A DNA stretch of 64,000 nucleotides from Clavibacter michiganensis subsp. tessellarius (GTDB lineage Bacteria > Actinomycetota > Actinomycetes > Actinomycetales > Microbacteriaceae), in NCBI RefSeq assembly GCF_021922985.1, contig NZ_CP040788.1, forward strand, positions 2,108,001-2,172,000. Reading direction: 5' to 3'. Each line of letters starts with the position of its first letter. Positions within the stretch are counted from its first letter, which is position 1. This document shows, in pieces, positions 1 through 64,000 of this stretch. The position numbers and the translations under genes were made by a program. The notes beneath the pieces were generated by a model. It made no database searches, was not told the DNA's origin, and saw nothing but the letters and a program-made list of their open reading frames with translations.

Positions 1-217
1 GCATGCCGAGCGCGCCGGCCGCCGGGATCCACGCCCGCAGCACCGACCGCAGCCCCGCGAGCCCGCACACATGCCGCGACCAGAAGAGGTACTCGTCTTC
101 CGACGGGTAGCCCTCGGTGCGCCAGTCGAAGGACCCGGCCGGGCTCTCGCCGCGCTCGATGAGCGGCGCGTTGCAGGCGAGGTCGCCCCACTGCGACTCG
201 TACGGGTACGTGGTCAT
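1..217 (-). CDS. C39-like cysteine peptidase, N-terminal fragment
   Basis: The 5' part of a gene that runs off the left edge; 72 codons are visible. The start is ATG at 217 behind a good GAGGAG ribosome site. Around residues 50-55 the sequence HVCGLAGL resembles the catalytic-cysteine motif of C39-like peptidases (CGxAAL type), which makes Cys51 the likely nucleophile. No signal peptide is visible, so the protein is probably cytosolic. The His and Asp needed for the family lie outside the window, so the assignment rests on one motif; a conserved actinobacterial protein of unknown function is the alternative. Confidence 0.5.
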   Translation of the reverse strand, partial: MTTYPYESQWGDLACNAPLIERGESPAGSFDWRTEGYPSEDEYLFWSRHVCGLAGLRSVLRAWIPAAGALGM

Positions 218-413
218 GCGCGCTCCTCGGGTCGGATGCGTCCCACGGTCCCACGTCGCAGGCCGGCGGGCGGCACGGCACAGCACCACGGGTCCCCGTC
301 GGCCCCACCCGCCCATCACCTGACCGTCCGGCCGTGAGCGGACATCGGCCGCGGATCCCTGGGGAGCGCGGGATAGCTTCCTGGGAGCGGACATCCGCAG
401 AAAATTGGACACC

Positions 414-1430
414 ATGAAGCACGACCCCCGCACCATCCGCACCGCGACCACCCTCCTCCTGGGTCTCGCCCTCACCGCCGGGATCCTCACCGCGGCATCT
501 CCCGCCAGCGCCGCGACCAGCGGCGCCGCGAGCACCGCGCCCACGGCCGTCACCGCCGCCCCCACCGTCTCCGACGCGCGGCTCCGCTTCGGTGTCGCGA
601 CCCCCGGCGGGCCGACCGCCGGCGGCGAGCTCGACCAGGTCGCCGCGCAGGTCGGCGAGGACCCGAGCATCGTGCTCTCGTACGCCGACTTCACGCAGGC
701 GCCGCCCATCCAGGCCCTCGACGAGGTCCGCGCACGGGGCGCGGAGAGCCTCCTCACGTGGGAGCCGTGGAAGGCGGGAGCTGGCGTGGACCAGCCCGGC
801 TTCTCGAACGCGAGCATCCTCGCGGGCGACCACGATGCGTACCTCCGCGAGTGGGGCACCCAGCTGGCCGCCTGGGGCGGTCCCGTCTCCCTCCGCTACG
901 CGCACGAGATGAACGGCGACTGGTACCCGTGGGCCGAGGGCGTCAACGGCAACGCGGCGGGCTCCTACGCCGCCGCGTGGAAGCACGTGCACGACGTCGT
1001 CGTGGGCCAGGGCGCCACCAACGTCCGCTGGGTGTGGACGCCGAACGTGCCGTACACCGGATCCACCCTCCTCGCCGGCCTCTACCCGGGCGCCGGGTAC
1101 GTCGACGTCGTCGGGCTCGACGGCTACAACTGGGGCACCGGCGTCGCCGGCCGCGCCTGGGTCTCGCCGTCCGACCTCTTCGGCTTCGGCCTCGAGCGGC
1201 TGCGCGCCGTCGCGGCGGGCAAGCCGATCATCATCGCGGAGACCGCGTCGTCCGAGGTCGGCGGATCGAAGGCCGCCTGGGACACCGACCTCGTCGCGTT
1301 CCTGCAGGCCCAGCCCGACGTCGTCGCCTTCGTCTGGTTCGACATGGACAAGGAGGCGGACTGGCGCATCGGCAGCTCCGCGTCCTCCACCACGGCCATC
1401 CGCGACGCGCTCGCCGCCCGCCGCGTCTGA
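414..1430 (+). CDS. Secreted glycoside hydrolase family 26 (beta-mannanase-like)
   Basis: About 338 residues. An N-terminal signal peptide has a basic start, a hydrophobic stretch and a likely cleavage after ASPASA near residue 30. The rest is one GH26-type catalytic domain: the HEMNGDWYPW block carries the probable acid/base Glu165, and IIIAETASSE carries the probable nucleophile Glu276. GH26 enzymes cleave beta-1,4-mannan or mixed-linkage glucan, so an exported plant-polysaccharide or exopolysaccharide hydrolase fits. The reading frame also opens at a TTG at 405, but the ATG at 414 starts a more typical signal peptide. A TAGCTT element at 373-378 could be its -10 box. The next gene is a paralogue. 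Confidence 0.82.
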   Translation: MKHDPRTIRTATTLLLGLALTAGILTAASPASAATSGAASTAPTAVTAAPTVSDARLRFGVATPGGPTAGGELDQVAAQVGEDPSIVLSYADFTQAPPIQALDEVRARGAESLLTWEPWKAGAGVDQPGFSNASILAGDHDAYLREWGTQLAAWGGPVSLRYAHEMNGDWYPWAEGVNGNAAGSYAAAWKHVHDVVVGQGATNVRWVWTPNVPYTGSTLLAGLYPGAGYVDVVGLDGYNWGTGVAGRAWVSPSDLFGFGLERLRAVAAGKPIIIAETASSEVGGSKAAWDTDLVAFLQAQPDVVAFVWFDMDKEADWRIGSSASSTTAIRDALAARRV

Positions 1431-1542
1431 TGGCCGCTCAGCCCCCGTCATCGGATCCCGTCGCCAGACGGACATCCGATGGACGGCGGGCACCGAAGAA
1501 CATACGATCGCATACATCCATCGGGGGAAGGACCCTATCGCC

Positions 1543-2943
1543 ATGCCCACTCGCCGCCGCCTCAAATGCGCTGTCGTCACCGCCGTCGCACCCGCGGTCG
1601 TGACGGCGACCGTCCTCGTCGCTCCCGCGGCCGCCACCCGCGCCGCCGCGGCGGAGACCGTGCCCACCGCGCCCGCCGCGATCGTCCTCTCCGTCGCCTC
1701 CGGTCCCGTCGGGACGCCCGTGACCGTCACCGGCACGGGCTTCGCCGCCAAGAAGGCCGCGGTCGTCGCCGTCGGGTCGACCACGAAGCGCATCACGACC
1801 ACCGCCGCCGGCCGCTTCACGACCGCCGTCGCGATCCCCCGCACCTCGCTCTCGACCATCAGGATCACCGCGACCGCGGGCACGCGCTCGGCCGCGTCCA
1901 CGTTCACGGTCACGCCGGCGAAGTCGAGCGGATCCGCCCGCCTCGGCGCCCCGGCGCCCGCGCCCACGACGACCCCCGCCCCGGCCGCGACGCCCGTTCC
2001 CGCAGCGACCCCCGCGCCCGCTCCCGCGACGACGCCGGCCACGCCCGCCGCCTCCGCGCCCGCCGCCTCCTCCGCCCCCGCCATCAGCTCCGCGCGCCTG
2101 CGCCTCGGCCTCTCGACCCCCGGCGGGCCCACCGCGAACGGCGAGCTCGATGCGGCATCCGCGGAGCTCGGCGAGAGCCCGTCCATCGTGATGAGCCACG
2201 TCGACTTCACGAACCCCGCCCCGATCGCGGGCCTGACGAGCGTCGCCGCGCGCGGCGCCGACAGCCTCCTCACCTGGGAGCCGTGGAAGGGCGGCGCGGG
2301 CACGAGCCAGCCCGCGTACTCCAACGCGCGCATCATCGCCGGCGACCAGGACGCCTACATCCGCTCCTGGGGCGCCGACCTCGCGAAGTACGGCAAGACC
2401 GTCTACCTCCGCTACGGCCACGAGATGAACGGCAACTGGTACCCCTGGTCGGACGGCGTCAACGGCAACGCGCCCGGCTCCTACGTCCAGGCGTGGAAGC
2501 ACGTGCACGACCTCGTCGTCGCGCAGGGCGCCACCAACGTGAAGTGGGTGTGGAGCCCGAACGTGCCCTACCCGGGATCCACCGACCTCGCCTCGCTCTA
2601 CCCGGGCAGCGACCAGGTCGACGTCGTCGCGCTCGACGGCTACAACTGGGGATCCGCGCCCGGCCAGCGCTGGACGGATCCGGCCGCGCTGTTCGGCCCC
2701 GGCATCGACCGCCTCCGCGCGGTCGCGCCCGGCAAGCCGCTCGTCATCGGCGAGGTGGCGTCGAGCGAGGTCGGCGGATCCAAGGCCGCGTGGAACCGCG
2801 ACCTCGTCGCCTACCTGCAGGCGCAGCCCGACGTGCTCGGCTTCGTGTGGTTCGACTTCAAGAAGGAGGAGGACTGGCGGATCGACAGCTCGGCCGCCTC
2901 CGCCACCGCCCTCCGCGACGCGCTCGCCCTCCGGCGCGGCTGA
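1543..2943 (+). CDS. Secreted GH26 glycosidase with N-terminal Ig/IPT-like domain
   Basis: 466 residues, a longer paralogue of the preceding gene. Order: signal peptide (about 1-40), a beta-rich Ig/IPT-like module (about 45-125, rich in TVTVTGTGF-type strands), a Pro/Ala/Thr-rich linker (about 130-180), then the GH26 domain. The catalytic pair is Glu294 in GHEMNGNWYPW and Glu404 in VIGEVASSEVGG. The module plus linker should display the enzyme away from the cell or bind polymer; its ligand cannot be told from sequence. Start ATG follows GGGGGAAGGA. The domain layout suggests a duplication in which one copy gained or lost the accessory module. Confidence 0.82.
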   Translation: MPTRRRLKCAVVTAVAPAVVTATVLVAPAAATRAAAAETVPTAPAAIVLSVASGPVGTPVTVTGTGFAAKKAAVVAVGSTTKRITTTAAGRFTTAVAIPRTSLSTIRITATAGTRSAASTFTVTPAKSSGSARLGAPAPAPTTTPAPAATPVPAATPAPAPATTPATPAASAPAASSAPAISSARLRLGLSTPGGPTANGELDAASAELGESPSIVMSHVDFTNPAPIAGLTSVAARGADSLLTWEPWKGGAGTSQPAYSNARIIAGDQDAYIRSWGADLAKYGKTVYLRYGHEMNGNWYPWSDGVNGNAPGSYVQAWKHVHDLVVAQGATNVKWVWSPNVPYPGSTDLASLYPGSDQVDVVALDGYNWGSAPGQRWTDPAALFGPGIDRLRAVAPGKPLVIGEVASSEVGGSKAAWNRDLVAYLQAQPDVLGFVWFDFKKEEDWRIDSSAASATALRDALALRRG

Positions 2944-3070
2944 TCGCGCGCATCCGGGTCCCGCACAGTCACCGTCCAGCTCGCGCAGGGGCGTCACGAG
3001 GAGAGCGCGGCCTACGATCTGACCTGCGCGCCTCCGACCCGACGGTGGCGCGCGTGATGAGGAGGCGGTG

Positions 3071-4381
3071 GTGACCCGAGCGCACCGGCGGCGCGAGACC
3101 GCGCTCGCCCTCGCCGCCGTGCTCGTCGGCCTCGTGATCCTGCCGGCCCCGCCCGGATCCGGCGTCGAGGGGGGCTTCGCGCAGCTCGACCGCTACGCCG
3201 CCCTCACCGCGGTGCAGGCCCAGCGGATGATCCAGGCGCACCCGGCCCTCGAGCTGCAGGTGATGGACGCGTCGCCCGAGCGCGTCGTCTCCTGGTGGGC
3301 CGCCAAGGACCGGAAGCACCAGCGCGCGCTCATCCGCAGCTCGCCCCAGCTCGTCGGCAACCTCGACGGGATCGACTACGCCTCGCGCGACGCCGCCAAC
3401 CGGCGCCAGCTCCGCGCCGAGCTGCGCACGGAGCGGGAGGCGGTCGCCGCACACCCCGACGACGCCGACGCGCGGGACAGCCTCACCGCCCTCACGGCGA
3501 TCCGCGACGCGCTCAAGCCGGCGGCCCGCGCGGGCGGGCACGCCGAGCCGCGGCGCTGGCTCGTGTCGCTGAGCCATCGGGATCCGCCGCTCGCCGCCAT
3601 CGCGGTCGGCGACCTCGACACCGCCCGCCAGGTCACCTTCACGGTGCCGGGCATGGGCACCTACACCGACGACATGCAGCTCTGGACCGAGACCGCGCAG
3701 AACGTGTTCGACGCGCAGGCGTCGGTCGGCGCCCCGGCCGCGCACGCCGTGGTCGCGTGGATCGGCTACCGCACCCCGCCGCCCGGCGTCGACGCGACGC
3801 TCGGCGACTACGCGGAGCGCGGCGCCCCGCTGCTCGCGAGCGAGATCGCCGGGCTGCATGCGGCACGGCACGGCGGCGACCTGGCGAGCGTGAACGTCAT
3901 CGCGCACTCGTACGGATCCACCATGGCCGCTGACGCCCTCGCCGCCCGCGACCTCGGCGTCGACTCCTTCGTCATGCTCGGCTCGGCCGGCGTCGAGGAC
4001 GGCATCGCGGACGCGCGCCAGCTGCACGCCCGCCACGTCTACGCGGGCGAGGCGGCGGACGACGACGAGGCCGAGTGGGGCCGGCTCTCCCGGCAGGATC
4101 CGCGTGCTCCCGGCTTCGGCGCCACCGTCATCTCCGTCGACGGGGATCCCGCCCGCGGACTCCTGCCCGTCACCACGCACGCGCCCGTCCTGCACTCGCG
4201 GTGGAACGACGACCCGGACTCCCGCGCCTGGTCGACCATCCGCGATCCGGCCGAGCGCGCCGCCGAGTTCGCCGCGCACGAGAAGACGTACGGCTACCTC
4301 GACGCGGGGACGGAGTCGCTGCGGAACGCGGCGATCGCGACGACGCCGCACGCGAGAGAGCGGCTCGACGCGGCGGGCTGA
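3071..4381 (+). CDS. DUF1023-type alpha/beta hydrolase
   Basis: About 436 residues. A single hydrophobic segment near residues 10-30 suggests a membrane anchor or uncleaved signal. The C-terminal half is an alpha/beta hydrolase domain of the DUF1023 family: VIAHSYGSTMA holds the nucleophile elbow (Ser in AHSYGS), with the usual strand LGVDSFVMLGSAGV after it. The substrate is unknown; family members are predicted lipases or esterases. A GTG at 3068 is also possible, but AGGAGG at 3060-3065 is better spaced for the GTG at 3071. Confidence 0.75.
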   Translation: MTRAHRRRETALALAAVLVGLVILPAPPGSGVEGGFAQLDRYAALTAVQAQRMIQAHPALELQVMDASPERVVSWWAAKDRKHQRALIRSSPQLVGNLDGIDYASRDAANRRQLRAELRTEREAVAAHPDDADARDSLTALTAIRDALKPAARAGGHAEPRRWLVSLSHRDPPLAAIAVGDLDTARQVTFTVPGMGTYTDDMQLWTETAQNVFDAQASVGAPAAHAVVAWIGYRTPPPGVDATLGDYAERGAPLLASEIAGLHAARHGGDLASVNVIAHSYGSTMAADALAARDLGVDSFVMLGSAGVEDGIADARQLHARHVYAGEAADDDEAEWGRLSRQDPRAPGFGATVISVDGDPARGLLPVTTHAPVLHSRWNDDPDSRAWSTIRDPAERAAEFAAHEKTYGYLDAGTESLRNAAIATTPHARERLDAAG

Positions 4382-4522
4382 GCGCAACCGCCGGCACGCC
4401 TGCCGCATGTCGAACCGCCGATGCCTCATCTTGATCATCGCCGAAGCCGCCTCGATCGCGTTCGCGGTCACCGGGTCACGGGTGCGCTCGGGCTGCTTCT
4501 CGACGCCTGAGAGGTCGCCGCC
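4382..4522. other. Degenerate intergenic DNA left of the insertion
   Basis: No supported gene. A short plus-strand frame from ATG 4407 begins MSNRRCLILIIAEAASIAFAV, which looks like the first membrane helix of some protein, but it then runs into the pseudogene fragment described next. It is either a decayed gene start or chance. Confidence 0.4.
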
Positions 4523-4669
4523 TCAGACCGACACGCGCTCCCCGAGCGACGCCTGCCGCGACTGCTCCACGTCGACGTGCATGTCGTCCGCCGCGCGTCG
4601 ACCACGTGCGACGGGTCGCCTAACAGCGCTCCGCCGCCCGGCCGACTTGTGTCACGCCGACGCCGCAAA
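4523..4669 (-). pseudogene. 3'-terminal fragment of a GT9 glycosyltransferase gene
   Basis: Read on the minus strand, this segment matches the last ~45 codons of the intact glycosyltransferase gene ending at 6551. CGVGVTQVGRAAERC aligns with CGVDVTQVGWTAERC, DPSHVVDAR with DPSHVADVR, and DDMHVDVEQSRQASL with DDVHADVEQLRRASL. The fragment has an in-frame TAG after AERC and two single-base deletions, so it is not translatable. It keeps its own natural end, LGERVSV-stop, whereas the intact gene ends in a different tail. It lies directly left of the AT-richer insert, so it marks the old gene end displaced by the insertion. Confidence 0.8.
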
Positions 4670-4780
4670 CAATTAGGCGTGACCTGATCCCCAGCGCGAA
4701 GGCGCCCGCCCTGAAGCGGTGGCAAGCTTTCGCTTCACGGCCAGACAACGCGAAAGTCAAAGAGTGCGCCATAATAAGTT

Positions 4781-6490
4781 ATGGACTTCCTCGACGGCTT
4801 CGCGTTCTCCGGTTACAGAAGTTTTGCTTCAGAGGGACTCGCAGTACTGCATCCTCTTCGCAAAGTTAATTTGATTGCCGGACAGAATAATGTAGGCAAA
4901 TCTAATGTAATGAGAGTCTTGAAGTCCGCATTCGGGGTAGAACGAGGTGCCGTGGGTCCATTCGATAGACCCCATGGAGACGCAGAGCAGACCATTAGGA
5001 AACTGCAATATTTCACCTTCGAATCCATCATCGCATGGCCCGGATCTGCGCACCTTCTGCCTCATCTGAAGCAATATCTTCTAGACTTACTGACTAAGTT
5101 TGCCGCACAAACCGAACTGAGTCACGATGGTGGTCTTTGGCTGCAGATAAATGATAGCGGATCCATCGATTCGGACGCGCTCCGGGCGGTCTCGCAGAAA
5201 GTTGGCGACTCAATACAAACGCGCGAGCTTGCTCTCGCAATCTCCGGCCAAAGCAGTAGCCGTAGAGGTGAGGATGGACATTTTGTGCTTGAACGAATAT
5301 TTGCTCACATGCCACCCACCCCAACCTCACACATTATTGACGGCGTCCGCGCCATTTCGGACGACAACGAGGAGGCGCCGGACCTAAATGGTCGAAGTAT
5401 CAAAGGTAGGCTACTGCGGCTTCAAAACCCGCCGACGAGCCGACTAGAAGATAAGCATCTCTTCAACGCTATCCAAGATTTCGTTCGAGCAGTTCTGGAC
5501 GACAGTAGTATCACAATAAATATTCCCTATGATTTATCGACCATTCACATAACACAAGATGGCCACACGTTGCCGATCGAGAATCTGGGGACGGGCATTC
5601 ACGAGGTGGTTATAATTGCCGCGGCATCTACTATTCTCGGAGATTCCATCGTCTGCATAGAAGAGCCTGAAGTGCATTTGCACCCAGTACTACAGAGGAA
5701 GCTGCTCAGGTATCTAGCCGAGCACACATCGAACCAGTACTTCATCGCGACACACTCGGCTCATATTTTAGATTCAGGCATAGGGTCTATTTTTCACGTT
5801 ACTCGGACAGCAGGCGCCTCGGCCGTGACGTACGCGGGCTCCGCCAACGGACGAGCGGCGTTATGCGCGGATCTTGGATATCGCCCCTCGGACCTAGTTC
5901 AAACCAATGCGGTACTATGGGTAGAGGGTCCATCCGATCGTATTTATTTGAAACATTGGATTGACTCTTTTGCACCAGGGCGGTTCATCGAGGGCATACA
6001 CTACTCGATCATGTTCTACGGTGGCGCGCTACTCAAAATGCTATCTCCACTAGATATTGAAGAAATCGACGAGTTTATTTCACTCCGAAGCCTGAACAGA
6101 TATATGCTTGTCATGATGGACTCTGACAAGAAGCTCGAGAGCGCGGAGCTGAATGACAGCAAAAAGAGAGTAATCAATGGGCTGGAAGGCGACCCCGAGT
6201 GCAGCCTAAGCTGGGTGACGGCCGGATACACGGTAGAGAACTACATTCCACAAGTCGCACTTGATGCCGCCGTACGTATAGCTCACCCATCCACAAATGG
6301 CAGAACCTTCACTTCTCAACGTCGATATACCAATCCTCTGTCGGGGCGGCGACTCGGGGTTAGTCAGCCGAGTAAAGTGGCGATCGCGAAACAAGTTGTG
6401 GCAGCAGGATCCCCCACTTGGACCTTGGACCTCGAGTCGCAAATTCGGGCGACTATTGCCCTAATAGAGCGAGCTAATATTCAAGCGTAG
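4781..6490 (+). CDS. OLD-family ATP-dependent endonuclease (AAA ATPase + TOPRIM)
   Basis: 569 residues. The N-terminal SMC/OLD-type ATPase has Walker A GQNNVGKSN (34-42), Walker B CIEEPEVHLHP with Glu294/Glu295, and the ATHSAH switch near 325. The C-terminal TOPRIM nuclease domain shows VEGPSD (381-386) and DSD (447-449), the metal-binding acids. OLD nucleases cut DNA in an ATP-linked manner and act in phage defence. No helicase partner (GajB type) is adjacent, which fits class 1, single-gene OLD. Base and codon use are much more AT-rich than every neighbour (ATA, TTA and AAT codons are common), so it is horizontally acquired. There is no clear ribosome site; CATAAT lies 5 bases before the ATG, so a leaderless mRNA is possible. 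Confidence 0.85.
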   Translation: MDFLDGFAFSGYRSFASEGLAVLHPLRKVNLIAGQNNVGKSNVMRVLKSAFGVERGAVGPFDRPHGDAEQTIRKLQYFTFESIIAWPGSAHLLPHLKQYLLDLLTKFAAQTELSHDGGLWLQINDSGSIDSDALRAVSQKVGDSIQTRELALAISGQSSSRRGEDGHFVLERIFAHMPPTPTSHIIDGVRAISDDNEEAPDLNGRSIKGRLLRLQNPPTSRLEDKHLFNAIQDFVRAVLDDSSITINIPYDLSTIHITQDGHTLPIENLGTGIHEVVIIAAASTILGDSIVCIEEPEVHLHPVLQRKLLRYLAEHTSNQYFIATHSAHILDSGIGSIFHVTRTAGASAVTYAGSANGRAALCADLGYRPSDLVQTNAVLWVEGPSDRIYLKHWIDSFAPGRFIEGIHYSIMFYGGALLKMLSPLDIEEIDEFISLRSLNRYMLVMMDSDKKLESAELNDSKKRVINGLEGDPECSLSWVTAGYTVENYIPQVALDAAVRIAHPSTNGRTFTSQRRYTNPLSGRRLGVSQPSKVAIAKQVVAAGSPTWTLDLESQIRATIALIERANIQA

Positions 6491-6550
6491 GCGAAGTGTA
6501 GTAGTCAATATTTCCCAAAGGACTCTACTGAAAACCGGGTGTCTCGCATA

Positions 6551-7690
6551 TCAAAGTAGAATCGAGATCTGAGACAGCGACGCCCGCCGCAGCTGCTCCA
6601 CGTCCGCGTGCACGTCGTCCACGCGCACATCGGCGACGTGCGACGGGTCGTGCGCGCAGCGCTCGGCGGTCCAGCCGACCTGGGTGACGTCGACGCCGCA
6701 GACCGGGCAGCGCGTGGTCCAGCCGATGTGGATCCGGTGCCGCGTGCGCCCGAACGCCGCCGCGTTCACGACGTTGCCGAACCAGAACACCCCGACCGTG
6801 CGCGCACCGACGGCCTGCGCGAGGTGGCGCGGGCCGCTGTCGTTGCCGAGCACGACGTCGGCGTGCGTGAAGAGGCCGGCGAGCTCGCCGAGGGTCAGGG
6901 AGTCGGCGAGCGAGGTGATCCGCGCGGCCTGCTCCGCGGGCAGGCCCTCCCGGCCGAGCGCGACGATCCGGTCGGCGTCCGCGGCGTCGGTCGCGTCGCC
7001 CACGACGACCACCTGCGCGTCGTCGGCGGCGGCCCGCCGCGCGACCTCCGCGAACGACTCGACCGGCCATCGGCGGCGCGGGTCGGTGGCGCCCGGGTGG
7101 ATCACGACGAGCCCGCCCGGCGCGCCCGTCACGTGCTCGGCCGCCGCGGCGCGCTCGGCGTCGGTCACCTCGACGACCGGCTCCAGGTCGGCGACGGGCG
7201 CGCCCGCGAGCCCCGCGACCTCGAGCCCGCGCAGCACCTCGTGCTGGTAGTAGACGTACGGGATCACGCGCTCGAGCCGCTCGGCGTCGTCGGTCGCCGT
7301 GCCCACGGTGTGCCGCGCGCCGAGCCGCAGCAGGAACGGGTTGGAGTTGCGTCCGCCGCCGTGCACCTGCACGGCGAGGTCGAAGCGGCGCTCGCGCATC
7401 CGGGCCGCGAACGCCTCGACCTCCGCGGGGTCCGGATCCGTGCCCGGCACGTCCCGCACCCCGTGCGCGACCGGCAGCACCTCGATCTCCTCGGGCGCTC
7501 CCGGGCGACCGGCCAGCAGCGCGCGGTGCAGCGGCGTGCCGAGCAGCGTGATCCGCGCGCCCGGGTACGCGGCCCGCAGCGCCGCGATCGCGGGCAGCGC
7601 GAAGATCAGGTCGCCGAGCCCGCCGCCGCGCAGCACGGCGATGGAGCGGACGCGAGGGAAGGTCTCGTGGAGCGGGGCGACGACGGGCAC
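6551..7690 (-). CDS. Glycosyltransferase family 9 (heptosyltransferase-like)
   Basis: 379 residues from GTG 7690, behind AGGAGG. The N-terminal domain has RGGGLGDLIFALPAI (about 20-34), the acceptor-side motif of GT9. The C-terminal nucleotide-sugar domain has VVIHPGATDPRRRWP and VLGNDSGPRHLAQAVG. GT9 enzymes move heptose from ADP-heptose; in Gram-positives the acceptor is a cell-surface glycan or glycoprotein. An HldE-like enzyme that could supply ADP-heptose is encoded at 16.8 kb. The last residues (SQISILL) come from AT-rich inserted DNA and differ from the ending kept in the displaced fragment at 4523-4669, so the present C-terminus was probably replaced when the insertion arrived. Confidence 0.85.
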   Translation of the reverse strand: MPVVAPLHETFPRVRSIAVLRGGGLGDLIFALPAIAALRAAYPGARITLLGTPLHRALLAGRPGAPEEIEVLPVAHGVRDVPGTDPDPAEVEAFAARMRERRFDLAVQVHGGGRNSNPFLLRLGARHTVGTATDDAERLERVIPYVYYQHEVLRGLEVAGLAGAPVADLEPVVEVTDAERAAAAEHVTGAPGGLVVIHPGATDPRRRWPVESFAEVARRAAADDAQVVVVGDATDAADADRIVALGREGLPAEQAARITSLADSLTLGELAGLFTHADVVLGNDSGPRHLAQAVGARTVGVFWFGNVVNAAAFGRTRHRIHIGWTTRCPVCGVDVTQVGWTAERCAHDPSHVADVRVDDVHADVEQLRRASLSQISILL

Positions 7691-7766
7691 GGGCGGGCCT
7701 CCTGGTCGGGCGGGCGGGTCCCCCTCCCCGTTCCCCGCGGCGGGCGGGTCGAAACGGGGGCGCCCG

Positions 7767-8840
7767 TCAGGTCGCTTCGGCGGGCCGGGCGTCCGCCCGC
7801 GGCGCCGCCGCGCTCTCGCGCACCACGAGCCGCGTCGGCACGATGCGCTCGCCCGAGGGCTCGCGGCCGTCGAGCATCTCCAGCAGGACCTGCATCGAGC
7901 GGCGGCCGATCTCGGTGAAGTCCTGGTGCACGGTGGTGAGCGGCGGCCAGAACGAGCTCGACTCCTCGGTGTCGTCGAAGCCGACCACGCTGATGTCGCC
8001 CGGCACGTCGCGCCCGAGCTCGTGCAGCGCGTGCATGATCCCGAGCGCCATCTGGTCGTTCGCGGCCACGATCCCGGTGATGTCGGCGCGCTGCCCGAGC
8101 TCCTTGCCGATGCGGTAGCCGGACGCGGTGGTCCAGTCGCCCTGCGCGGGATCCTCCGGGGAGAGCCCGGCGTCGACCATCGTCGCCCGCCACTCCGCCG
8201 CGCGCCGGGCCGCCGAGTACGAGGTGGACGGGCCGGCGACGTGCACGATCGCGGTGTGCCCGAGGTCCAGCAGGTGCTGGGTCACGAGGCGCGTGCCCTG
8301 CTCCTGGTCGGTGTCGACGACCACGAACGGGTCGCCCGCGTCGGAGTCGATGATCACGACGGGCAGACCCACGGGGATGATGACGTCGGCCCGGTCGAGC
8401 ATGTGCGCCTCGATGATGATGACGACCCCGTCGACCGCCTCCTCCTGCAGCCGGCTGAACGCACCGGCCACCTCGCCCTCGGTGGGGTGCGGCACGGGCA
8501 TCAGCGTGATCGTGTAGCCGGCGTCGGACGCGGCCGTGACGATCGCGTCGAGCGTGCGCATGTTCCCGAGGGTCGAGAGCGTGAACATGATGATGCCGAT
8601 GCTGCGGAAGCGGCCCGTCTTCAGCGCCCGGGCCGCGCTGTTCGGCCGGTAGCCGAGCTCGGCCATCGCGTCGACCACGCGCTGGCGGGTCGAGGCCTCC
8701 ACGTTCTGCGCGCCGTTGGACACGCGGGAGACGGTCTGCGCGGAGACCCCGGCGTGCGCCGCGACGTCCGCCATCGACACGGTGCGGCCGCCGGGCGTGC
8801 GCCGGCCACCCGACTTGACGGCCGACGGTGGAGATGTCAT
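7767..8840 (-). CDS. LacI-family transcriptional regulator
   Basis: About 357 residues from ATG 8840. An N-terminal LacI helix-turn-helix (MADVAAHAGVSAQTVSRVSNG, read in two parts: MADVAAHAGVSAQTVSRV and SNG) is followed by the hinge RPNSAARALKTGR and a periplasmic-binding-like sugar domain. It is divergent from a sugar importer and beta-galactosidase operon with a perfect LacI-type palindrome between them, so it most likely represses both itself and that operon until a galactoside-type inducer binds. The frame stays open upstream to 8903, but that would put the operator inside the coding region; the ATG at 8840 is preferred. Confidence 0.9.
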   Translation of the reverse strand: MTSPPSAVKSGGRRTPGGRTVSMADVAAHAGVSAQTVSRVSNGAQNVEASTRQRVVDAMAELGYRPNSAARALKTGRFRSIGIIMFTLSTLGNMRTLDAIVTAASDAGYTITLMPVPHPTEGEVAGAFSRLQEEAVDGVVIIIEAHMLDRADVIIPVGLPVVIIDSDAGDPFVVVDTDQEQGTRLVTQHLLDLGHTAIVHVAGPSTSYSAARRAAEWRATMVDAGLSPEDPAQGDWTTASGYRIGKELGQRADITGIVAANDQMALGIMHALHELGRDVPGDISVVGFDDTEESSSFWPPLTTVHQDFTEIGRRSMQVLLEMLDGREPSGERIVPTRLVVRESAAAPRADARPAEAT

Positions 8841-8858
8841 GGTTGCGAGCATCACAGA

Positions 8859-8872
8859 TGTTTGCGCAAACA
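8859..8872. promoter_or_regulatory. LacI-type operator palindrome
   Basis: TGTTTGCGCAAACA is a perfect 14-base palindrome with the central CG typical of LacI/GalR operators. It sits 18 bases before the regulator start and 78 bases before the first transporter gene, a position suited to repressing both directions. Confidence 0.85.
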
Positions 8873-8950
8873 CCCAATCCTCCCGAGGTGGGTGACAGCC
8901 CACCCCCCATGGGCTAGGAGCGCCGCGATCCCCCGACGAAGTGGAAGCAC

Positions 8951-9892
8951 ATGACGACGATGTCGACCTCGGCCGCCCGGCCGAAGGCGCCCGACGCGGC
9001 CCGCCCCAGCGGTCCCCCGATGCGACGCGACAAGCGACGCTGGACCGGTCTGGGCTTCGTGGCCCCGTTCCTCGTGGTCTTCCTCGTCGTGCTCATCGCG
9101 CCCGTCGGCTACTCGATCTACCTCAGCCTGTTCCAGGAGCGGATGATCGGCGGCAACTCGTTCGTCGGCATCGACAACTACGCGCGCGCCTTCCAGGACG
9201 CGAAGTTCTGGGAGGCCCTCGGCCGCGTCGCGCTGTTCCTCGTGGTGCAGGTGCCGATCATGCTGTTCGTCGCCCTCTTCGCGGCGCTCGCGCTCGACTC
9301 GGCCCGCCTCCACCTCACGGCGTTCTTCCGCATCTCGATCTTCCTGCCCTACGCCGTCCCCGCGGTCGTCGCCGCGCTCATGTGGGGCTTCATCTACGGC
9401 AACCGCTTCGGCCTCGTCGGCAACCTCGAGCAGGCCACCGGCTGGGACCTGCCCGACCTGCTCTCGCAGAGCTGGATCCTCGCGTCGATCGGCAACATCG
9501 TCACGTGGGAGTTCGTCGGCTACAACATGCTGCTGTTCTACGCGGCCCTCCGCGTCATCTCGCCCGACCTCTACGAGGCCGCCGAGCTCGACGGCGCCGG
9601 CCCCTTCCGCATCGTCACCGGCATCAAGCTGCCCGCCATCCGCGGCGCGCTCGTCATCGGCGTGATCTTCTCCATCATCGGCAGCTTCCAGCTCTTCAAC
9701 GAGCCGAACATCCTGCAGACGCTGGCGCCGAACGGGATCAGCTCGTTCTTCACGCCGAACATGTACGCCTACAACCTGTCCTTCGCGGGACAGGAGTTCA
9801 ACTACTCCGCCGCCATCGCGATCATCATGGGCGTCCTGACGATGGTGGTCGCCTACGTGGTGCAGCTCGTCGGCACCCGGAAGGACAGCTGA
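8951..9892 (+). CDS. Sugar ABC transporter permease (MalF/UgpA type)
   Basis: 313 residues with six predicted membrane helices. The EAA loop, EAAELDGAGPFRIVTGIKLP, lies near residues 210-230 and is where the ATPase docks. It is the first gene of a four-gene operon (two permeases, binding protein, GH35 enzyme) and pairs with the next permease. No ATPase gene is in the operon, so a shared MsiK-type ATPase encoded elsewhere probably powers it, as is common in actinobacteria. Confidence 0.9.
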   Translation: MTTMSTSAARPKAPDAARPSGPPMRRDKRRWTGLGFVAPFLVVFLVVLIAPVGYSIYLSLFQERMIGGNSFVGIDNYARAFQDAKFWEALGRVALFLVVQVPIMLFVALFAALALDSARLHLTAFFRISIFLPYAVPAVVAALMWGFIYGNRFGLVGNLEQATGWDLPDLLSQSWILASIGNIVTWEFVGYNMLLFYAALRVISPDLYEAAELDGAGPFRIVTGIKLPAIRGALVIGVIFSIIGSFQLFNEPNILQTLAPNGISSFFTPNMYAYNLSFAGQEFNYSAAIAIIMGVLTMVVAYVVQLVGTRKDS

Positions 9893-9894
9893 CC

Positions 9895-10845
9895 GTGTCG
9901 ACCCTCACCGGAACCCCCCTCGCCGCGCCCGACGCCGGCACGCCCGTCCGCGACGCCCCCGCGGAGCGCTCCCCCAAGCGCCGCAAGAGCGCCGGCGCCC
10001 CGCGCGAGCGCCGCAGCATCGTGCTCACCATCGTGATGTCGCTGCTGCTGATCTACTCCGTGCTCCCGCTCTTCTGGCTCCTGGTCAACTCGACCAAGAC
10101 GCAGGACGCGCTGTTCAGCTCGTTCGGCCTCTGGTTCTCGGGCGACTTCGCGCTGTGGGACAACATCCAGGGCGTGCTCACGTACGGCAACGGCGAGTTC
10201 GTCCGCTGGCTCGGCAACACGTTGATCTACGTGGTGGTCGGCGCGGGCGGCGCCACGCTGCTCGCCACCCTCGCGGGCTACGGCCTGGCGAAGTTCGACT
10301 TCCCGGGCAAGAAGATCGTGTTCGCGGTGGTGCTCGGCGCCGTCGCGATCCCGGGCACCGCCCTCGCGGTGCCGACCTTCCTGCTCTTCAGCCAGATGGG
10401 CCTCACGAACACCCCGTGGGCGATCATCCTCCCGTCGCTCATCAGCCCCTTCGGCCTGTACCTCATCTGGACCTACGCGGTCGACTCGGTGCCCACCGAG
10501 ATCCTCGAGGCGGCCCGCATGGACGGCTCGAGCGAGCTCCGCACCTTCTTCACGATCAGCCTGCGGCTCCTCAGCCCCGGCCTCATCACGGTGCTGCTGT
10601 TCTCGATCGTCGCGACCTGGAACAACTACTTCCTGCCCCTGATCATGCTGAGCGACTCCCGCTGGTACCCCCTCACGGTGGGCCTCAACCAGTGGAACGC
10701 GCAGTCCACCACCGTGGGCGGCCAGCCGATCTACAACCTCGTCATCACGGGCTCTTTCCTCGCGATCATCCCCATCGTGATCGCGTTCCTCTTCCTCCAG
10801 CGCTACTGGCAGTCCGGCCTCTCGGCCGGCGGCGTCAAGGCGTAG
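9895..10845 (+). CDS. Sugar ABC transporter permease (MalG/UgpE type)
   Basis: 316 residues from GTG 9895, only 2 bases after the preceding stop, so translation is probably coupled. A Lys/Arg-rich cytosolic N-terminus (about 1-40) precedes six membrane helices. The EAA loop, EILEAARMDGSSELRTFF, sits in the middle of the second half. It forms the heterodimeric channel with the upstream permease and should import an oligosaccharide, probably a galactoside given the GH35 gene downstream. Confidence 0.9.
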   Translation: MSTLTGTPLAAPDAGTPVRDAPAERSPKRRKSAGAPRERRSIVLTIVMSLLLIYSVLPLFWLLVNSTKTQDALFSSFGLWFSGDFALWDNIQGVLTYGNGEFVRWLGNTLIYVVVGAGGATLLATLAGYGLAKFDFPGKKIVFAVVLGAVAIPGTALAVPTFLLFSQMGLTNTPWAIILPSLISPFGLYLIWTYAVDSVPTEILEAARMDGSSELRTFFTISLRLLSPGLITVLLFSIVATWNNYFLPLIMLSDSRWYPLTVGLNQWNAQSTTVGGQPIYNLVITGSFLAIIPIVIAFLFLQRYWQSGLSAGGVKA

Positions 10846-10906
10846 CGCCCTCCGACAGCTCCACCGCACCTCCCCTCACCACCACGAAGAAGTGAAAGGC
10901 ACCACC

Positions 10907-12259
10907 ATGTCCATCTCGTTCCCCCGCAGGGCGAAGCGCGCCATCGCGCTCGGCCTCGGCATCGTCCTCGCGGGCTCGCTCGCGGCGTGCTCCTCCGGAT
11001 CCGGCGGCGCCAGCGCCGACTCCGCCTCGGCCGACGACCTCGCCAAGGCCCTCGACACGCAGTCCTCCATCACCGTCTGGGGCTGGGCCCCGGCCATCAA
11101 GCCGATCGCCGAGGCGTTCGAGAAGGAGCACCCGAAGGTCACGGTCGACGTGCAGAACGTCGGCACCGGCGCCGACCAGTACACGAAGCTCCAGAACGCC
11201 ATCAAGGCGGGCAAGGGCGCTCCCGACGTGGCGCAGATCGAGTACTTCGCGATCCCGCAGTTCGCGCTCGGCAAGTCCCTCGCCGACCTCTCGGGCTACG
11301 GCTACACGGACCTCAAGGACCAGTTCACGGCGTCGACCTGGAACGCGGTCACCGAGGGCGACGCCCTCTACGCGCTACCGCAGGACTCGGGCCCCATGGC
11401 GATGTTCTACCGCCAGGACGTCTTCGACAAGTACCAGATCGCCGTCCCCACCACGTGGGACGAGTACGTGGCCGCCGCGGAGAAGATGCACGCCGCCGAC
11501 CCGAACCAGTACATCACCAGCGACTCCGGCGACGCCGGCTTCACCACGAGCATGATCTGGCAGGCCGGCGGCAAGCCCTACAAGGTCGACGGCGACAAGG
11601 TCACCATCGACATGCAGGACGCGGGCGCCAAGAAGTACACGGCCATGTGGAACCAGCTCGTCGCCAACGGCTCGCTCGCCCAGACCCCCGGCTGGACCGA
11701 CGAGTGGTTCCGCGGACTCGGCGACGGATCCATCGCCACGCTGATCACCGGCGCCTGGATGCCCGGCAACCTCGAGGCGCAGGCCACCGCGGGCTCCGGC
11801 CAGTGGCGCGTCGCCCCGATGCCGCAGTACACCGCGGGCGACACCGCGACCGCGGAGAGCGGCGGATCCTCCATCGCCGTCATGCAGCAGTCGGCCAACA
11901 AGCTCGTCGCGGCGGAGTTCGCGAAGTTCACCACCGCGAACGAGGAGGGTCGCAAGATCTCCTTCGACGCCGGCGGATTCCCCTCCACCACGGCGGACCT
12001 GAACAGCCCCGAGTTCCTGTCCGAGGCGCCCGAGTACTTCGGCGGCCAGAAGATCAACGAGGTGCTCAGCGCGGCCTCGAAGGAGGTCGTCCCGGACTGG
12101 CAGTACCTGCCCTTCCAGGTCTACGCGAACAGCATCTTCAGCGACTCGGCCTCGTCGGCGTACTCCGCCGGCACCTCGCTCGACCCCGTCCTCGAGGCGT
12201 GGGGCAAGGCGGCTGCCGAGTACGGCCAGCAGCAGGGCTTCTCCGTCGACGTGAAGTAG
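10907..12259 (+). CDS. Sugar ABC transporter substrate-binding lipoprotein
   Basis: About 450 residues. The signal peptide ends in the lipobox LAAC, so the mature protein should be lipid-anchored outside the membrane. The body is a family 1 extracellular solute-binding fold (ITVWGWAPAIKPIAEAFEKEH at the start of lobe 1 is characteristic; the motif is given here only as a pointer). GAAAGG at 10894-10899 (read GAAAGG in the sequence) favours the ATG at 10907 over a GTG at 10892. It captures the sugar for the two permeases upstream. Confidence 0.9.
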   Translation: MSISFPRRAKRAIALGLGIVLAGSLAACSSGSGGASADSASADDLAKALDTQSSITVWGWAPAIKPIAEAFEKEHPKVTVDVQNVGTGADQYTKLQNAIKAGKGAPDVAQIEYFAIPQFALGKSLADLSGYGYTDLKDQFTASTWNAVTEGDALYALPQDSGPMAMFYRQDVFDKYQIAVPTTWDEYVAAAEKMHAADPNQYITSDSGDAGFTTSMIWQAGGKPYKVDGDKVTIDMQDAGAKKYTAMWNQLVANGSLAQTPGWTDEWFRGLGDGSIATLITGAWMPGNLEAQATAGSGQWRVAPMPQYTAGDTATAESGGSSIAVMQQSANKLVAAEFAKFTTANEEGRKISFDAGGFPSTTADLNSPEFLSEAPEYFGGQKINEVLSAASKEVVPDWQYLPFQVYANSIFSDSASSAYSAGTSLDPVLEAWGKAAAEYGQQQGFSVDVK

Positions 12260-12283
12260 CGACCCGCACGACCTGCACGACCC

Positions 12284-12317
12284 GAGGGGAGGTGCGACGC
12301 GAGTCGCGCCTCCCCTC
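12284..12317 (+). terminator. Strong hairpin between binding protein and GH35 gene
   Basis: Two 15-base arms (12284-12298 and 12303-12317) pair with one G-T wobble around the 4-base loop GCGA. There is no T-run. It probably attenuates transcription or protects the 3' end, so that the binding protein is made in excess over the enzyme. Confidence 0.6.
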
Positions 12318-12348
12318 TCCCATGCCCCGCCTCACCCAAGGACACGAC

Positions 12349-14151
12349 ATGCCCGGCCTCCCCGCCACCAGCGCCCGCTTCCGCATCGGCGCCGACGACT
12401 TCGAGCTCGACGGCCGCCCCCACCGCGTCATCGCGGGCGCGCTCCACTACTTCCGCGTGCACCCCGACCACTGGGCCGACCGGATCCGCAAGGCGCGCCT
12501 CATGGGCCTCGACACCATCGAGACGTACGTCGCCTGGAACGCGCACTCCCCCGAGCGCGGCGCCTTCGACACGAGCGCCGGGCTCGACCTCGGCCGGTTC
12601 CTCGACCTGGTGCACGCGGAGGGCATGCACGCGATCGTGCGCCCGGGGCCCTACATCTGCGCGGAGTGGGACGGCGGCGGGCTCCCCGGCTGGCTGTTCG
12701 AGGATCCCGCGGTGGGCGTCCGCCGCAGCGAGCCCCTCTACCTCGCGGCCGTCGACGAGTTCCTCCGCCGCGTGTACGAGATCGTCGCGCCGCGGCAGAT
12801 CGACCACGGCGGGCCCGTGGTCCTGGTGCAGATCGAGAACGAGTACGGCGCGTACGGCGACGACGCCGAGTACCTCCGCCACCTCGTCGACCTCACGCGG
12901 GAGTCGGGCATCATCGTGCCGCTGACGACCGTCGACCAGCCGACCGATGAGATGCTCGCGCGCGGCAGCCTCGACGAGCTGCACCGCACCGGGTCCTTCG
13001 GCTCGCGCGCCACCGAGCGCCTCGCGACCCTGCGCCGCCACCAGCCGACCGGGCCGCTCATGTGCAGCGAGTTCTGGGACGGCTGGTTCGACCACTGGGG
13101 CGAGCACCACCACACGACCTCGGCCGCGGACGCCGCCGCCGAGCTGGACGCGCTCCTCGCCGCGGGCGCGTCGGTGAACATCTACATGTTCCACGGCGGC
13201 ACGAACTTCGGCTTCACGAACGGCGCCAATCACAAGGGCACGTACCAGTCGCACGTCACCTCGTACGACTACGACGCCCCGCTGGACGAGACCGGATCCC
13301 CGACGGCCAAGTTCTTCGCGTTCCGCGACGTGATCGCCCGCTACCGGTCGGTGCCCGACGAGGTGCCCGCGCAGCGCGGCGACGCACCCGCCTTCGCGAC
13401 GGCGTTCGACGCGGTCGTGCCGCTCGAGGACCTCGTGACGGATCCCGCCGCCTGGCGCGCGACGCCCGCCGTGCCCTCGATGGACGCGCTGGGCGTCTTC
13501 CGCGGCTTCGCGCTGCACCGGGTGGCGCTGCCCGCGTCCGAGCGGACGCGCGTGCTCGCGTTCGGCGAGGTGCGCGACCGGGCCGTCGTGTCGGTCGACG
13601 GCGTGCGGATCGGCGTGATCCAGCGCGACCAGCACGAGACGGCGATCGCGGTGCCGCCCGGCCGGATCCTCGAGGTGCTCGTGGAGGACCAGGGGCGCGT
13701 GAACTACGGCGTGCGGATCGGCGAGGCGAAGGGCCTCATCGGTCCGGCGACGCTCGACGGCGAGGAGCTCACGGGTTGGGAGAGCCAGCCGCTCGACCTC
13801 GGCGCGATGGCCGCGGCGGTGGCCTCGGCGTCCGCCATCGCGGCCGCGCCCGGGGAGCCGGATGCGCCGGTCCGCTTCCTCGACGGGCCCGTGCTCGCGC
13901 ACGCGTCGTTCGAGATGGCGGAGCCCGCCGACCTGTTCCTCGACACGCGCTCGTGGGGCAAGGGCGTCGCCTTCGTCAACGGCTTCGCGCTCGGCCGCTA
14001 CTGGACCCGCGGGCCCCAGCACACGCTCTACGTTCCCGGCGCGCAGCTCCGCGCGGGCCGGAACGACCTCGTCGTCTTCGAGACGGGCGCGGCGGCGGAT
14101 CCCGTCGTGGCGTTCCTGGCGCAGCCGGAGCTGGGGCACCTGGAGTCGTAG
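12349..14151 (+). CDS. Glycoside hydrolase family 35 beta-galactosidase
   Basis: 600 residues with no signal peptide, so it is cytosolic and acts on imported sugar. The N-terminal TIM barrel (about 1-330) holds QIENEYG with the acid/base Glu165 and MCSEFWDGWFDHWG with the nucleophile Glu241. Two beta-sandwich domains follow, ending in the FVNGFALGRYW jelly-roll motif typical of the family. GH35 enzymes remove terminal non-reducing beta-galactose. AAGGA ahead of ATG 12349 fixes the start. It is the last gene of the LacI-controlled operon and gives the best clue to its substrate. Confidence 0.9.
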   Translation: MPGLPATSARFRIGADDFELDGRPHRVIAGALHYFRVHPDHWADRIRKARLMGLDTIETYVAWNAHSPERGAFDTSAGLDLGRFLDLVHAEGMHAIVRPGPYICAEWDGGGLPGWLFEDPAVGVRRSEPLYLAAVDEFLRRVYEIVAPRQIDHGGPVVLVQIENEYGAYGDDAEYLRHLVDLTRESGIIVPLTTVDQPTDEMLARGSLDELHRTGSFGSRATERLATLRRHQPTGPLMCSEFWDGWFDHWGEHHHTTSAADAAAELDALLAAGASVNIYMFHGGTNFGFTNGANHKGTYQSHVTSYDYDAPLDETGSPTAKFFAFRDVIARYRSVPDEVPAQRGDAPAFATAFDAVVPLEDLVTDPAAWRATPAVPSMDALGVFRGFALHRVALPASERTRVLAFGEVRDRAVVSVDGVRIGVIQRDQHETAIAVPPGRILEVLVEDQGRVNYGVRIGEAKGLIGPATLDGEELTGWESQPLDLGAMAAAVASASAIAAAPGEPDAPVRFLDGPVLAHASFEMAEPADLFLDTRSWGKGVAFVNGFALGRYWTRGPQHTLYVPGAQLRAGRNDLVVFETGAAADPVVAFLAQPELGHLES

Positions 14152-14194
14152 CGTCGGCGCGGTCGGCGCCACCGCCATCGTCACCTCGATGGGG

Positions 14195-15235
14195 TCACGC
14201 CGAGCCGTCGTCCTCCGCCCATCCGAGTGCCGCGATGATCTGCTCGGCCGCGGGCAGCGCATGCTGCTCGGCCGCCGGCAGGCTCTCGTACGTGTAGGTC
14301 GACACGGCCATCGGCGCCGACGCCTGCCCGAGCGCGTACCGGACCGTGCGCTGGTTGCGGCTGCCGCAGATCAGGATGCCGACAGTGGGACGGTGGAACT
14401 CACGGCGCATCTCGTCGTCGACCACGGCGACGTAGAAGCCGAGCTGCCCGGCGAAGGCCGGTTCGAACTTCCCGGTCTTGAGCTCGATGACGACGTAACG
14501 GAGCTGCTCGGTGTGGAAGAACAGGAGGTCGACGTAGAAGTCGTCGCCATCGACATCGAAGTGCACCTGGCGGCCGACGAACGCGAAACCGGCGCCGAGC
14601 TCGCGGAGGGTGTCGACGATCCGGTCCATGAGCGCCTGCTCGAGCTCGCGCTCGGAGACCGCGTCGGTGAGGTCGAGGAAGTCGAAGACGTACGGGTCCT
14701 TGCCGAGTTCCCGGGCCAGGTCGGAGTCGGCAGGGGCGAGCTGGCCGACGAAGTTCGTCGGCGGGGCGCCGATCCGCTCGAGGGTCCGGTTCATGATCTG
14801 GTTCGTGAGCACGTTGCGCGACCAGCCGTGCTCGGCGGCGCGCGCGGCATACCAGTCGCGTGCTGCCCGGTCGTCGAGCTTGCCGAGGAGGACGGTGATG
14901 TGCCCCCACGGAAGGCGTCCAACAGCTTGTTGGACTACTTCGGCACGGTCGGGCCACGCCCCGGCGAAGGCTCGCATGTGGAAGAGGTTCGAGCGGGAGA
15001 AGCCCTTCATCGCGGGGAACTCGGCGCGAAGGTCATCGGCGAGGCGCGCGACGACGGCACCACCCCAGCCCTCGTCTGCCTGGCGCTCCAGGATGACGTG
15101 GCCGATGGACCAGTACAGCTCGACCAGCTGCGTGTTCACGCGACGCTGGGCGGTGAGCTGGGCTGTCCGGACAGGCTGCTTCAGCGCCGTGAGGACGCTC
15201 GCGTAGTCGGTGGGCAGCGGCAGCACGTCGGTCAC
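14195..15235 (-). CDS. DUF1016 / PDDEXK nuclease-domain protein (YhcG-like)
   Basis: 346 residues. The N-terminal DUF1016 helical domain (about 15-170, QLVELYWSIGHVILERQ and AFPAMKGFSRSNL-like blocks) is followed by a PDDEXK nuclease domain (about 190-320). There YVDLLFFH and FVVIELKTGKF-like sequence (seen as YVVIELKTGKF) supply the Asp, Glu and Lys of the active site. The family is common on islands and near restriction or toxin systems, and its substrate is uncertain. The GTG start has no ribosome site but sits 6 bases after TACCCT, which suggests a leaderless mRNA. It stands alone between sugar-metabolism operons. Confidence 0.85.
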   Translation of the reverse strand: MTDVLPLPTDYASVLTALKQPVRTAQLTAQRRVNTQLVELYWSIGHVILERQADEGWGGAVVARLADDLRAEFPAMKGFSRSNLFHMRAFAGAWPDRAEVVQQAVGRLPWGHITVLLGKLDDRAARDWYAARAAEHGWSRNVLTNQIMNRTLERIGAPPTNFVGQLAPADSDLARELGKDPYVFDFLDLTDAVSERELEQALMDRIVDTLRELGAGFAFVGRQVHFDVDGDDFYVDLLFFHTEQLRYVVIELKTGKFEPAFAGQLGFYVAVVDDEMRREFHRPTVGILICGSRNQRTVRYALGQASAPMAVSTYTYESLPAAEQHALPAAEQIIAALGWAEDDGSA

Positions 15236-15241
15236 CGGGTG

Positions 15242-15247
15242 AGGGTA
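15242..15247 (-). promoter_or_regulatory. -10 box of a likely leaderless promoter
   Basis: TACCCT on the minus strand ends 6 bases before the GTG at 15235, which has no ribosome site. The same TAnnnT-N6-start arrangement occurs at several other genes in the window. Confidence 0.5.
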
Positions 15248-15383
15248 GCCGCGGCGGCCCGAGACGAGGGACAGACGCGACGCCCCGTGTGAGGAACAGG
15301 GGAAGTGGGTACGGGACGGGTGGCGCGCGAGCGCCCCCGCCCGCGCCGCACCGCGCGGGCCGCCGACCCGCACGAGGAGACCT

Positions 15384-16823
15384 GTGACCACGGACACCGC
15401 ACTCGACCTGGATGCCCTGATCGACCCCGAGGAGCCCGAGGCCGGACCCGGGACGCTGCGGATCACGGATCCGCGCGACGGCTCGCCCGTGGGCGACATC
15501 GACGCGTCGACCCCCGACGAGGTCGACGCCGCGGTGCGCCGCGCGGTCGCCGCATCCGCCGCGTGGGCCGGCATGCCGCCCGCCCAGCGCGGCCAGGCCG
15601 TGCGCCGCGCCGCCCACGCGCTGGCCGAGCACGCCGAGGAGCTGGCCGAGCTCAACGCGCGCGAGACCGGCAAGCCCCTGGGCGACGCGCAGGGCGGCGT
15701 CGGCGCGGGCGTCGACACGCTGCTGCAGTACTCCGAGCTCGGGCCGGTGCACCGCGGGAAGAGCCTGCTCGGCACGCTCCCGAACGTCGACTTCTCCGTG
15801 CCGCGGCCGCGCGGCGTCACGGTCGCGCTCACGCCGTGGAACGATCCGGTGGCGGTGGCCGCGGGCATCATCGGGGCGGCGCTCGTGATGGGCAACACCG
15901 TGGTCCACAAGCCGAGCGAGCGCTGCCCGCACACGGGCGAGCTGCTCGGGAAGGTCCTCGCCGACGCGCTGCCCGAGGGTGTCCTCGTCTCCGTGGTCGG
16001 CGGCGGCGACGTCGGCGACCGGCTCGTCGCGCACGAGGACACGCGCGTGGTCGCGCACGTCGGATCCACCGCCGCGGGCGAGGCCATCGCCCGCCGCGCC
16101 GCCGGCACGCCCACGCACGTGATCCGCGAGAACGGCGGCAACGACCCGCTCCTCGTCGACGCGGGCGTGGACCCCGCGTGGGCCGCCGCGCAGGCCGCCC
16201 TCGGGTCCTTCGCCAACGCCGGCCAGATCTGCACCTCGGTCGAGCGGATCTACGTGCACCGCGACATCGCCGACCGCTTCACCGCCGCGCTCGTCGCGGA
16301 GGCCGAGCGCTGGAACTCCTCCGGCGACCTCGGGCCGCTGGTCGACGGGCGGATGCGCGACGCCGTGCACGAGCAGGTCGCGGAGGCGCTCACCGAGGGC
16401 GCCCGCGCGCTCGTCGGCGGGCACGTGCCGGACGGCCCCGGATCCCGTTACCCCGCCACCGTGCTCGTGGACTGCACCGACGACATGACCGTGATGACGG
16501 CGGAGACGTTCGGCCCGGTCGCGGCCGTCCGCGTGGTCGCGGACTTCGACGAGGCGCTCCAGCGCGCGTCCGACGACCGGTACGGGCTCGCCGCGAGCGT
16601 GCTGACCGCGTCGATGGAGCACGCGCAGCGCGCCGCGGCCGAGCTGCCCGTCGGCACGATCAAGGTCAACGGCGTCTTCGGCGGCGCGCCCGGCGGCGCC
16701 GCGCAGCCCCGCGGCCGCAGCGGATCCGGCTTCGGCTACGGCCCCGAGCTCCTCGACGAGATGAGCACCACGACGGTCGTGCACCTCGGGCTGCCGGTGC
16801 TCGACGCGGGCGACGCGCGATGA
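15384..16823 (+). CDS. NAD(P)-dependent aldehyde dehydrogenase
   Basis: 479 residues, full length for the ALDH superfamily. TPWNDPVAVAAG (about 152) and the VHKPSE cofactor loop are followed by general-base Glu249 in ENGGNDP and catalytic Cys283 in NAGQICTS. It oxidises an aldehyde to the acid; the substrate cannot be read from sequence. GTG 15384 follows GAGGAG at a good distance. It overlaps the HldE-like gene by 4 bases (ATGA), which suggests translational coupling and perhaps a role in the same sugar or surface-glycan pathway. Confidence 0.9.
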   Translation: MTTDTALDLDALIDPEEPEAGPGTLRITDPRDGSPVGDIDASTPDEVDAAVRRAVAASAAWAGMPPAQRGQAVRRAAHALAEHAEELAELNARETGKPLGDAQGGVGAGVDTLLQYSELGPVHRGKSLLGTLPNVDFSVPRPRGVTVALTPWNDPVAVAAGIIGAALVMGNTVVHKPSERCPHTGELLGKVLADALPEGVLVSVVGGGDVGDRLVAHEDTRVVAHVGSTAAGEAIARRAAGTPTHVIRENGGNDPLLVDAGVDPAWAAAQAALGSFANAGQICTSVERIYVHRDIADRFTAALVAEAERWNSSGDLGPLVDGRMRDAVHEQVAEALTEGARALVGGHVPDGPGSRYPATVLVDCTDDMTVMTAETFGPVAAVRVVADFDEALQRASDDRYGLAASVLTASMEHAQRAAAELPVGTIKVNGVFGGAPGGAAQPRGRSGSGFGYGPELLDEMSTTTVVHLGLPVLDAGDAR

Positions 16824-18394
16824 CCAGCGAGCTGCGCGGGATCATCGGCCTCCTCGCGGAGCGCCGGCCGACCGTCACGGTCATCGGCGACGTGATCCTC
16901 GACGAGTGGTGGCGCGGCCACAGCGACCGGATGACCCGCGAGGCGCCGGCGCCCGTCGTGGACGTGACCGAGCGGATCCAGTCGCTCGGCGGCGCCGCGA
17001 ACACCGCCGTCAACCTCGCGAGCCTCGGCGGCACCGTGCGGATGGTCGGCCTCGTCGGCCAGGACGCCGCGGGCGACCGCGTGCGCGACCTGCTCGTCGC
17101 GGCCGGCGTCGACGTCACCGGCCTCGTCCACTCGCCGCGGCTACGCACCACCACCAAGACCCGCATCGTGGGCGACGACCAGGTGATCGTGCGGGTCGAC
17201 GACGTGCACCGCGGATCCGTGCACCGCGACGACGCGCGCGCCCTCGCCCGCGCCGCCCTCGAGGCCACGGCCGACGCGGACGCCGAGATCGTCTCCGACT
17301 ACGGCACCGGCACGCTGCACGGCGTGGTGCTCGAGTCGCTCGCCGCCCGGTCGAGCCGCCCCGGCCTCACGGTGGTCGACGCGCACGATCCCGCCATCTG
17401 GGCGCCGCTCCGCCCCGACCTCATCACGCCGAACGCGGGCGAGGCGAGCCGCCTCATCGACCGGCCGCTCGCGCGCGACGAGGACCGGGCCGCCGTCATC
17501 GCGGGGCTCGCCGACGCCGTGCTCGCCGCATCCGGATCCGCGACCGCCGTCGTCACGCTCGACCGCGACGGCACCGTGGTGCTCGGCGCGGGCGAGCCGT
17601 ACCGCACGCGCGCGCACCCGGTGCCGGAGAAGCAGGCGTCCGGCGCGGGCGACACGTTCGTCGCCGCCCTCACGCTCGCGCGCGCCGTGGGCCTGCCGCT
17701 CGCCGTGAGCGCCGACTTCGCGCAGGCCGCGGCCGACGTCGTCGTGCGCCTCCCCGGCACCTCCGTCTGCTCCGCCGCGACCCTCGCCGACCACCTCGGC
17801 GAGACGCGCTCGCGCACCGTCAGCCAGGGCGAGCTCGTCGACCTCGTGGCCGCCGAGCGCGCCGCGGGCCGCCGCATCGTCTTCACCAACGGCTGCTTCG
17901 ACGTGCTGCACCGCGGCCACACGACCTACCTCCGCCAGGCCAAGCGCCTCGGCGACGTGCTCGTGGTCGCGCTCAACAGCGACGACTCCGTGCGGCGGCT
18001 GAAGGGATCCGACCGGCCGGTGAATACGGCCGAGGACCGCGCGGGCGTGCTCGCCGAGCTGTCGTGCGTCGACGTGATCACCGTGTTCGACACCGACACC
18101 CCGATCCCGCTGCTCGAGGCGGTGCAGCCCGACGTGTACGCGAAGGGCGGCGACTACACGCCGGAGATGCTCGACGAGACCGCGGTCGTGCGCGGATACG
18201 GCGGCGAGGTGTCGATCCTCGGCTACGTGCCGTCGCAGTCGACGAGCTCGATGGTGGACCGGATCCGCGCGTCGGCGCCCGACCCCGGATTCACGCGGCC
18301 CGCGGGCACGGCGACGTCGGCATCCGCGGCCGCGCCGGCTCCCGACCCCACGGCCCCCGAGACGGAACCGGAGCCCGCTCCGGGCGGCCCCTGA
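16820..18394 (+). CDS. hldE: Bifunctional heptose kinase / adenylyltransferase (HldE-like)
   Basis: 524 residues with two domains. The PfkB/ribokinase-type domain (about 1-330) has the substrate motif SLGGAANTAVNLASLGG and GAGDTF (275-280) with catalytic Asp278. The nucleotidyltransferase domain (about 350-485) has FTNGCFDVLHRGH (355-367), where the HxGH motif binds ATP. HldE makes ADP-glycero-manno-heptose, phosphorylating at C1 and then adding AMP. A Pro/Ala/Glu tail of about 35 residues is extra. The product could feed the GT9 gene at 6.6 kb. No gmhA, gmhB or hldD gene is in this window. Confidence 0.88.
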   Translation: MTSELRGIIGLLAERRPTVTVIGDVILDEWWRGHSDRMTREAPAPVVDVTERIQSLGGAANTAVNLASLGGTVRMVGLVGQDAAGDRVRDLLVAAGVDVTGLVHSPRLRTTTKTRIVGDDQVIVRVDDVHRGSVHRDDARALARAALEATADADAEIVSDYGTGTLHGVVLESLAARSSRPGLTVVDAHDPAIWAPLRPDLITPNAGEASRLIDRPLARDEDRAAVIAGLADAVLAASGSATAVVTLDRDGTVVLGAGEPYRTRAHPVPEKQASGAGDTFVAALTLARAVGLPLAVSADFAQAAADVVVRLPGTSVCSAATLADHLGETRSRTVSQGELVDLVAAERAAGRRIVFTNGCFDVLHRGHTTYLRQAKRLGDVLVVALNSDDSVRRLKGSDRPVNTAEDRAGVLAELSCVDVITVFDTDTPIPLLEAVQPDVYAKGGDYTPEMLDETAVVRGYGGEVSILGYVPSQSTSSMVDRIRASAPDPGFTRPAGTATSASAAAPAPDPTAPETEPEPAPGGP

Positions 18395-19500
18395 TGCCCG
18401 CCGGTGTAGGCGCGGGCGCGATCCCGGGCTCGGGCTCGGGCGCGGGCGCGGGCGCGGGCGCGAACGCGAGCCCGGGCACGGGCGCCGGCCGTCGCAGCCG
18501 CCGCTGGTCCGGCGAGTGGGGAGCCCGCCGCGCCCCGGACGCCCCGCGGATCGACGTGCTGATCCCGAGCGCCGGCCGCGCGGCCGAGCTCGCCGTCACG
18601 CTCTCGGGCCTCGCCGGGCAGGACGACCCGCCGTTCCGCGTGGTCGTGAGCGACCAGTCCGACGGCTTCCGCGCGTCCGTCGAGCCCAGCGTTCAGGGCA
18701 TGGTCCGCGTGCTCCGGGCGCAGGGCCGCGAGGTCGAGGTGGTGGCGCACCTGCCGCGCCGCGGGATCGCGGAGCACCGGGCGTCGCTGCTCGCGCGCGC
18801 CACCGCCGACGCCGTGCTGTTCCTCGACGACGACGTGTGGCTCGAGCCCGGCATGCTGCGCCGTATGCACGACGCCCTCGACGCGCTCGGCATCGGCTTC
18901 GTGGGCGCCGCCGTGCAGGGCCTCAGCTACCTCGACGACCGCCGGGCCCACGAGGCCGCCGACTTCACGCCGTGGGGCGACGCGGTCGAACCGGAGCGCA
19001 TCCGCCGCGGCACCCCGGCCTTCGACCGCTGGCCGCTGCACAACGCCGCGAACCTCGCCCACATCGCCGCCGACCTCGACCTCGAGGTCGACACCTGGCT
19101 CGCCTACCGGATCGCGTGGGTCGGCGGCTGCGTGCTCTACCGCCGGAGCGCGCTCGTGGAGACCGGCGGCTTCGACTTCTGGGAGCGGCTGCCCGAGCGG
19201 CACTCCGGGGAGGACGTCGCCGCGCAGTGGCGGGTGATGGAGCGCTTCGGCGGCGCGGGCATCGTCCCGAGCGGCGCCGTGCACCTCGAGGCGCCGACCA
19301 CGCTGCCCGTCCGCGAGGTGGACGCGTTCGACGTGGTGTTCGCGGAGGAGCAGGTGGAGCAGCCGGATCCGCCCGGGTCGCCGGAGCAGCCGGCGGTGCA
19401 GGAGTCGCCGGATCCCCAGGAAGAGCACCTAGGCGACGTGCCGCCGGAGGAGTCGACTCGATCCGTGGGCGGTGCGGATCCCCGCGCCGACCGCTCCTGA
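18394..19500 (+). CDS. Family 2 glycosyltransferase
   Basis: 368 residues. A GT-A fold runs from about residue 50 (RIDVLIPSAGRAAEL) through LFLDDDVWLEPGML, whose DDD is the metal-binding DxD. VGGCVLYRRSAL and WERLPERHSGEDVAAQWR supply the acceptor-side GED motif. The first ~35 residues are a Gly/Ala/Ser run encoded by repeated GGGCGC-like hexamers, and a Pro/Glu-rich tail of about 45 residues ends the protein; both should be disordered. The start overlaps the hldE stop (TGATG), so the two are co-translated and may build one glycan. Confidence 0.85.
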   Translation: MPAGVGAGAIPGSGSGAGAGAGANASPGTGAGRRSRRWSGEWGARRAPDAPRIDVLIPSAGRAAELAVTLSGLAGQDDPPFRVVVSDQSDGFRASVEPSVQGMVRVLRAQGREVEVVAHLPRRGIAEHRASLLARATADAVLFLDDDVWLEPGMLRRMHDALDALGIGFVGAAVQGLSYLDDRRAHEAADFTPWGDAVEPERIRRGTPAFDRWPLHNAANLAHIAADLDLEVDTWLAYRIAWVGGCVLYRRSALVETGGFDFWERLPERHSGEDVAAQWRVMERFGGAGIVPSGAVHLEAPTTLPVREVDAFDVVFAEEQVEQPDPPGSPEQPAVQESPDPQEEHLGDVPPEESTRSVGGADPRADRS

Positions 19501-19521
19501 TCACCGACGAGAGGACACCCC

Positions 19522-19713
19522 ATGGCCATCAACCCCATCGAGCTCCAGAAGCACCTCAGCGGCCTCGACTACCCGGCGTCGAAGGACGCGATCGTGAAGA
19601 AGGCGGAGGAGTCGGGCGCCGACTCCGACGCGCTCGACGCGCTCAAGAAGATCGAGGACAAGGAGTACGACGCTCCCACCGCGATCAACTCCGCGGTCTC
19701 CGACGCGAGCTGA
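19522..19713 (+). CDS. DUF2795 small protein
   Basis: 63 residues, a typical size for DUF2795. It opens with the conserved NPIELQKHLSGLDYPASKDAIVKKA pattern (split here as NPIELQKHLSGLDYP and ASKDAIVKKA) and is charged and probably helical. The function is unknown; members are widespread in actinobacteria. GAGAGGA precedes ATG 19522. It lies 21 bases after the glycosyltransferase and just ahead of a strong terminator. Confidence 0.85.
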   Translation: MAINPIELQKHLSGLDYPASKDAIVKKAEESGADSDALDALKKIEDKEYDAPTAINSAVSDAS

Positions 19714-19730
19714 TCCGCACCCGCACGACG

Positions 19731-19769
19731 CGACGGCTCCCGTCCTCCAGGTGAGGACGGGAGCCGTCG
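19731..19769. terminator. Bidirectional terminator hairpin
   Basis: A perfect 17-base stem (19731-19747 with 19753-19769) closes a 5-base loop. It lies between the DUF2795 gene and the convergent small gene ending at 19787, so it can stop transcription from both sides. Confidence 0.85.
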
Positions 19770-19786
19770 TGCGTGGAGCGCAGGCG

Positions 19787-19927
19787 TCAGGGCCGGTACT
19801 CCTGCGGCCTGTCGAACCCCATCGGATCGCCGTTCGACGGGTTCTGGCCGTCTCCGGTCATGCGGACCTTGCCGAGCACGTAGATCGCGCGCGTGAGGAT
19901 GCGGCCGATCAGACGGAGGACGGTCAT
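19787..19927 (-). CDS. Small 46-residue protein, leaderless
   Basis: A 47-codon frame starting MTVLRLIGRILTRAIYVLGK and ending in a polar tail (GDPMGFDRPQEYRP). The first 20 residues could form an amphipathic or membrane-associated helix. There is no ribosome site, but TACGGT at 19934-19939 stands exactly 6 bases before the ATG, a leaderless promoter arrangement, and a perfect terminator stem follows the stop. Promoter, frame and terminator together support a real gene. No family was recognised. Confidence 0.6.
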   Translation of the reverse strand: MTVLRLIGRILTRAIYVLGKVRMTGDGQNPSNGDPMGFDRPQEYRP

Positions 19928-19933
19928 ATCCCG

Positions 19934-19939
19934 ACCGTA
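19934..19939 (-). promoter_or_regulatory. -10 box of a leaderless promoter
   Basis: TACGGT ends 6 bases before ATG 19927, which lacks a ribosome site. Confidence 0.5.
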
Positions 19940-19983
19940 TCGATGAGGTCGGCGGGCCGGAAGGCGCCGGGCAGGATGGGGGC

Positions 19984-20496
19984 ATGGACCACATCGACCC
20001 GCGCCGCATCGCCGCCGTGCTCGCCGACGCGGAGATGCGCGCGGCCTACGCGCGCGTCGTGCTCGGATCCTCGCTCGACGACGCCCTCGCGCACCTGTCC
20101 CCGGCGCGTCGGCGGAAGGCCGCGACCGCGCTCACCGGATCCGGCCTCGTGGCCCTCGACCCCGAGGGCACCGCGACCGCGCCCGACGCCGTCTTCCGCG
20201 CGATCCTCGCCCAGCAGCCCGCGACGCCGCCCGCCCAGGGCGTCGAGCGCTTCCTCCGCGAGGGCCGCATCGCGCAGTGGCCGGCCTCCCCGGCCGACCT
20301 CGACGACCTGCTCCGGCACGTCGTCACCCAGGTGCTGGACACGCACGAGGTCCTCGACGAGAGGGCCCTCACCGCGCGCCTGGTCCGCCTCACCGACGAC
20401 CACGCCCTGCTCCGCCGCCACCTCGTGGACGCGGGCCTCGTGCTGCGGACGCGCTCGGGATCGGAGTACGCGCGGGCGATGAACGAGCCGGCCTAG
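19984..20496 (+). CDS. DUF2087 domain protein
   Basis: 170 residues. The N-terminal ~75 residues look like a winged-helix or helical repeat domain. The C-terminal DUF2087 domain runs about 85-165: FLREGRIAQWPASPADLDDLL, then DERALTARLVRLTDDHALLRRHLVDAGLVLR (named by its ends LTDDHALLRRHL), then a closing SGSEYAR. The family is often attached to regulators, but its activity is unknown. Its stop codon overlaps the stop of the convergent zeta toxin gene through a shared CTAG. Confidence 0.75.
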   Translation: MDHIDPRRIAAVLADAEMRAAYARVVLGSSLDDALAHLSPARRRKAATALTGSGLVALDPEGTATAPDAVFRAILAQQPATPPAQGVERFLREGRIAQWPASPADLDDLLRHVVTQVLDTHEVLDERALTARLVRLTDDHALLRRHLVDAGLVLRTRSGSEYARAMNEPA

Positions 20497-21518
20497 CGCC
20501 CGCGGTCGGCGCGCGCTGGTCCGGGTCGGCCCGGGGCCGTCCGGCCTGCACGTGTGATCCCCGGGAGAGGTCTCGCGCGCGGGGCCTCGGTCGTCGGTCC
20601 TGATCGCGTCGGCACCAGCGGCCCGCCCCGCGATGCCCGCGACATGTCCGTCACCAGGGTCGCCGGCGCACGCGGATCCTCCCGCTCCTGCTCCGCCGTC
20701 TTCCAATACACGCGGTACCGCGACACCGCCGGCGACTCCTCCGCCACCATCCGCGCGTTCGCCTCCGGCCGCGACCGACCATCCGGCTCCCCGTAGACCC
20801 ACGCGCCGAACTCGCTCGGCACCCACCGGCCCCCGAGCCCGTCACCCTTCTCCGCGCGCTCGTTGCCCTCGCGCCACCGCGTCCGGATCCGCTCGTCCGA
20901 CACCTCCCGCGGCACCTCGACGTCCATCACCTGGACGTCGTAGCCGGCCCGCTCCAGCTCGCCCATGATCTGGCGCGCCTTCGTGTCCGAGCTCAGGACC
21001 GTGTCGATGACGATGTCATCACCCCGTTCGATCGACTCCACTCGCAGTCGTTCGGCAAGGAACGCGGACTCCTCATGGACGAGCGACGAGAGTTCCATGG
21101 GATGGAACCGCTCCCCGGCTTGCTCCCGCTCACGCACGGCCGCGGGCTTGATCCAGGAGTCATAGCTCTTGTCGGCCAATGCACGACGCAGCAATCGCTC
21201 CTTCATGTCATCAGCGTCGATCTGCAGGAACTCGTCCTGTCCCGCGCCCGTCACCATCTCACGGACAGTGCTCTTGCCCGCCCCCGGCGGGCCCGCGAGC
21301 AAGATGGCACGATACGTGCTGCGGACGCCGGGCTTCTCGGTGCGCACCTCATCGAGGACGCTGTCGTGGAGATCCGAACGGTCCCCAGTCGGGCGGCTAC
21401 CGCGCCACCAATCGGGGTTGTTCACGCTCGCCGTCGGCGCCCCGGAGGAGAGGGGACCATCGGCAGTCGACAACGCACGGATCGTGCGCAAGTGGTCCTC
21501 GGAGCTCGATCCGCTCAC
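20493..21518 (-). CDS. Zeta toxin family protein
   Basis: 341 residues from GTG 21518. After a polar N-terminus, a P-loop kinase domain has Walker A GPPGAGKST (76-84), then LQIDADDMKE (the Asp that deprotonates the sugar substrate) and a VIDTVLSS strand. Zeta toxins phosphorylate UDP-N-acetylglucosamine and block wall synthesis. The C-terminal ~100 residues (Arg/Pro-rich) extend past the core. It lies 3 bases after the stop of its upstream partner, a toxin-antitoxin gene order. It may instead be a chromosomal zeta-like kinase with a mild role. Confidence 0.85.
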   Translation of the reverse strand: MSGSSSEDHLRTIRALSTADGPLSSGAPTASVNNPDWWRGSRPTGDRSDLHDSVLDEVRTEKPGVRSTYRAILLAGPPGAGKSTVREMVTGAGQDEFLQIDADDMKERLLRRALADKSYDSWIKPAAVREREQAGERFHPMELSSLVHEESAFLAERLRVESIERGDDIVIDTVLSSDTKARQIMGELERAGYDVQVMDVEVPREVSDERIRTRWREGNERAEKGDGLGGRWVPSEFGAWVYGEPDGRSRPEANARMVAEESPAVSRYRVYWKTAEQEREDPRAPATLVTDMSRASRGGPLVPTRSGPTTEAPRARPLPGITRAGRTAPGRPGPARADRGR

Positions 21519-21521
21519 GGC

Positions 21522-21980
21522 TCAGTCGCCCTCGGCGGGCGCCAGATCGAAGACCTCCCTGTAGATCTGAGAATCGATGAGGCCCGCTCGGCGAGCCGAC
21601 CCGAGGTCCGCCCATGTGCCGGGTGGATTGACCACCAGGTCGTCCCAGCCGTCGGTCTTGTCGAGCGGCGCATACGGATACCGCGCCAGCTCATCCACCA
21701 GCCGCTCCCGATCCAGCTGCCCCACCGCGTACCGCTCGCAGATCTCCATCGGCAACGCGCCCGAGAACCCCTCCAGCGGCATGCTCACCTCCCGCGCCGC
21801 ACGCAGCCGCGCGAGGTCCTCCGGTCGGAACACCCGCAGCCGCCGCGCCAGCTCCTCCTCGGAGCGGCCGGCATCCAGCAGACGCCGCACCTCCCGCAGG
21901 TAGTCCAGCTCGGCCAGACGGAGACGCAGCAGCGCCAGCGCCGCCGGCGCGACCTCCTTGGGAACATCGCGTGCGGTCAT
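21522..21980 (-). CDS. Probable antitoxin partner of the zeta toxin
   Basis: 152 residues from ATG 21980, behind a strong GAGGAGG. It is highly charged and helical at the N-terminus (LRLRLAELDYLREVRRLLDAGRSEEE, cited by its ends) and has a C-terminal part with MEICERYAVGQLDRERLVDEL and GWDDLVVNPPGTW. It does not resemble the classic three-helix epsilon antitoxin or PezA. The antitoxin role is inferred only from its place directly ahead of the toxin with a 3-base gap. Confidence 0.6.
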   Translation of the reverse strand: MTARDVPKEVAPAALALLRLRLAELDYLREVRRLLDAGRSEEELARRLRVFRPEDLARLRAAREVSMPLEGFSGALPMEICERYAVGQLDRERLVDELARYPYAPLDKTDGWDDLVVNPPGTWADLGSARRAGLIDSQIYREVFDLAPAEGD

Positions 21981-22137
21981 GCGGCAGCCTCCTCGTGCGG
22001 GTGATCGGGTACGTGGTCGGGCAGGGGTCGCGCGCACGGCCGAGCGGCCGTCGAGCGGATCCGGGTGCCGGAAGCAGCCAGGCTAGGGCACCCGCCGACG
22101 CCGAGGTCGCCGGGTCCGCCGACCCGCACCGCGCGCG

Positions 22138-22584
22138 TCAGCTCGCGGCGCGGTCGCCCTTCGGCACGAAGCCGGACCGCTGGTTGCTCGTCTCGTCGAG
22201 GAGCCGCCGGACGGCCGCCTTCTCGATCAGCCAGCGTCCGCCCGGCCGCATCGCCGGGATCACGCCGTCGCGCAGCCAGCCGAGGATCGCCGGCCGGCTC
22301 TTCTGGAACAGCTCCATGAGGTGGCGGTGGGTGAGGTGGTCGGGGTAGGCGTCGAGCGGATGCGGGTACGGCTCGTGCGGCGGCACCGGCACGGTCGACG
22401 TCGACTCGAGCCACTCGCGCACCTCGGACCGGAACGCGATCCAGGAGTGGGAGATGCGGTGCCCGGGGATCGTCCCCTTCGCGAACCAGAGGCTCACGGT
22501 CGTCTGGCCGATGCCGAGCAGCCGCTGCAGGTCGGCCGAGCGCAGCGTCGCCGGGAGGTCGTCCCAGGGGTCTCGGTCTGCCAT
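22138..22584 (-). CDS. Tandem excisionase-like helix-turn-helix protein
   Basis: 148 residues made of two related MerR/excisionase-type DNA-binding units. Unit 1 is about 14-60 (LRSADLQRLLGIGQTTVSLW, then FRSEVREWLES). Unit 2 is about 86-133 (LTHRHLMELFQKSRPAILGW, then IEKAAVRRLLDE). Two units on one chain suggest recognition of a split or direct-repeat site. It sits between the toxin pair and the conjugation-like locus, so it could be a regulator or recombination directionality factor of that region, but no integrase is near. Confidence 0.7.
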   Translation of the reverse strand: MADRDPWDDLPATLRSADLQRLLGIGQTTVSLWFAKGTIPGHRISHSWIAFRSEVREWLESTSTVPVPPHEPYPHPLDAYPDHLTHRHLMELFQKSRPAILGWLRDGVIPAMRPGGRWLIEKAAVRRLLDETSNQRSGFVPKGDRAAS

Positions 22585-22685
22585 GCGCGCGTGCTGCTCC
22601 GGTCGGGTGCGGCGCGGGATGCTCGGATTTACCCGCCTGCGCAATTATCGCCGGACGCCCGGGGGCCACCGCAACCCGCCTGTCC

Positions 22686-23867
22686 CTACTCGGTCGCATG
22701 CCGGCACTCCCCGCCGCAGAGCGTCACGCCGAACACGCCGAAGAACGCCTCCGGATCCACGTAGCCGCTCACCGGCGCCCCCTGCGTCTGCGACTGCGGC
22801 AGCGCGCTCACCCGGGCGTCGGTGGACCCGCGCGCGTCGATCCGGATGTCGAGGTGGCACCCCGTGGACGGCCCGTTCGACCCCACCTTGCCGATCTCCT
22901 GGCCGGCGGTCACCGTGTCGCCGACGTGCACCTCCATGTCCTGCTCGTACATGTGCAGGTAGCTGATGGTGTAGCCCGCCGCCGAGCGGACGGACACCGT
23001 GTAGCCGCCCGCCGTGGTCACGCTGCCGGCCTGCGCGGCGAGCACGGGCGAGCCGCAGGAGTAGCCGGAGCGGCCCGACGCGGATCCGCTCTCCCGGGTC
23101 TGGTAGTCGTTCGCCGGGTGCCACGAGGAGGCGCCCGCCGTCGGGCTGACGCGCGGGCCGTAGCCGGAGGTCTGGTCGAAGGGCGCCTTCAGCGGCAGCA
23201 CGGTGCCGCCGGCCGAGCAGCCGCCGGAGGGCGCGGCGGGCGTGGACGTGGCGGAGGGATCCGGCGTCCCGGTCGCGGCGGGGGTCGCGGCCGGAGCAGC
23301 CGTCGCGCCCGACAGCTGCGCGACCACGTCCTCGGCCGGCTGCTGGAACCGCCGGTAGTGGTACGGGTCCTTGTTGATCTGCACCTCGTGGATCGCGAGG
23401 GTCGGCTCGAGCGAGTCCCACCCCTTCACGGTCTGCAGCCGCTGGAGGAAGAGCTTCGCGCTCGACGTCGGGTCCATGCGCTCCTGCACCGAGCCCCACG
23501 ACGACTGCTGCTGGAAGAGGCCGATGGAGTCGGCGATGGAGCCGTCCGGGTTCACCGCGTCGTCCCCGTAGTCGATGGCGCGCAGCGACGACTCCCCCAT
23601 CGCCGCCATGACCCCGAGCACCTGCGCCTGCCGGGACAGCCCGATCCCGGCGGCGGCGTCCATGATCGCGGCGGCGTTGTCGAGCTGATCCCCCGCGTAG
23701 CCGTCGACGGGCGTGCGCGGGCCGGTCGACGAGGACGCCGCGCCCTGCGTCGTGCAGGCGGACGCGTCGTCGCCGCCGAAGCCGAACAGCACCAGGAAGA
23801 CGATCATCCCCATCAGCGCGGCGGGCGTGCCGATGAGGATCAGGACCCCCTTGCCGCCGCCGTTCAC
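22686..23867 (-). CDS. VirB1-like lysozyme / M23 peptidase of the secretion locus
   Basis: 393 residues from GTG 23867. One membrane helix (about 7-28) is followed by a lysozyme/transglycosylase-like domain (about 60-190; MAAMGESSLRAIDYGDD, DSIGLFQQQSSWG), a Pro/Ala/Thr linker, then an M23 metallopeptidase domain (about 235-375). The zinc ligands there are in SSWHPANDYQ, YLHMYEQ and GCHLDIRID. The pairing cuts both glycan and peptide bonds of the wall, as in conjugation hydrolases of Gram-positive plasmids. In the first zinc position the sequence reads HPANDY, where many M23 enzymes have HxGxD. The start overlaps the preceding stop (GTGA). Confidence 0.82.
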   Translation of the reverse strand: MNGGGKGVLILIGTPAALMGMIVFLVLFGFGGDDASACTTQGAASSSTGPRTPVDGYAGDQLDNAAAIMDAAAGIGLSRQAQVLGVMAAMGESSLRAIDYGDDAVNPDGSIADSIGLFQQQSSWGSVQERMDPTSSAKLFLQRLQTVKGWDSLEPTLAIHEVQINKDPYHYRRFQQPAEDVVAQLSGATAAPAATPAATGTPDPSATSTPAAPSGGCSAGGTVLPLKAPFDQTSGYGPRVSPTAGASSWHPANDYQTRESGSASGRSGYSCGSPVLAAQAGSVTTAGGYTVSVRSAAGYTISYLHMYEQDMEVHVGDTVTAGQEIGKVGSNGPSTGCHLDIRIDARGSTDARVSALPQSQTQGAPVSGYVDPEAFFGVFGVTLCGGECRHATE

Positions 23868-24481
23868 TTGTCGCGGACGGCCTGGATCTCGTCCGCCAGC
23901 CACGGGGCCGTGGTCGAGGAGCGGACGAGCGCGACGTCGTAGTCGCCGTCGTCGGTGGGCACGCGCACGATGAGCGCGTACGCGGTGGGCGCGGGCATCA
24001 CCGTGCCGGTGCCGGTGACCGCGTGGGCCGTGAGGCGCGACGGGATGGTGGGCACGAACGCGACCGCGCCCTGCTGCGACAGGAGCGGCGTCATCTGCCG
24101 CTCCCACTCGGCCTCGGCGATGCCCGGCTGCGCGTAGGTGCGCATGACCTCGTCGGCCGCCGCGAGCGCGGACGCCTGCGCGGCGGCGTCGGCGGTGGGC
24201 TCGGGCTCGGCCGCGGCGCCGTCGTCCGTCGCGCCCGGGGAGGAGGTGCCGACGGCCGCGCCGTCGCCGGTCGTGCCCGCGGCGCCGGCGGCGCCCGGCG
24301 AGGCGAGCGGATCCGCGGCGGCGCCCGACGGGCTCCCGTCGTCGTGCACGGTGACGTTCGCGCATCCGGCGGCCCCGAGGGCGAGGGCGGCCGCGAGCGC
24401 GACGGCACCCGCCCCGCGGACGGCGGACGAGCGCGCGGCGGGGACGCGCCGGGCGACGCCGCGCGCGACGCCCGCCCGCAT
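23864..24481 (-). CDS. Lipoprotein of the secretion locus
   Basis: 205 residues. A basic N-terminus and hydrophobic stretch end in the lipobox ALGAAGC, so it is lipid-anchored outside. A Gly/Ala/Ser/Pro-rich spacer of about 60 residues precedes a compact C-terminal domain (about 95-205). Both ends overlap neighbouring genes by 4 bases, so the three minus-strand genes form one unit. The C-terminal part has the size of an NTF2-like domain, as in VirB8/TcpC-type transfer proteins, but that is a guess. No named family was recognised. Confidence 0.7.
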   Translation of the reverse strand: MRAGVARGVARRVPAARSSAVRGAGAVALAAALALGAAGCANVTVHDDGSPSGAAADPLASPGAAGAAGTTGDGAAVGTSSPGATDDGAAAEPEPTADAAAQASALAAADEVMRTYAQPGIAEAEWERQMTPLLSQQGAVAFVPTIPSRLTAHAVTGTGTVMPAPTAYALIVRVPTDDGDYDVALVRSSTTAPWLADEIQAVRDK

Positions 24482-25920
24482 CAGAGGCCCCGCGCCACGG
24501 CCGCCCCCGCGCGGAGCCAGGCCCGCTGCGTGGACGCCCGGAGCGCGCCGTAGTTGAGGACGTCGGCGCCGAGCGCCGGGTCGTAGGGCACCGTGACCAC
24601 GTCGCGGGCGAGCGGCGCGAAGCCGTCGGAGATCTTGGCGAGCTCGGCGGGGGCGAGGTCGTGCTTGTGCGCGCTGACCACCACGACCGCGCGCTCCGCG
24701 AGGTCGGCGAAGTGCCCGCCGCGCTCCGCGAGGCCCTCGATGAGGAGGGCCGCCGACTCCGCGGCCTTGGCCTCGCCGATGGTGGGCACCACGATCTGGT
24801 CGGCCCGCTCGATGGCGCGCAGCCACATCGGGTCGGTCTCGTCGTTGCCCGAGTCGATGAGCACGAGCCGGTAGAACTTGGCGGCGACCGCGTGGATCAG
24901 GTCGACCGTGGTGTCGTCGAACCGCTGCTGGGTGGCGAGCACCTCGGGCTTCGAGCGGAGCACGTCGTAGCGGTCGCGGGTCTGGTGGTGCACGAAGTGC
25001 GCGAGGTCGGCGGACTGCGCGCCCGTGCCGAGGAGCCGGTCGACCTGCGGCAGGAGGTCGAGGATGCTCGCGTCGTGCGGCCCCTGCTCCGTGCTCCAGC
25101 CGAGGGTGCCGCGCGTCTGGTTGTTGTCCCACGCGAGGACGCCCGCGCCGCCGTGCCGCGCGAAGACGGAGGCGAGGCAGATGGTGGACATGGTCTTGCC
25201 GACCCCGCCCTTGCCGTTGACGACCGCGACGGTGCGGGGGCCGGGCCAGTGCTGGCTGACGAGGCGGGTCCACTCGCGCTCGCGGCGCTCGGCCTCGGAC
25301 GGCGACATGCGGATCCCGAGCCGCGTGAGGGTGCCGCGCATGCCCTGCGTGGCCGGCTCCTCCACCTCCTCGCGCGTGAGGAAGGACTGGCGGGCGGCGC
25401 GGCGGGTGAGCGGCGGATCCGCGGGGGCGGCGGGGGCGGGCGCGGAGGCGGATCCCACGGCGGGCGGCGCGGCAGGGGCGAGCGCGTGCGCGCCCGAGGC
25501 GACGGACGCGGACGCGGACGCCGTGACGGGCGGCGCCGCGGCGACCGACGACGCGGCCACCGGAGCGGCGGCGGATCCCGCGGGCACGGCGGCGCCGACC
25601 GGCGCCGGCTCCCCCGCCGGCTCCGCGATCGCGTCCGTGCGGTCGAGCTCGCTGAGCGCCTCGATCGTCCCGTCGGGCCCGACCGCGAGGGCCTGCGACC
25701 CGTAGCGGTCGCGCGTCGTGAGCCGGACCGCCCGCTGCATCTGCTCCGCGGTGCCGCGCACGCTGAGGAGGATGCCGCGCCGGATCTCGTCCTCCTCCGC
25801 CTCCGCGAACGGCGTCGCGACGCCGTTGACGGTGAGGACCCCGGTGGCCCTGCCGCCGGCGGTGGGCGTGATGATGGCGTCGATGCGGGGGAACGCGGGG
25901 ACGGGCGGGGCGTCGGTCAT
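24481..25920 (-). CDS. ParA/MinD-like ATPase of the secretion locus
   Basis: About 479 residues from ATG 25920. The N-terminal ~90 residues are a small domain (IDAIITPTAGGRATG...). A long Ala/Pro-rich spacer follows, then a ParA-type ATPase from about residue 225. Deviant Walker A NGKGGVGKT has the signature lysine, and the Walker B-like strand is YRLVLIDSGND. Such ATPases position DNA or secretion machines. It is the first gene of the left arm, divergent from the DUF6668-like gene. Confidence 0.8.
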   Translation of the reverse strand: MTDAPPVPAFPRIDAIITPTAGGRATGVLTVNGVATPFAEAEEDEIRRGILLSVRGTAEQMQRAVRLTTRDRYGSQALAVGPDGTIEALSELDRTDAIAEPAGEPAPVGAAVPAGSAAAPVAASSVAAAPPVTASASASVASGAHALAPAAPPAVGSASAPAPAAPADPPLTRRAARQSFLTREEVEEPATQGMRGTLTRLGIRMSPSEAERREREWTRLVSQHWPGPRTVAVVNGKGGVGKTMSTICLASVFARHGGAGVLAWDNNQTRGTLGWSTEQGPHDASILDLLPQVDRLLGTGAQSADLAHFVHHQTRDRYDVLRSKPEVLATQQRFDDTTVDLIHAVAAKFYRLVLIDSGNDETDPMWLRAIERADQIVVPTIGEAKAAESAALLIEGLAERGGHFADLAERAVVVVSAHKHDLAPAELAKISDGFAPLARDVVTVPYDPALGADVLNYGALRASTQRAWLRAGAAVARGL

Positions 25921-26061
25921 CTGCGGCTCTCGTGAGGGGGGCGTCGTGCGGATCGTGCGTGCGGGACGCCGCCCGCCCATGTGGAGAGGAGCCGCGCGGA
26001 CGCGGCGGGGTCGGCCAGGGTCGATGGCGGCGAGACAGTCTCGTGGAAAATGCGAGCAGGA

Positions 26062-26094
26062 GCAAGCACTTGCGCCCGCGCAAGCACTTTGACA
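26062..26094. promoter_or_regulatory. Repeat/hairpin operator with -35 box between divergent arms
   Basis: GCAAGCACTT occurs twice (26062-26071 and 26080-26089), 18 bases apart. CTTGCGC-CC-GCGCAAG (26069-26084) is a perfect inverted repeat between them. A consensus TTGACA (26089-26094, plus strand) overlaps the second copy. The layout suits a regulator that controls both arms of the conjugation-like locus. The plus-strand -10 is not obvious. Confidence 0.55.
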
Positions 26095-26185
26095 GCATCA
26101 CCCCTGCACCGTCCTGTCGACATCCCCCACCCGGTGGATCACGCGTGAGGCGAGCACGAGACCCGGCGGGTGGGATGGGCGAGGC

Positions 26186-26800
26186 ATGAGCGACAGCGGC
26201 AATCCGTGGGTCATCGGCGCGCCCGCCGCGACCGAGCCCGCCCCCGCCGCCGAGGCCCCGCCGCTCACGCGACGCGAGCGCCTCCGCGGTCCCCGCGCCC
26301 CGCAGCCCGCCACCGTCGCCGCCCCCGCGACCTCCGACCGGCTGCCCGTGCGAGCCCAGGCCGCGCCCGCCGCGCTGTGGTGGGTCGGCGCCCACGGCGG
26401 CGCCGGGGAGACGACGCTCGCGCGCCTCGCCGCCGGATCCCGCGCCGCCGGCCACGCCTGGCCCGCCCCTGCCGCCGGATCCCCCGCCTCCCGCGTGGTC
26501 GTGGTCGCCCGCACCGACCACTCCGGCCTCCTCGCGGCGCAGCGCGTCGCCCGCGAGTGGGCATCGGGCCAGGTCGCCGGCCTCGTCGAGCTGGTCGGCC
26601 TCGTGCTCGTGGCGGATGCGCCCGGCCGCCGCCCCAAGGAGCTCCGCCAGCTCGAGCAGCTCGTCGCCGGCGGCTACCCGCGCTCGTGGACCCTGCCGTG
26701 GATCGACGCGTGGCGCCTCGGCCCCGCGGATCCCGCCGACATGGGCCGCGAGCACCAGCGGCTCCTCGCCGACCTGCAGCTCACCGCCTCCCCCCGCTAG
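26186..26800 (+). CDS. DUF6668-like P-loop protein
   Basis: 204 residues. An Ala/Pro-rich N-terminus (about 1-60) is followed by VGAHGGAGETTLARL, a Walker-A-like loop in which the usual GKT/S lysine is replaced by Glu (GGAGETT). The later strand RVVVVARTDHSGL also fits a ParA-like fold. It resembles the DUF6668 proteins found with SCO6880-type transfer genes. Loss of the lysine suggests it does not hydrolyse ATP and may act as a partner of the true ParA-like protein encoded in the opposite arm. Confidence 0.6.
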   Translation: MSDSGNPWVIGAPAATEPAPAAEAPPLTRRERLRGPRAPQPATVAAPATSDRLPVRAQAAPAALWWVGAHGGAGETTLARLAAGSRAAGHAWPAPAAGSPASRVVVVARTDHSGLLAAQRVAREWASGQVAGLVELVGLVLVADAPGRRPKELRQLEQLVAGGYPRSWTLPWIDAWRLGPADPADMGREHQRLLADLQLTASPR

Positions 26801-26828
26801 CCCCCCCCTTCCACGAGAGGTCCCCCGC

Positions 26829-27152
26829 ATGTCCCCCACGCTCCTCGCGCTCGACGCCGTCCACCAGGCGTCCGCGCACCTCCACCACGCCATGGACGCC
26901 GTCGCCATTGACGTGCCCAACGGCGACGCCCAGGCCCCCGCCGACTGGACCGAGAAGTTCGGCCGCATCATCGGCATCGCCAAGTGGGTGCTCCTCCCCC
27001 TCGCGGTGCTCTCGCTCATCGCCACCGGCGCGATGCTCTTCCGCAACAACCGGCACGAGGGCGGCGAGATCCAGGAGCGCCTCATCAAGATCGGCTTCGG
27101 CCTCTTCCTCGGGCTGGGCGCCGCGTCGCTCGTGAGCTTCGTCATCGCGTAG
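26829..27152 (+). CDS. DUF6112-like small membrane protein (VirB2/TrbC-like)
   Basis: 107 residues with two hydrophobic segments (about 56-77 and 88-107) around a basic loop. Size, topology and place match the small membrane protein (DUF6112) found before VirB6/TrbL-like genes in actinobacterial transfer loci. By position it is equivalent to the VirB2 pilin or channel subunit. Confidence 0.65.
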   Translation: MSPTLLALDAVHQASAHLHHAMDAVAIDVPNGDAQAPADWTEKFGRIIGIAKWVLLPLAVLSLIATGAMLFRNNRHEGGEIQERLIKIGFGLFLGLGAASLVSFVIA

Positions 27153-27202
27153 CGACCTCCCGCTTCCCCGCCCGCACCGCCCGCTCCCCCGAGAGGATCC
27201 TC

Positions 27203-27964
27203 ATGAGCACCCCCGCCACGCCCTTCCACAAGCGCCCGCTCTGGATCGCCATCGCGGCCTTCCTCGCCCTCGTCCTCGTGGGCGGCGGCATCGCGGCGGC
27301 GACGGGCGCGTTCTCGGGCGGCGGGACGCCCGTGGCGGCGCCGACGAGCGACACCACGTCAGCTTCGGAGGCTGCCCCTTCGCCGAGCGCGTCGACGCTC
27401 CCCGATGGCGCCGCCTCGGTGTGCGGCCTTCCGGGGTACGAGGAGACGAGCTCGCTCGACACCGCCCCTACGGCACGGTGGGAGATCATCGGGACGATGG
27501 CCGCCCCTCGGGACACGACCGCGACCGGACCGGGGAAGACCGAAGACGACGGTAGATTCACGACCTGCTTCGCGCACACGGCGGCCGGTGCCCTCTTCGC
27601 GAGCATCAACTTCACGGCCGTGAGCACGGACGCCCGCAACTTCCCGCGCCTGTACGAGCTGCTCGCGGACGGGGCCGCGAAGGACCAGGCGAAGGCCGCA
27701 GGTCCGACCGCCAAGTCACAGGGCACTGCAAGCGGTTCTCGTGCGCAGGTGTCCGGGTTCAAGATCGACCGGTATTCAGGGGACGAGGCCACGGTCGACC
27801 TCGCGCTCTCCTACTCGGGCAATGATCCTCAGCTGATCAGCATGCCGGTGGTCGTCCGATGGGAGCAGGGCGATTGGAAGGTCGTCTTCGCGCAGGACGG
27901 TCCACCCATCAAGCCGTCCGCGCTGACGAGCCTCGGGGGCTACATCCCGTTCTCGGGGGTCTGA
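27203..27964 (+). CDS. Membrane-anchored extracellular protein of the secretion locus
   Basis: 253 residues. A short cytosolic start and one membrane helix (about 12-35) precede a Ser/Thr/Pro spacer and an extracellular domain (about 70-253), with a C-terminal part of NTF2-like size and the strand VVVRWEQGDWKVVF. It may be the VirB8/TcpC-like scaffold of the channel, but no signature proves it. GAGAGGA precedes ATG 27203. Codon use is slightly less biased than in the flanking genes. Confidence 0.6.
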   Translation: MSTPATPFHKRPLWIAIAAFLALVLVGGGIAAATGAFSGGGTPVAAPTSDTTSASEAAPSPSASTLPDGAASVCGLPGYEETSSLDTAPTARWEIIGTMAAPRDTTATGPGKTEDDGRFTTCFAHTAAGALFASINFTAVSTDARNFPRLYELLADGAAKDQAKAAGPTAKSQGTASGSRAQVSGFKIDRYSGDEATVDLALSYSGNDPQLISMPVVVRWEQGDWKVVFAQDGPPIKPSALTSLGGYIPFSGV

Positions 27965-27970
27965 TCGCGG

Positions 27971-29548
27971 ATGGCAGCGAACTGCGGAGCGATATCCGAC
28001 TGGGTGTTCAACGGTGGTGAGTGCACCAAGCAGTCGGTGTCCGACGTGGTCGTGAGCGCGGCCGGAGACACTCTCCGACAGCTCGTGCACGATGCGGTCG
28101 AGGCATACGGCCGCGTCATCGCCTCGCTCGGCACGATGTGGGTGCACGTGCCGAGCCCGCAGTTCTCGAAAGGCGACTCCTCGACCGTCGGCTACACGCC
28201 GAACTCGACCGTCACGAGCGACTTCGACACGCTGCTCGGGTACATCGCGTGGATCGGGCTCATCGTGGCCGTCCTCTCGATCATCGGATTCGCGATGCTC
28301 TACATGCGCGCCCGGTCGGAGGACACCGGGATGGACAGCCTGGGCCGGCTCGGCGTCGTGCTCGCGGGTGTCTTCCTGATCACCAGCGCCTCCTCGCTCG
28401 TCGCGTGGGTCATCCCGAACTCCGCTCCGGACGGGTCGAGCTCGACCGTGGGGTTCCTGCAGAACTCGACCTGGTACATCGTGCTCGCCATGGCGGTGGG
28501 ATCCGTCGTGCTCGCCGGGATCCGCCTCGCGTGGACGCAGCGCACGCAGCCGATCGGCGAGCTGGTCCGCTCGCTGGTCACGCTCGTGATGGTCTCGACC
28601 ATCGGGCTCACGGTGATCCAGCTCGCGGTCCAGATCGGCGACGTCTTCTCGGTCGGCGTGCTCAACGCCGCCACGAACTGCGACGTCAGCGTCGTCGAGG
28701 GCAACTGCTTCGGCCGCAACATCGGGGCGCTCATCTTCCTCACGGACCAGTCGCCGCTCGGCGCCATCGGGATCCTCATCCTCGCGCTCATCGCCGTCCT
28801 GATCACGTACGTGCAGATCGCGATGATGGTGGTCCGCTCCGCGATGCTCGTGCTGCTCGCGGGGATCCTGCCGCTCACCGCCAGCTTCACGAACACGCCC
28901 ACCGGGAACCAGTGGTTCCGCAAGTCGCTCGGGTGGCTCACCGCGTTCATCCTCTACAAGCCCGCAGCCGCCCTCGTCTACGCCGCCGCGTTCCGGCTCA
29001 TCGGCACCGACCTGTTCGCCAAGGACGACCAGGGGCCATGGTCGATCCTCACCGGCATGGCGCTCATGCTCATCGCGCTCGTCGCGCTGCCCGCGCTGAT
29101 GCGGTTCATCGCGCCGATGGTCGCGCCGGCCGGCGGGGTGTCGGGCGCTGCGGTCGCGGGCGCCGTGATGGGCGGGGCCGGCGAGGCCGCCTCCGGGGCG
29201 ATCAAGCAGGCCGGATCCATGGCGAGCCGCTCGAACAGCGGAGGTGGAGGAGGCGGCGGCGGCGCTGGCGGCGGACCCTCCGGTGCCGCCAACGCGAGCG
29301 CCGGCGCACGCAGCGGCACCGCCGCCAAGGGCGCGGCCGCCGGGGCCAAGGCCGGCGCCGGCGCGAGCGGCGCGGCGGCGGGCGGAGCGGCCGGCGGAGC
29401 TGCTGCCGCGGGCGCCGCGGTCGCCGGACCCGTCGGGCTCGCCGCGCTCGGCGTCGCGAAGCTCGCCGAGGGCGCCAAGAAGGCCGCGCACGCCACCAAG
29501 GGCGCCGTCGAGGACGCCGCGGGAGAGGGCCCCTCGGGGGCCAGGTAG
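27971..29548 (+). CDS. VirB6/TrbL-like polytopic membrane protein
   Basis: 525 residues, starting 6 bases after the previous stop. Eight or so membrane segments lie between about 85 and 400, including IAMMVVRSAMLVLLAGILP, typical of TrbL/VirB6 channel proteins. The last ~120 residues are a Gly/Ala/Ser-rich cytosolic or surface tail encoded by low-complexity repeats. This family forms the inner-membrane pore of type IV secretion systems. Confidence 0.8.
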   Translation: MAANCGAISDWVFNGGECTKQSVSDVVVSAAGDTLRQLVHDAVEAYGRVIASLGTMWVHVPSPQFSKGDSSTVGYTPNSTVTSDFDTLLGYIAWIGLIVAVLSIIGFAMLYMRARSEDTGMDSLGRLGVVLAGVFLITSASSLVAWVIPNSAPDGSSSTVGFLQNSTWYIVLAMAVGSVVLAGIRLAWTQRTQPIGELVRSLVTLVMVSTIGLTVIQLAVQIGDVFSVGVLNAATNCDVSVVEGNCFGRNIGALIFLTDQSPLGAIGILILALIAVLITYVQIAMMVVRSAMLVLLAGILPLTASFTNTPTGNQWFRKSLGWLTAFILYKPAAALVYAAAFRLIGTDLFAKDDQGPWSILTGMALMLIALVALPALMRFIAPMVAPAGGVSGAAVAGAVMGGAGEAASGAIKQAGSMASRSNSGGGGGGGGAGGGPSGAANASAGARSGTAAKGAAAGAKAGAGASGAAAGGAAGGAAAAGAAVAGPVGLAALGVAKLAEGAKKAAHATKGAVEDAAGEGPSGAR

Positions 29549-29560
29549 GGACACGGATCC

Positions 29561-31069
29561 ATGAGCGCCATCGAGGGCCGCGCCACCGCGCGCACGTACG
29601 GCAACTGGCGGAAGCCGCGCACCCGCGGCGTCGGCGGGCTCGGCATGTTCCCGACGATGTTCGGGTTCGCCGGGGCCGTGATGGTCATCATCGTCGCCAC
29701 CAACAAGGGACTCGTCGCCGGGGTGATCACGGCGGCGGTGTTCGCCGGCGTGCTCGCCGCGGTCGCGGTCAAGGACAAGCACGGGGAGTCGGGGATGATC
29801 CGGATCATGAACCGCGCGGGCTGGCTGTTCGCCCGCAACCGCGGCGCGCACCTCTACCGCTCGGGGCCGCTGGGCTTCGCGGAGTGGGGCACGGCGCAGC
29901 TGCCGGGCCTCGCCGCGGGATCCCGCCTCACCGAGTGGAAGGACTCCTACGGGCGGCCGTTCGCGCTCATCGAGGTGCCGTCGACGAACGACTTCACCGT
30001 CGTGCTGGGGGCGGAGCCCGACGGATCCGCGCTCGTGGACCAGGAGCAGGTCGACATCTGGGTGGCCGAGTGGGGCTCCTGGCTCGAGGCGCTCGCCGAC
30101 GAGCCCGGCCTCGTCGCCGCGTCCGTCACGCTCGAGACCGCGCCGGACACCGGCACGCGGCTCGCCTCCGAGGTGCTCGGCCGCATCGACGACCGCGGAT
30201 CCGAGTTCTCCAAGAGCGTGCTGCGGAAGATCGTGGCCACCTACCCGGCGGGCGCCGCGACCATCAAGGCGTACGTCGCCATCACCTTCGCGGGCGCCGC
30301 GCGCTCCGGCGCCGCCCGCCGCAGCCCCGAGGAGATGGGCCGCGAGCTCGCCTACCGGCTGCCCGGCCTCACCTCCGGCCTCTCCTCCACGGGCGCGGGA
30401 GCCGCCCGGCCGCTCACGGCGCAGGACCTGTGCGAGGTGGTGCGGATCGCCTACGACCCCGCCGCCGCGATCCTCATCGACCAGGCCAACTCCGCCGGCC
30501 AGGCCACCGAGCTGTACTGGCCGGAGGTCGGGCCGACCGCGCACCAGGCCGCGTGGGACTCCTACCGGCACGACTCGGCGCTCTCCGTGTCGTGGATGAT
30601 GTCGCAGGCGCCGCGCGGGAACGTGGGCGAGTCGATCCTGTCCCGCCTGCTCGCGCCGCACCGGCACATCGCCCGCAAGCGCGTCACGATGCTCTACCGC
30701 CCCATCGACCCGGCGCGCGCCGCCGCCATCGTCGAGGCCGACAAGCGCGACGCCGAGTTCCTCGTCGGCTCGACGAAGAACCCCACCGGCCGGTCGCGCA
30801 AGGACGTGATCGCGGCCTTCGCCAACGAGTCGGAGGAGTCGGGCGGCGCGGGGCTCGTCAACTTCGGGATGGTCGTGACGGCCACGGTGCAGGATCCGGC
30901 CACCATCGAGGACGCGCGCGCCGCCGTCGACAGCCTCTCCGCGCAGGCCCGCATCCGCCTGCGCCTGGTGCACGGCTCGCAGGACTCCGCGTTCGCCGCG
31001 GGCCTGCCGCTCGGCCTGGTGCTGCCGCGGCACCTGGCCATCCCGCACGACATCCGGGACCAGCTGTGA
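29561..31069 (+). CDS. SCO6880-type transfer protein
   Basis: 502 residues. A basic N-terminus and two close membrane helices (about 28-70) precede a large cytosolic domain with RIMNRAGWLFARNRGAHLYRSG (quoted by its ends) and SYGRPFALIEVPSTNDFTVVL. This matches the SCO6880-like family, a hallmark of actinobacterial conjugation loci, and it lies directly before the VirB4-like ATPase as expected. Biochemical function is unknown. It probably builds the base of the channel. Confidence 0.82.
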   Translation: MSAIEGRATARTYGNWRKPRTRGVGGLGMFPTMFGFAGAVMVIIVATNKGLVAGVITAAVFAGVLAAVAVKDKHGESGMIRIMNRAGWLFARNRGAHLYRSGPLGFAEWGTAQLPGLAAGSRLTEWKDSYGRPFALIEVPSTNDFTVVLGAEPDGSALVDQEQVDIWVAEWGSWLEALADEPGLVAASVTLETAPDTGTRLASEVLGRIDDRGSEFSKSVLRKIVATYPAGAATIKAYVAITFAGAARSGAARRSPEEMGRELAYRLPGLTSGLSSTGAGAARPLTAQDLCEVVRIAYDPAAAILIDQANSAGQATELYWPEVGPTAHQAAWDSYRHDSALSVSWMMSQAPRGNVGESILSRLLAPHRHIARKRVTMLYRPIDPARAAAIVEADKRDAEFLVGSTKNPTGRSRKDVIAAFANESEESGGAGLVNFGMVVTATVQDPATIEDARAAVDSLSAQARIRLRLVHGSQDSAFAAGLPLGLVLPRHLAIPHDIRDQL

Positions 31070-31174
31070 TCCGCCGCCCGCGCGGGCCGCGGCGCACCGC
31101 ATCCGGCGGCGGCGCCGCGGCAGCAGCCCGCCCGGCCGCGTCCCCGGTCGCCGCCCGCCACGAGAGGAGTCGCC

Positions 31175-32884
31175 GTGCCCGCGCTTGACCAGGGATCCCG
31201 CAAGGTCGCCACCCGCCGCACCCGGAAGCTCGCCGCCGAGGCGGCCCGCGCGGCGTCCGAGGCCGAGGCCCGTCCCGAGGCGCCGCGGCCGACCCGGGCG
31301 GAGCGCCGCGCCCTCCGCACCGCCGCCCGCTCGCACCGCCGCCCGTCCCCGCGCGGCTGGCTCGGCCGCGCCCGCGGCGAGACCGTGCTCGTGCAGCCCG
31401 CCCCGGAATGGCGCGGCACGACCGTGCAGGTGTGCGGCCTGTGGCCGTACGCCGTGGGATCCAGCAGCCCCATCAGCGGCGTGCCGCTCGGCCTGCACCT
31501 CGACACGGGCGCGACCGTGTGCGCCGACCCGATCTCGTGGTTCCAGTCCGGGATCATCTCGAACCCGTCGATCTTCGCCCTCGGCCTGCCCGGCCTCGGC
31601 AAGTCCACCCTCATCCGCCGCATGTGCGTGGGCGGCGACGGCATGGGCTACCTGCCGCTCGTGCTCGGCGACCTCAAGCCCGACTACGTCGACATGGTGC
31701 ACGCGCTCGACGGCCAGGTCATCACGCTCGGGCGCGGCCGCGGGCACCTCAACGTGCTGGATCCGGGCGGCGCGATCGAGGCGGCCGAGCAGCTGCGGGC
31801 CGCCGGCTTCGAGCAGGAGCGCCAGCGCCTCATCGCCGACGCGCACGGGCGCCGCAACACGATGGTCTCGGCGCTGCTGACGATCCTCCGGAAGCAGGCG
31901 CCCGACGACGTGGAGGAGTCGATCATCGACGCCGCCCTCCGCGTGCTCGACGCGGAGTTCCCGGGCGTGCCCGTGCTCGCCGACCTGCTGCGCGTGATCC
32001 AGGACGCCCACCCCGCCGTGCGCGACGTGGCCGTCGACCGCGGCGACCTCGAGCGCTACCAGGAGATCACCCGCGGGCTCGAGGCGAGCCTCATCAGCCT
32101 CACGCGGGGCGGCCGGCTCGGCGAGATCTTCGCGCAGCAGACCGACGTGGCCATGCGGCACGACCGGCCGGTGGTCTACGACGTGTCGTCCATCGACGAG
32201 TCGGACACCGACCTCCAGGCCGCCGTGCTCCTCGCGTGCTGGTCGCAGGGCTTCGGCACGGTGAACGTCGCGACCGCCCTCGCCGACGCGGGCCTCCAGC
32301 CCCGCCGGCACTACCTCATCGTGATGGACGAGCTGTGGCGCGCGCTCCGCGTGGGCAAGGGCATCGTCGACCGCATCGACTCGCTCACGCGCCTCAACCG
32401 GCAGCGGGGCGTGGGCCTCGCGATGATCACTCACACGATGTCCGACCTCCTCGCGCTCGCCGACGAGCAGGACCGGATGAAGGCGCGCGGCTTCGTCGAG
32501 CGCGCCGGCATGGTCGTCGCGGGCGGGCTGCCGCGCGCGGAGATGTCGATGCTCACGCAGGCGGTGGCGCTGTCGCGCTCCGAGCAGGACCTGGTGATGT
32601 CGTGGCAGAACCCGCCCGGCTGGTCGCCCGACCAGGAGCCGCCGGGACGCGGGCGGTTCCTCATCAAGGTCGGCGGGCACCCGGGGATCCCGGTGCACGT
32701 GGAGCTCACGGAGGAGGAGCGGCACATCAACGACACGAACAAGGCCTGGCACGCGACCGAGTCGTTCCCGGAGCCGGACGAGACCTCGGGCCGGCCGCCC
32801 GAGCAGGCCGGGCCGGTCGATCCCCCGGCCGCCGCCGCCGGCTTCGCGCCGGACCTCGAGCCCGCCGAGGTCGGGGCCGCATGA
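31175..32884 (+). CDS. VirB4-like secretion ATPase
   Basis: 569 residues from GTG 31175, behind GAGAGGAG. A basic Ala-rich N-terminus precedes the ATPase domain: Walker A GLPGLGKST (137-145, Lys143) and Walker B LIVMDELWRAL with Asp385/Glu386. RQRGVGLAMITHTMSDLLAL follows, typical of VirB4/TraC. It powers the channel from the cytosolic side. It overlaps the next gene by 4 bases (ATGA). Confidence 0.88.
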   Translation: MPALDQGSRKVATRRTRKLAAEAARAASEAEARPEAPRPTRAERRALRTAARSHRRPSPRGWLGRARGETVLVQPAPEWRGTTVQVCGLWPYAVGSSSPISGVPLGLHLDTGATVCADPISWFQSGIISNPSIFALGLPGLGKSTLIRRMCVGGDGMGYLPLVLGDLKPDYVDMVHALDGQVITLGRGRGHLNVLDPGGAIEAAEQLRAAGFEQERQRLIADAHGRRNTMVSALLTILRKQAPDDVEESIIDAALRVLDAEFPGVPVLADLLRVIQDAHPAVRDVAVDRGDLERYQEITRGLEASLISLTRGGRLGEIFAQQTDVAMRHDRPVVYDVSSIDESDTDLQAAVLLACWSQGFGTVNVATALADAGLQPRRHYLIVMDELWRALRVGKGIVDRIDSLTRLNRQRGVGLAMITHTMSDLLALADEQDRMKARGFVERAGMVVAGGLPRAEMSMLTQAVALSRSEQDLVMSWQNPPGWSPDQEPPGRGRFLIKVGGHPGIPVHVELTEEERHINDTNKAWHATESFPEPDETSGRPPEQAGPVDPPAAAAGFAPDLEPAEVGAA

Positions 32885-34695
32885 GCTCCGAGCGCACCAA
32901 CCGCCGCGCCGAGCCCGGGCGCGCGAACCCGGGCACCGTCATCGCGACGTGGGCGATCGGCATCGCCGCGGGGATCCTCGCCTCCGCGTGGGCGGGGCTC
33001 GCGGCCGCGCACGCGCTCACGGGAGAGGGGGCGGCGCTGCCCGCGGATCCGCTCGCCGTCGCCATCGCGCTCAAGAAGGGCGAGGTCGCCTGGACCCCGC
33101 TCGCCGTCGTCGTCGCCGCGGTCGTCGCGGCTGCGCTCACGGCGCTCACGGTCGTCGTCGCCCGCTCTCTGCGCCGCCTCGGCCGGGGCCGGACGCGCGT
33201 CGACCGCAGCGCCCGCTACCTCGCCTCCACCTCCGACCTCGACGAGCTGCGCGAGCGCGCGTCCCTCGCCAAGGCCGCGCGGCTGGGCGTCCCCGGGCGC
33301 CCGGGCCTGCCGCTCGGCCGCGACCTGCGCTCCGGCGGCATGCTCTACGCGTCGTGGGAGGACGTGTCGGTCTGCATCGCCGGGCCGCGCGTCGGCAAGA
33401 CCACCTCGCTCGTGGTGCCCGCGATCCTCGCGGCGCCCGGCGCGCTCATCACCACGTCGAACAAGCCCGACGTCGTGCACGCCACCCGCGACCTCCGCGC
33501 CCGCGCCGGCACCGCGTGGGTCTTCGACCCGCAGCAGGTCGTGGGCGAGGAGCCGACCTGGTGGTGGGATCCGCTGTCCTCCGTCGTCGACGACACCTCG
33601 GCCGCCAAGCTCGCCGGCCACTTCGCCTCCGGATCCCGGGAGCCCGACGACCGCGGTGACGCGTTCTTCGACGCGGCCGGCAAGGACCTGCTCGCGGGCC
33701 TGCTCCTCGCCGCCGCGCTCGACCGCCGCCCCATCACCGACGTGCTCCGCTGGCTCACGGACCCGGACGAGCGCGAGATGGTGGCCGTGCTCCGCCGCGG
33801 CGGCTACCCGCTCATCGCCGACGACGTCGAGAGCGCCTCGCGCACCTCGCCCCGGCAGCGCGACGGCGTGTACGCGACCGCCCGCAAGATGGCGTCGTGC
33901 GTGCGCAGCAGCCGCGTGAGCCGGTGGGTCACGCCCGCGGGCGGCGACGCGGCGGCGGACCCCCGGCCCCGGCTCGACCCCGACGCCTTCGTCCGCGGAT
34001 CCGACACGCTCTACTCCCTCTCGGTGGAGGGCGAGGGCACGGCCGCGCCCCTGGTCACGGCGCTGACGGTCGCGATCGTCGAGGCCGCCGAGCGCCTCGC
34101 CCGCACGCAGCCGGGCGGGCGCCTGGCCACGCCGCTCGTGTGCGTGCTCGACGAGGCCGCGAACGTGTGCCGGTGGAAGGACCTGCCCGACCTCTACTCG
34201 CACCTCGGCTCCCGCGGGATCCCCGTGCTGTCGGTCTTCCAGTCGTACGCGCAGGGCGTCGACGTCTTCGGCCGCGAGGGCATGCGCAAGCTGTTCAGCG
34301 CCGCGAACGAGGTCGTGTACCTCGGCGGCGTGAAGGAGGCCGAGTGGCTGCGGGAGCTGTCGGAGCTCATCGGCGACTACGACCACGAGACGGTCTCGAG
34401 CTCCACCACCCGCGGCGTCCGGTCCACGAGCGTGCAGAACGACCGGCGGCGGATCCTCGACACCTCCGAGCTCGCGGAGCTGCCCCGCGGCCGCGGCGTG
34501 CTCCTCGCGTCCGGCGTGCGGGCCTCCATGATCGCGACCGTGCCGTGGATGGACGGGCCCGAGGCCGGCGTCATCCGGGCGTCGCTCGCCGCGGCGGATG
34601 CGCGGGCGGCGGCGTCCGCACCCGCCGGGCCCGCGGCCGGGTCCGCTGCCGGGCCCGCGGCCGGGTCCGCCGCGCCGACCGGGGCCGCGTCGTGA
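32881..34695 (+). CDS. VirD4/TraG-type coupling protein
   Basis: 604 residues. Two N-terminal membrane helices (about 20-45 and 62-88) anchor a cytosolic ATPase with Walker A GPRVGKTTS (168-176) and Walker B VCVLDEAAN (Asp424, Glu425). Coupling proteins bring the DNA or protein cargo to the channel, so its presence means something is exported. The C-terminus ends in a short repeated Ala/Gly/Pro/Ser tail. No relaxase gene is near, so the cargo is an open question. Confidence 0.88.
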   Translation: MSSERTNRRAEPGRANPGTVIATWAIGIAAGILASAWAGLAAAHALTGEGAALPADPLAVAIALKKGEVAWTPLAVVVAAVVAAALTALTVVVARSLRRLGRGRTRVDRSARYLASTSDLDELRERASLAKAARLGVPGRPGLPLGRDLRSGGMLYASWEDVSVCIAGPRVGKTTSLVVPAILAAPGALITTSNKPDVVHATRDLRARAGTAWVFDPQQVVGEEPTWWWDPLSSVVDDTSAAKLAGHFASGSREPDDRGDAFFDAAGKDLLAGLLLAAALDRRPITDVLRWLTDPDEREMVAVLRRGGYPLIADDVESASRTSPRQRDGVYATARKMASCVRSSRVSRWVTPAGGDAAADPRPRLDPDAFVRGSDTLYSLSVEGEGTAAPLVTALTVAIVEAAERLARTQPGGRLATPLVCVLDEAANVCRWKDLPDLYSHLGSRGIPVLSVFQSYAQGVDVFGREGMRKLFSAANEVVYLGGVKEAEWLRELSELIGDYDHETVSSSTTRGVRSTSVQNDRRRILDTSELAELPRGRGVLLASGVRASMIATVPWMDGPEAGVIRASLAAADARAAASAPAGPAAGSAAGPAAGSAAPTGAAS

Positions 34696-35099
34696 CCGAC
34701 GCGTTCGGCTGGGGCGCCGATCCCGTGGAGCAGGCGGGGACGGTGCACGCCGACGTCGACGCGTTCGTCCGCGGCGTCCTCGCGCCGACCTACCGCCGCG
34801 AGGTGAGCCCGCGCGGCGAGAACCGCTGGGATCCGGAGTGGTGGCGCCACCCGGAGGCCGTCGCCCGGCTCGAGGCGCTCTGGCTCGCCTGGGAGGCGCT
34901 CCGCCTCGAGGGCGCGACGGGCATGAGCGTGTGGTGGCGGGATCACGCCGACCACCACCTCGCCGTCCTGATGTCGCCCGTCGGCCCGTTCGCGCGCACG
35001 TCCGCCACGACGGAGGCGGGTGAGCCGCTGCCGTGCGTGCCGATGCCGGGCGGCGCACCGGATCCCGCCGCCGCGCCCCGCGACGGGAGCCGGCCGTGA
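34692..35099 (+). CDS. DUF4913 protein
   Basis: 135 residues from GTG 34692, overlapping the coupling-protein stop (GTGA). The core (about 35-105) has NRWDPEWWRHPEAVARLEALW and WWRDHADHHLAVLMSP, the pattern of DUF4913, a small family tied to actinobacterial conjugation loci. No enzymatic motif is visible. It may bind the coupling protein or the cargo. Confidence 0.78.
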   Translation: MTDAFGWGADPVEQAGTVHADVDAFVRGVLAPTYRREVSPRGENRWDPEWWRHPEAVARLEALWLAWEALRLEGATGMSVWWRDHADHHLAVLMSPVGPFARTSATTEAGEPLPCVPMPGGAPDPAAAPRDGSRP

Positions 35100-35956
35100 A
35101 GCGCGAGGTGCCCGGCTGGTTCCGGCTGCTGCTCTGCTGGCCGGCGCTGCTCATGCTCGGGATGGGCCTGCTCGCGCTCCTGACCGCGGTGGCCGACCCG
35201 GCGGTGCTCACGCGCCCCGAGACGCTCATCCCCGGGCTCGTGCTCCTCCTCCTCTGCGTCGCCGCGGTGCGCACCCTGGTGCGTGGCGCGCGCGTGCTCG
35301 CCGGCATGATGCGCGGGGTCCGCCACGAGATCGCCCGCCCCGCCCGCGAGGCCGCGGCCGCGCAGGACCTCGCCGCCCGGAGCGCGGCGGGCTGGGCCGA
35401 GGCGTGCCGGCTGCGCGCGGCGATCCTGCGCGGCGAGGCGCCGCCCGCGATCACCGTGTGGGACGTCGTCCTCGAGCCCGGCGAGGTGCTCCTCTACGAC
35501 GTGCAGGCCGACTACGAGCGCTACTACGGCCGCGACGTCACGTACACGCGCTCGAGCGGCCTCTTCGTCGGGAGCCCCGCGTTCGTGCTCGGCGGCATGG
35601 CGGCCACGATGATCGGCAACGCCTCGCGCCGGAACGCCGCCGAGGCGGAGGCCGCCGAGCAGTGGCGCGAACTGCAGCCCGTGCGGCTCGTGATCTCCGA
35701 CCGCCGCCTCCTCTGCCAGGTCGGCGGACGGTGGCTCGCGTTCTGGTACGCCGGGATGACGGCGGTCTACCCCGAGGTGCGCGAGTGGGCGCTCGTCTGC
35801 CAGTTCCCGGACGCCGAGCCGCTGCGCCTCCGCGGCGTCGACGCGCCGATCGCGGCCGTGATCACGGTGCTCGGCACGCAAGGCATCGCCGCGGTGCGGG
35901 ACCACCCGAGCCTGCAGGCGCTGGCGCCGGTCGAGCGGCGGGATCCGCTCGCCTGA
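35096..35956 (+). CDS. Membrane protein of unknown function, end of the secretion operon
   Basis: 286 residues from GTG 35096, again with GTGA overlap. Two membrane helices (about 10-35 and 42-65) precede a soluble part that includes VVLEPGEVLLYDVQADYERYY and RLVISDRRLLCQVGGRWLAFWY, which resembles a PH-like fold. No family was recognised with confidence. Position and overlap put it in the conjugation-like operon. Confidence 0.6.
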   Translation: MKREVPGWFRLLLCWPALLMLGMGLLALLTAVADPAVLTRPETLIPGLVLLLLCVAAVRTLVRGARVLAGMMRGVRHEIARPAREAAAAQDLAARSAAGWAEACRLRAAILRGEAPPAITVWDVVLEPGEVLLYDVQADYERYYGRDVTYTRSSGLFVGSPAFVLGGMAATMIGNASRRNAAEAEAAEQWRELQPVRLVISDRRLLCQVGGRWLAFWYAGMTAVYPEVREWALVCQFPDAEPLRLRGVDAPIAAVITVLGTQGIAAVRDHPSLQALAPVERRDPLA

Positions 35957-35999
35957 CGCTCCCGCGCCCGCGCCCGCGCCCGCGCAGGCGGCGGCGCGC

Positions 36000-37253
36000 T
36001 CAGCCCGCGGCCGCGTTCCGCACGCAGATCGCGGTGACGTCGTCGCCCACGCGCGTGGCCGCCGCAGCGTCCGCGATGCGGCGCACCGTCTCCGCGGCGT
36101 CGGCGGCGTCGCGCACGAGCTCCACGAGCGGCGCGACCGAGTCGAGCGTGCCGTCGAAGAGGTCGAGCGCGCCGTCGGTGAACGCGAGGAGGCGGTCGCC
36201 CGGGCGGAGCTCGCCCGCGGCCGTCGTCCAGGTGGCGTCCGGCACCACGCCGAGCGGCAAGCCGAGCGCCGGCAGCGTCTCGTGCGAGCCGTCCGCGCGG
36301 AGCACCAGGGTCAGGCCGTGGCCGCCGTCGGCGTACGCGAACCGGCCGGTGGATCCGTCGACCCGGCAGTGCAGGAACGTCGCGAACGTCTCGGTCGCGT
36401 CGAGGTCGGTCTGCAGCTGGGACTGCACGCCGCGCACCGTGCGCCCGACGTCGGGCCCGCGGTGCGCCTGGAAGCCGGAGCGGACGGCCGAGGCGAGGAT
36501 CGCGGCACCCGCGCCCTTGCCCATCACGTCGGCGAGGGTCACGTGCAGCCCGTCGGCGTCCTCGCCCCAGGAGTAGAAGTCGCCCCCGACGCCGCGCGAC
36601 GGGATGCTGATGCCGGCCAGGTCGTAGTCGGGCCAGAGCGGCCGGTCGACGGGCAGGAGCCGGCGCTGGATCTCGCCGGCCGCCTCCTCGTCCGCGCTGT
36701 CGCGGAGCTCGCGCTCGACCCACGCGCCCATCTCGTCGAGCAGCTTCTCCTGCGCGGCGTCGAGGTCGCGCGGCTCGGTGTCGACGAGGCAGAGCGTGCC
36801 CACGGTCTGGCCGCCGGCGCGCAGCGGCCGCCCGGCGTAGAAGCGGATATGGCGCGGCCCGGTGACGGTCGTGCGCTCCGCGAAGCGGGCGTCCTGCGTG
36901 GCGTCCGGCACGACGAGGAGGTCGGGCGAGCGGATGGTCACGTCGCAGAACGACTGCGTGCGGTCCGACAGCAGCGAGACGCCGTGCGGCTGCGGCGACT
37001 TCGTGAACTGGTCGGTGTCGGCCAGGAGGTTGATCTCGGCCACGGGCACGTCGAACATCTCGCGCGCGATGCGGGTCACGCGGTCGAAGCGCTCCTCCGC
37101 GGCGGATCCGACGAGCCGCAGGTCGTGCACGGCCCGCAGCCGCGCCAGCTCGGCGTCGCCGCTCAGCGCGTCCGGCATCGCCGTCGACCGGGCGACCGAC
37201 CGGGCGGCCGGCTCCGCGCCGCCCGAGCGCGCGACGGATTCCTGGATGGCCAT
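36000..37253 (-). CDS. GAF-SpoIIE-type serine phosphatase
   Basis: 417 residues. A GAF sensor domain (about 45-195, with QPHGVSLLSDRTQSFCDVTI and YAGRPLRAGGQTVGTLCLVD) precedes a PP2C/SpoIIE phosphatase domain (about 205-415). There GGDFYSW, LADVMGKGAGAAILAS and FADGALDLF-like sequence (seen as FTDGALDLF) carry the metal-binding Asp residues. Such enzymes dephosphorylate STAS anti-anti-sigma proteins in response to a signal; a STAS gene lies 2 kb away on the same strand. Confidence 0.88.
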   Translation of the reverse strand: MAIQESVARSGGAEPAARSVARSTAMPDALSGDAELARLRAVHDLRLVGSAAEERFDRVTRIAREMFDVPVAEINLLADTDQFTKSPQPHGVSLLSDRTQSFCDVTIRSPDLLVVPDATQDARFAERTTVTGPRHIRFYAGRPLRAGGQTVGTLCLVDTEPRDLDAAQEKLLDEMGAWVERELRDSADEEAAGEIQRRLLPVDRPLWPDYDLAGISIPSRGVGGDFYSWGEDADGLHVTLADVMGKGAGAAILASAVRSGFQAHRGPDVGRTVRGVQSQLQTDLDATETFATFLHCRVDGSTGRFAYADGGHGLTLVLRADGSHETLPALGLPLGVVPDATWTTAAGELRPGDRLLAFTDGALDLFDGTLDSVAPLVELVRDAADAAETVRRIADAAAATRVGDDVTAICVRNAAAG

Positions 37254-37401
37254 GTCGTCCCCCTGCGTGTCGCGGCGCCGGCCGCACCGGACGGGAAACC
37301 CGACCGGCGCACGATCCCCCCGGATCCGGGCGCCTGGGGCGAGTGTACGTGCGGGTCCTGGGCGTCGACCGCGCCCGGGCGCCCCGTCTCCGGGGGGGGT
37401 C

Positions 37402-38727
37402 TCACGCCTCCCGGCGGAGCACCAGCACGGTCACGTCGTCCGGGTTCGACTGGCCCGCGGCGAGCGCCGTGATCCGCTCCACGAGCTCCTCCGCGGACGT
37501 CGACTCGCGCGCCATGTCGGCCACCCGGTCGACCGCGGCGAGGGTGCCGTCGTAGAGGTCGAGCACGCCGTCGCTGAAGGTGACGATGAGGTCGCCCGGG
37601 TCGAGCCGCAGCGCGTGCGACGTCCAGCCCGAGGCGCCCGGCACGCCCACCGGCAGGTCGGCCGACTCGAGGCGCTCGTACGATCCGTCGGCGCGGACCA
37701 GGGCGGAGAGCCCGTGGCCCGCGTCGGCGTAGAGCACGGTGTGGTCCTCGGCGCGCACGCGGGCGTGGAAGACGGTCGCGAACGTCGAGGTCTCGCCGAG
37801 CTCGGCGGTGAAGCAGTCGGCGGTGCGCACGATGGCGTCGACCGGATCCGGCACGTTCTTCGCGCTGCGGACGACGGCGCGCGCGGTGGCCGCGATGATC
37901 CCCGCGCCCATGCCCTTGCCCATCACGTCGCCGAGCGTGAACGCCAGCCCCTCCCGCACGGGGTACCAGTCGAAGAAGTCCCCGCCCACGGCCTTCGACG
38001 GCAGGCACGCACCCGCGACCTGGTATCCCGGCAGCGGCACGAGCGACTTGGGCAGGAGGGCCTGCTGCACGACGGAGGCGCGCTTCATCTCCTCCTGGCT
38101 CGCGCGCTCGCGGGCGCGCGACGCCTCGAGGCTCAGCCGCGTGAGCCGCGACAGCTCGTTGACCACGAAGGCGGCGAGCGCGAACGCCACGGCGCTGTAG
38201 AACCCGCGCCAGAGCTCGTTCGCGTTCTGCTCGCCGAGCTCGAGGAGGAGCGGGAGGCCGAAGGTCACGTAGACGCCCACGAACGCGACGAGCACGTTCC
38301 AGCGGCCGGGGTTCAGGCCGAACCAGACCACGGGGAGGATCACGAGGGTCCCGTAGATGGAGGCGTTCTCGCCTGTCGCGATGCGCAGCACGCCGATGGC
38401 GACCATGTCGAGCGCGGGCACGAGGTTCGTGAGGCGCGCGCGTTCGCGGCGCAGCGCGACGGCGGCGGCCAGCAGGGTCGCGAGCGCGACGAGCACCACG
38501 GAGATCAGGAGGGCGCGCGGCGAGGTGAACGTGAGGGTCGGCACGACGAGGGTCATCAGCACCGCGAGCGCGAACAGCGCCACCATCGGGAGCTGCTTCA
38601 CGAGCGCGGTCGGGCCGGCCGGGCCGATCGCCCGCGGACCCGTCTGCGGCACCCAGGCGATGCGCTCGACCCAGGCGGGCGCCGGCCGCGAGGAGAAGAC
38701 CCGCGGCAGCTTGAAGGGGGTGCTCAC
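37402..38727 (-). CDS. Membrane SpoIIE-type serine phosphatase
   Basis: 441 residues from GTG 38727. About six membrane helices (about 40-200) form an N-terminal sensor module. A short coiled linker (LSLEASRARERASQEEMKR) leads to a PP2C/SpoIIE domain with GGDFFDWYP, LGDVMGKGMGAGIIA and FSDGVLDLYDG. The start overlaps the stop of the anti-sigma-type kinase gene by 4 bases, so phosphatase, kinase and STAS protein are one operon. Confidence 0.88.
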   Translation of the reverse strand: MSTPFKLPRVFSSRPAPAWVERIAWVPQTGPRAIGPAGPTALVKQLPMVALFALAVLMTLVVPTLTFTSPRALLISVVLVALATLLAAAVALRRERARLTNLVPALDMVAIGVLRIATGENASIYGTLVILPVVWFGLNPGRWNVLVAFVGVYVTFGLPLLLELGEQNANELWRGFYSAVAFALAAFVVNELSRLTRLSLEASRARERASQEEMKRASVVQQALLPKSLVPLPGYQVAGACLPSKAVGGDFFDWYPVREGLAFTLGDVMGKGMGAGIIAATARAVVRSAKNVPDPVDAIVRTADCFTAELGETSTFATVFHARVRAEDHTVLYADAGHGLSALVRADGSYERLESADLPVGVPGASGWTSHALRLDPGDLIVTFSDGVLDLYDGTLAAVDRVADMARESTSAEELVERITALAAGQSNPDDVTVLVLRREA

Positions 38728-39167
38728 GCCGGCGACCCGGCGGCGCCGTCGGCCTCGGGCTCGGCGCGCGTGCGCCGGACGCTCCACACGTTCTCGGCGC
38801 CGACGCGCTCGTAGGAGAGGTCGTCGCAGAGCAGCTGGACCATCGCGAGGCCGCGGCCGGACTCGGCGTCCTCGCCGGGCATCTCGCGGGGGGTGAGGCG
38901 GAAGTCGCCGGGCTCGGATCCGTCGCGCAGCCGCGCGCTCATCGTGCCGGCGTCGACGGTGACGCTCACCTCGCAGGTGACGCCCTGGCCGTGGTCGGCG
39001 TGCTCGATCACGTTGGAGGCGAGCTCGATGAGGGCCGTCTCGAACGCCATGCGGTCGAGGGCGCCGATGTCGGGGCGCTCGTCCCAGAGGCGGGCGATGA
39101 AGCCGTGCACGGCGTCGACGTCCTCGCCGGGCGAGCGGAGGGTCAGCGACCGCGTGGTCTCAGTCAC
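38724..39167 (-). CDS. Anti-sigma-type histidine-kinase-like ATPase (RsbW-like)
   Basis: 147 residues from GTG 39167, which lies within the last codons of the STAS gene (8-base overlap). The GHKL ATPase fold shows FETALIELASNVIEHA (N box) and GRGLAMVQLLCDDLSYE (G box). Proteins of this kind phosphorylate a STAS partner and sequester a sigma factor or another regulator. No sigma gene is next to it, so the target is unknown. Confidence 0.87.
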   Translation of the reverse strand: MTETTRSLTLRSPGEDVDAVHGFIARLWDERPDIGALDRMAFETALIELASNVIEHADHGQGVTCEVSVTVDAGTMSARLRDGSEPGDFRLTPREMPGEDAESGRGLAMVQLLCDDLSYERVGAENVWSVRRTRAEPEADGAAGSPA

Positions 39168-39498
39168 GGTAGGCCGCTTCGGCGGTGGGCGACGAGACCA
39201 GCACGCGGTCGAGGTTGGACAGCTGCAGCACCATCGCGACCTGGGGGCCGGGGGCGGAGAGGCGGAGGTCGCCGCCGGCGTCGCGCGCGGACTTGAGGCC
39301 CGCGATGAGCGCGCCCAGCCCGGACGAGTCGATGAAGTCGACCTCGGCGAGGTCCACCACGATCCGCGAGGCCCCGTCGGCGATCGCGTCGTGGACGGCC
39401 TCCCGGAGCTCCGGGGCCGAGGCCATGTTGAGCATGCCCGTCGCGGCGACGACGGTGACGTCGTCCTCCCGGCGTGCGGTGGCGGTCGTGAACGCCAT
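39160..39498 (-). CDS. STAS-domain anti-sigma factor antagonist
   Basis: 112 residues. FIDSSGLGALIAGLKSAR carries the serine that is phosphorylated to switch the protein off. It is the first gene of the partner-switching operon and lies ahead of the RsbW-like kinase and the membrane phosphatase. ATG 39498 follows GAGGGGG. Confidence 0.9.
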   Translation of the reverse strand: MAFTTATARREDDVTVVAATGMLNMASAPELREAVHDAIADGASRIVVDLAEVDFIDSSGLGALIAGLKSARDAGGDLRLSAPGPQVAMVLQLSNLDRVLVSSPTAEAAYRD

Positions 39499-39769
39499 GG
39501 ATCCCCCTCGCTTCGGACGCTGCGCCGTCGACCGCATCCCCCCGGATCCGGCGACGGACCGTGCCCGGTCCGCGCAGTCCCCTGCGCTGATCCCCGGCAC
39601 CCGCCCGGCCACATCATCCCACAATCGAGGAAATACGATGAGGGGACGAAGGGCTCCCGTTCCTGTCCGCGGAGCGCATCCGGCTGGCGACGGCAGGACG
39701 CGCGCGGCAGGATCGCGACGGGATCCCCACCCGCCGAGCACGGCCATCCGGCCGCCCGAGGAGACGACC

Positions 39770-40129
39770 GTGTCGACCGCACCCGAGCACGTCCCGACCG
39801 AGCGCCGCATCACGCGGCAGGCGATCGAGACCTCCATCGCGATGGCGTGGAACGCCGAGGGCGAGATGCGCGGCCTGCCGCCGCTCGCCTGGCAGCTCGG
39901 CGGCCCGTGGGAGGGCATCCACTTCGCGGGCGACGCCGACGCGTACGCGCCGGAGCTGCGGCGCGAGATCGTCGAGTCGTGGATCGCGGGCCTCGGCCTC
40001 GCGGACGCCATCGACCTCACCGACGGCCCGCTCGCGCGCTGCGGCGACGACATGGTGTGGACGGGCGCGCTCGACGACGTCGTGTTCCAGCTCCGCTATC
40101 CGGCCACCGACGCGGATCCCGCGGCCTGA
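39770..40129 (+). CDS. Hypothetical protein, 119 residues
   Basis: Starts at GTG 39770 behind GAGGAGA and has the GC pattern of a real gene. The sequence is acidic and mixed helix/strand (RQAIETSIAMAWNAEG, DMVWTGALDDVVFQLRYP). No family or motif was recognised. It is divergent from the STAS operon and convergent with the histidine phosphatase. The 271-base gap upstream (39499-39769) holds no other gene and should contain promoters for both directions. Confidence 0.65.
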   Translation: MSTAPEHVPTERRITRQAIETSIAMAWNAEGEMRGLPPLAWQLGGPWEGIHFAGDADAYAPELRREIVESWIAGLGLADAIDLTDGPLARCGDDMVWTGALDDVVFQLRYPATDADPAA

Positions 40130-40170
40130 GCCGCCGGAGGCGCCGGAGCCGCGCTGCCGGAGCGCCGCCC

Positions 40171-40797
40171 CTAGCTCCCGGCGGCCCCGCTCTCGCGCCA
40201 CCCGGATCCGTCGCGCTCCAGCTCGATCAGCTGCCCGTTCGCCCACACCAGCGACCGGGTGAGCGCGGGCGAGCGCCCGAGCGCGGAGAGGTAGAGCACG
40301 CGGAGCAGGTAGCCGTGGGCGACCACGAGCGTGGTGCGCGGATCCGCCGCCACGTCGTCGAGGATCGCGCGCGCCCGCACGGCCGCGGCCGCCCACGTCT
40401 CGCCGCCGCCGGGCGCCGCGGGCTCGCCGTCCTCGCCCGTGAGCCAGGCCGCGAAGGCCGCGCCGTGGACGGGACCGCGCAGCTCGTCGCGCGTGATCCC
40501 CTCGAAGCCGCCGAAGTCAAGCTCCACCAGCTCGGGCCGCGGCTCGGGCACGACGCCCGGCGCGACGCCCTGCTCCTGGAGGATCCGCGCGGTGCTGCGG
40601 GCGCGCGACAGCGTGCTCACGAGGATCCGCTCCACGCCCTCCCCGCGCAGCCGCGCCGCGAGGGGCGCGAGCTGCTCGGCCGCGTCGTGGTCGACGTCGA
40701 TGTCCGTGCGCGAGTCGTACCGGTACTCCCGGTTCCAGGACGTGGGCGCGTGCCGGGTGAGGAGCAGGCGCGCGGGCTGCGCCGGGGGTGTCTGCAT
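40171..40797 (-). CDS. Histidine phosphatase family protein
   Basis: 208 residues. The [12 protein letters not shown] motif (about 11-22) has the catalytic [16 protein letters not shown] supplies the second Arg, and [11 protein letters not shown] holds the second His. This is the phosphoglycerate-mutase-like fold, which dephosphorylates small molecules; the substrate is unknown. The ATG at 40797 is preferred over an upstream start at 40821 that adds a basic stretch without a ribosome site. Confidence 0.85.
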
Positions 40798-40886
40798 GGG
40801 TCCATCCAACCGGGATCTCACCCCCGGCTGTGCGCTCCGGCCGCGGCCCGGCCGTCCTCGGCGACGCCGGACTAGCGTCGCAGGGG

Positions 40887-41285
40887 ATGACCAGGAGCCG
40901 AGCCCGCACCGCCTCGCCCGCGGTCCGCGCCGCGTTCACCGCGGCGAGCGCCGCCTACCTCGTGAGCTGCGCCGTCGGGATCGCGGCGGCCACCCGGATC
41001 CTGCCGCCGCGCCCCGAGCTCCGCCTCCACCACCGCGCGTACCTCCTCACGAGCGCGCTCACCGCCCTCGCGCTGTCGACGCCGCTGTGGCCGGGATCCG
41101 CCGCGCCCCGCGCCGCCGCCCGCGGACGCCGCCCGGCCACCGTCCACCCCGCCCGCGCGCTCGCCCCCGCCCTGATCACGCTCGTCGCGCTCCCCCTCGC
41201 GGGCACGCGCACGCGCCGCCACCCCGCCGTCGCCCTGACCGCCGCTCCCTGGTACGCCTGGGGCACCCTCACCGCCTGGAGATGA
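40887..41285 (+). CDS. Small membrane protein of unknown function
   Basis: 132 residues with three hydrophobic segments (about 12-32, 48-65, 85-103) and Arg-rich loops. No family was recognised. TAGCGT 8 bases before ATG 40887, with no proper ribosome site, suggests a leaderless mRNA. The stop overlaps the start of the nitroreductase gene (ATGA), so the two are coupled. Confidence 0.6.
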
Positions 41286-42091
41286 ACGTGGAGTTCCTCG
41301 ACGTCCTGCGCGCCCGGAAGACCACCAACGGCGCCTTCCTGCCCGACCCCGTGAGCGAGGAGCACCAGCGGCTCCTCATGGAGGTCGCCGGCCGCGCGCC
41401 CTCGCAGCTCAACAGCCAGCCGTGGCGCTTCGTGCTCGTCGAGGAGCGCGCGACGATCGAGCGGATCGCCGACATCAGCGGCGAGAGCATGACCGAGACG
41501 ATGTCGAACGGCACCTTCTTCGAGCGCTACAAGCACCACTTCCGCTTCTCGCAGGAGGAGATGGACCGGCGGCGCGACGGCATGCTCTTCGACCGGCTCC
41601 CGGCACCGCTGCGCCCCTTCACGAAGCAGGCGTTCACGCCGCGCGGGCAGGGCCTCATGAACGCGCTCCGGGTGCCGCAGACCCTCGGCCGCGAGAACCG
41701 CCGGCTGGTCGCGGGCAGCCCGCTGCTGATCGGCGTGATGCTCGACCGCGCCGAGGACCGCCCCGAGTCCCTCGCGTCCTTCTACTCGACGTTCTCGATG
41801 GGCGCCGCGATGGAGAACGTCTGGCTGACCACGGCGGCGATCGGCATGGGCATCCAGTTCATCTCGTTCCCGATGGAGATCCGCGCGCAGTGGTCCCGGG
41901 TCGAGGAGCTGCTGCGCGTGCCGCCGGAGCTGCGGCTCATGGCCGTCTACCGGCTCGGCTACCTGCCGCCCGAGGCGCGCCGCCCCGCGATCGACTGGTC
42001 GAGCCGCGAGCGCAAGCGCCCCTCCCAGTACGTGTTCCGCGGCACGTGCGACACCCCGCAGGAGGGCTGGGACGAGCCCGCCGCGGGCTGA
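41282..42091 (+). CDS. Nitroreductase family protein
   Basis: 269 residues. It has the FMN-binding nitroreductase fold: [11 protein letters not shown] near the start, the substrate/FMN stretch [16 protein letters not shown] (about 40-55), and [20 protein letters not shown] near 180. It reduces nitro or quinone groups using NAD(P)H. An insertion of roughly 60 residues (about 75-135, [20 protein letters not shown]) makes it longer than minimal members. Confidence 0.85.
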
Positions 42092-42156
42092 GCGCGCGCC
42101 TCGTTCTGGGGGCGCGACGGGGCCCGCGACCGGCCTCCGCCGTGCGCCCGCCGCCC

Positions 42157-42162
42157 TAGGGT
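42157..42162 (+). promoter_or_regulatory. -10 box of a leaderless promoter
   Basis: TAGGGT, then 6 bases, then GTG 42169. No separate ribosome site is present. Confidence 0.5.
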
Positions 42163-42168
42163 CGAGGG

Positions 42169-42792
42169 GTGGCGGACGACGGGTGGGTGCGGATCCCGCC
42201 GCCGACCACCCGCCAGCGACTGCTGCTCGCGGCGGGCGTCGCCTCCGGCCTGACGCTCTTCGGCGGCAGCGCGCTGCTCCACGGCGCGCCCGACCTCGCC
42301 GCCCGCTGGCTCGGCGACTCCGCGTTCGTGCGGATCCTCGCGATCGTCACGGCCTTCGCCCTCGTCTTCGCGGTCTGCTACGTCATCGTCGGCGTCCGCA
42401 CGCAGCCGCCCGCCGTGCACGTCGAGCGGCGGATGTTCCGCATCGGGAAGGACGAGGTCCCGTTCTCCGACCTCACGGGCGCGAAGCCCGAGTCCGGCGA
42501 CGACCGGAAGCCGTCGCTGCGCGTGCTGCGCCTGCTCACCCGCGGCGGCGACAGCTGCAGCATCGTCGTCGCCACCCAGAAGGGCATGGCGCTGACGCCC
42601 GAGCAGAGCGCGGCGCTCGTCGAGGCGGTGCGCGGATCCGCCATCGCGCCCCCGTACACGTCCGACGACCCCACCGGCCGGTTCTCGCACGTCAACTTCC
42701 CGATGGACCTCGACATCCCGCGCACCCTCGCCTACATCGAGTCGCCGCCGCCCGCCCCGACGCCCCGCCGCCGGCGCGGAGCCGCCGCGTGA
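42169..42792 (+). CDS. Two-helix membrane protein, paralogue A
   Basis: 207 residues from GTG 42169. It starts DDGWVRIPPPTTRQR, has two membrane helices (about 18-42 and 58-80), then a PH-like soluble domain (FRIGKDEVPFSDLTGAKPE ... CSIVVATQKG ... FSHVNFPMDL). The next gene shares this layout and its motifs, so they are tandem paralogues. Function unknown. Confidence 0.65.
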   Translation: MADDGWVRIPPPTTRQRLLLAAGVASGLTLFGGSALLHGAPDLAARWLGDSAFVRILAIVTAFALVFAVCYVIVGVRTQPPAVHVERRMFRIGKDEVPFSDLTGAKPESGDDRKPSLRVLRLLTRGGDSCSIVVATQKGMALTPEQSAALVEAVRGSAIAPPYTSDDPTGRFSHVNFPMDLDIPRTLAYIESPPPAPTPRRRRGAAA

Positions 42793-43433
42793 GCGCGGGC
42801 GACGACGGCTGGGTGGTGATCCCGGCGCCCACCTCGCGGCAGCGGATCGCGGTCGGGCTGTTCTGGATGGCCCTGGCCGGCGGCGTCTTCCTCAACCTCT
42901 GGCTCGGCCTCGGGCGCCTCCTGGAGGAGGCCGTCGGCGGCGGCTGGCTCACCGTCGTCGGCACGATCCTCGCGATCGAGGCGGTGGTGATCGGGTCCAT
43001 CTACGCGCTCATGGTCCGGCGCACGCCCGCCCTCGAGATCGACGTCGCCCGCGGCCTGCTGCGCCTCCGCGGCGAGGAGCTGCCGCTCGCCGACCTCACC
43101 GGCGCGCGCGTCGAGGCGCTGCAGTCGTCGCCGATGTCGTGGCCCCGGCAGAAGGGCGCGCCGCCGCTGCCCGAGAGCGTCGTGCTCGCGCTCAGCACGC
43201 GGCAGGGGAAGAGGTGCCGGATCGTGCTGCTGGTCGGCGAGCGCCGGATCCAGTCGGCCGAGGCCACCGCCGCCCTCGTCGCCGCCGTGCGCGCCTCCGC
43301 CATCACGCCGCCGACGACGCCCGACGACCCGGACGGCCGCTTCACCCGCGTCAACTTCCCGGACGCGCTCGACGTCGACGACGCCGTGGAGCTGATCGAG
43401 GCCCCCGAGCGCCGCCGCCACGCCGGCTTCTGA
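42789..43433 (+). CDS. Two-helix membrane protein, paralogue B
   Basis: 214 residues from GTG 42789, GTGA overlap with paralogue A. Shared blocks are DDGWVVIPAPTSRQR, LPLADLTGARVE, CRIVLLVGERRI and FTRVNFPDALD. Two membrane helices near 20-45 and 55-78 precede the PH-like domain. The pair may form a heteromer. No named family was recognised. Confidence 0.65.
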   Translation: MSAGDDGWVVIPAPTSRQRIAVGLFWMALAGGVFLNLWLGLGRLLEEAVGGGWLTVVGTILAIEAVVIGSIYALMVRRTPALEIDVARGLLRLRGEELPLADLTGARVEALQSSPMSWPRQKGAPPLPESVVLALSTRQGKRCRIVLLVGERRIQSAEATAALVAAVRASAITPPTTPDDPDGRFTRVNFPDALDVDDAVELIEAPERRRHAGF

Positions 43434-43483
43434 CGCCCGATCGCGGGACCCCGCGACCGGCCCGCCGGCTCAGGCCCGCCGTC

Positions 43484-43906
43484 TCAGGGCCGCCGCGCGA
43501 ACGCCGCGAGCCCCTGCTCCCCGTGCGGCACGTACCCGAGCGAGCGGTAGAAGGGGTGCGAGCGCTCGGCGTCCTCGGTGCCGCCCGCGTCCGTGGTGAG
43601 CACGAGGAGCGCGCAGTCCCGGTACCGCTCGCGCACGTGCTCGAGCAGGGCGCGGCCCACGCCGCCGCGCTGCCGGTCGGGCCGCACGAGGAGGTCCTGC
43701 ACGTAGCAGATCGACACCCCGTCGCTCACGGTGCGGACGAGGCCGACGAGCGCGCCGTCGTCGTCGCGCGCGGTGGCGACGAGGTCGGATCCGGCGAGCG
43801 CCCGCTCGAGCCGCTCCGGGTCGCGGGCGTAGACGGTCCAGCCGACGGATCCGTAGAGGTCGAGCAGCTCGTCGCGGGCCGGGGTCTCGTCGGCGAGGAG
43901 GGTCAC
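43484..43906 (-). CDS. GNAT family N-acetyltransferase
   Basis: 140 residues. The acetyl-CoA site is QDLLVRPDRQRGGVGRALLEHV (V, then RxxGxG; named by its ends), and the fold ends with HPFYRSLGYV. The substrate is unknown. The GTG at 43906 has no ribosome site but lies exactly 6 bases after TACGGT at 43913-43918, so a leaderless mRNA is likely. That spacing favours 43906 over the GTG at 43912. Confidence 0.85.
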   Translation of the reverse strand: MTLLADETPARDELLDLYGSVGWTVYARDPERLERALAGSDLVATARDDDGALVGLVRTVSDGVSICYVQDLLVRPDRQRGGVGRALLEHVRERYRDCALLVLTTDAGGTEDAERSHPFYRSLGYVPHGEQGLAAFARRP

Positions 43907-43912
43907 CCCCAC

Positions 43913-43918
43913 ACCGTA
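43913..43918 (-). promoter_or_regulatory. -10 box of a leaderless promoter
   Basis: TACGGT on the minus strand, 6 bases before GTG 43906. Confidence 0.5.
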
Positions 43919-44018
43919 ACCGCCTGTGGACGACGCGCCCGCGGGCCGCGGCTCCCTCGATACGGTCGCGGTTCCGTCCGCCATACCCGGACGGCCCCAC
44001 CCCGGACGAGAGAGCCCC

Positions 44019-45146
44019 ATGCCCCAGTCGCGCCATGCCCGCACGCCCTCGTCCTCGTCCCGGAGGCGCTGCGGATCCGTCGCGCTGACCGCGGCCGTCG
44101 TCGCCGCCACCGCCGCCGGCGGTCTCGGGGCCGCGCTCCTCGCCCCCGCGAGCGCGTTCGCCGCCACGGCCACCGTCGGCCTCGGCACCGCCGCCTCCTA
44201 CTCGGTACTCGCGGGCCAGGGCGTCACCAACACCGGCCTCACCACGCTCGCGGCGGACCTCGGCACCAGCCCGAACGCGGCCGTCACGGGCTTCCCGCCC
44301 GGCGTCGTCGGCGGCGCCACGCACGCGGCCGACGCCGCGGCCGGCCAGGCCCAGTCCGACCTCACCGCCGCGTACGTCGACGCCGCCGGCCGCCCCTCCA
44401 CCGCGGCCGTCCCCGCCGACCTGGTCGGGGCCACGCTCACGCCCGGCGTCTACACGGCCGGCGGCCCGCTCGGCCTCACGGGCACGGTCACGCTCGACGC
44501 GCAGGGCGACCCCGCCGCGGTCTTCGTCATCCAGGCCCCCTCCACGCTCACCACCGGCTCGAGCAGCCGGGTGTCGCTCGTCAACGGCGCCCAGGCCTGC
44601 AACGTGTTCTGGCAGGTGTCGAGCTCGGCCAGCCTCGGCACGAACTCGGGCTTCGCCGGGTCGATCCTCGCGCTCACCTCCATCTCCGTCGGCACCGGCG
44701 CCACGGTCGACGGCCGCGCGCTCGCCCGCAACGGCGCCGTCACCCTCGACGACGACGCGTTCGTCGCCTCCACCTGCGGCAGCACCACCTCGCCCATCGG
44801 CTCGGGCACCACGCCCGTGGTCACGCCCACCCCGGCGCCCTCGGCCTCGCCGGCCCCGACGCCGACGCCCGGCGGCGGCACGGGCGGCGGCACCGGCGGA
44901 GGTGGCGGCACCGGCGGCGGCACGGGCGGCACGACCGGCGGATCCACGCCCACCCCGTCCCCCACGCCCACCTCCGGCGTCCCGTCGTCCACCCCTCCCG
45001 GCGACGTGCCGCCCCCGAGCGGCCACCTCCCCCGCACGGGCGGCGACGGCGCGCGCCTCATCCTCGAGCTGGGGCTCGGCGCCGCGGCCGTCGCGGCCGG
45101 CATCGTCGCGGTGCTCGCCGTGCGCGCCCGCCGCCGCCGGGGCTAG
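44019..45146 (+). CDS. LPxTG-anchored ice-binding-like (DUF3494) protein
   Basis: 375 residues. A long signal peptide (about 1-48) is followed by a DUF3494 beta-helix domain (about 50-250): TAASYSVLAGQGVTNTG, PGVYTAGGPLGLTGTVTLD and CNVFWQVSSSASLGTNSGF are typical. Then comes a Gly/Thr/Pro-rich wall-spanning region and a sortase signal LPRTG (337-341), a membrane helix and an Arg-rich tail. The domain binds ice in psychrophiles and may act in adhesion elsewhere. Sortase would fix it to the wall. No sortase gene is nearby. Confidence 0.87.
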   Translation: MPQSRHARTPSSSSRRRCGSVALTAAVVAATAAGGLGAALLAPASAFAATATVGLGTAASYSVLAGQGVTNTGLTTLAADLGTSPNAAVTGFPPGVVGGATHAADAAAGQAQSDLTAAYVDAAGRPSTAAVPADLVGATLTPGVYTAGGPLGLTGTVTLDAQGDPAAVFVIQAPSTLTTGSSSRVSLVNGAQACNVFWQVSSSASLGTNSGFAGSILALTSISVGTGATVDGRALARNGAVTLDDDAFVASTCGSTTSPIGSGTTPVVTPTPAPSASPAPTPTPGGGTGGGTGGGGGTGGGTGGTTGGSTPTPSPTPTSGVPSSTPPGDVPPPSGHLPRTGGDGARLILELGLGAAAVAAGIVAVLAVRARRRRG

Positions 45147-45176
45147 CCGCACCGCAGCGGCACCACCGCACCACCC

Positions 45177-45211
45177 GACGCCCGTCCCCGCCTCGCGCGG
45201 GGGCGGGCGTC
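45177..45211 (+). terminator. Terminator hairpin after the wall protein gene
   Basis: 15-base arms (45177-45191 and 45197-45211) with one G-T wobble around a 5-base loop, 31 bases after the stop codon. No T-run. Confidence 0.7.
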
Positions 45212-45305
45212 CGTCATGCGCACGGCCGGGACGCCGAGGAGGAGCCGGGCTAGGGTCGGCAGCAGGAGCGACGACGCCCCGATCCACCAGTCGACGAGGA
45301 CCACC

Positions 45306-46277
45306 ATGACGACGACGAGCCGCCCGCCGATGAGCGCCCCCGCCTCCGCCTCCGCCGACCGGCCACCGCGTCCCCGCCGCTCCCGCATGGCCCGCCGCGA
45401 GGCCGTGGCCGGCTACCTCTTCATCAGCCCGTGGATCGTCGGGTTCCTCGTGTTCACGCTGGGCGCGATGGTCTACAGCCTCGTGGTGTCGTTCAGCGAC
45501 TACAACCTCGCCACCGACGTGGCCACCCCGGTCGGCACCGAGAACTACGAGCGGCTGTTCTCGGATCCGCGCGTGGCCCTGAGCCTCGGCAACACGCTCT
45601 TCTACACGATCCTCGCGGTGCCGTTCGAGGTCTGCCTCGCGCTCCTGCTCGCGATCCTGCTGGCCCGCCTCGGCCGCGGCGCCGGCCTCTTCCGCACCCT
45701 CTACTACCTGCCGAAGATGACCCCGACGGTCGCCACCGCGAGCGTCTTCCTGCTGCTGCTCAACGGCAACACGGGCGCGGTCAACAAGGGGCTCGAGGCG
45801 ATCGGGATCGACGGCCCGCAGTGGCTCATCGACCCCGCCTGGGTGAAGCCGTCCATCGTCCTGATGACGCTGTGGGGCGTGAGCGGCACCATGGTGATCT
45901 TCCTCGCGGCCCTCAAGGACGTGCCGCGCGAGCTCTACGAGGTCTCGTCGCTCGACGGCGCCGGCCCCGTGCGGCAGTTCTTCGCCATCACCGTGCCGAT
46001 GATCTCCGGCGCCATCTTCTTCAACGTCGTCGTGCTCACCATCGCGGCGCTGCAGGTCTTCGACCAGGCCTACCTGCTGTTCTGGCGCGACCAGACGAAC
46101 GCCTCCCCCGACTCGTCGCTCTTCTACGGCGTGTACCTGTTCCAGCAGGCGTTCCGCTCGTTCGACTTCGGGTTCGCGGCCGCGATGGCCTGGCTGCTGT
46201 TCGTGATCGTGCTGGTCATCACGCTCGTGCAGGTGAAGCTGAGCCGACGGTTCGTCTACTACGAGGGGGACCGCTGA
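45306..46277 (+). CDS. Sugar ABC transporter permease (MalF type)
   Basis: 323 residues with six membrane helices. The ATPase docking loop YEVSSLDGAGPVRQFF is near residue 215. ATG 45306 follows GAGGA, and TAGGGT at 45251-45256 could be the -10 box. It pairs with the next permease by TGATG overlap. The likely binding-protein gene is on the opposite strand at 47.7 kb, an unusual split. No ATPase is encoded here. Confidence 0.9.
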   Translation: MTTTSRPPMSAPASASADRPPRPRRSRMARREAVAGYLFISPWIVGFLVFTLGAMVYSLVVSFSDYNLATDVATPVGTENYERLFSDPRVALSLGNTLFYTILAVPFEVCLALLLAILLARLGRGAGLFRTLYYLPKMTPTVATASVFLLLLNGNTGAVNKGLEAIGIDGPQWLIDPAWVKPSIVLMTLWGVSGTMVIFLAALKDVPRELYEVSSLDGAGPVRQFFAITVPMISGAIFFNVVVLTIAALQVFDQAYLLFWRDQTNASPDSSLFYGVYLFQQAFRSFDFGFAAAMAWLLFVIVLVITLVQVKLSRRFVYYEGDR

Positions 46278-47263
46278 TGGCCGTCACCGACCGCACGCCG
46301 GCCACGCCCGCGACCCCGCCTGCCGGCGCGACCGGCGACCCGCGCCTCGCCGCCGCCCTCACTCCGCTGCCCCGCCGGGATCCGGTGCCCGCGCGCCGCG
46401 ACCCCGACCGCGGCCGCCGCGTGCGCTCCCGCATCGGCCGCGCCCTCATCGCCGCGGTGCTCGTGGGCTTCGCGCTCCTGTTCCTCTACCCGTTCGCGTG
46501 GCTGCTCGCCGCGAGCCTCAAGCCGCGCGGCGAGGTCTTCGACAACTCGCTCTGGCCGCGCACCTTCACGCCGCAGAACTACGTCGAGGTGTGGGAGCAG
46601 CTGCCGCTCCTCGGCTGGATGGGCAACAGCCTGGCGATCGCGCTGCTCTCGGCGGCGCTCGTGTCCATCTCGAGCGCGCTCGTGGCGTTCGGCTTCGCGT
46701 ACTTCCGGTTCCCGGGCCGGAGGATCCTGTTCGGCCTGGTGCTCGCGACGATGATGCTGCCGGGCGCGGTGACGATGGTGCCGCAGTTCCTCATCTGGAA
46801 GAACCTGGGGCTCATCGGCACGTGGGTGCCGCTGTTCGGCATGAACCTGTTCGGCTCGGCCTTCTACATCTTCCTGCAGCGCCAGTTCTTCCTCGGGCTG
46901 CCGCGAGAGCTGTTCGAGGCGGCCCGGCTCGACGGCGCCAGCTACTTCGGGATGTTCCGGCGGATCGCGCTGCCGCTGTCGATCCCGTCGTTCGTCATCA
47001 TCTTCATCTTCGAGTTCCAGGCCAGCTGGAACAACCTGCAGGCGTCGCTCATCTACCTCAACGCCGGCAGCGTCGAGGGCTTCACGGTGCCGCTCGGCCT
47101 CTCCTACGCGATGACCGCGTTCAGCCCCACCAACGGCGGGCAGGGCGACTACCAGCTCGTGATGGTCGCGGCGCTCCTCGTGACCCTGCCGATGCTCGTG
47201 CTGTTCGCGTTCGGCCAGCGCTACTTCGTGGAGGGCATCGCGACGCAGGGGCGGAAGGGCTGA
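46277..47263 (+). CDS. Sugar ABC transporter permease (MalG type)
   Basis: 328 residues. A 55-residue Pro/Arg-rich cytosolic start precedes six membrane helices. The EAA loop LFEAARLDGASYFGMFRRI is near residue 215. It forms the channel with the preceding permease. A short inverted repeat follows the stop (47273-47287) and could be a weak two-way terminator toward the convergent exporter gene. Confidence 0.9.
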   Translation: MAVTDRTPATPATPPAGATGDPRLAAALTPLPRRDPVPARRDPDRGRRVRSRIGRALIAAVLVGFALLFLYPFAWLLAASLKPRGEVFDNSLWPRTFTPQNYVEVWEQLPLLGWMGNSLAIALLSAALVSISSALVAFGFAYFRFPGRRILFGLVLATMMLPGAVTMVPQFLIWKNLGLIGTWVPLFGMNLFGSAFYIFLQRQFFLGLPRELFEAARLDGASYFGMFRRIALPLSIPSFVIIFIFEFQASWNNLQASLIYLNAGSVEGFTVPLGLSYAMTAFSPTNGGQGDYQLVMVAALLVTLPMLVLFAFGQRYFVEGIATQGRKG

Positions 47264-47287
47264 TCCGTCCGGCCCGCGCCGCGCGGG

Positions 47288-47611
47288 TCAGTGCCCGGTG
47301 TCGACCAGCTTGAGGCCGACCACGCAGCCGACGAGGCCGAGCAGCAGCAGCACCTTCACGACGCTCGCGGGCTCCTCGCCCGTGACGATCGCGTAGGTCA
47401 CGGTGAGCGCCGCGCCGATGCCGACCCACACGGCGTACGCGGTGCCCGTGCTGATCTCGCGCATCGCGTAGGCGAGCCCGGCCATGCTCGCGACGACGGT
47501 CACGGCGAAGACGACGGTCGGCACGACCTTCGTGAACCCGGCCGACCTCCCGAGGGCGGTGGCCCACACGGCCTCGAGCACCCCGGACACGATGAGGACG
47601 ATCCACGACAT
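47288..47611 (-). CDS. gdx: SMR-family exporter (Gdx/SugE-like guanidinium exporter)
   Basis: 107 residues, four membrane helices, standard SMR length. MSWIVLIVSGVLEAVWATALG contains the conserved Glu13 (position 13 of the chain) that binds the cation, and the start is SugE/Gdx-like. The guanidine-III riboswitch just upstream makes guanidinium export the likely role: guanidinium opens expression and the protein expels it. ATG 47611 follows AAGGAG. It works as a dual-topology dimer in this family. Confidence 0.87.
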   Translation of the reverse strand: MSWIVLIVSGVLEAVWATALGRSAGFTKVVPTVVFAVTVVASMAGLAYAMREISTGTAYAVWVGIGAALTVTYAIVTGEEPASVVKVLLLLGLVGCVVGLKLVDTGH

Positions 47612-47625
47612 GACGGCTCCTTGTC

Positions 47626-47666
47626 GGCCAGTCTTGTCGCGTTCCGGGTACTGATCCCTCGTCCGG
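47626..47666 (-). promoter_or_regulatory. Guanidine-III riboswitch
   Basis: 41 bases on the minus strand, 14 bases upstream of the gdx start. The conserved blocks CCGGACGAGG, GTACCCGG and GACAAGAC stand in the order and spacing of the guanidine-III (mini-ykkC-III) pseudoknot, and the segment has the length of known examples. Its 3' end comes close to the AAGGAG ribosome site, so control of translation is likely: free guanidine would expose the site. Confidence 0.88.
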
Positions 47667-47731
47667 GGGCGCGGGAGGGCGCCCGGATCCGACGTTACCC
47701 GGGCGCCCTGGTCACGGCGTGTGCAGATGGA

Positions 47732-49090
47732 TCAGCGGGCTGCCTGCTCGTAGGCCCGCATCGCCGCGGTCTGCGCGTCGCCGAGCGCCTGCTCGGGCGT
47801 CTTGTCGCCGAGGAGCGTCGAGGCCACCGCGTTCTGGAGCTCGCCCTGGATCTGCTGCCCCGCCGGCGACCCGCCGATCGACCGGCCCTCCGCCACCACG
47901 TCGTAGAACGTCGCGATGGCCTGGTCGATCCCGTCGTCGCCGCTCGGGACGACGTGGGCGTCGCGGATCGCCTGGTCGGCGGCCGGGGATCCCGTGAACA
48001 GGCCCGTGTAGATGCCGCCGTTCTCGGCGACCGTGTCGGCGCGCACGTCGCCCGCGGCCTCCCACGCCTCCTGGCTGGTGAGGTCGAGCATCCACGCGCA
48101 CGCGGCGTCCTTGTTCGCGGCGCCCGCGGGGATCACGAACGCGGATCCGCCGGCCACCGCGAAGGGCTCGCCGTCGCGGTCGCGGAAGGGCACGGCCGAG
48201 ATGTCGATGGCGTCGCGGTAGGGCGCGACCACGTTGAGGTACCACTGGGCGTCGACCTGCGCGCCCACCTGGTCCTTCACGAACTGGTTGCCGTCGCCGA
48301 AGGTGTCGAACGCGTCGGTGAAGCTCTTGCCCTTCGCGTAGCCGCCCTGCGCGTCGGACAGCCGCTGGAGGAACTCGAGGCCGGGGAGGTTGGACGCGTC
48401 GTCGAGCGTGGGCTTCCCCTCGTCGTCGACGAGCTGGCCGCCGAAGCCGAGCATCCACAGCGCGGCCTGGCTGGTGGGCACGGCGTCGAGGCCGAGCACC
48501 GCGGGGTCGCCGCCGGACTCCCGGTAGACCTTCCCGACGGCCTCGAGCAGCTGGTCGGGCTTCGACGTGTCGAACTGGTCGGCCGTCACGCCGGCTGCGG
48601 AGAGCACGCGCTCGTTGAGCAGGATCGCCGGCGGCTGGAAGAACTGCGGCACGGCCCAGATCGCGTCGTCGTAGCGGATGTCGTTCGTGACGGACTCGTA
48701 GAAGCGCTCCTCGGGATCCACGCCGTTCACGGAGTAGCACTCGTCCAGCGGGAGGATCAGGTCCTGGGCCGCGTAGGTCGCCACGAACTGGCGGTCCATC
48801 TGCACGACGTCGGGCGTCTGGCCGCTCGCGACGCGGGTCGTGAACTTCTGCGCGTCGAACGCGGTGGAGTCGAGGTCGATGGTCACGTCGGAGAGCGCGT
48901 CGGCCGCGTGCTGCATGCGGGCCTTCCCCACGTCGTCCGCGCCGTCGAAGGCCCAGGCCTTCAGGGTGCCGGAGGCCTCCTTAGTGAAGGAGGCGTCGGC
49001 CGCGCCGGTGCCGCCGGATCCGCATCCCGCGAGCAGCGTCGCCGTGGCCGCCGCCGCGATCACCGCGAGCGTCCTGTGTGTCCTGGTCAT
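47732..49090 (-). CDS. Sugar ABC transporter substrate-binding lipoprotein
   Basis: 452 residues. The signal peptide ends in the lipobox LLAGC. The body is a family 1 solute-binding fold (LKAWAFDGADDVGKARMQ at lobe 1). It is likely to serve the permease pair at 45.3-47.3 kb but is on the opposite strand and separated by the gdx gene. GGAGGGA precedes ATG 49090. Confidence 0.85.
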   Translation of the reverse strand: MTRTHRTLAVIAAAATATLLAGCGSGGTGAADASFTKEASGTLKAWAFDGADDVGKARMQHAADALSDVTIDLDSTAFDAQKFTTRVASGQTPDVVQMDRQFVATYAAQDLILPLDECYSVNGVDPEERFYESVTNDIRYDDAIWAVPQFFQPPAILLNERVLSAAGVTADQFDTSKPDQLLEAVGKVYRESGGDPAVLGLDAVPTSQAALWMLGFGGQLVDDEGKPTLDDASNLPGLEFLQRLSDAQGGYAKGKSFTDAFDTFGDGNQFVKDQVGAQVDAQWYLNVVAPYRDAIDISAVPFRDRDGEPFAVAGGSAFVIPAGAANKDAACAWMLDLTSQEAWEAAGDVRADTVAENGGIYTGLFTGSPAADQAIRDAHVVPSGDDGIDQAIATFYDVVAEGRSIGGSPAGQQIQGELQNAVASTLLGDKTPEQALGDAQTAAMRAYEQAAR

Positions 49091-49182
49091 GGGGATCCCT
49101 CCGCGCACCGGGCCTCGTCGCCCGCTCCTCGAACGTACGCCGCTTCCCGCCCGGCGATCCGGGCCGCGAGCGCAGGCGCGCG

Positions 49183-50091
49183 TCAGGCGCGGAGCAGCTC
49201 CACCATCGCGTCGCGCGCGCGGGCGCCCTCCGGGATCGGCATGAGCGCGTACACGTGCAGGAGGTTCGGCTCCACGTGGATCCGCACCGGGTGCCCGACC
49301 GCGGCCGCCTTCCGCTCGAGGGCGCGCGCGTCGGCGAAGAGGATGTCGTGCGTGCCCGTGAACACCGTGATGCGGCCGACGCCGGCGAGCGACCCGTGCA
49401 GCGGGCTGACCCGCGGGTCCTCCACCGGCAGCTCCCCGCGCCACGACTCCACGGCGGCGCGCAGGCCGTCGACCGCGAGCCACGGGTCGGTGGGCTGGAT
49501 GCGGGCGATGAGCGGATCCGTGAACGACAGGTCGAGCGCGGGCGAGAGCAGGACGACGTCGCGCGGCGCGTGCACGCCCCGGTCGCGCAGCGCCAGGGCC
49601 GCGGACAGGGCGATCTGGCCGCCCGCCGAGTCGCCCATGAGCGTCACGCGGTCGGCACCCGCCTCGGCGACGAGCGCCTCGGCGAGGTCGGCCGTGCGCT
49701 CGACGACCTCCGCGGCCGTGCCCGAGGGGACGAGCGGGTAGATCGGCACGGTGAACGTCGTGCCGGTGCGGCGCGCGAGGCCGGCGACCAGCCACCAGTG
49801 GAACGGGGAGATCTCGTGGGTCCAGCCGCCGCCGTGCGCGTAGAGGGCGAGGCGGCGATCCCCGGCGGCGCGGGCGGGCGCGACCTCGTAGACGTGCCAT
49901 CCGCGCTCCACCCGCGCGGTGACGCGCACCCCGCGGAGGAGCGGCGGCGGGGCGAAGCCGCCGGGCCGCAGCACGCGGCGGCCGGCCCGGCGCATCGTGC
50001 GGTCGGGCGACGCGAACTCGCCCTGCCCGCCGACCATCGCGATGACCGGCGGCGCGAGCCGCGACAGCAGGCTGCGGGGCGTGCGCGTCAC
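49183..50091 (-). CDS. Alpha/beta hydrolase (HSL-type esterase)
   Basis: 302 residues. The oxyanion-hole motif YAHGGGW (about 85-91) and the nucleophile elbow GDSAGGQ with Ser155 put it in the hormone-sensitive-lipase group. The later Asp in GTHDILFAD and the His in LLHVYALMP complete the triad. It hydrolyses short-chain esters or is a detoxifying esterase. GTG 50091 has no clear ribosome site, so the start may be off by a few codons. Confidence 0.85.
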   Translation of the reverse strand: MTRTPRSLLSRLAPPVIAMVGGQGEFASPDRTMRRAGRRVLRPGGFAPPPLLRGVRVTARVERGWHVYEVAPARAAGDRRLALYAHGGGWTHEISPFHWWLVAGLARRTGTTFTVPIYPLVPSGTAAEVVERTADLAEALVAEAGADRVTLMGDSAGGQIALSAALALRDRGVHAPRDVVLLSPALDLSFTDPLIARIQPTDPWLAVDGLRAAVESWRGELPVEDPRVSPLHGSLAGVGRITVFTGTHDILFADARALERKAAAVGHPVRIHVEPNLLHVYALMPIPEGARARDAMVELLRA

Positions 50092-50151
50092 GGCCGGGAC
50101 CGGGTCGTCGGGGTGGTCGGGATCGTCATGGTCGGGTCCGCGTGCCGTCGA

Positions 50152-51138
50152 TCAGGCCGCGGGGCTGTACCACTTGGAGACCAGGTGGTCGGCCTCCACG
50201 CGGCGGATGGTGCCCGAGTGCGAGCGGAGCACGATGCTCGAGGTGCGGATCATGCCGCGGTGGCGGGTGACGCCCGCGACGAGCGCGCCGTCGGTGACGC
50301 CGGTGGCGACGAAGTACGCGTTGTCGCCCGTGACGAGGTCGTCCTGGTCGAGGATGCGCTCGAGGTCGTGGCCCGCGTCGATCGCCCGCTGCCGCTCCGC
50401 GTCGTCCTTGGGCGCGAGGCGGGAGAGGAGCACGCCGCCGAGCGCCTTGATCGCGCACGCCGTGATGATGCCCTCGGGCGTGCCGCCGATGCCGACGCAC
50501 ATGTCGATGCGGGAGTCGGGGCGGGCCGCGTTGATGCCGCCCGCGACGTCGCCGTCGAGCAGGAGGCGGGTGGAGGCGCCGGCCGCGCGGATCTGCGCGA
50601 TGAGGTCGGCGTGACGCGGCCGGTCGAGCACGGCCACCTGCATGTCCTCGACCGCGAGGCCCTTCGCCGCGGCGAGCGCGCGGATGTTGTCGCCGATGGG
50701 GCGGTCGAGGTCGACGACGCCGCGGCCCTCGGGGCCGGTGACGAGCTTGTCCATGTAGAAGACGGCCGACGGGTCGAACATGCTGCCGCGGTCGCTCACC
50801 GCGATGACGGACAGGGCGTTCATGCGGCCGGCGGCGGTGAGGCTCGTGCCGTCGATGGGATCCACCGCGATGTCGCACGCGGGGCCGAAGCCGTTGCCGA
50901 CGTGCTCGCCGTTGAAGAGCATCGGCGCCTCGTCCTTCTCGCCCTCGCCGATGACGACGAGGCCGTCGAAGGCGACGGTGCCGAGGAACTTGCGCATCGC
51001 GTCGACCGCGGCGCCGTCGGCGGCGTTCTTGTCGCCCTTGCCGATGAAGGGGGCGGAGCGGATGGCCGCGGCCTCGGTGGCTCGCACGAGCTCCATCCCG
51101 AGGTTGCGATCCGGATTCGAGTAGTTCTCCTCGGTCAT
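50152..51138 (-). CDS. glpX: Class II fructose-1,6-bisphosphatase
   Basis: 328 residues, full length for GlpX. The FVIGEGEKDEAPML-like block (seen as VVIGEGEKDEAPML, about 61-74) and the metal site AVDPIDGTSL carry the acids that bind magnesium or manganese; later GGTPEGI is also conserved. It removes the 1-phosphate of fructose-1,6-bisphosphate for gluconeogenesis and is the usual FBPase in actinobacteria. GGGAGGA precedes ATG 51138. Confidence 0.95.
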   Translation of the reverse strand: MTEENYSNPDRNLGMELVRATEAAAIRSAPFIGKGDKNAADGAAVDAMRKFLGTVAFDGLVVIGEGEKDEAPMLFNGEHVGNGFGPACDIAVDPIDGTSLTAAGRMNALSVIAVSDRGSMFDPSAVFYMDKLVTGPEGRGVVDLDRPIGDNIRALAAAKGLAVEDMQVAVLDRPRHADLIAQIRAAGASTRLLLDGDVAGGINAARPDSRIDMCVGIGGTPEGIITACAIKALGGVLLSRLAPKDDAERQRAIDAGHDLERILDQDDLVTGDNAYFVATGVTDGALVAGVTRHRGMIRTSSIVLRSHSGTIRRVEADHLVSKWYSPAA

Positions 51139-51196
51139 GTGGGGTCCTCCCGTAGAGACGTGCGCGGGCGGCTCCGTCGACTCCGCAAGTGCGTCC

Positions 51197-52402
51197 CTAC
51201 GATCCTACGGCGGGGGTGGGCGCCCTCCAGCTGCCGCCGGCGATGTACCGCACCATCACGTTGAGGGTGGCGACGAACGGCACCGCGAACAGGGCGCCGG
51301 CGACCCCGCCGACGTAGGACCCCGCGGCCACGGCGAGCACCACGGCGAGCGGATGCACGTGCACGGCCCCGCCCATCACGAGCGGCTGCAGCACGTGCGA
51401 CTCGAGCAGGTGCACGCCGATGACGGCCGCCAGCATGATGACCGCCTGGAGCGGCCCCACGAACACCAGCGCGATGACGACGGCGAACGCGCCCGACACG
51501 ATGGCGCCGACGACCGGGATGAAGGACGCGAGGAACACGACGACCGCGATGGGGACGGCGAGCGGGAGCCCGAGGAGCCACGCGGCGATGCCGATGCCGA
51601 CCGCGTTGCCCGCGGCCACGAAGATCTGCACGCGCGTGAACGCGGAGAGCGTGCCCCAGCCCGCGCGGCCGGCGCCGTCGATGGCGGGACGCGCGCGGCG
51701 CGGGAACATGCGGACGACGAAGCCCCAGATGCCGCGCCCGTCGATGAGCACGATGACGATGGTGAAGAAGGCGAGCAGCGCGCCCGTGACGAGGTGGCCG
51801 ACGCCGAGCCCCGCGTCGAGCGCGCCGGTGAGCAGCGCCTCGCGGCTGTTCTCGAGCGCCTTGCCCGCGGAGGCGAGCAGCGCGTCGTAGTCGGACGGCA
51901 CCACGTTGAACGGCGGCTGCGCGAGGAGGTCGCGCACGGACTCGAACCGGTCCATCGCCTCGCGCTGGAGGGTGGGGATGCCGGTGCGGATCTGCGTGAC
52001 GAGCAGCAGCACGAGCCCCGCGATGACGACGGCCGTGGCGAGCAGCGTGGACGTGATGGCGACCCACGCCGGCCAGCGCCGCCTCCGCAGCGCGGCGACG
52101 ACCGGCTGCAGCAGGGCGCAGACGAGGAGGCCGATGAGGAACGGGACGACCACCTCCTTGAGGGAGACGAGGATCCACACGGCCGCGGCCACCGCGACGC
52201 CGATGACGAGCAGGCGCCACGACCACTCGGCCGCGAGCAGGACGCCCGGGGTGACGCCGCGCTCGGCGGCGCGGCCGGCGTGCGGGGCGTCGGCGGGTGT
52301 GGCGTCCGGGTGCGCGGCGTCCGGGTGCGCGGCGTCCGCGCCCGTGGCGGACGTGACGGGCGGCTCGGACGCGCCCGGCGAGGGCTCGACGTCGTGGGAC
52401 AT
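51197..52402 (-). CDS. AI-2E family transporter
   Basis: 401 residues. An N-terminal tail (about 1-50) has a short repeated AAHPD motif encoded by near-exact DNA repeats. Seven or eight membrane helices follow, with LASFIPVVGAIVSGAFAVVIAL and HLLESHVLQPLVMG late in the chain, typical of the AI-2E/PerM exporter family. Substrates vary in the family (AI-2, sodium, or small molecules), so the cargo is unknown. Confidence 0.87.
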   Translation of the reverse strand: MSHDVEPSPGASEPPVTSATGADAAHPDAAHPDATPADAPHAGRAAERGVTPGVLLAAEWSWRLLVIGVAVAAAVWILVSLKEVVVPFLIGLLVCALLQPVVAALRRRRWPAWVAITSTLLATAVVIAGLVLLLVTQIRTGIPTLQREAMDRFESVRDLLAQPPFNVVPSDYDALLASAGKALENSREALLTGALDAGLGVGHLVTGALLAFFTIVIVLIDGRGIWGFVVRMFPRRARPAIDGAGRAGWGTLSAFTRVQIFVAAGNAVGIGIAAWLLGLPLAVPIAVVVFLASFIPVVGAIVSGAFAVVIALVFVGPLQAVIMLAAVIGVHLLESHVLQPLVMGGAVHVHPLAVVLAVAAGSYVGGVAGALFAVPFVATLNVMVRYIAGGSWRAPTPAVGS

Positions 52403-52613
52403 GGCGGTGCTCCGATCTCGATGCGCAAGGAGGAGGATCCCTCGGTCGGAGGAGAGCCTGCGCGCCCATCTTGGCGGGGCCCGACGGGAGCGCGGGCGAC
52501 GGCGCCGGATGCGTGTGCACGAGGATCCTCCGCGTCGCTGTGGGGGATCCGTGCGGCGCCGCGGATCCACCCTGGCCGGATGGCCGGCCGGCCGGCGCCG
52601 GCCGACGCCCGCA

Positions 52614-53351
52614 CTACCCCGCCGTCGCGACGCTGTGCGCCGTGCGCGGCATCGGCCGGCCGAGCCCCGTCGCGTCGATGCCCACGATCCGCCCGTCCAC
52701 CACCGTGACGAGCCGGTCGAGCGCGGCGCGGTGCACGAGGTCGTGGGTCACGAGCAGGGTCGCCGTGCCCTGCTCGTGGCTGAGCTGGGCGATGAGCTCC
52801 ATGATCTCGGCGCCGCGCTCCTGGTCGAGCGCGCTCGTGGGCTCGTCGACGAGGAGCACGGACGGGCCGTGCACGAGCGCGCGGGCGATGGCGACGCGCT
52901 GGCGCTGACCGCCGGAGAGCTGCGCGGGGCGCTTGCCCGCGTGGGCGGCGAGGCCCACCGCGTCGAGGAGCTCGTCGGCGCGGACGCGGACGGCGCGGCG
53001 CCGCGCGGATCCGCCGCCGCCGAGCTCCGCCATCACGAGGAGCTGCTCGCGCGCGGTGAGCGACGGGATCAGGTTCGACTGCTGGAACACGATCCCGATG
53101 CCGTCCCGGCGGAGCGCGGTCGCCTCCGTCCGGCTGAGGGTCGCGGCGTCGACGTCGCCGATGACCACGCGGCCGGAGTCGGGGCGGATCAGCGTCGCCG
53201 CGACCGCGAGGATCGAGGACTTGCCGGAGCCGGACGGCCCGGTGATGCCGGTGACGACCCCCGCGGGCGCCTCGAGCGAGACGTGGTCGACCGCGGTGAG
53301 GCGGGAGTCCCCGTCGGGGAAGGTGAGGGTGACGTCGTCGAGGAAGATCAT
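52614..53351 (-). CDS. ABC exporter ATPase (LolD/MacB type)
   Basis: 245 residues. Walker A is GPSGSGKSS, the signature LSGGQRQRVAIARAL, Walker B SVLLVDEPTSALD and the H-loop LLVTHD. It pairs with the FtsX-like permease upstream by ATGA overlap. MacB/LolD-type exporters of this size often handle peptides or antibiotics. A two-component pair is divergent from it. Confidence 0.9.
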   Translation of the reverse strand: MIFLDDVTLTFPDGDSRLTAVDHVSLEAPAGVVTGITGPSGSGKSSILAVAATLIRPDSGRVVIGDVDAATLSRTEATALRRDGIGIVFQQSNLIPSLTAREQLLVMAELGGGGSARRRAVRVRADELLDAVGLAAHAGKRPAQLSGGQRQRVAIARALVHGPSVLLVDEPTSALDQERGAEIMELIAQLSHEQGTATLLVTHDLVHRAALDRLVTVVDGRIVGIDATGLGRPMPRTAHSVATAG

Positions 53352-54433
53352 CGGTTGCTCCCGAGTGCGGTGAGGGGGTCGGCGTGGGTGACGGTGCGGA
53401 GCGCGACGGCGGCGCCGGCGAGCCCGAGGACGGCCATGACGGCGGCCGGGAGGACGGTGGTGAGCGGGCTGAGCAGGAACGGGATCGTGCCGCTCGCGAG
53501 GGCGCCGAGGCCGGCGACCACGGCGATGCCGACGCCGATCCCGAGCACCAGCACCACGAGGGCCTGCCCGAGCGCGTCCCGGATGAGCGACGCGTCGGAC
53601 GCGCCGAGCGCCTTCAGCACGGCGATGTCGCCGGCGCGCTGCATGGTCCAGACGGTGAAGAAGGCGCCGACCACGAGCGCGGAGACGCCGAACAGCATCG
53701 CGATCATCAAGCCGAGCGACCCGACCTCCGACTTGAAGGTGTCGAGCGCGCCGAGGCTGGTGAGCGCCGGCTGGGCGACGGTGCGGGTGGCGGCCTGGGC
53801 GACGTCCCAGTCGGGGGATCCGGAGACGGCGAGCACGGTCGCGTCGCCGTCGCCGCCGAGCCGCTGGTCGGCCGCGGCCCACGCGGCCGGGGTCAGCGCG
53901 ACGACGGGCGTGTGGCTGTAGGAGGCGTCGCCGCCGATCGACGCGACGCGGTAGTCGGTGCCGGCCACGGTGATCCGGTCGCCGACGGCCGCGTGCAGCG
54001 AATGCGCGGCGGCCGAGGAGAGGCCGACGGCGTCGTCCGCGGCGGGCGCGAGGTCGGTGACCGTCGACCCCGGGGCGCCGTGCGGCACCCCGAACAGCGC
54101 GACCGCGACGGCGGATGCCGCGTCGCCGTCAGCCGTGGCCCGGCCCTGGACGATGCCGACGGGCGTCACGGCCGTGACGCCCGCGGTGCCCCGCCACGCG
54201 GCGACCGCCTGGTCGTCGAGCGACGACTGCGCGAACGACGGCTGGCCGGAGTCCGGCTGCGCGAGCACGAGCCGGTCGCCGGGGAGTCCGAGGACGGCGG
54301 AGACGTCCTGCTCCGCGAGGCCGCCGGTGAGCCCGGCGAGGAACCCCACGAGCAGGGTGATGAGCGCGACGACCGCCCCGATGAGCGCGAACCGGCCCAT
54401 GGCGAATCGGAGGTCTCGACGGGCGACGAACAC
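53348..54433 (-). CDS. ABC exporter permease (FtsX type)
   Basis: 361 residues from GTG 54433, behind GGAAGGA. One N-terminal helix, a large extracellular domain (about 45-230) and three C-terminal helices with the DIAVLKALGASDASLIRD coupling motif define the FtsX/MacB fold. It is the first gene of a two-gene exporter facing away from the histidine kinase. It may remove cell-envelope-active compounds. Confidence 0.87.
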   Translation of the reverse strand: MFVARRDLRFAMGRFALIGAVVALITLLVGFLAGLTGGLAEQDVSAVLGLPGDRLVLAQPDSGQPSFAQSSLDDQAVAAWRGTAGVTAVTPVGIVQGRATADGDAASAVAVALFGVPHGAPGSTVTDLAPAADDAVGLSSAAAHSLHAAVGDRITVAGTDYRVASIGGDASYSHTPVVALTPAAWAAADQRLGGDGDATVLAVSGSPDWDVAQAATRTVAQPALTSLGALDTFKSEVGSLGLMIAMLFGVSALVVGAFFTVWTMQRAGDIAVLKALGASDASLIRDALGQALVVLVLGIGVGIAVVAGLGALASGTIPFLLSPLTTVLPAAVMAVLGLAGAAVALRTVTHADPLTALGSNR

Positions 54434-54513
54434 GGGGGATCCTTCCGGCGCCGGGACCCTCCCTGCCACCGAGACGAGCCTCGCCGTCGGGCCCCGCGCA
54501 TCCATCGGGGAGG

Positions 54514-54535
54514 AGTTCGGTCCTCCGATCGAACT
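54514..54535. promoter_or_regulatory. Inverted repeat AGTTCG-N10-CGAACT
   Basis: A 6-base inverted repeat with a 10-base spacer in the gap between the exporter and the two-component genes. It is a candidate site for the LuxR-type response regulator acting on both promoters. Half-sites are one to two helical turns apart. Confidence 0.4.
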
Positions 54536-54580
54536 TCCGATTGATCCGCTCCCCGCCTCCCGCCCGTAGCCTTCAGGGAA

Positions 54581-55762
54581 ATGGCCGCCCACAGCACCCT
54601 CACCCCCGTCTTCGTCGGACTCCGCACGGGGTTGCACGTGCTCTCCGCGACGCTGCTCACCCTCGTGGTGGTGCGCGTGCTCGTCGTCGAGGGTCCGCGC
54701 ACGCCGGCCGCGCTCGCGCTCTCCGCCGCCTTCGCCGTGCTCTACCTGCTCGGCGCGCGTGTGCAGGCCGCGCGCCCGTCGCGCCGGGTCGCCGCGGGGG
54801 CCGGGTGGATCACCGCGCTCACCGCCGCCTGGATCGCGCTCCTCGTGCTGGAGCCGGATGCGGCCTACCTCGTCTTCCCCCTCTTCTTCCTCTACCTGCA
54901 CGTGCTGCCGCGCGTGGTCGGGCCGGTGGCCGTCGTCGTCGCGACCCTCGTCGCGGTGGTGGCGCTGGGGCTGCACGGCGGGTTCACGGTCGGCGGCGTG
55001 ATCGGGCCGCTCGTCGGCGCGGGCGTCGCGCTCCTCATCGGCCTCGGCTACCGGGCGCTCGCGCGGGAGTCCGCCGAGCGGGAGGAGCTCGTCGCCGAGC
55101 TGATCGCGACGCGCGGCCTCCTCGCCGCCACGGAGCGGGAGCAGGGCGTGCTGACGGAGCGCGCGCGGCTCGCCCGGGAGATCCACGACACGGTCGCGCA
55201 GGGGCTCACGAGCATCCAGATGCTGCTGCACGCGGCGGAGGCGGCGGACGGCGACCGGCCGGGCCTCGAGCACATCCGCCTGGCGCGCGCGACCGCGGCC
55301 GACGGCCTCGCCGACACGCGCCGCTTCATCCGCGAGCTCGCGCCGCCGTCGCTCGACGCCGGGCTGGGCGCCGCGCTCGGCCGCCTCGGCGCGCAGTGGC
55401 GCCGGGAGGGGCTGCGGATCGACGTGTCGGTGCCCGCGTCCGACCCGCCGCTGCCGATGGCCGTGCAGACCGCGCTGCTCCGGATCGCGCAGGGCGCCGT
55501 CGCGAACGTCGCCCAGCACGCCGACGCGCGGTCCGTCGAGATCGGCGTCGCCGTCACGGACGCGCACGCCACGCTCATCGTGCGCGACGACGGCGCGGGC
55601 TTCGACCCGGCGCGCGTCGGCGACGGCACCGGCACGACCGACTCGTTCGGCCTGCGGGCCATGGCGCAGCGGGTGGAGCAGCTCGGCGGGACCCTCGACG
55701 TCGACAGCGCGCCCGGCCGGGGCACCACCATCACCGCGATCCTGGAGGTCGAGCCGTCGTGA
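54581..55762 (+). CDS. Sensor histidine kinase (NarL/LiaS type)
   Basis: 393 residues. Five or six membrane helices (about 10-165) precede a HisKA_3 dimerisation helix, LAREIHDTVAQGLTSIQ with phospho-acceptor His202, and a HATPase domain with NVAQHADAR and DDGAGFDP. It senses an envelope or membrane signal and phosphorylates the response regulator just after it. TAGCCT 8 bases before the ATG suggests a leaderless mRNA. It is divergent from the ABC exporter, the usual place for a detoxification sensor. Confidence 0.9.
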   Translation: MAAHSTLTPVFVGLRTGLHVLSATLLTLVVVRVLVVEGPRTPAALALSAAFAVLYLLGARVQAARPSRRVAAGAGWITALTAAWIALLVLEPDAAYLVFPLFFLYLHVLPRVVGPVAVVVATLVAVVALGLHGGFTVGGVIGPLVGAGVALLIGLGYRALARESAEREELVAELIATRGLLAATEREQGVLTERARLAREIHDTVAQGLTSIQMLLHAAEAADGDRPGLEHIRLARATAADGLADTRRFIRELAPPSLDAGLGAALGRLGAQWRREGLRIDVSVPASDPPLPMAVQTALLRIAQGAVANVAQHADARSVEIGVAVTDAHATLIVRDDGAGFDPARVGDGTGTTDSFGLRAMAQRVEQLGGTLDVDSAPGRGTTITAILEVEPS

Positions 55763-56379
55763 TCCGCATCGTCATCGCCGACGACCACCCCGTCGTCCGC
55801 GCCGGCCTCCACGCCGTGCTCGACGTCGTCGACGACATCGACGTGGTCGGCGAGGCGGCCACGCCCGACGAGGCCGTGGAGCTCGCCGCGTCGCTCGTGC
55901 CCGACCTCGTGCTGATGGACCTCCGCTTCGGCCAGGAGCGCACGGGCGCCGACGCGACCCGGCAGATCCGCGCGGTCGAGGCGGCCCCCTACGTGCTCGT
56001 GCTCACCAACTACGACAGCGACGGCGACATCCTCGGCGCGGTCGAGGCGGGCGCCAGCGGCTACCTCCTCAAGGACGCGCCGCCGGCCGAGCTGCTCGCC
56101 GCAGTGCGCGCGGCCGCGGCCGGCGAGAGCGCCCTGGCGCCCGCGGTCGCGAGCCGCCTCCTCGCCCGGATGCGCGCCCCGCGCGTGAGCCTGTCGTCGC
56201 GCGAGATCGAGGTGCTCCGGCTGGTCGCCGACGGTGCCTCCAACACCGAGGTGGGCGCGCGCCTGCACATCACCGACGCCACTGTGAAGTCGCACCTCGT
56301 GCACGTGTTCTCGAAGCTCGGCGTGAGCTCGCGGACGGCGGCGGTCGCGGCGGCGCGGGAGATCGGGATCCTGCGCTGA
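55759..56379 (+). CDS. LuxR-type response regulator
   Basis: 206 residues from GTG 55759 (GTGA overlap). The receiver domain has IADDHPVVR and Asp54 in LMDLRFG; the LuxR helix-turn-helix is LSSREIEVLRLVADGASNTEV (about 145-165; motif ends given) with THITDATVKSHL-like sequence (seen as LHITDATVKSHL). It pairs with the kinase and probably controls the divergent exporter through the nearby inverted repeat. Confidence 0.92.
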   Translation: MIRIVIADDHPVVRAGLHAVLDVVDDIDVVGEAATPDEAVELAASLVPDLVLMDLRFGQERTGADATRQIRAVEAAPYVLVLTNYDSDGDILGAVEAGASGYLLKDAPPAELLAAVRAAAAGESALAPAVASRLLARMRAPRVSLSSREIEVLRLVADGASNTEVGARLHITDATVKSHLVHVFSKLGVSSRTAAVAAAREIGILR

Positions 56380-56468
56380 GGGCGGATCCGCGGGGCCGGC
56401 CGGCGGATCGGGGACGCGCACCCGAGATGCACGCCCGGGATGCCCCCGATGGGACGCCCCGGGAACGA

Positions 56469-56498
56469 CGAAGGGCCCCGGTCTCCCGGGGCCCTTCG
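56469..56498 (+). terminator. Terminator after the two-component genes
   Basis: A perfect 13-base stem (56469-56481 with 56486-56498) around a 4-base loop. It can also end transcripts of the convergent tRNA gene. Confidence 0.8.
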
Positions 56499-56539
56499 CG
56501 CGGATCGGGCTGCGCGCGAGGCGCGGTGCCGGATCCATC

Positions 56540-56629
56540 TGGCGGTGGCGGTGGGATTTGAACCCACGGTGGAGTCTCCCCCACACACGCTTTCGAGGCG
56601 TGCTCCTTAGGCCGCTCGGACACGCCACC
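56540..56629 (-). tRNA. tRNA-Ser(CGA)
   Basis: The acceptor arms GGTGGCG and CGCCACC pair, followed by discriminator G and an encoded CCA (56540-56542). The anticodon loop CTCGAAA gives anticodon CGA (56593-56595), which reads UCG. The T-arm GGGTTCAAATCCC is standard, and a long variable arm confirms the serine class. Confidence 0.95.
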
Positions 56630-56756
56630 GGGATCGAGTGTAGTACAGGGCCGGGCGGGAGCCGCACGGGTGGCGGCGGGCGGATCGGCGACGGCCGGCG
56701 AGGAGCCGGGCACCCGGCACCCGCGCCACCCGCCCCGGCGGATCAGCGCGCGACCG

Positions 56757-57341
56757 TCAGCGCGCGACCGACAGCGCCCGCACCGACACGGGCACCTCGA
56801 CGCGCACCGGCGCCGCCGCGAGCCGGGCCGCCGCGCACGGCACGACCACCGGCGCCGCCGCGTCGACCACGCGGATCCCGCGCACCTCGACCGCGCCGGG
56901 CACGGGGACGACGACCAGGTCGCCCGCGACCACGTCGGCGGGCAGGCGCACGGCCGCGCCGCCGATCTCCGCGGGGCGGGCAGCGGCGGTCGACGCCCGG
57001 CCGATCAGCCGCGCCTCCTCCCACGTGCAGGCGAGGCCGGCGATGTCCGCGTCGACGAGCATCGCGCGCGGGGCGTCGTCGGTGGCGGGCGCGACCGCGA
57101 GGATCCGCAGCACGAGCGCCGAGGTGCGCGCGGTCGCGGAGGCGCGCCGGCTGCTGCCCGGCTCGACCGCGGCGGCGGTCACCGTGCAGGCGGTCCCCCG
57201 CTCCGCGGCGAGCGCGACGAGGGAGACGTCGCCGACCCGCAGGTCGGTCGTGGTGGCGCTGGTGCCGACGGGCCAGAGGGCGGCGGCGAGCGGATCCGGG
57301 ATGCTGCGGCGGAGCGACGGGAGGATCGCGGTGAGGGTCAT
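56757..57341 (-). CDS. Conserved protein of unknown function
   Basis: 194 residues. It looks beta-rich: short Val/Ala strands alternate with Asp/Gly turns (DLRVGDVSLVALAAERG, DLVVVPVPGAVEVRG), and there are no membrane helices. No family was recognised. The start is ATG 57341 without a clear ribosome site. The last 14 bases of the frame region, TCAGCGCGCGACCG, are repeated directly just past the stop (56743-56756 and 56757-56770). Confidence 0.65.
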   Translation of the reverse strand: MTLTAILPSLRRSIPDPLAAALWPVGTSATTTDLRVGDVSLVALAAERGTACTVTAAAVEPGSSRRASATARTSALVLRILAVAPATDDAPRAMLVDADIAGLACTWEEARLIGRASTAAARPAEIGGAAVRLPADVVAGDLVVVPVPGAVEVRGIRVVDAAAPVVVPCAAARLAAAPVRVEVPVSVRALSVAR

Positions 57342-57525
57342 GGCAGCAGGTCTACCCCCGCCGTCGGCGGCGCGAGCCCGCCCTCACGGAAGCCGTGCGC
57401 CGGGAGCCCCGACCCTCACGGGATCCGCACGACGCGGGCGGCCGCGCGCCGCGACCCGCGAGCGGGCATGCTCGAGGGGACCCGTCCGCCCCGCCTGCCC
57501 CGTCCGCCCCGTCCGAAGGAGACCC

Positions 57526-58167
57526 GTGCCCGAGAACCGCGACCCCGCCATTCACTGGCTCCTCTTCGACATCGGCGGCGTGCTCATCACGCGGCCGGAC
57601 GACATCGGGGCCATCAGCCGCGCGCTCGATCCCGATGCGCCCGGTGGCGAGGAGGCCGAAGCCCGCGTCCGCGACGCGTTCGACGCGCACCGCGAGCAGT
57701 ACGACCGCGGCGGCAGCGCGCGGGAGTTCTGGGAGGCCGTCGCCCGCGACCTCGACCTGCCCACGCCCGGCGAGGACGACCTCGCGGAGCTCGTCGCGAT
57801 CGAGCAGCGCCGCTGGGGAGCGCCGGACGACGAGACGCTCGCCGCCCTGGACCGCGCCGTCGCTGCCGGCTACCGTCTCGCCGTGCTGAGCAACGCGCCG
57901 CACGAGCTCGCCGACGTGCTCGAGGACCGCGACGGCTGGGGCGCGCGCTTCGACCACGTCATGACGAGCGCCCGGATCGGCATGGCCAAGCCCGACGCGG
58001 ACGTGTGGCCGCTCGCCGCGGAGCGCCTCGGGAGCCCGGCCGAGCGGATCCTCTTCGTCGACGACAAGCCCGACAACGTGGAGGCCGCCCGCCGCGCGGG
58101 ATTCCACGCGCACGTGTGGGAGGGGCTGGGCACGCTCGACCGGATCCTCGCCGGCGAGCTCGCCTGA
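57526..58167 (+). CDS. HAD family phosphatase
   Basis: 213 residues from GTG 57526, behind AAGGAG. Motif I is DIGGVLI: the nucleophile Asp is present and the second acid is replaced by Gly, as in YihX-like HAD members. AVLSNAPHE gives motif II, KPDADVW motif III, and FVDDKPDN motif IV. It removes phosphate from a small metabolite. A run of GAGCCC-like hexamers follows the stop. Confidence 0.87.
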   Translation: MPENRDPAIHWLLFDIGGVLITRPDDIGAISRALDPDAPGGEEAEARVRDAFDAHREQYDRGGSAREFWEAVARDLDLPTPGEDDLAELVAIEQRRWGAPDDETLAALDRAVAAGYRLAVLSNAPHELADVLEDRDGWGARFDHVMTSARIGMAKPDADVWPLAAERLGSPAERILFVDDKPDNVEAARRAGFHAHVWEGLGTLDRILAGELA

Positions 58168-58243
58168 CGCCCGGGCTTCCGAGGACGCTGCCCGAGCCCG
58201 AGCCCGAGCCCGACGGCCGCGCGGCCGGACGCCCGACGGACCG

Positions 58244-58969
58244 CTAGCGCGCGCTCGCCCGGAGCGTCACGCGCCCCTCCACGATGCCCGCCGCGACCGC
58301 CGGCATCGCCGTGCTCGTGCTGCGGGCCTCGTTGCGGATCAGCCGGAACGCCTCATCCATGTCCACGCCGAGCGTGTGGGAGATGACGCCCTTGGCCTGC
58401 TCGATGAGCACCCGGCTGTCGAGCGCGTGGCGGAGCTGGTCGTGCACGACGCTGCTGTCGCGGATCGTCCGCTCCTGCAGCACGCTGATGGTCGCGACGT
58501 CGGCGAGCGCCTGCGCGGCCGTCGCGTCGGCCTCGTTGAGCACGCCCTCGTGCTCGCGGAAGAGGTTGAGCGAGCCGATGATCTGCCCGCGCAGCCGCAG
58601 CGGGATCGCGTGCACCGACACGTACCCGGCACCCGCGGCCTGCGCCGAGAAGGCCGGCCAGCGATCGGCGATCTCGCGCACGTCGGACACGGACACGACC
58701 CGGCCGGTGCTCACGGCCTCGACGCACGGGCCCTCGCCGACCTCGAGCTGCATCAGGCCGACCAGCCGGCTCTTCTCGCTGGTGGACGCGACGACCTCGA
58801 GGTGCTCCGCGTCCGGCCCGATGATGATGCCGGCGGCGCCGGCGTCGAACAGGAGCGTCACCTGGTCGACGAGCGTCTGCAGCAGGTCGAGGACGTCGAA
58901 GTCGCCGACGAGCGAGTCGGCGAGGCTTACGAAGGTGTGGACGAGCTGCGCTTCCCGGGTATCCGGCAT
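58244..58969 (-). CDS. GAF-ANTAR regulator
   Basis: 241 residues. A GAF sensor domain (about 20-165) has the core VGEGPCVEAVSTGRVV and the strand GQIIGSLNLF. An ANTAR domain (about 175-235) has LIEQAKGVISHTLGVDMDEAF, the RNA-binding signature. ANTAR proteins act by binding paired hairpins in nascent mRNA to prevent termination. A second GAF-ANTAR gene lies 49 bases upstream on the same strand. The signal is unknown. Confidence 0.88.
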   Translation of the reverse strand: MPDTREAQLVHTFVSLADSLVGDFDVLDLLQTLVDQVTLLFDAGAAGIIIGPDAEHLEVVASTSEKSRLVGLMQLEVGEGPCVEAVSTGRVVSVSDVREIADRWPAFSAQAAGAGYVSVHAIPLRLRGQIIGSLNLFREHEGVLNEADATAAQALADVATISVLQERTIRDSSVVHDQLRHALDSRVLIEQAKGVISHTLGVDMDEAFRLIRNEARSTSTAMPAVAAGIVEGRVTLRASAR

Positions 58970-59018
58970 CGTCGTGGTTCCTCTGGGTCGATCGGGCGGT
59001 CGGTGGTGGTGGTGCGGG

Positions 59019-59732
59019 TCAGCGGTCGGGGCTGAAGTCGAGCGTCCGGCCCACGACGTCCTCGGCGACGTCGCGGAGGGAGCGGCCGGTGGCGAAGGCA
59101 TGGCCGCGGAGGACGAGGAGCGCGTCGGTCGGCCGGATCCCCATCTGCGCGACCACCATCCCGGTGGCCTGGTGCACCTCGCGGCGCGAGTACCGGCCTC
59201 CCCAGGTTCCAGTGTCCTCCTGCGAGCCCTCGACGGCCAGGAGAGCGCGGCGGAGGACCTGGCGGGCGACGATCCGGGACAGGGTCGTGGCGTCGGCCAC
59301 CTCCCGGTCGGAGATGTCGCGTGCGGTGCGGGAGTAGAGGTCCACCGCGCCGAGGCGGAGGCCCGCGACCGTGAGCGGGAAGGCGAAGACGGCTCCGAGC
59401 CCGGTCTCGTGCATGGCCTGGCGGGCGAGCGGCCAGGTCACGTCGCCGGAGCCCTGCAGGTCGGGCTCGAGCACGGGACGGCGCGTGCTCAGCGCCTCCC
59501 AGCAGGGTCCCTCGCCCAGGTCGAGCTGGATCTCGTCGAGCCGGGCGGCGCGCTCGTCGGACGCGCAGACGGTCTCGCTGCCGAGCGGGTCGCCGAGGGT
59601 GGAGACGGCGGCGCCGCTCACCCCGAGGGCGGCGACGAGGGGCGCGCAGAGATCCGCACCCGCGGCCGTCGCCTGCTCGAGCGCCTGGGCCGCGTCGGCC
59701 ACGAGCGCGCGACTAGGCACGAGCCGCCGCAC
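59019..59732 (-). CDS. GAF-ANTAR regulator, second copy
   Basis: 237 residues from GTG 59732 (a GTG at 59720 is possible; neither has a ribosome site). The GAF core [18 protein letters not shown] matches its neighbour. The ANTAR part is [22 protein letters not shown], with a Thr where the usual Ala/Lys pair stands, so RNA binding could be altered. It is probably co-transcribed with the gene after it. Confidence 0.85.
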
Positions 59733-59935
59733 GAGGGGGGATGACAGTGATCACGATTGCCTCCAAGGCCCGTCGGGTCCGCGTGGTGGGACGCGGGGCG
59801 CAGGGACTGGGTACCGACCGCAGGGGGAGCATACCGTCGCGGGCGTCCCCGCCGGGGGCCGGGCGGGGGCCGGGCCGGGCCGGTGGTCGCCGCCCGTGGT
59901 CGCCTGCGGCGCGGGGGCCGCGGAGAATGGATCCC

Positions 59936-60658
59936 ATGACGCGTCCCGACGAGCCCTCCGCCCCTGCCGACGTCGACGGGTCGGAGGCGGCGCGAGCCGT
60001 CACCGTCGGGATCCTCGGCGCCGGCAAGGTCGGCACCGTGCTCGCCCGCCGCGCGATCGCCGCCGGGCACCCCGTGCTCATCTCCGGATCCGGCGACCCG
60101 TCGCGCATCGCCCTCATCGTCGACGTGCTCGCGCCCGGCGCCGTCGCCACCACCTCGGCCGACGCGGCCGCGCGCGCCGACGTCGTGATCCTCGCGCTCC
60201 CCCTCGGCAAGCTGCCCTCGGTGCCCGCCGCCGAGCTCCGCGGGAAGCTCGTGGTCGACGCCATGAACTACTGGTGGGAGGTCGACGGCCACCGCGACGA
60301 CCTCGCGAACCCGGCCTCCTCCACGAGCGAGCTGGTGCGGGACCACCTCCCCGACTCGACGATCGTCAAGGCCTTCAACCACATGGGGTACCACGACCTC
60401 GACGAGGGGCCCCGACCCGCGGGCGCTCCCGGCCGCAAGGGCATCGCGGTCGCGGGCGACGACGACCGGGCGCGCGCCACGGTCGCGGCCCTCGTGGACG
60501 CGTTCGGCTTCGACCCCGTGGACATCGGCCCCCTCAGCGCCGGCCGCGTGCTCGAGCCCGGCCGCTCGCTCTTCGGCGTGAACGTCGAGGCGGACGAGAT
60601 CCGCCGCCTGGTCGCGCTCGAGTCGGCGGACGCGCGCGCCGACACCGCCTCCGAGTAG
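59936..60658 (+). CDS. NADPH:F420-type oxidoreductase-like protein
   Basis: 240 residues. The Rossmann motif [17 protein letters not shown] (about 22-38) and the family strand [11 protein letters not shown], then [13 protein letters not shown] and [11 protein letters not shown], put it in the NADP/F420-dependent reductase family (NpdG/ProC-like fold). Coenzyme and substrate cannot be fixed from sequence. The ATG at 59936 has GGAG ahead; an in-frame ATG at 59927 is an alternative. Confidence 0.82.
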
Positions 60659-60668
60659 CCGGCGCCCG

Positions 60669-61469
60669 GTGGACATCGGCGGCTCCCTCGGCGAGATCAC
60701 CCTCCAGGTCGCGCTGCTCATGCTGCTCGCGGCGCTCGCGGCCGGCTGGATCGACGCGGTCGTGGGCGGCGGCGGCCTGCTGCAGCTGCCGGCGCTGCTG
60801 CTCGTGCCGGGGATCACGCCGGTGGAGGCGCTCGCGACCAACAAGCTCGCGTCGCTCTTCGGCACGACGACGAGCGCGGTCACCTGGTACCGGCGGACGC
60901 ATCCGGACCTCCGCACCGCGCTGCCGATGGCGGCCGTCGCGCTGGCCGGCTCCTACGGGGGCGCGAGCCTCGCGGCGCTGCTGCCCGCGTCGGTGTTCAA
61001 GCCGCTCGTGGTGGTGGCGCTGGTCATCGTGGCCGTCGTGACGATCGCCCGCCCGCGGCTCGGCGACGTCGCGGCCCTCCGCCACACCGGCCGGAAGCAC
61101 CACGGGATCGCGGCGCTGCTCGGCGTCGTGATCGGCTTCTACGACGGCCTCATCGGGCCCGGCACGGGCACGTTCCTGATCATCGCGCTCATCACCGCCC
61201 TCGGCTACGACTTCGTGCTCGCGAGCGCCAAGGCGAAGATCGTCAACGTCGCGACGAACCTCGGCGCCCTCGCCTTCTTCATCCCGCAGGGCCACGTGCT
61301 CTGGGCGCTCGCGCTCGGCATGGGCGTGGCGAACATGCTCGGCGGCTACGCGGGATCCCGGATGGCGGTCGCGCGCGGCAGCCGCTTCATCCGCGTCGCG
61401 TTCATCGTGGTGGTCGCGGTGCTCATCGTGAAGGTGGGGTCGGACGTGGTGGCGGAGTGGGGCGCGTGA
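60669..61469 (+). CDS. TauE/SafE family transporter
   Basis: 266 residues, eight membrane helices. WIDAVVGGGGLLQLPALLL near residue 25 and FYDGLIGPGTGTFL near 160 are the two internal repeats of the family. It exports or imports sulfonate, sulfite or organic anions. GTG 60669 lies 10 bases after the preceding stop, so it is probably in the same operon. Confidence 0.9.
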   Translation: MDIGGSLGEITLQVALLMLLAALAAGWIDAVVGGGGLLQLPALLLVPGITPVEALATNKLASLFGTTTSAVTWYRRTHPDLRTALPMAAVALAGSYGGASLAALLPASVFKPLVVVALVIVAVVTIARPRLGDVAALRHTGRKHHGIAALLGVVIGFYDGLIGPGTGTFLIIALITALGYDFVLASAKAKIVNVATNLGALAFFIPQGHVLWALALGMGVANMLGGYAGSRMAVARGSRFIRVAFIVVVAVLIVKVGSDVVAEWGA

Positions 61470-61530
61470 TCGATCGATCGCCTCCGCGTCGACCCTGGTG
61501 CCACGGTCCGGCCGCTGCCAGGCTCCCCGC

Positions 61531-62055
61531 ATGCCCATCCTCCCGAAGGACCGCGACCCCGCCCTCATCACCGTGCGCCGCGGCGGCACGCTGACCGACG
61601 ACGACCACCGGCTGCTCGCGACGTGGGCCATCGCGTGCGCGGAGCACGTGCTGCCGCTGTTCGAGGCGGAGCGGCCGGGCGACCCGATCCTCCGCGCGAC
61701 GCTCGAGGTCGCGCGCGGCTGGGTGCGCGGCGAGGTGCCCATGAAGGAGGCGCACCAGCAGTCGTTCCGCGCGAACGCGGCCGCGAAGGGGCTGCCGGAT
61801 CCGGCCCGCTTCGCCGCGCTCGCGGCCGGCCAGGCCGTCGCGGTCGCGCACGTCGCGGCGCACGACCTGGGTGCGGCCGCCTACGCGATCCGCGCGGCGA
61901 GCGCCGCCGTTGCACCGGCCGAGCAGGACACCGCCCGCGACGCCGAGCGCACCTGGCAGCGCGAGCGGATCCCGGCCCACCTCCGCGACGCCGTCCTCGC
62001 CGACCAGCGCGGCCGCAGCTCGATCTGCTGGGGCGCGTTCGACGACCTCGTCTGA
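61531..62055 (+). CDS. Putative immunity protein (Imm5-like)
   Basis: 174 residues, all-helical, Ala-rich. Conserved-looking stretches are DDHRLLATWAIACAEHVLPLF, RAANAAAK-like sequence, and AAQAVAVAHVAAHDLGAAAYA (each a helix; the last seen as GQAVAVAHVAAHDLGAAAYA). This pattern is found in proteins named putative immunity protein (Imm5-like). No toxin gene is near, so it is an orphan or has another role. There is no ribosome site, and CAGGCT 6 bases before the ATG hints at a leaderless mRNA. Confidence 0.6.
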   Translation: MPILPKDRDPALITVRRGGTLTDDDHRLLATWAIACAEHVLPLFEAERPGDPILRATLEVARGWVRGEVPMKEAHQQSFRANAAAKGLPDPARFAALAAGQAVAVAHVAAHDLGAAAYAIRAASAAVAPAEQDTARDAERTWQRERIPAHLRDAVLADQRGRSSICWGAFDDLV

Positions 62056-62191
62056 CGCCGGATCCGTCCGCGCAGGTGGACTCCGTCCGCGGCGGGCATA
62101 CAGGATCGGAACACGACGAGGCGATCCGGGGCCGCCGGATGTCGAGGTGATGAACATGACGGCCGAGCCGGGAGGCGCCGGGCGCCCGGGG

Positions 62192-62234
62192 TAGATTCCG
62201 GGACCAGCTGGACGCCCCCGTTTCGGGGGCGTCC
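62192..62234 (+). promoter_or_regulatory. -10 box and 5' leader hairpin of the M23 gene
   Basis: TAGATT (62192-62197) is a good -10 box. The hairpin GGACGCCCCCG-TTT-CGGGGGCGTCC (62210-62234) follows 12 bases later and would lie at the very 5' end of the mRNA. It could be an attenuator, a stability element, or the terminator of the gene before. Confidence 0.5.
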
Positions 62235-62250
62235 CCTCGTCGGCACAGTC

Positions 62251-63210
62251 GTGCCCGCGCTCGCTCGAACAGAGGAGAAGACCATCAGCGACGATGAAGG
62301 ACAGGATCCACCAGGAGGAGAACGCCTCCCCGGGCGGGTCGGCCGGAGGGGCGTCGTCCTCGGCATGGCCGGGGTGGCCGCGGCGCTCGCCATCGCCCCG
62401 TCGTTCACCCGCGCGGACCTGGCCGTGGCGGCGACCGCCATCACGTACACCTGGCCGTTCGCCAACGTGGTGCTGCCGGACCGTCGGTACGGACAGCAGT
62501 GGGACGCCTACAGGCCGGACGGCAGGAAGCACGCAGGCGCCGACTTCAACGTCGGTGTCGCGTACCGGGGCACGCCGGTCCTGTCGATCGCGGACGGCAC
62601 GGTCGTCCGAGGCCGGTACACGGCGGAGGCGAGCGGGACGCAGACCTACACGTTCGGGAACTTCGTCACCATCCGCAACGGTGACGGGATCTACGCGACG
62701 TACGCCCACATGGACGGCGCGCCTCTGGTCAACCCGGGCGACCGGGTGTCCCGCGGGCAGACCGTCGGGCGCCTCGGCAGCACCGGCACGAACGTGTTCC
62801 ACCTCCACCTCGAGATGCGCACCGGCGATCACGCCGGCGACTTCACCACCCAGGACGACTTCGATCCCGTGCCCTTCATCCAGGCACGGCTCGACGTCCC
62901 CATCCCCCCCGCGATCGAAGACCTACCGGAAAGGCAAGAGATGTACTTGACCCGCAACAGCACAGGAGAGGTCGCGGTCTTCGGAGCCGACTACCGCAAC
63001 GTCGCCGGAGGAGCATCCGGCCGGCACAGCTTCACGAGCTTCCAGGAGTACCAGGACTGGCGCGAGCTGGTGCGCTTCTACAACCAGCAGATCGACGTGC
63101 AGGGCCTGGACACGCGCGGGAAGCTCTTCCTGCCCCCGGCCGACATCACGAAGATCACGGGCGTCACCGAGGCGAACTGGGCCGTGGTGAACAGCGTCCA
63201 CGGCAGCTGA
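62251..63210 (+). CDS. Secreted M23 family metallopeptidase
   Basis: Up to 319 residues. A Tat-like signal peptide has GRRGVVLGMAGVAAALAIAPSF near residues 31-52 (RR motif). The M23 domain (about 70-215) has HAGADFNVGV (zinc His and Asp), YAHMDG and FHLHLEMRTG, so the metal site is intact. A C-terminal domain (about 230-319) of unknown type follows. The GTG at 62251 has no ribosome site. AGAGGAG at 62271-62277 is ideally placed for an in-frame ATC at 62284, so the real start may be that non-standard codon. It cuts peptidoglycan cross-bridges or peptides. Confidence 0.82.
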   Translation: MPALARTEEKTISDDEGQDPPGGERLPGRVGRRGVVLGMAGVAAALAIAPSFTRADLAVAATAITYTWPFANVVLPDRRYGQQWDAYRPDGRKHAGADFNVGVAYRGTPVLSIADGTVVRGRYTAEASGTQTYTFGNFVTIRNGDGIYATYAHMDGAPLVNPGDRVSRGQTVGRLGSTGTNVFHLHLEMRTGDHAGDFTTQDDFDPVPFIQARLDVPIPPAIEDLPERQEMYLTRNSTGEVAVFGADYRNVAGGASGRHSFTSFQEYQDWRELVRFYNQQIDVQGLDTRGKLFLPPADITKITGVTEANWAVVNSVHGS

Positions 63211-63225
63211 CCCACCTGCAGCACC

Positions 63226-63263
63226 GACCCCGTGCGGAGAGCCCCGGCTCTCCGCACGGGGTC
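63226..63263 (+). terminator. Terminator after the M23 gene
   Basis: A perfect 18-base stem (63226-63243 with 63246-63263) with a 2-base loop, followed by TTCTCGT. Strong intrinsic terminator. Confidence 0.9.
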
Positions 63264-63326
63264 TTCTCGTCTCCGGGGCGTGGCGCCGCGTCGCGCCCCG
63301 CCGACCCCCGCGTAGGAGTGTCGTGA

Positions 63327-63353
63327 GGTTCCCCGCCGCCCCGTGAGGGAACC
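63327..63353. promoter_or_regulatory. Inverted repeat upstream of kdp
   Basis: GGTTCCC (63327-63333) and GGGAACC (63347-63353) with a 13-base spacer, about 110 bases ahead of the first small kdp gene. It may be an operator or RNA hairpin of the kdp leader. A second short hairpin, GTGCCC...GGGCAC, lies near 63402-63418. No known riboswitch was recognised in this leader. Confidence 0.4.
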
Positions 63354-63462
63354 GTATGGATGCGTGAGGACGCCCGATCGCGAGGTGTCTACTCGTCCTC
63401 CGTGCCCCCGACGGGCACCCGCGTCCGACCGGCCGCGGCATCCCTCAACGGAGGATCCCCCA

Positions 63463-63546
63463 GTGCTCGACCTCGTGTACATCGCAGGCGCCATCGTCCT
63501 GTTCGCCCTCGTCGCCCTCGTCGGCCGAGGAGTGGAGAAGCTGTGA
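63463..63546 (+). CDS. 27-residue membrane peptide ahead of kdpF
   Basis: From GTG 63463, behind GGAGGA. It is almost one membrane helix, LDLVYIAGAIVLFALVALVG, with the charged end RGVEKL. It overlaps kdpF by 4 bases (GTGA). Small peptides ending in xGVEKL are seen ahead of kdpF in other actinobacteria, so a structural part of the Kdp complex or a leader role is possible. Confidence 0.7.
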   Translation: MLDLVYIAGAIVLFALVALVGRGVEKL

Positions 63547-63647
63547 TCACCTCGTTCGCCGACGCCGCCGGCCTCGCCGCCGCCGTGCTCGGCATCGCCT
63601 CCGTCGTGTACCTCGTGTACGCCCTCGTCCGGCCCGAGAGGTTCTGA
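63543..63647 (+). CDS. kdpF: KdpF, small subunit of the potassium-transporting ATPase
   Basis: 34 residues from GTG 63543. One helix ends in YLVYALVRPERF, the KdpF signature. It stabilises the KdpABC complex. TGATG overlap with kdpA. Confidence 0.85.
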   Translation: MITSFADAAGLAAAVLGIASVVYLVYALVRPERF

Positions 63648-64000
63648 TGGACACGCTCGCCGGGATCCTCCAGGTCGCGTCCGTCGTCCTGGTCCTCGTC
63701 CTCATCCACCGCCCGCTGGGCGACCTCATGGCGCGCATGTACGAGTCGCGCCACGACTCCCGCGTGGAGCGCGGCATCTACCGCCTCATCGGCGTGGACC
63801 CGCGCTCCGAGCAGACCTGGCCCGCCTACCTCCGCGCGGTGCTCGCGTTCTCGCTCGTCGGCGTCCTCGTCGTCTACGGGATGCAGCGCCTCCAGGGGTT
63901 CCTCCCCTACGCGCTCGGCCTCCCCGCCGTGCCCGAGGGCCTCTCCTTCAACACGGCCGTCTCGTTCGTCACCAACACGAACTGGCAGTCGTACTCGCCC
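63647..64000 (+). CDS. kdpA: KdpA, potassium-binding subunit, N-terminal fragment
   Basis: The first 118 residues of the K+ channel-like subunit; the gene runs off the right edge. Two membrane helices (about 5-22 and 65-83) are followed by FNTAVSFVTNTNWQSYSP, the first selectivity-filter loop of KdpA. It is part of the high-affinity, ATP-driven potassium uptake system made when potassium is scarce; kdpB, kdpC and the regulators lie outside the window. Confidence 0.92.
   Translation, partial: MDTLAGILQVASVVLVLVLIHRPLGDLMARMYESRHDSRVERGIYRLIGVDPRSEQTWPAYLRAVLAFSLVGVLVVYGMQRLQGFLPYALGLPAVPEGLSFNTAVSFVTNTNWQSYSP

What the first reader, a model, noticed from the sequence alone, without database searches (positions are those of the whole stretch)
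4523..6600. AT-rich nuclease gene inserted beside a glycosyltransferase gene, leaving a displaced copy of its 3' end
A frameshifted 147-base copy of the GT9 3' end stands left of the insert, and the intact gene on the right ends in a different tail encoded by AT-rich DNA. This is the footprint of an element that entered the 3' end of the gene and supplied a replacement end, as integrating elements do at tRNA genes. No integrase is present. The two copies differ at roughly a fifth to a quarter of positions by eye, so the replacement end probably came from another lineage, or the event is old.
Basis: partly seen in the sequence, partly recalled or inferred. Interest (0 to 1): 0.75.

Follow-up and report, generated by a model that had tools for sequence, protein, structure and literature searches.

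The report
Imported nuclease displaced a gene end
In one Clavibacter species, a probable phage-defence nuclease gene sits beside a sugar-transferase gene whose 3' part came from another Clavibacter lineage, and the old gene end is still there as a decaying leftover, which suggests delivery by ordinary DNA recombination rather than by a mobile element with its own integrase.

Summary
Window 4545-4670 is a second copy of the GT9 3' end at 6576-6703 (79.7% identity over 128 columns, two 1-base gaps), with the nuclease between. The 17 other genomes of the genus have one GT9 end, with a native tail; 12 of 17 have an empty site (3-45 bp between stops). So the insertion is derived. The leftover is the native copy: it groups with the nearest relative, G016 (bootstrap 96), and has decayed about evenly over codon positions. 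The intact gene is of another lineage up to a seam at about 7349-7392 (0 of 2000 permutations), some 650 bp beyond the duplicated part; an integrase would put it at the duplication's edge. Best reading: incoming DNA with the nuclease and a GT9 3' part recombined by homology inside GT9 and joined imprecisely on the other side, orphaning the old end. The slot holds other cargo in 5 of 17 genomes, so it is a small, apparently integrase-free hotspot. The nuclease resembles solitary Class 1 OLD nucleases. New member of a known kind; modest interest.

The parts
3068..4381 (+). alpha/beta hydrolase gene (ABH), left, convergent flank of the slot
   Evidence: Pfam Abhydrolase_8; directly beside the GT9 end in 12 of 17 relatives, beyond 0.6-1.4 kb of cargo in 3 and beyond about 9 kb in 2
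4382..4522 (.). 141 bp between ABH stop and leftover GT9 stop, origin unknown
   Evidence: absent from empty sites (3-45 bp there); no clear match in own genome, genus, plasmids or other slots
4523..4670 (-). leftover (orphaned) 3' end of the native GT9 gene, stop codon kept, two 1-base gaps, decayed
   Evidence: 80% to the right copy, groups with G016, differences about even over codon positions
4671..4780 (.). leader of the inserted cassette
   Evidence: no match in the genus or in other slots
4781..6490 (+). OLD-like ATPase-Toprim nuclease, 569 aa, solitary
   Evidence: not at this site in any of the 17 other genomes; one full-length homologue (45%) elsewhere in G005
6491..6575 (.). end of cassette; 6551-6575 now encodes the new GT9 tail and stop
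6551..7690 (-). intact GT9 gene
   Evidence: Pfam Glyco_transf_9, E 2e-26
6576..6703 (-). right, functional copy of the duplicated GT9 end, 92-98% to the 17 relatives
   Evidence: GTend rows
7197..7420 (.). recombination seam in GT9 (best estimate 7349-7392): other-lineage allele on the 3' side, native (G016/G017-like) allele on the 5' side

Best explanation
A cargo gene for an OLD-like nuclease was delivered into the tail-to-tail gap between ABH and GT9 by homologous recombination, not by an integrase. The incoming DNA came from another Clavibacter lineage that already had the nuclease next to a GT9 gene with a rewritten tail. It crossed over with the resident GT9 at about 7349-7392, so the resident gene received the donor's 3' 800 bp and tail. 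On the far side the join was imprecise (homology-facilitated illegitimate recombination, or a patchy double crossover), so the resident gene's own 3' end was not replaced but left behind as an orphan, which then decayed. The nuclease is most likely a solitary, phage-directed OLD nuclease. Shown: duplication, empty sites, two alleles of different lineage, seam, decay, other cargo in the slot. Inferred: direction and single-event nature of the transfer, the illegitimate far join, the donor, the nuclease's function.
For: G016 is the nearest of the 17 relatives: in a 6-kb stretch more than 30 kb away it is 91-94%, the others 76-91%, and it is nearest, ties included, in 17 of 37 bins of 500 bp around the locus in which it has data, the next genome in 5. 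Third-position divergence of the window genome to G016 / to G003: GH26a 0.091 / 0.143, LacI 0.095 / 0.157, GT9 5' part 0.095 / 0.158, but GT9 3' part 0.178 / 0.094: the reversal shows that the window's own GT9 3' part is the foreign one. Change point between 7349 and 7392, 4 of 54 G016-like sites on the 3' side, 59 of 101 beyond it, 0 of 2000 permutations as good. The leftover shares 10 of 20 G016 minority states (simulation mean 1.3, maximum 8 in 20,000) and pairs with G016 at bootstrap 96. Its differences from G016 are 8/9/8 over codon positions 1/2/3, while the genus varies 6/12/29, as expected of an unused copy. Slot: 12 of 17 empty, 2 with a RhuM-family gene, 1 with an ORF of no Pfam family and a RhuM-like remnant, 2 with about 9 kb that include a sugar ABC operon.
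Against: No donor was found: none of the 17 other genomes has the nuclease at this site; the one full-length homologue in the genus (45%, G005) lies elsewhere and is too distant to be the source. The far join cannot be checked for microhomology without the donor. ABH is also of the other lineage in the window genome (third-position 0.103 to G003 against 0.255 to G016), with a second switch near 2944, so the leftover lies between two foreign-looking flanks; but G016's ABH is 0.24-0.30 from every genome compared, so this may be G016's own import. Mosaicism is not confined to this place: G016 is 3 or more points behind the best genome in 8 of 37 bins, five of them (3001-4500, 6501-7500) beside the insert and three elsewhere (14001, 18001, 18501). 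The leftover is more decayed (17%) than third positions of neighbours differ from G016 (9.5%), so its age fits only loosely. The leftover-G016 grouping rests on about 150 sites; in the same count the right copy shares 5 of the 20 G016 states, its unrelated tail columns included.
Confidence: 0.62

Rival explanations
1. One reading: an integrating element entered the GT9 3' end site-specifically and supplied a replacement end; the integrase was lost or acted in trans.
For: Geometry: displaced native end, intact gene with a new end, empty sites in relatives.
Against: Imported allele extends about 650 bp past the duplicated part; no integrase among the ORFs of the insert; the window's one tRNA gene is at 56540; no convincing terminal inverted repeats (one 13-nt pair, 4532-4544 with 6704-6716, lies in GT9-derived sequence and is one of 16 pairs listed); other cargo in the slot leaves the GT9 end single and intact.
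Confidence: 0.08
2. The GT9 end was duplicated locally when the cassette was inserted by end joining; later the right copy and 650 bp beyond were overwritten by another lineage's allele.
For: Explains the G016-like leftover and the foreign GT9 3' part with two ordinary events.
Against: Needs an extra event, and an overwriting that stops just at the cassette and keeps the cassette-encoded tail.
Confidence: 0.15
3. The whole tract from about 2944 to about 7400 (ABH, leftover, nuclease, GT9 3' part) came in one piece by double crossover from a donor in which the leftover had already been carried in with the cassette from a G016-like strain.
For: Both flanks of the insert look like the other lineage, with switches near 2944 and near 7349-7392.
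Against: G016's ABH is odd against all genomes compared, so the left switch may be G016's own; and a G016-like fragment inside a foreign tract in G016's nearest relative would be a coincidence.
Confidence: 0.15

Closest known systems
[quoted passage not shown] passages read)
   Same: Variable cargo between the same two genes, no integrase seen, flanking gene shows a recombination seam.
   Different: That work is a statistical survey; here one event shows the old gene end left behind. I did not test the formal hotspot threshold.
Homology-facilitated illegitimate recombination (PMC3240628, abstract and outline; PMC5361080, passages)
   Same: One join by homology, the other not. PMC5361080 proposes it for Vibrio T6SS loci, where the resident's old module is shifted next to the new one, and says that it was also hypothesised for Rhs loci.
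   Different: Here the anchor is a glycosyltransferase gene and the displaced piece is a useless gene end, not an immunity gene. Mechanism inferred, not observed.
Integrative elements that enter the 3' end of tRNA or protein genes (recalled)
   Same: Displaced 3' end on one side, intact gene with substituted end on the other.
   Different: No integrase; seam far beyond the duplicated segment.
Class 1 OLD nucleases (PMC10568477, passages read)
   Same: ABC ATPase plus Toprim acidic motifs, no helicase or retron partner beside it.
   Different: Distant in sequence; nearest solved structures by sequence are GajA, Thermus OLD, AriA and retron Eco8 OLD; no activity tested.

Membership tests
Site-specific integrative element at a gene 3' end | integrase gene in the element | tested here: not met
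   4671-6575 holds one plausible gene among its listed ORFs, the nuclease; Pfam of that ORF shows no recombinase
Site-specific integrative element at a gene 3' end | replacement end begins at the att core, so the allele seam lies at the duplication edge | tested here: not met
   seam at 7349-7392, interval 7197-7420, duplication edge at 6703
Site-specific integrative element at a gene 3' end | empty sites with the native end | tested here: met
   12 of 17 genomes
Homology-facilitated illegitimate recombination | homologous join on one side | tested here: met
   allele switch inside GT9
Homology-facilitated illegitimate recombination | non-homologous or micro-homologous join on the other side | tested here: inconclusive
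   GT9 homology ends abruptly at 4670 and foreign DNA follows; no donor, so microhomology cannot be read
Integrase-free recombination hotspot | several unrelated cargoes between the same genes | tested here: met
   4 kinds of cargo in 6 of 18 genomes, the window's included; statistical threshold not applied; not every ORF of the 9-kb cargoes was identified
Class 1 OLD nuclease | N-terminal ABC ATPase motifs and C-terminal Toprim acidic residues | tested here: met
   invariant G34, N36, N37, G39-N42, E294-E297, E382, D386, D447, D449 in 15 aligned proteins (motif names recalled); Pfam AAA_15 and AAA_21 in 15 of 15, OLD-like_TOPRIM in only 2 of 15 and not in the window's protein
Class 1 OLD nuclease | solitary gene, no helicase or reverse transcriptase beside it | tested here: met
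   in the window: neighbours are ABH and GT9; in relatives only ORF lists of 8 loci looked through by eye
Class 1 OLD nuclease | nuclease and ATPase activity, phage interference | not testable with these tools
   -
Gabija (GajA) | adjacent GajB helicase | tested here: not met
   neighbours are ABH and GT9

The most novel reading that the evidence does not exclude
The ABH-GT9 gap is a standing integrase-free port in Clavibacter: cargo travels between species together with a stretch of the flanking glycosyltransferase gene, which acts as the homology anchor and rewrites the resident gene's end, sometimes leaving the old end behind as a datable scar.
Probability: 0.25. Interest if true: 0.5.

Novelty: new member of a known kind. 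Interest (0 to 1): 0.33.

Why it matters
Many bacterial hotspots lack integrases (PMC5635113, passages), and how their genes arrive is argued there from statistics. A locus that keeps both the imported and the native gene end, of distinguishable lineage, lets the route be read from sequence and gives a rough age from the decay of the leftover. It also warns that a displaced gene end beside foreign DNA is not by itself proof of an integrating element.

Tried and rejected
Integrase-type insertion: rejected on the position of the seam and the absence of an integrase in the insert. Leftover from another genus: 398 Microbacteriaceae genomes searched with 4520-4675; 23 matched at E <= 1e-4; the 10 of the genus (own included) match over 126 bases or more, best G016 at 84%, the 13 others over 104 bases or fewer; rejected for that sample. 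Replacement end foreign and leftover merely a decayed main-type copy: rejected by the G016-specific states. 4382-4522 as an insertion-sequence remnant: a 38-aa reading found only weak matches (best other E 0.003; 84 of 398 genomes at E <= 0.5, own included); not resolved. Terminal repeats of the cassette: none convincing. In my notes I named the G016 slot ORF GrpB-like; Pfam gave no family, so that name is withdrawn. A paper search with six terms on displaced gene fragments in defence hotspots returned none; that proves little.

Full report
The organism. The window is C1:2108001-2172000 of a 3.37-Mb genome of 4 contigs. It belongs to Clavibacter: the first 6,000 and 12,000 bases of two of its smaller contigs match Clavibacter plasmids in 41 of 51 and 25 of 48 matching records, and a congener, G001, has a 78,006-base contig with a GT9 paralogue where C. 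californiensis plasmid NZ_CP040793.1, also 78,006 bases, has one. The species was not identified.

The observation. The 3' end of the GT9 gene (6551-7690, minus strand) has a second, frameshifted copy at 4523-4670, next to the convergent ABH gene, with a nuclease gene of about 50-52% GC between them. Alignment score 72 against at most 24 in 500 shuffles. The left copy keeps a native-type stop; the right gene loses its native last residues and ends in SQISILL, encoded by cassette DNA.

Empty sites. GT9 orthologues of 90-96% identity are found in 17 of 17 other genomes of the genus. Each has one long match to the leftover, in GT9 itself, and a native-type tail. In 12 of 17, ABH and GT9 stops lie 3-45 bp apart. 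In G013 and G005 a RhuM-family gene sits between them (Pfam E 1.4e-99 for the G005 one; the two slots 93% alike over 1338 bp), in G016 an ORF without a Pfam family plus a 66-bp RhuM-like remnant (82%), and in G010 and G007 ABH lies about 9 kb away, with a sugar ABC-transporter operon in the 7.5 kb that I looked at next to GT9 (operon named from its translations by eye).

Which copy is foreign. G016 is the nearest of the 17: 91-94% against 76-91% in a 6-kb test stretch more than 30 kb away, and best, ties included, in 17 of 37 bins around the locus, next G002 with 5. Yet in GT9 from 6576 to 7200 the window genome is nearest to G003 (96.5%, against 90.3% to G016), while the 5' end of the same gene (7450-7690) is 96.7% to G016 and G017 and 91.7% to G003. 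Third-position divergences swap accordingly. A likelihood change point over 155 informative sites in 6576-9892 lies between 7349 and 7392 (interval 7197-7420), and 0 of 2000 permutations reach it. A Fisher test with a boundary chosen by eye at 7405, gave p = 2e-8.

The leftover is the native allele. It shares 10 of the 20 states in which G016 departs from the genus majority, 5 of 11 with G017 and 5 of 12 with G004, 0-4 with the others; simulation under random change gives a mean of 1.3 and a maximum of 8 in 20,000 for G016. On a tree of 19 sequences the split of leftover plus G016 from the rest has ultrafast bootstrap 96 (the right copy's unrelated tail columns were left in). Its differences are spread about evenly over codon positions (6/12/11 from the majority, 8/9/8 from G016), unlike the genus (6/12/29 variable columns): it has decayed without use. 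With 17% difference from G016 (25 of 147) against 9.5% at third positions of LacI, the event is not recent.

Reading. The resident gene's 3' part was replaced by an allele of another lineage that came with the nuclease, and the resident's old end stayed behind. One join is homologous (the seam in GT9). The other, at 4670/4671, joins the middle of the old gene end to foreign DNA. This is the kind of outcome described as homology-facilitated illegitimate recombination (PMC3240628, abstract and outline) and proposed for displaced modules in Vibrio T6SS loci (PMC5361080, passages). A patchy double crossover is an alternative form of the same idea: discontinuous donor segments are frequent in transformants of Bacillus subtilis (PMC13344027, passages), and ABH on the left also looks foreign. 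Two freshwater Actinobacteria, Rhodoluna and Aurantimicrobium, can be naturally transformed (PMC11577799, passages); I do not know whether Clavibacter can. Integrase-free hotspots with recombining flanks are described by PMC5635113 (passages).

The cargo. The 569-aa protein has AAA_15 and AAA_21 matches, partial PADLOC matches (144 families at E <= 0.1, 25 shown, best GajA over residues 290-391), and homologues of 33-55% identity in other Actinobacteria (14 of 21 loci aligned), also on plasmids, among them of Rhodococcus, Burkholderia and Vibrio (64 records, 6 with at least 80% cover), but in only 1 of 50,697 phage records. In a family-wide sample 38 of 299 genomes had some match, most of them short; in the genus, besides the window's genome, G005 has a full-length 45% homologue at another place and four genomes have short partial matches. 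All 15 aligned proteins keep the ATPase and Toprim acidic residues. A predicted model (mean pLDDT 79, pTM 0.62) aligns along much of its length with retron Eco8 OLD and GajA (E about 1e-11, but TM only about 0.3). No helicase or retron partner is adjacent in the window. Class 1 OLD is the best name; defence is an inference. The review I read in passages says that P2 Old was the only Class 1 protein with established phage defence at its date (PMC10568477); a 2026 paper reports anti-phage phenotypes for ybjD (PMC13261556, abstract start in a listing).

Limits. One genome per species; 148-base leftover; no donor; ABH history ambiguous; mosaicism also elsewhere nearby; 141 bp at 4382-4522 unexplained.

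Noticed in passing
window 4382-4522: 141 bp between the ABH stop and the leftover GT9 stop that empty sites lack; no clear relatives by DNA or by a 38-aa reading.
   Followed up: partly
L074 6274-7615 (reverse-complemented) and L078 6118-7467: RhuM-family gene alone in the same ABH-GT9 gap in two other species, and a 66-bp remnant of it in G016.
   Followed up: partly
L079, L088 with L120, L128: In G010 and G007 about 9 kb, with a sugar ABC-transporter operon, a ROK-like and oxidoreductase-like genes (named by eye), separates ABH from GT9.
   Followed up: no
window 2944 and 3068-4381: Second allele switch: ABH of the window genome is close to the main group (third-position 0.103 to G003), while G016's ABH is 0.24-0.30 from every genome compared.
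   Followed up: partly
G005:C1:1664854-1666617: A second, full-length member of the nuclease family (45%, 617-aa open frame) in another Clavibacter, away from this slot.
   Followed up: no
L054 about 8095-10959 and L063 about 1176-4022: Long ORFs near two nuclease homologues (Microbacterium azadirachtae, Herbiconiux) that look by eye like phage tape-measure genes, so this nuclease may ride in prophages.
   Followed up: no
G000:C2, L134 2829-10933: 8.1 kb of a small contig is 99.4% identical to 73-kb C. michiganensis plasmids and carries ilvD, glnA, eno and CrcB-type genes: probably a recent exchange.
   Followed up: no
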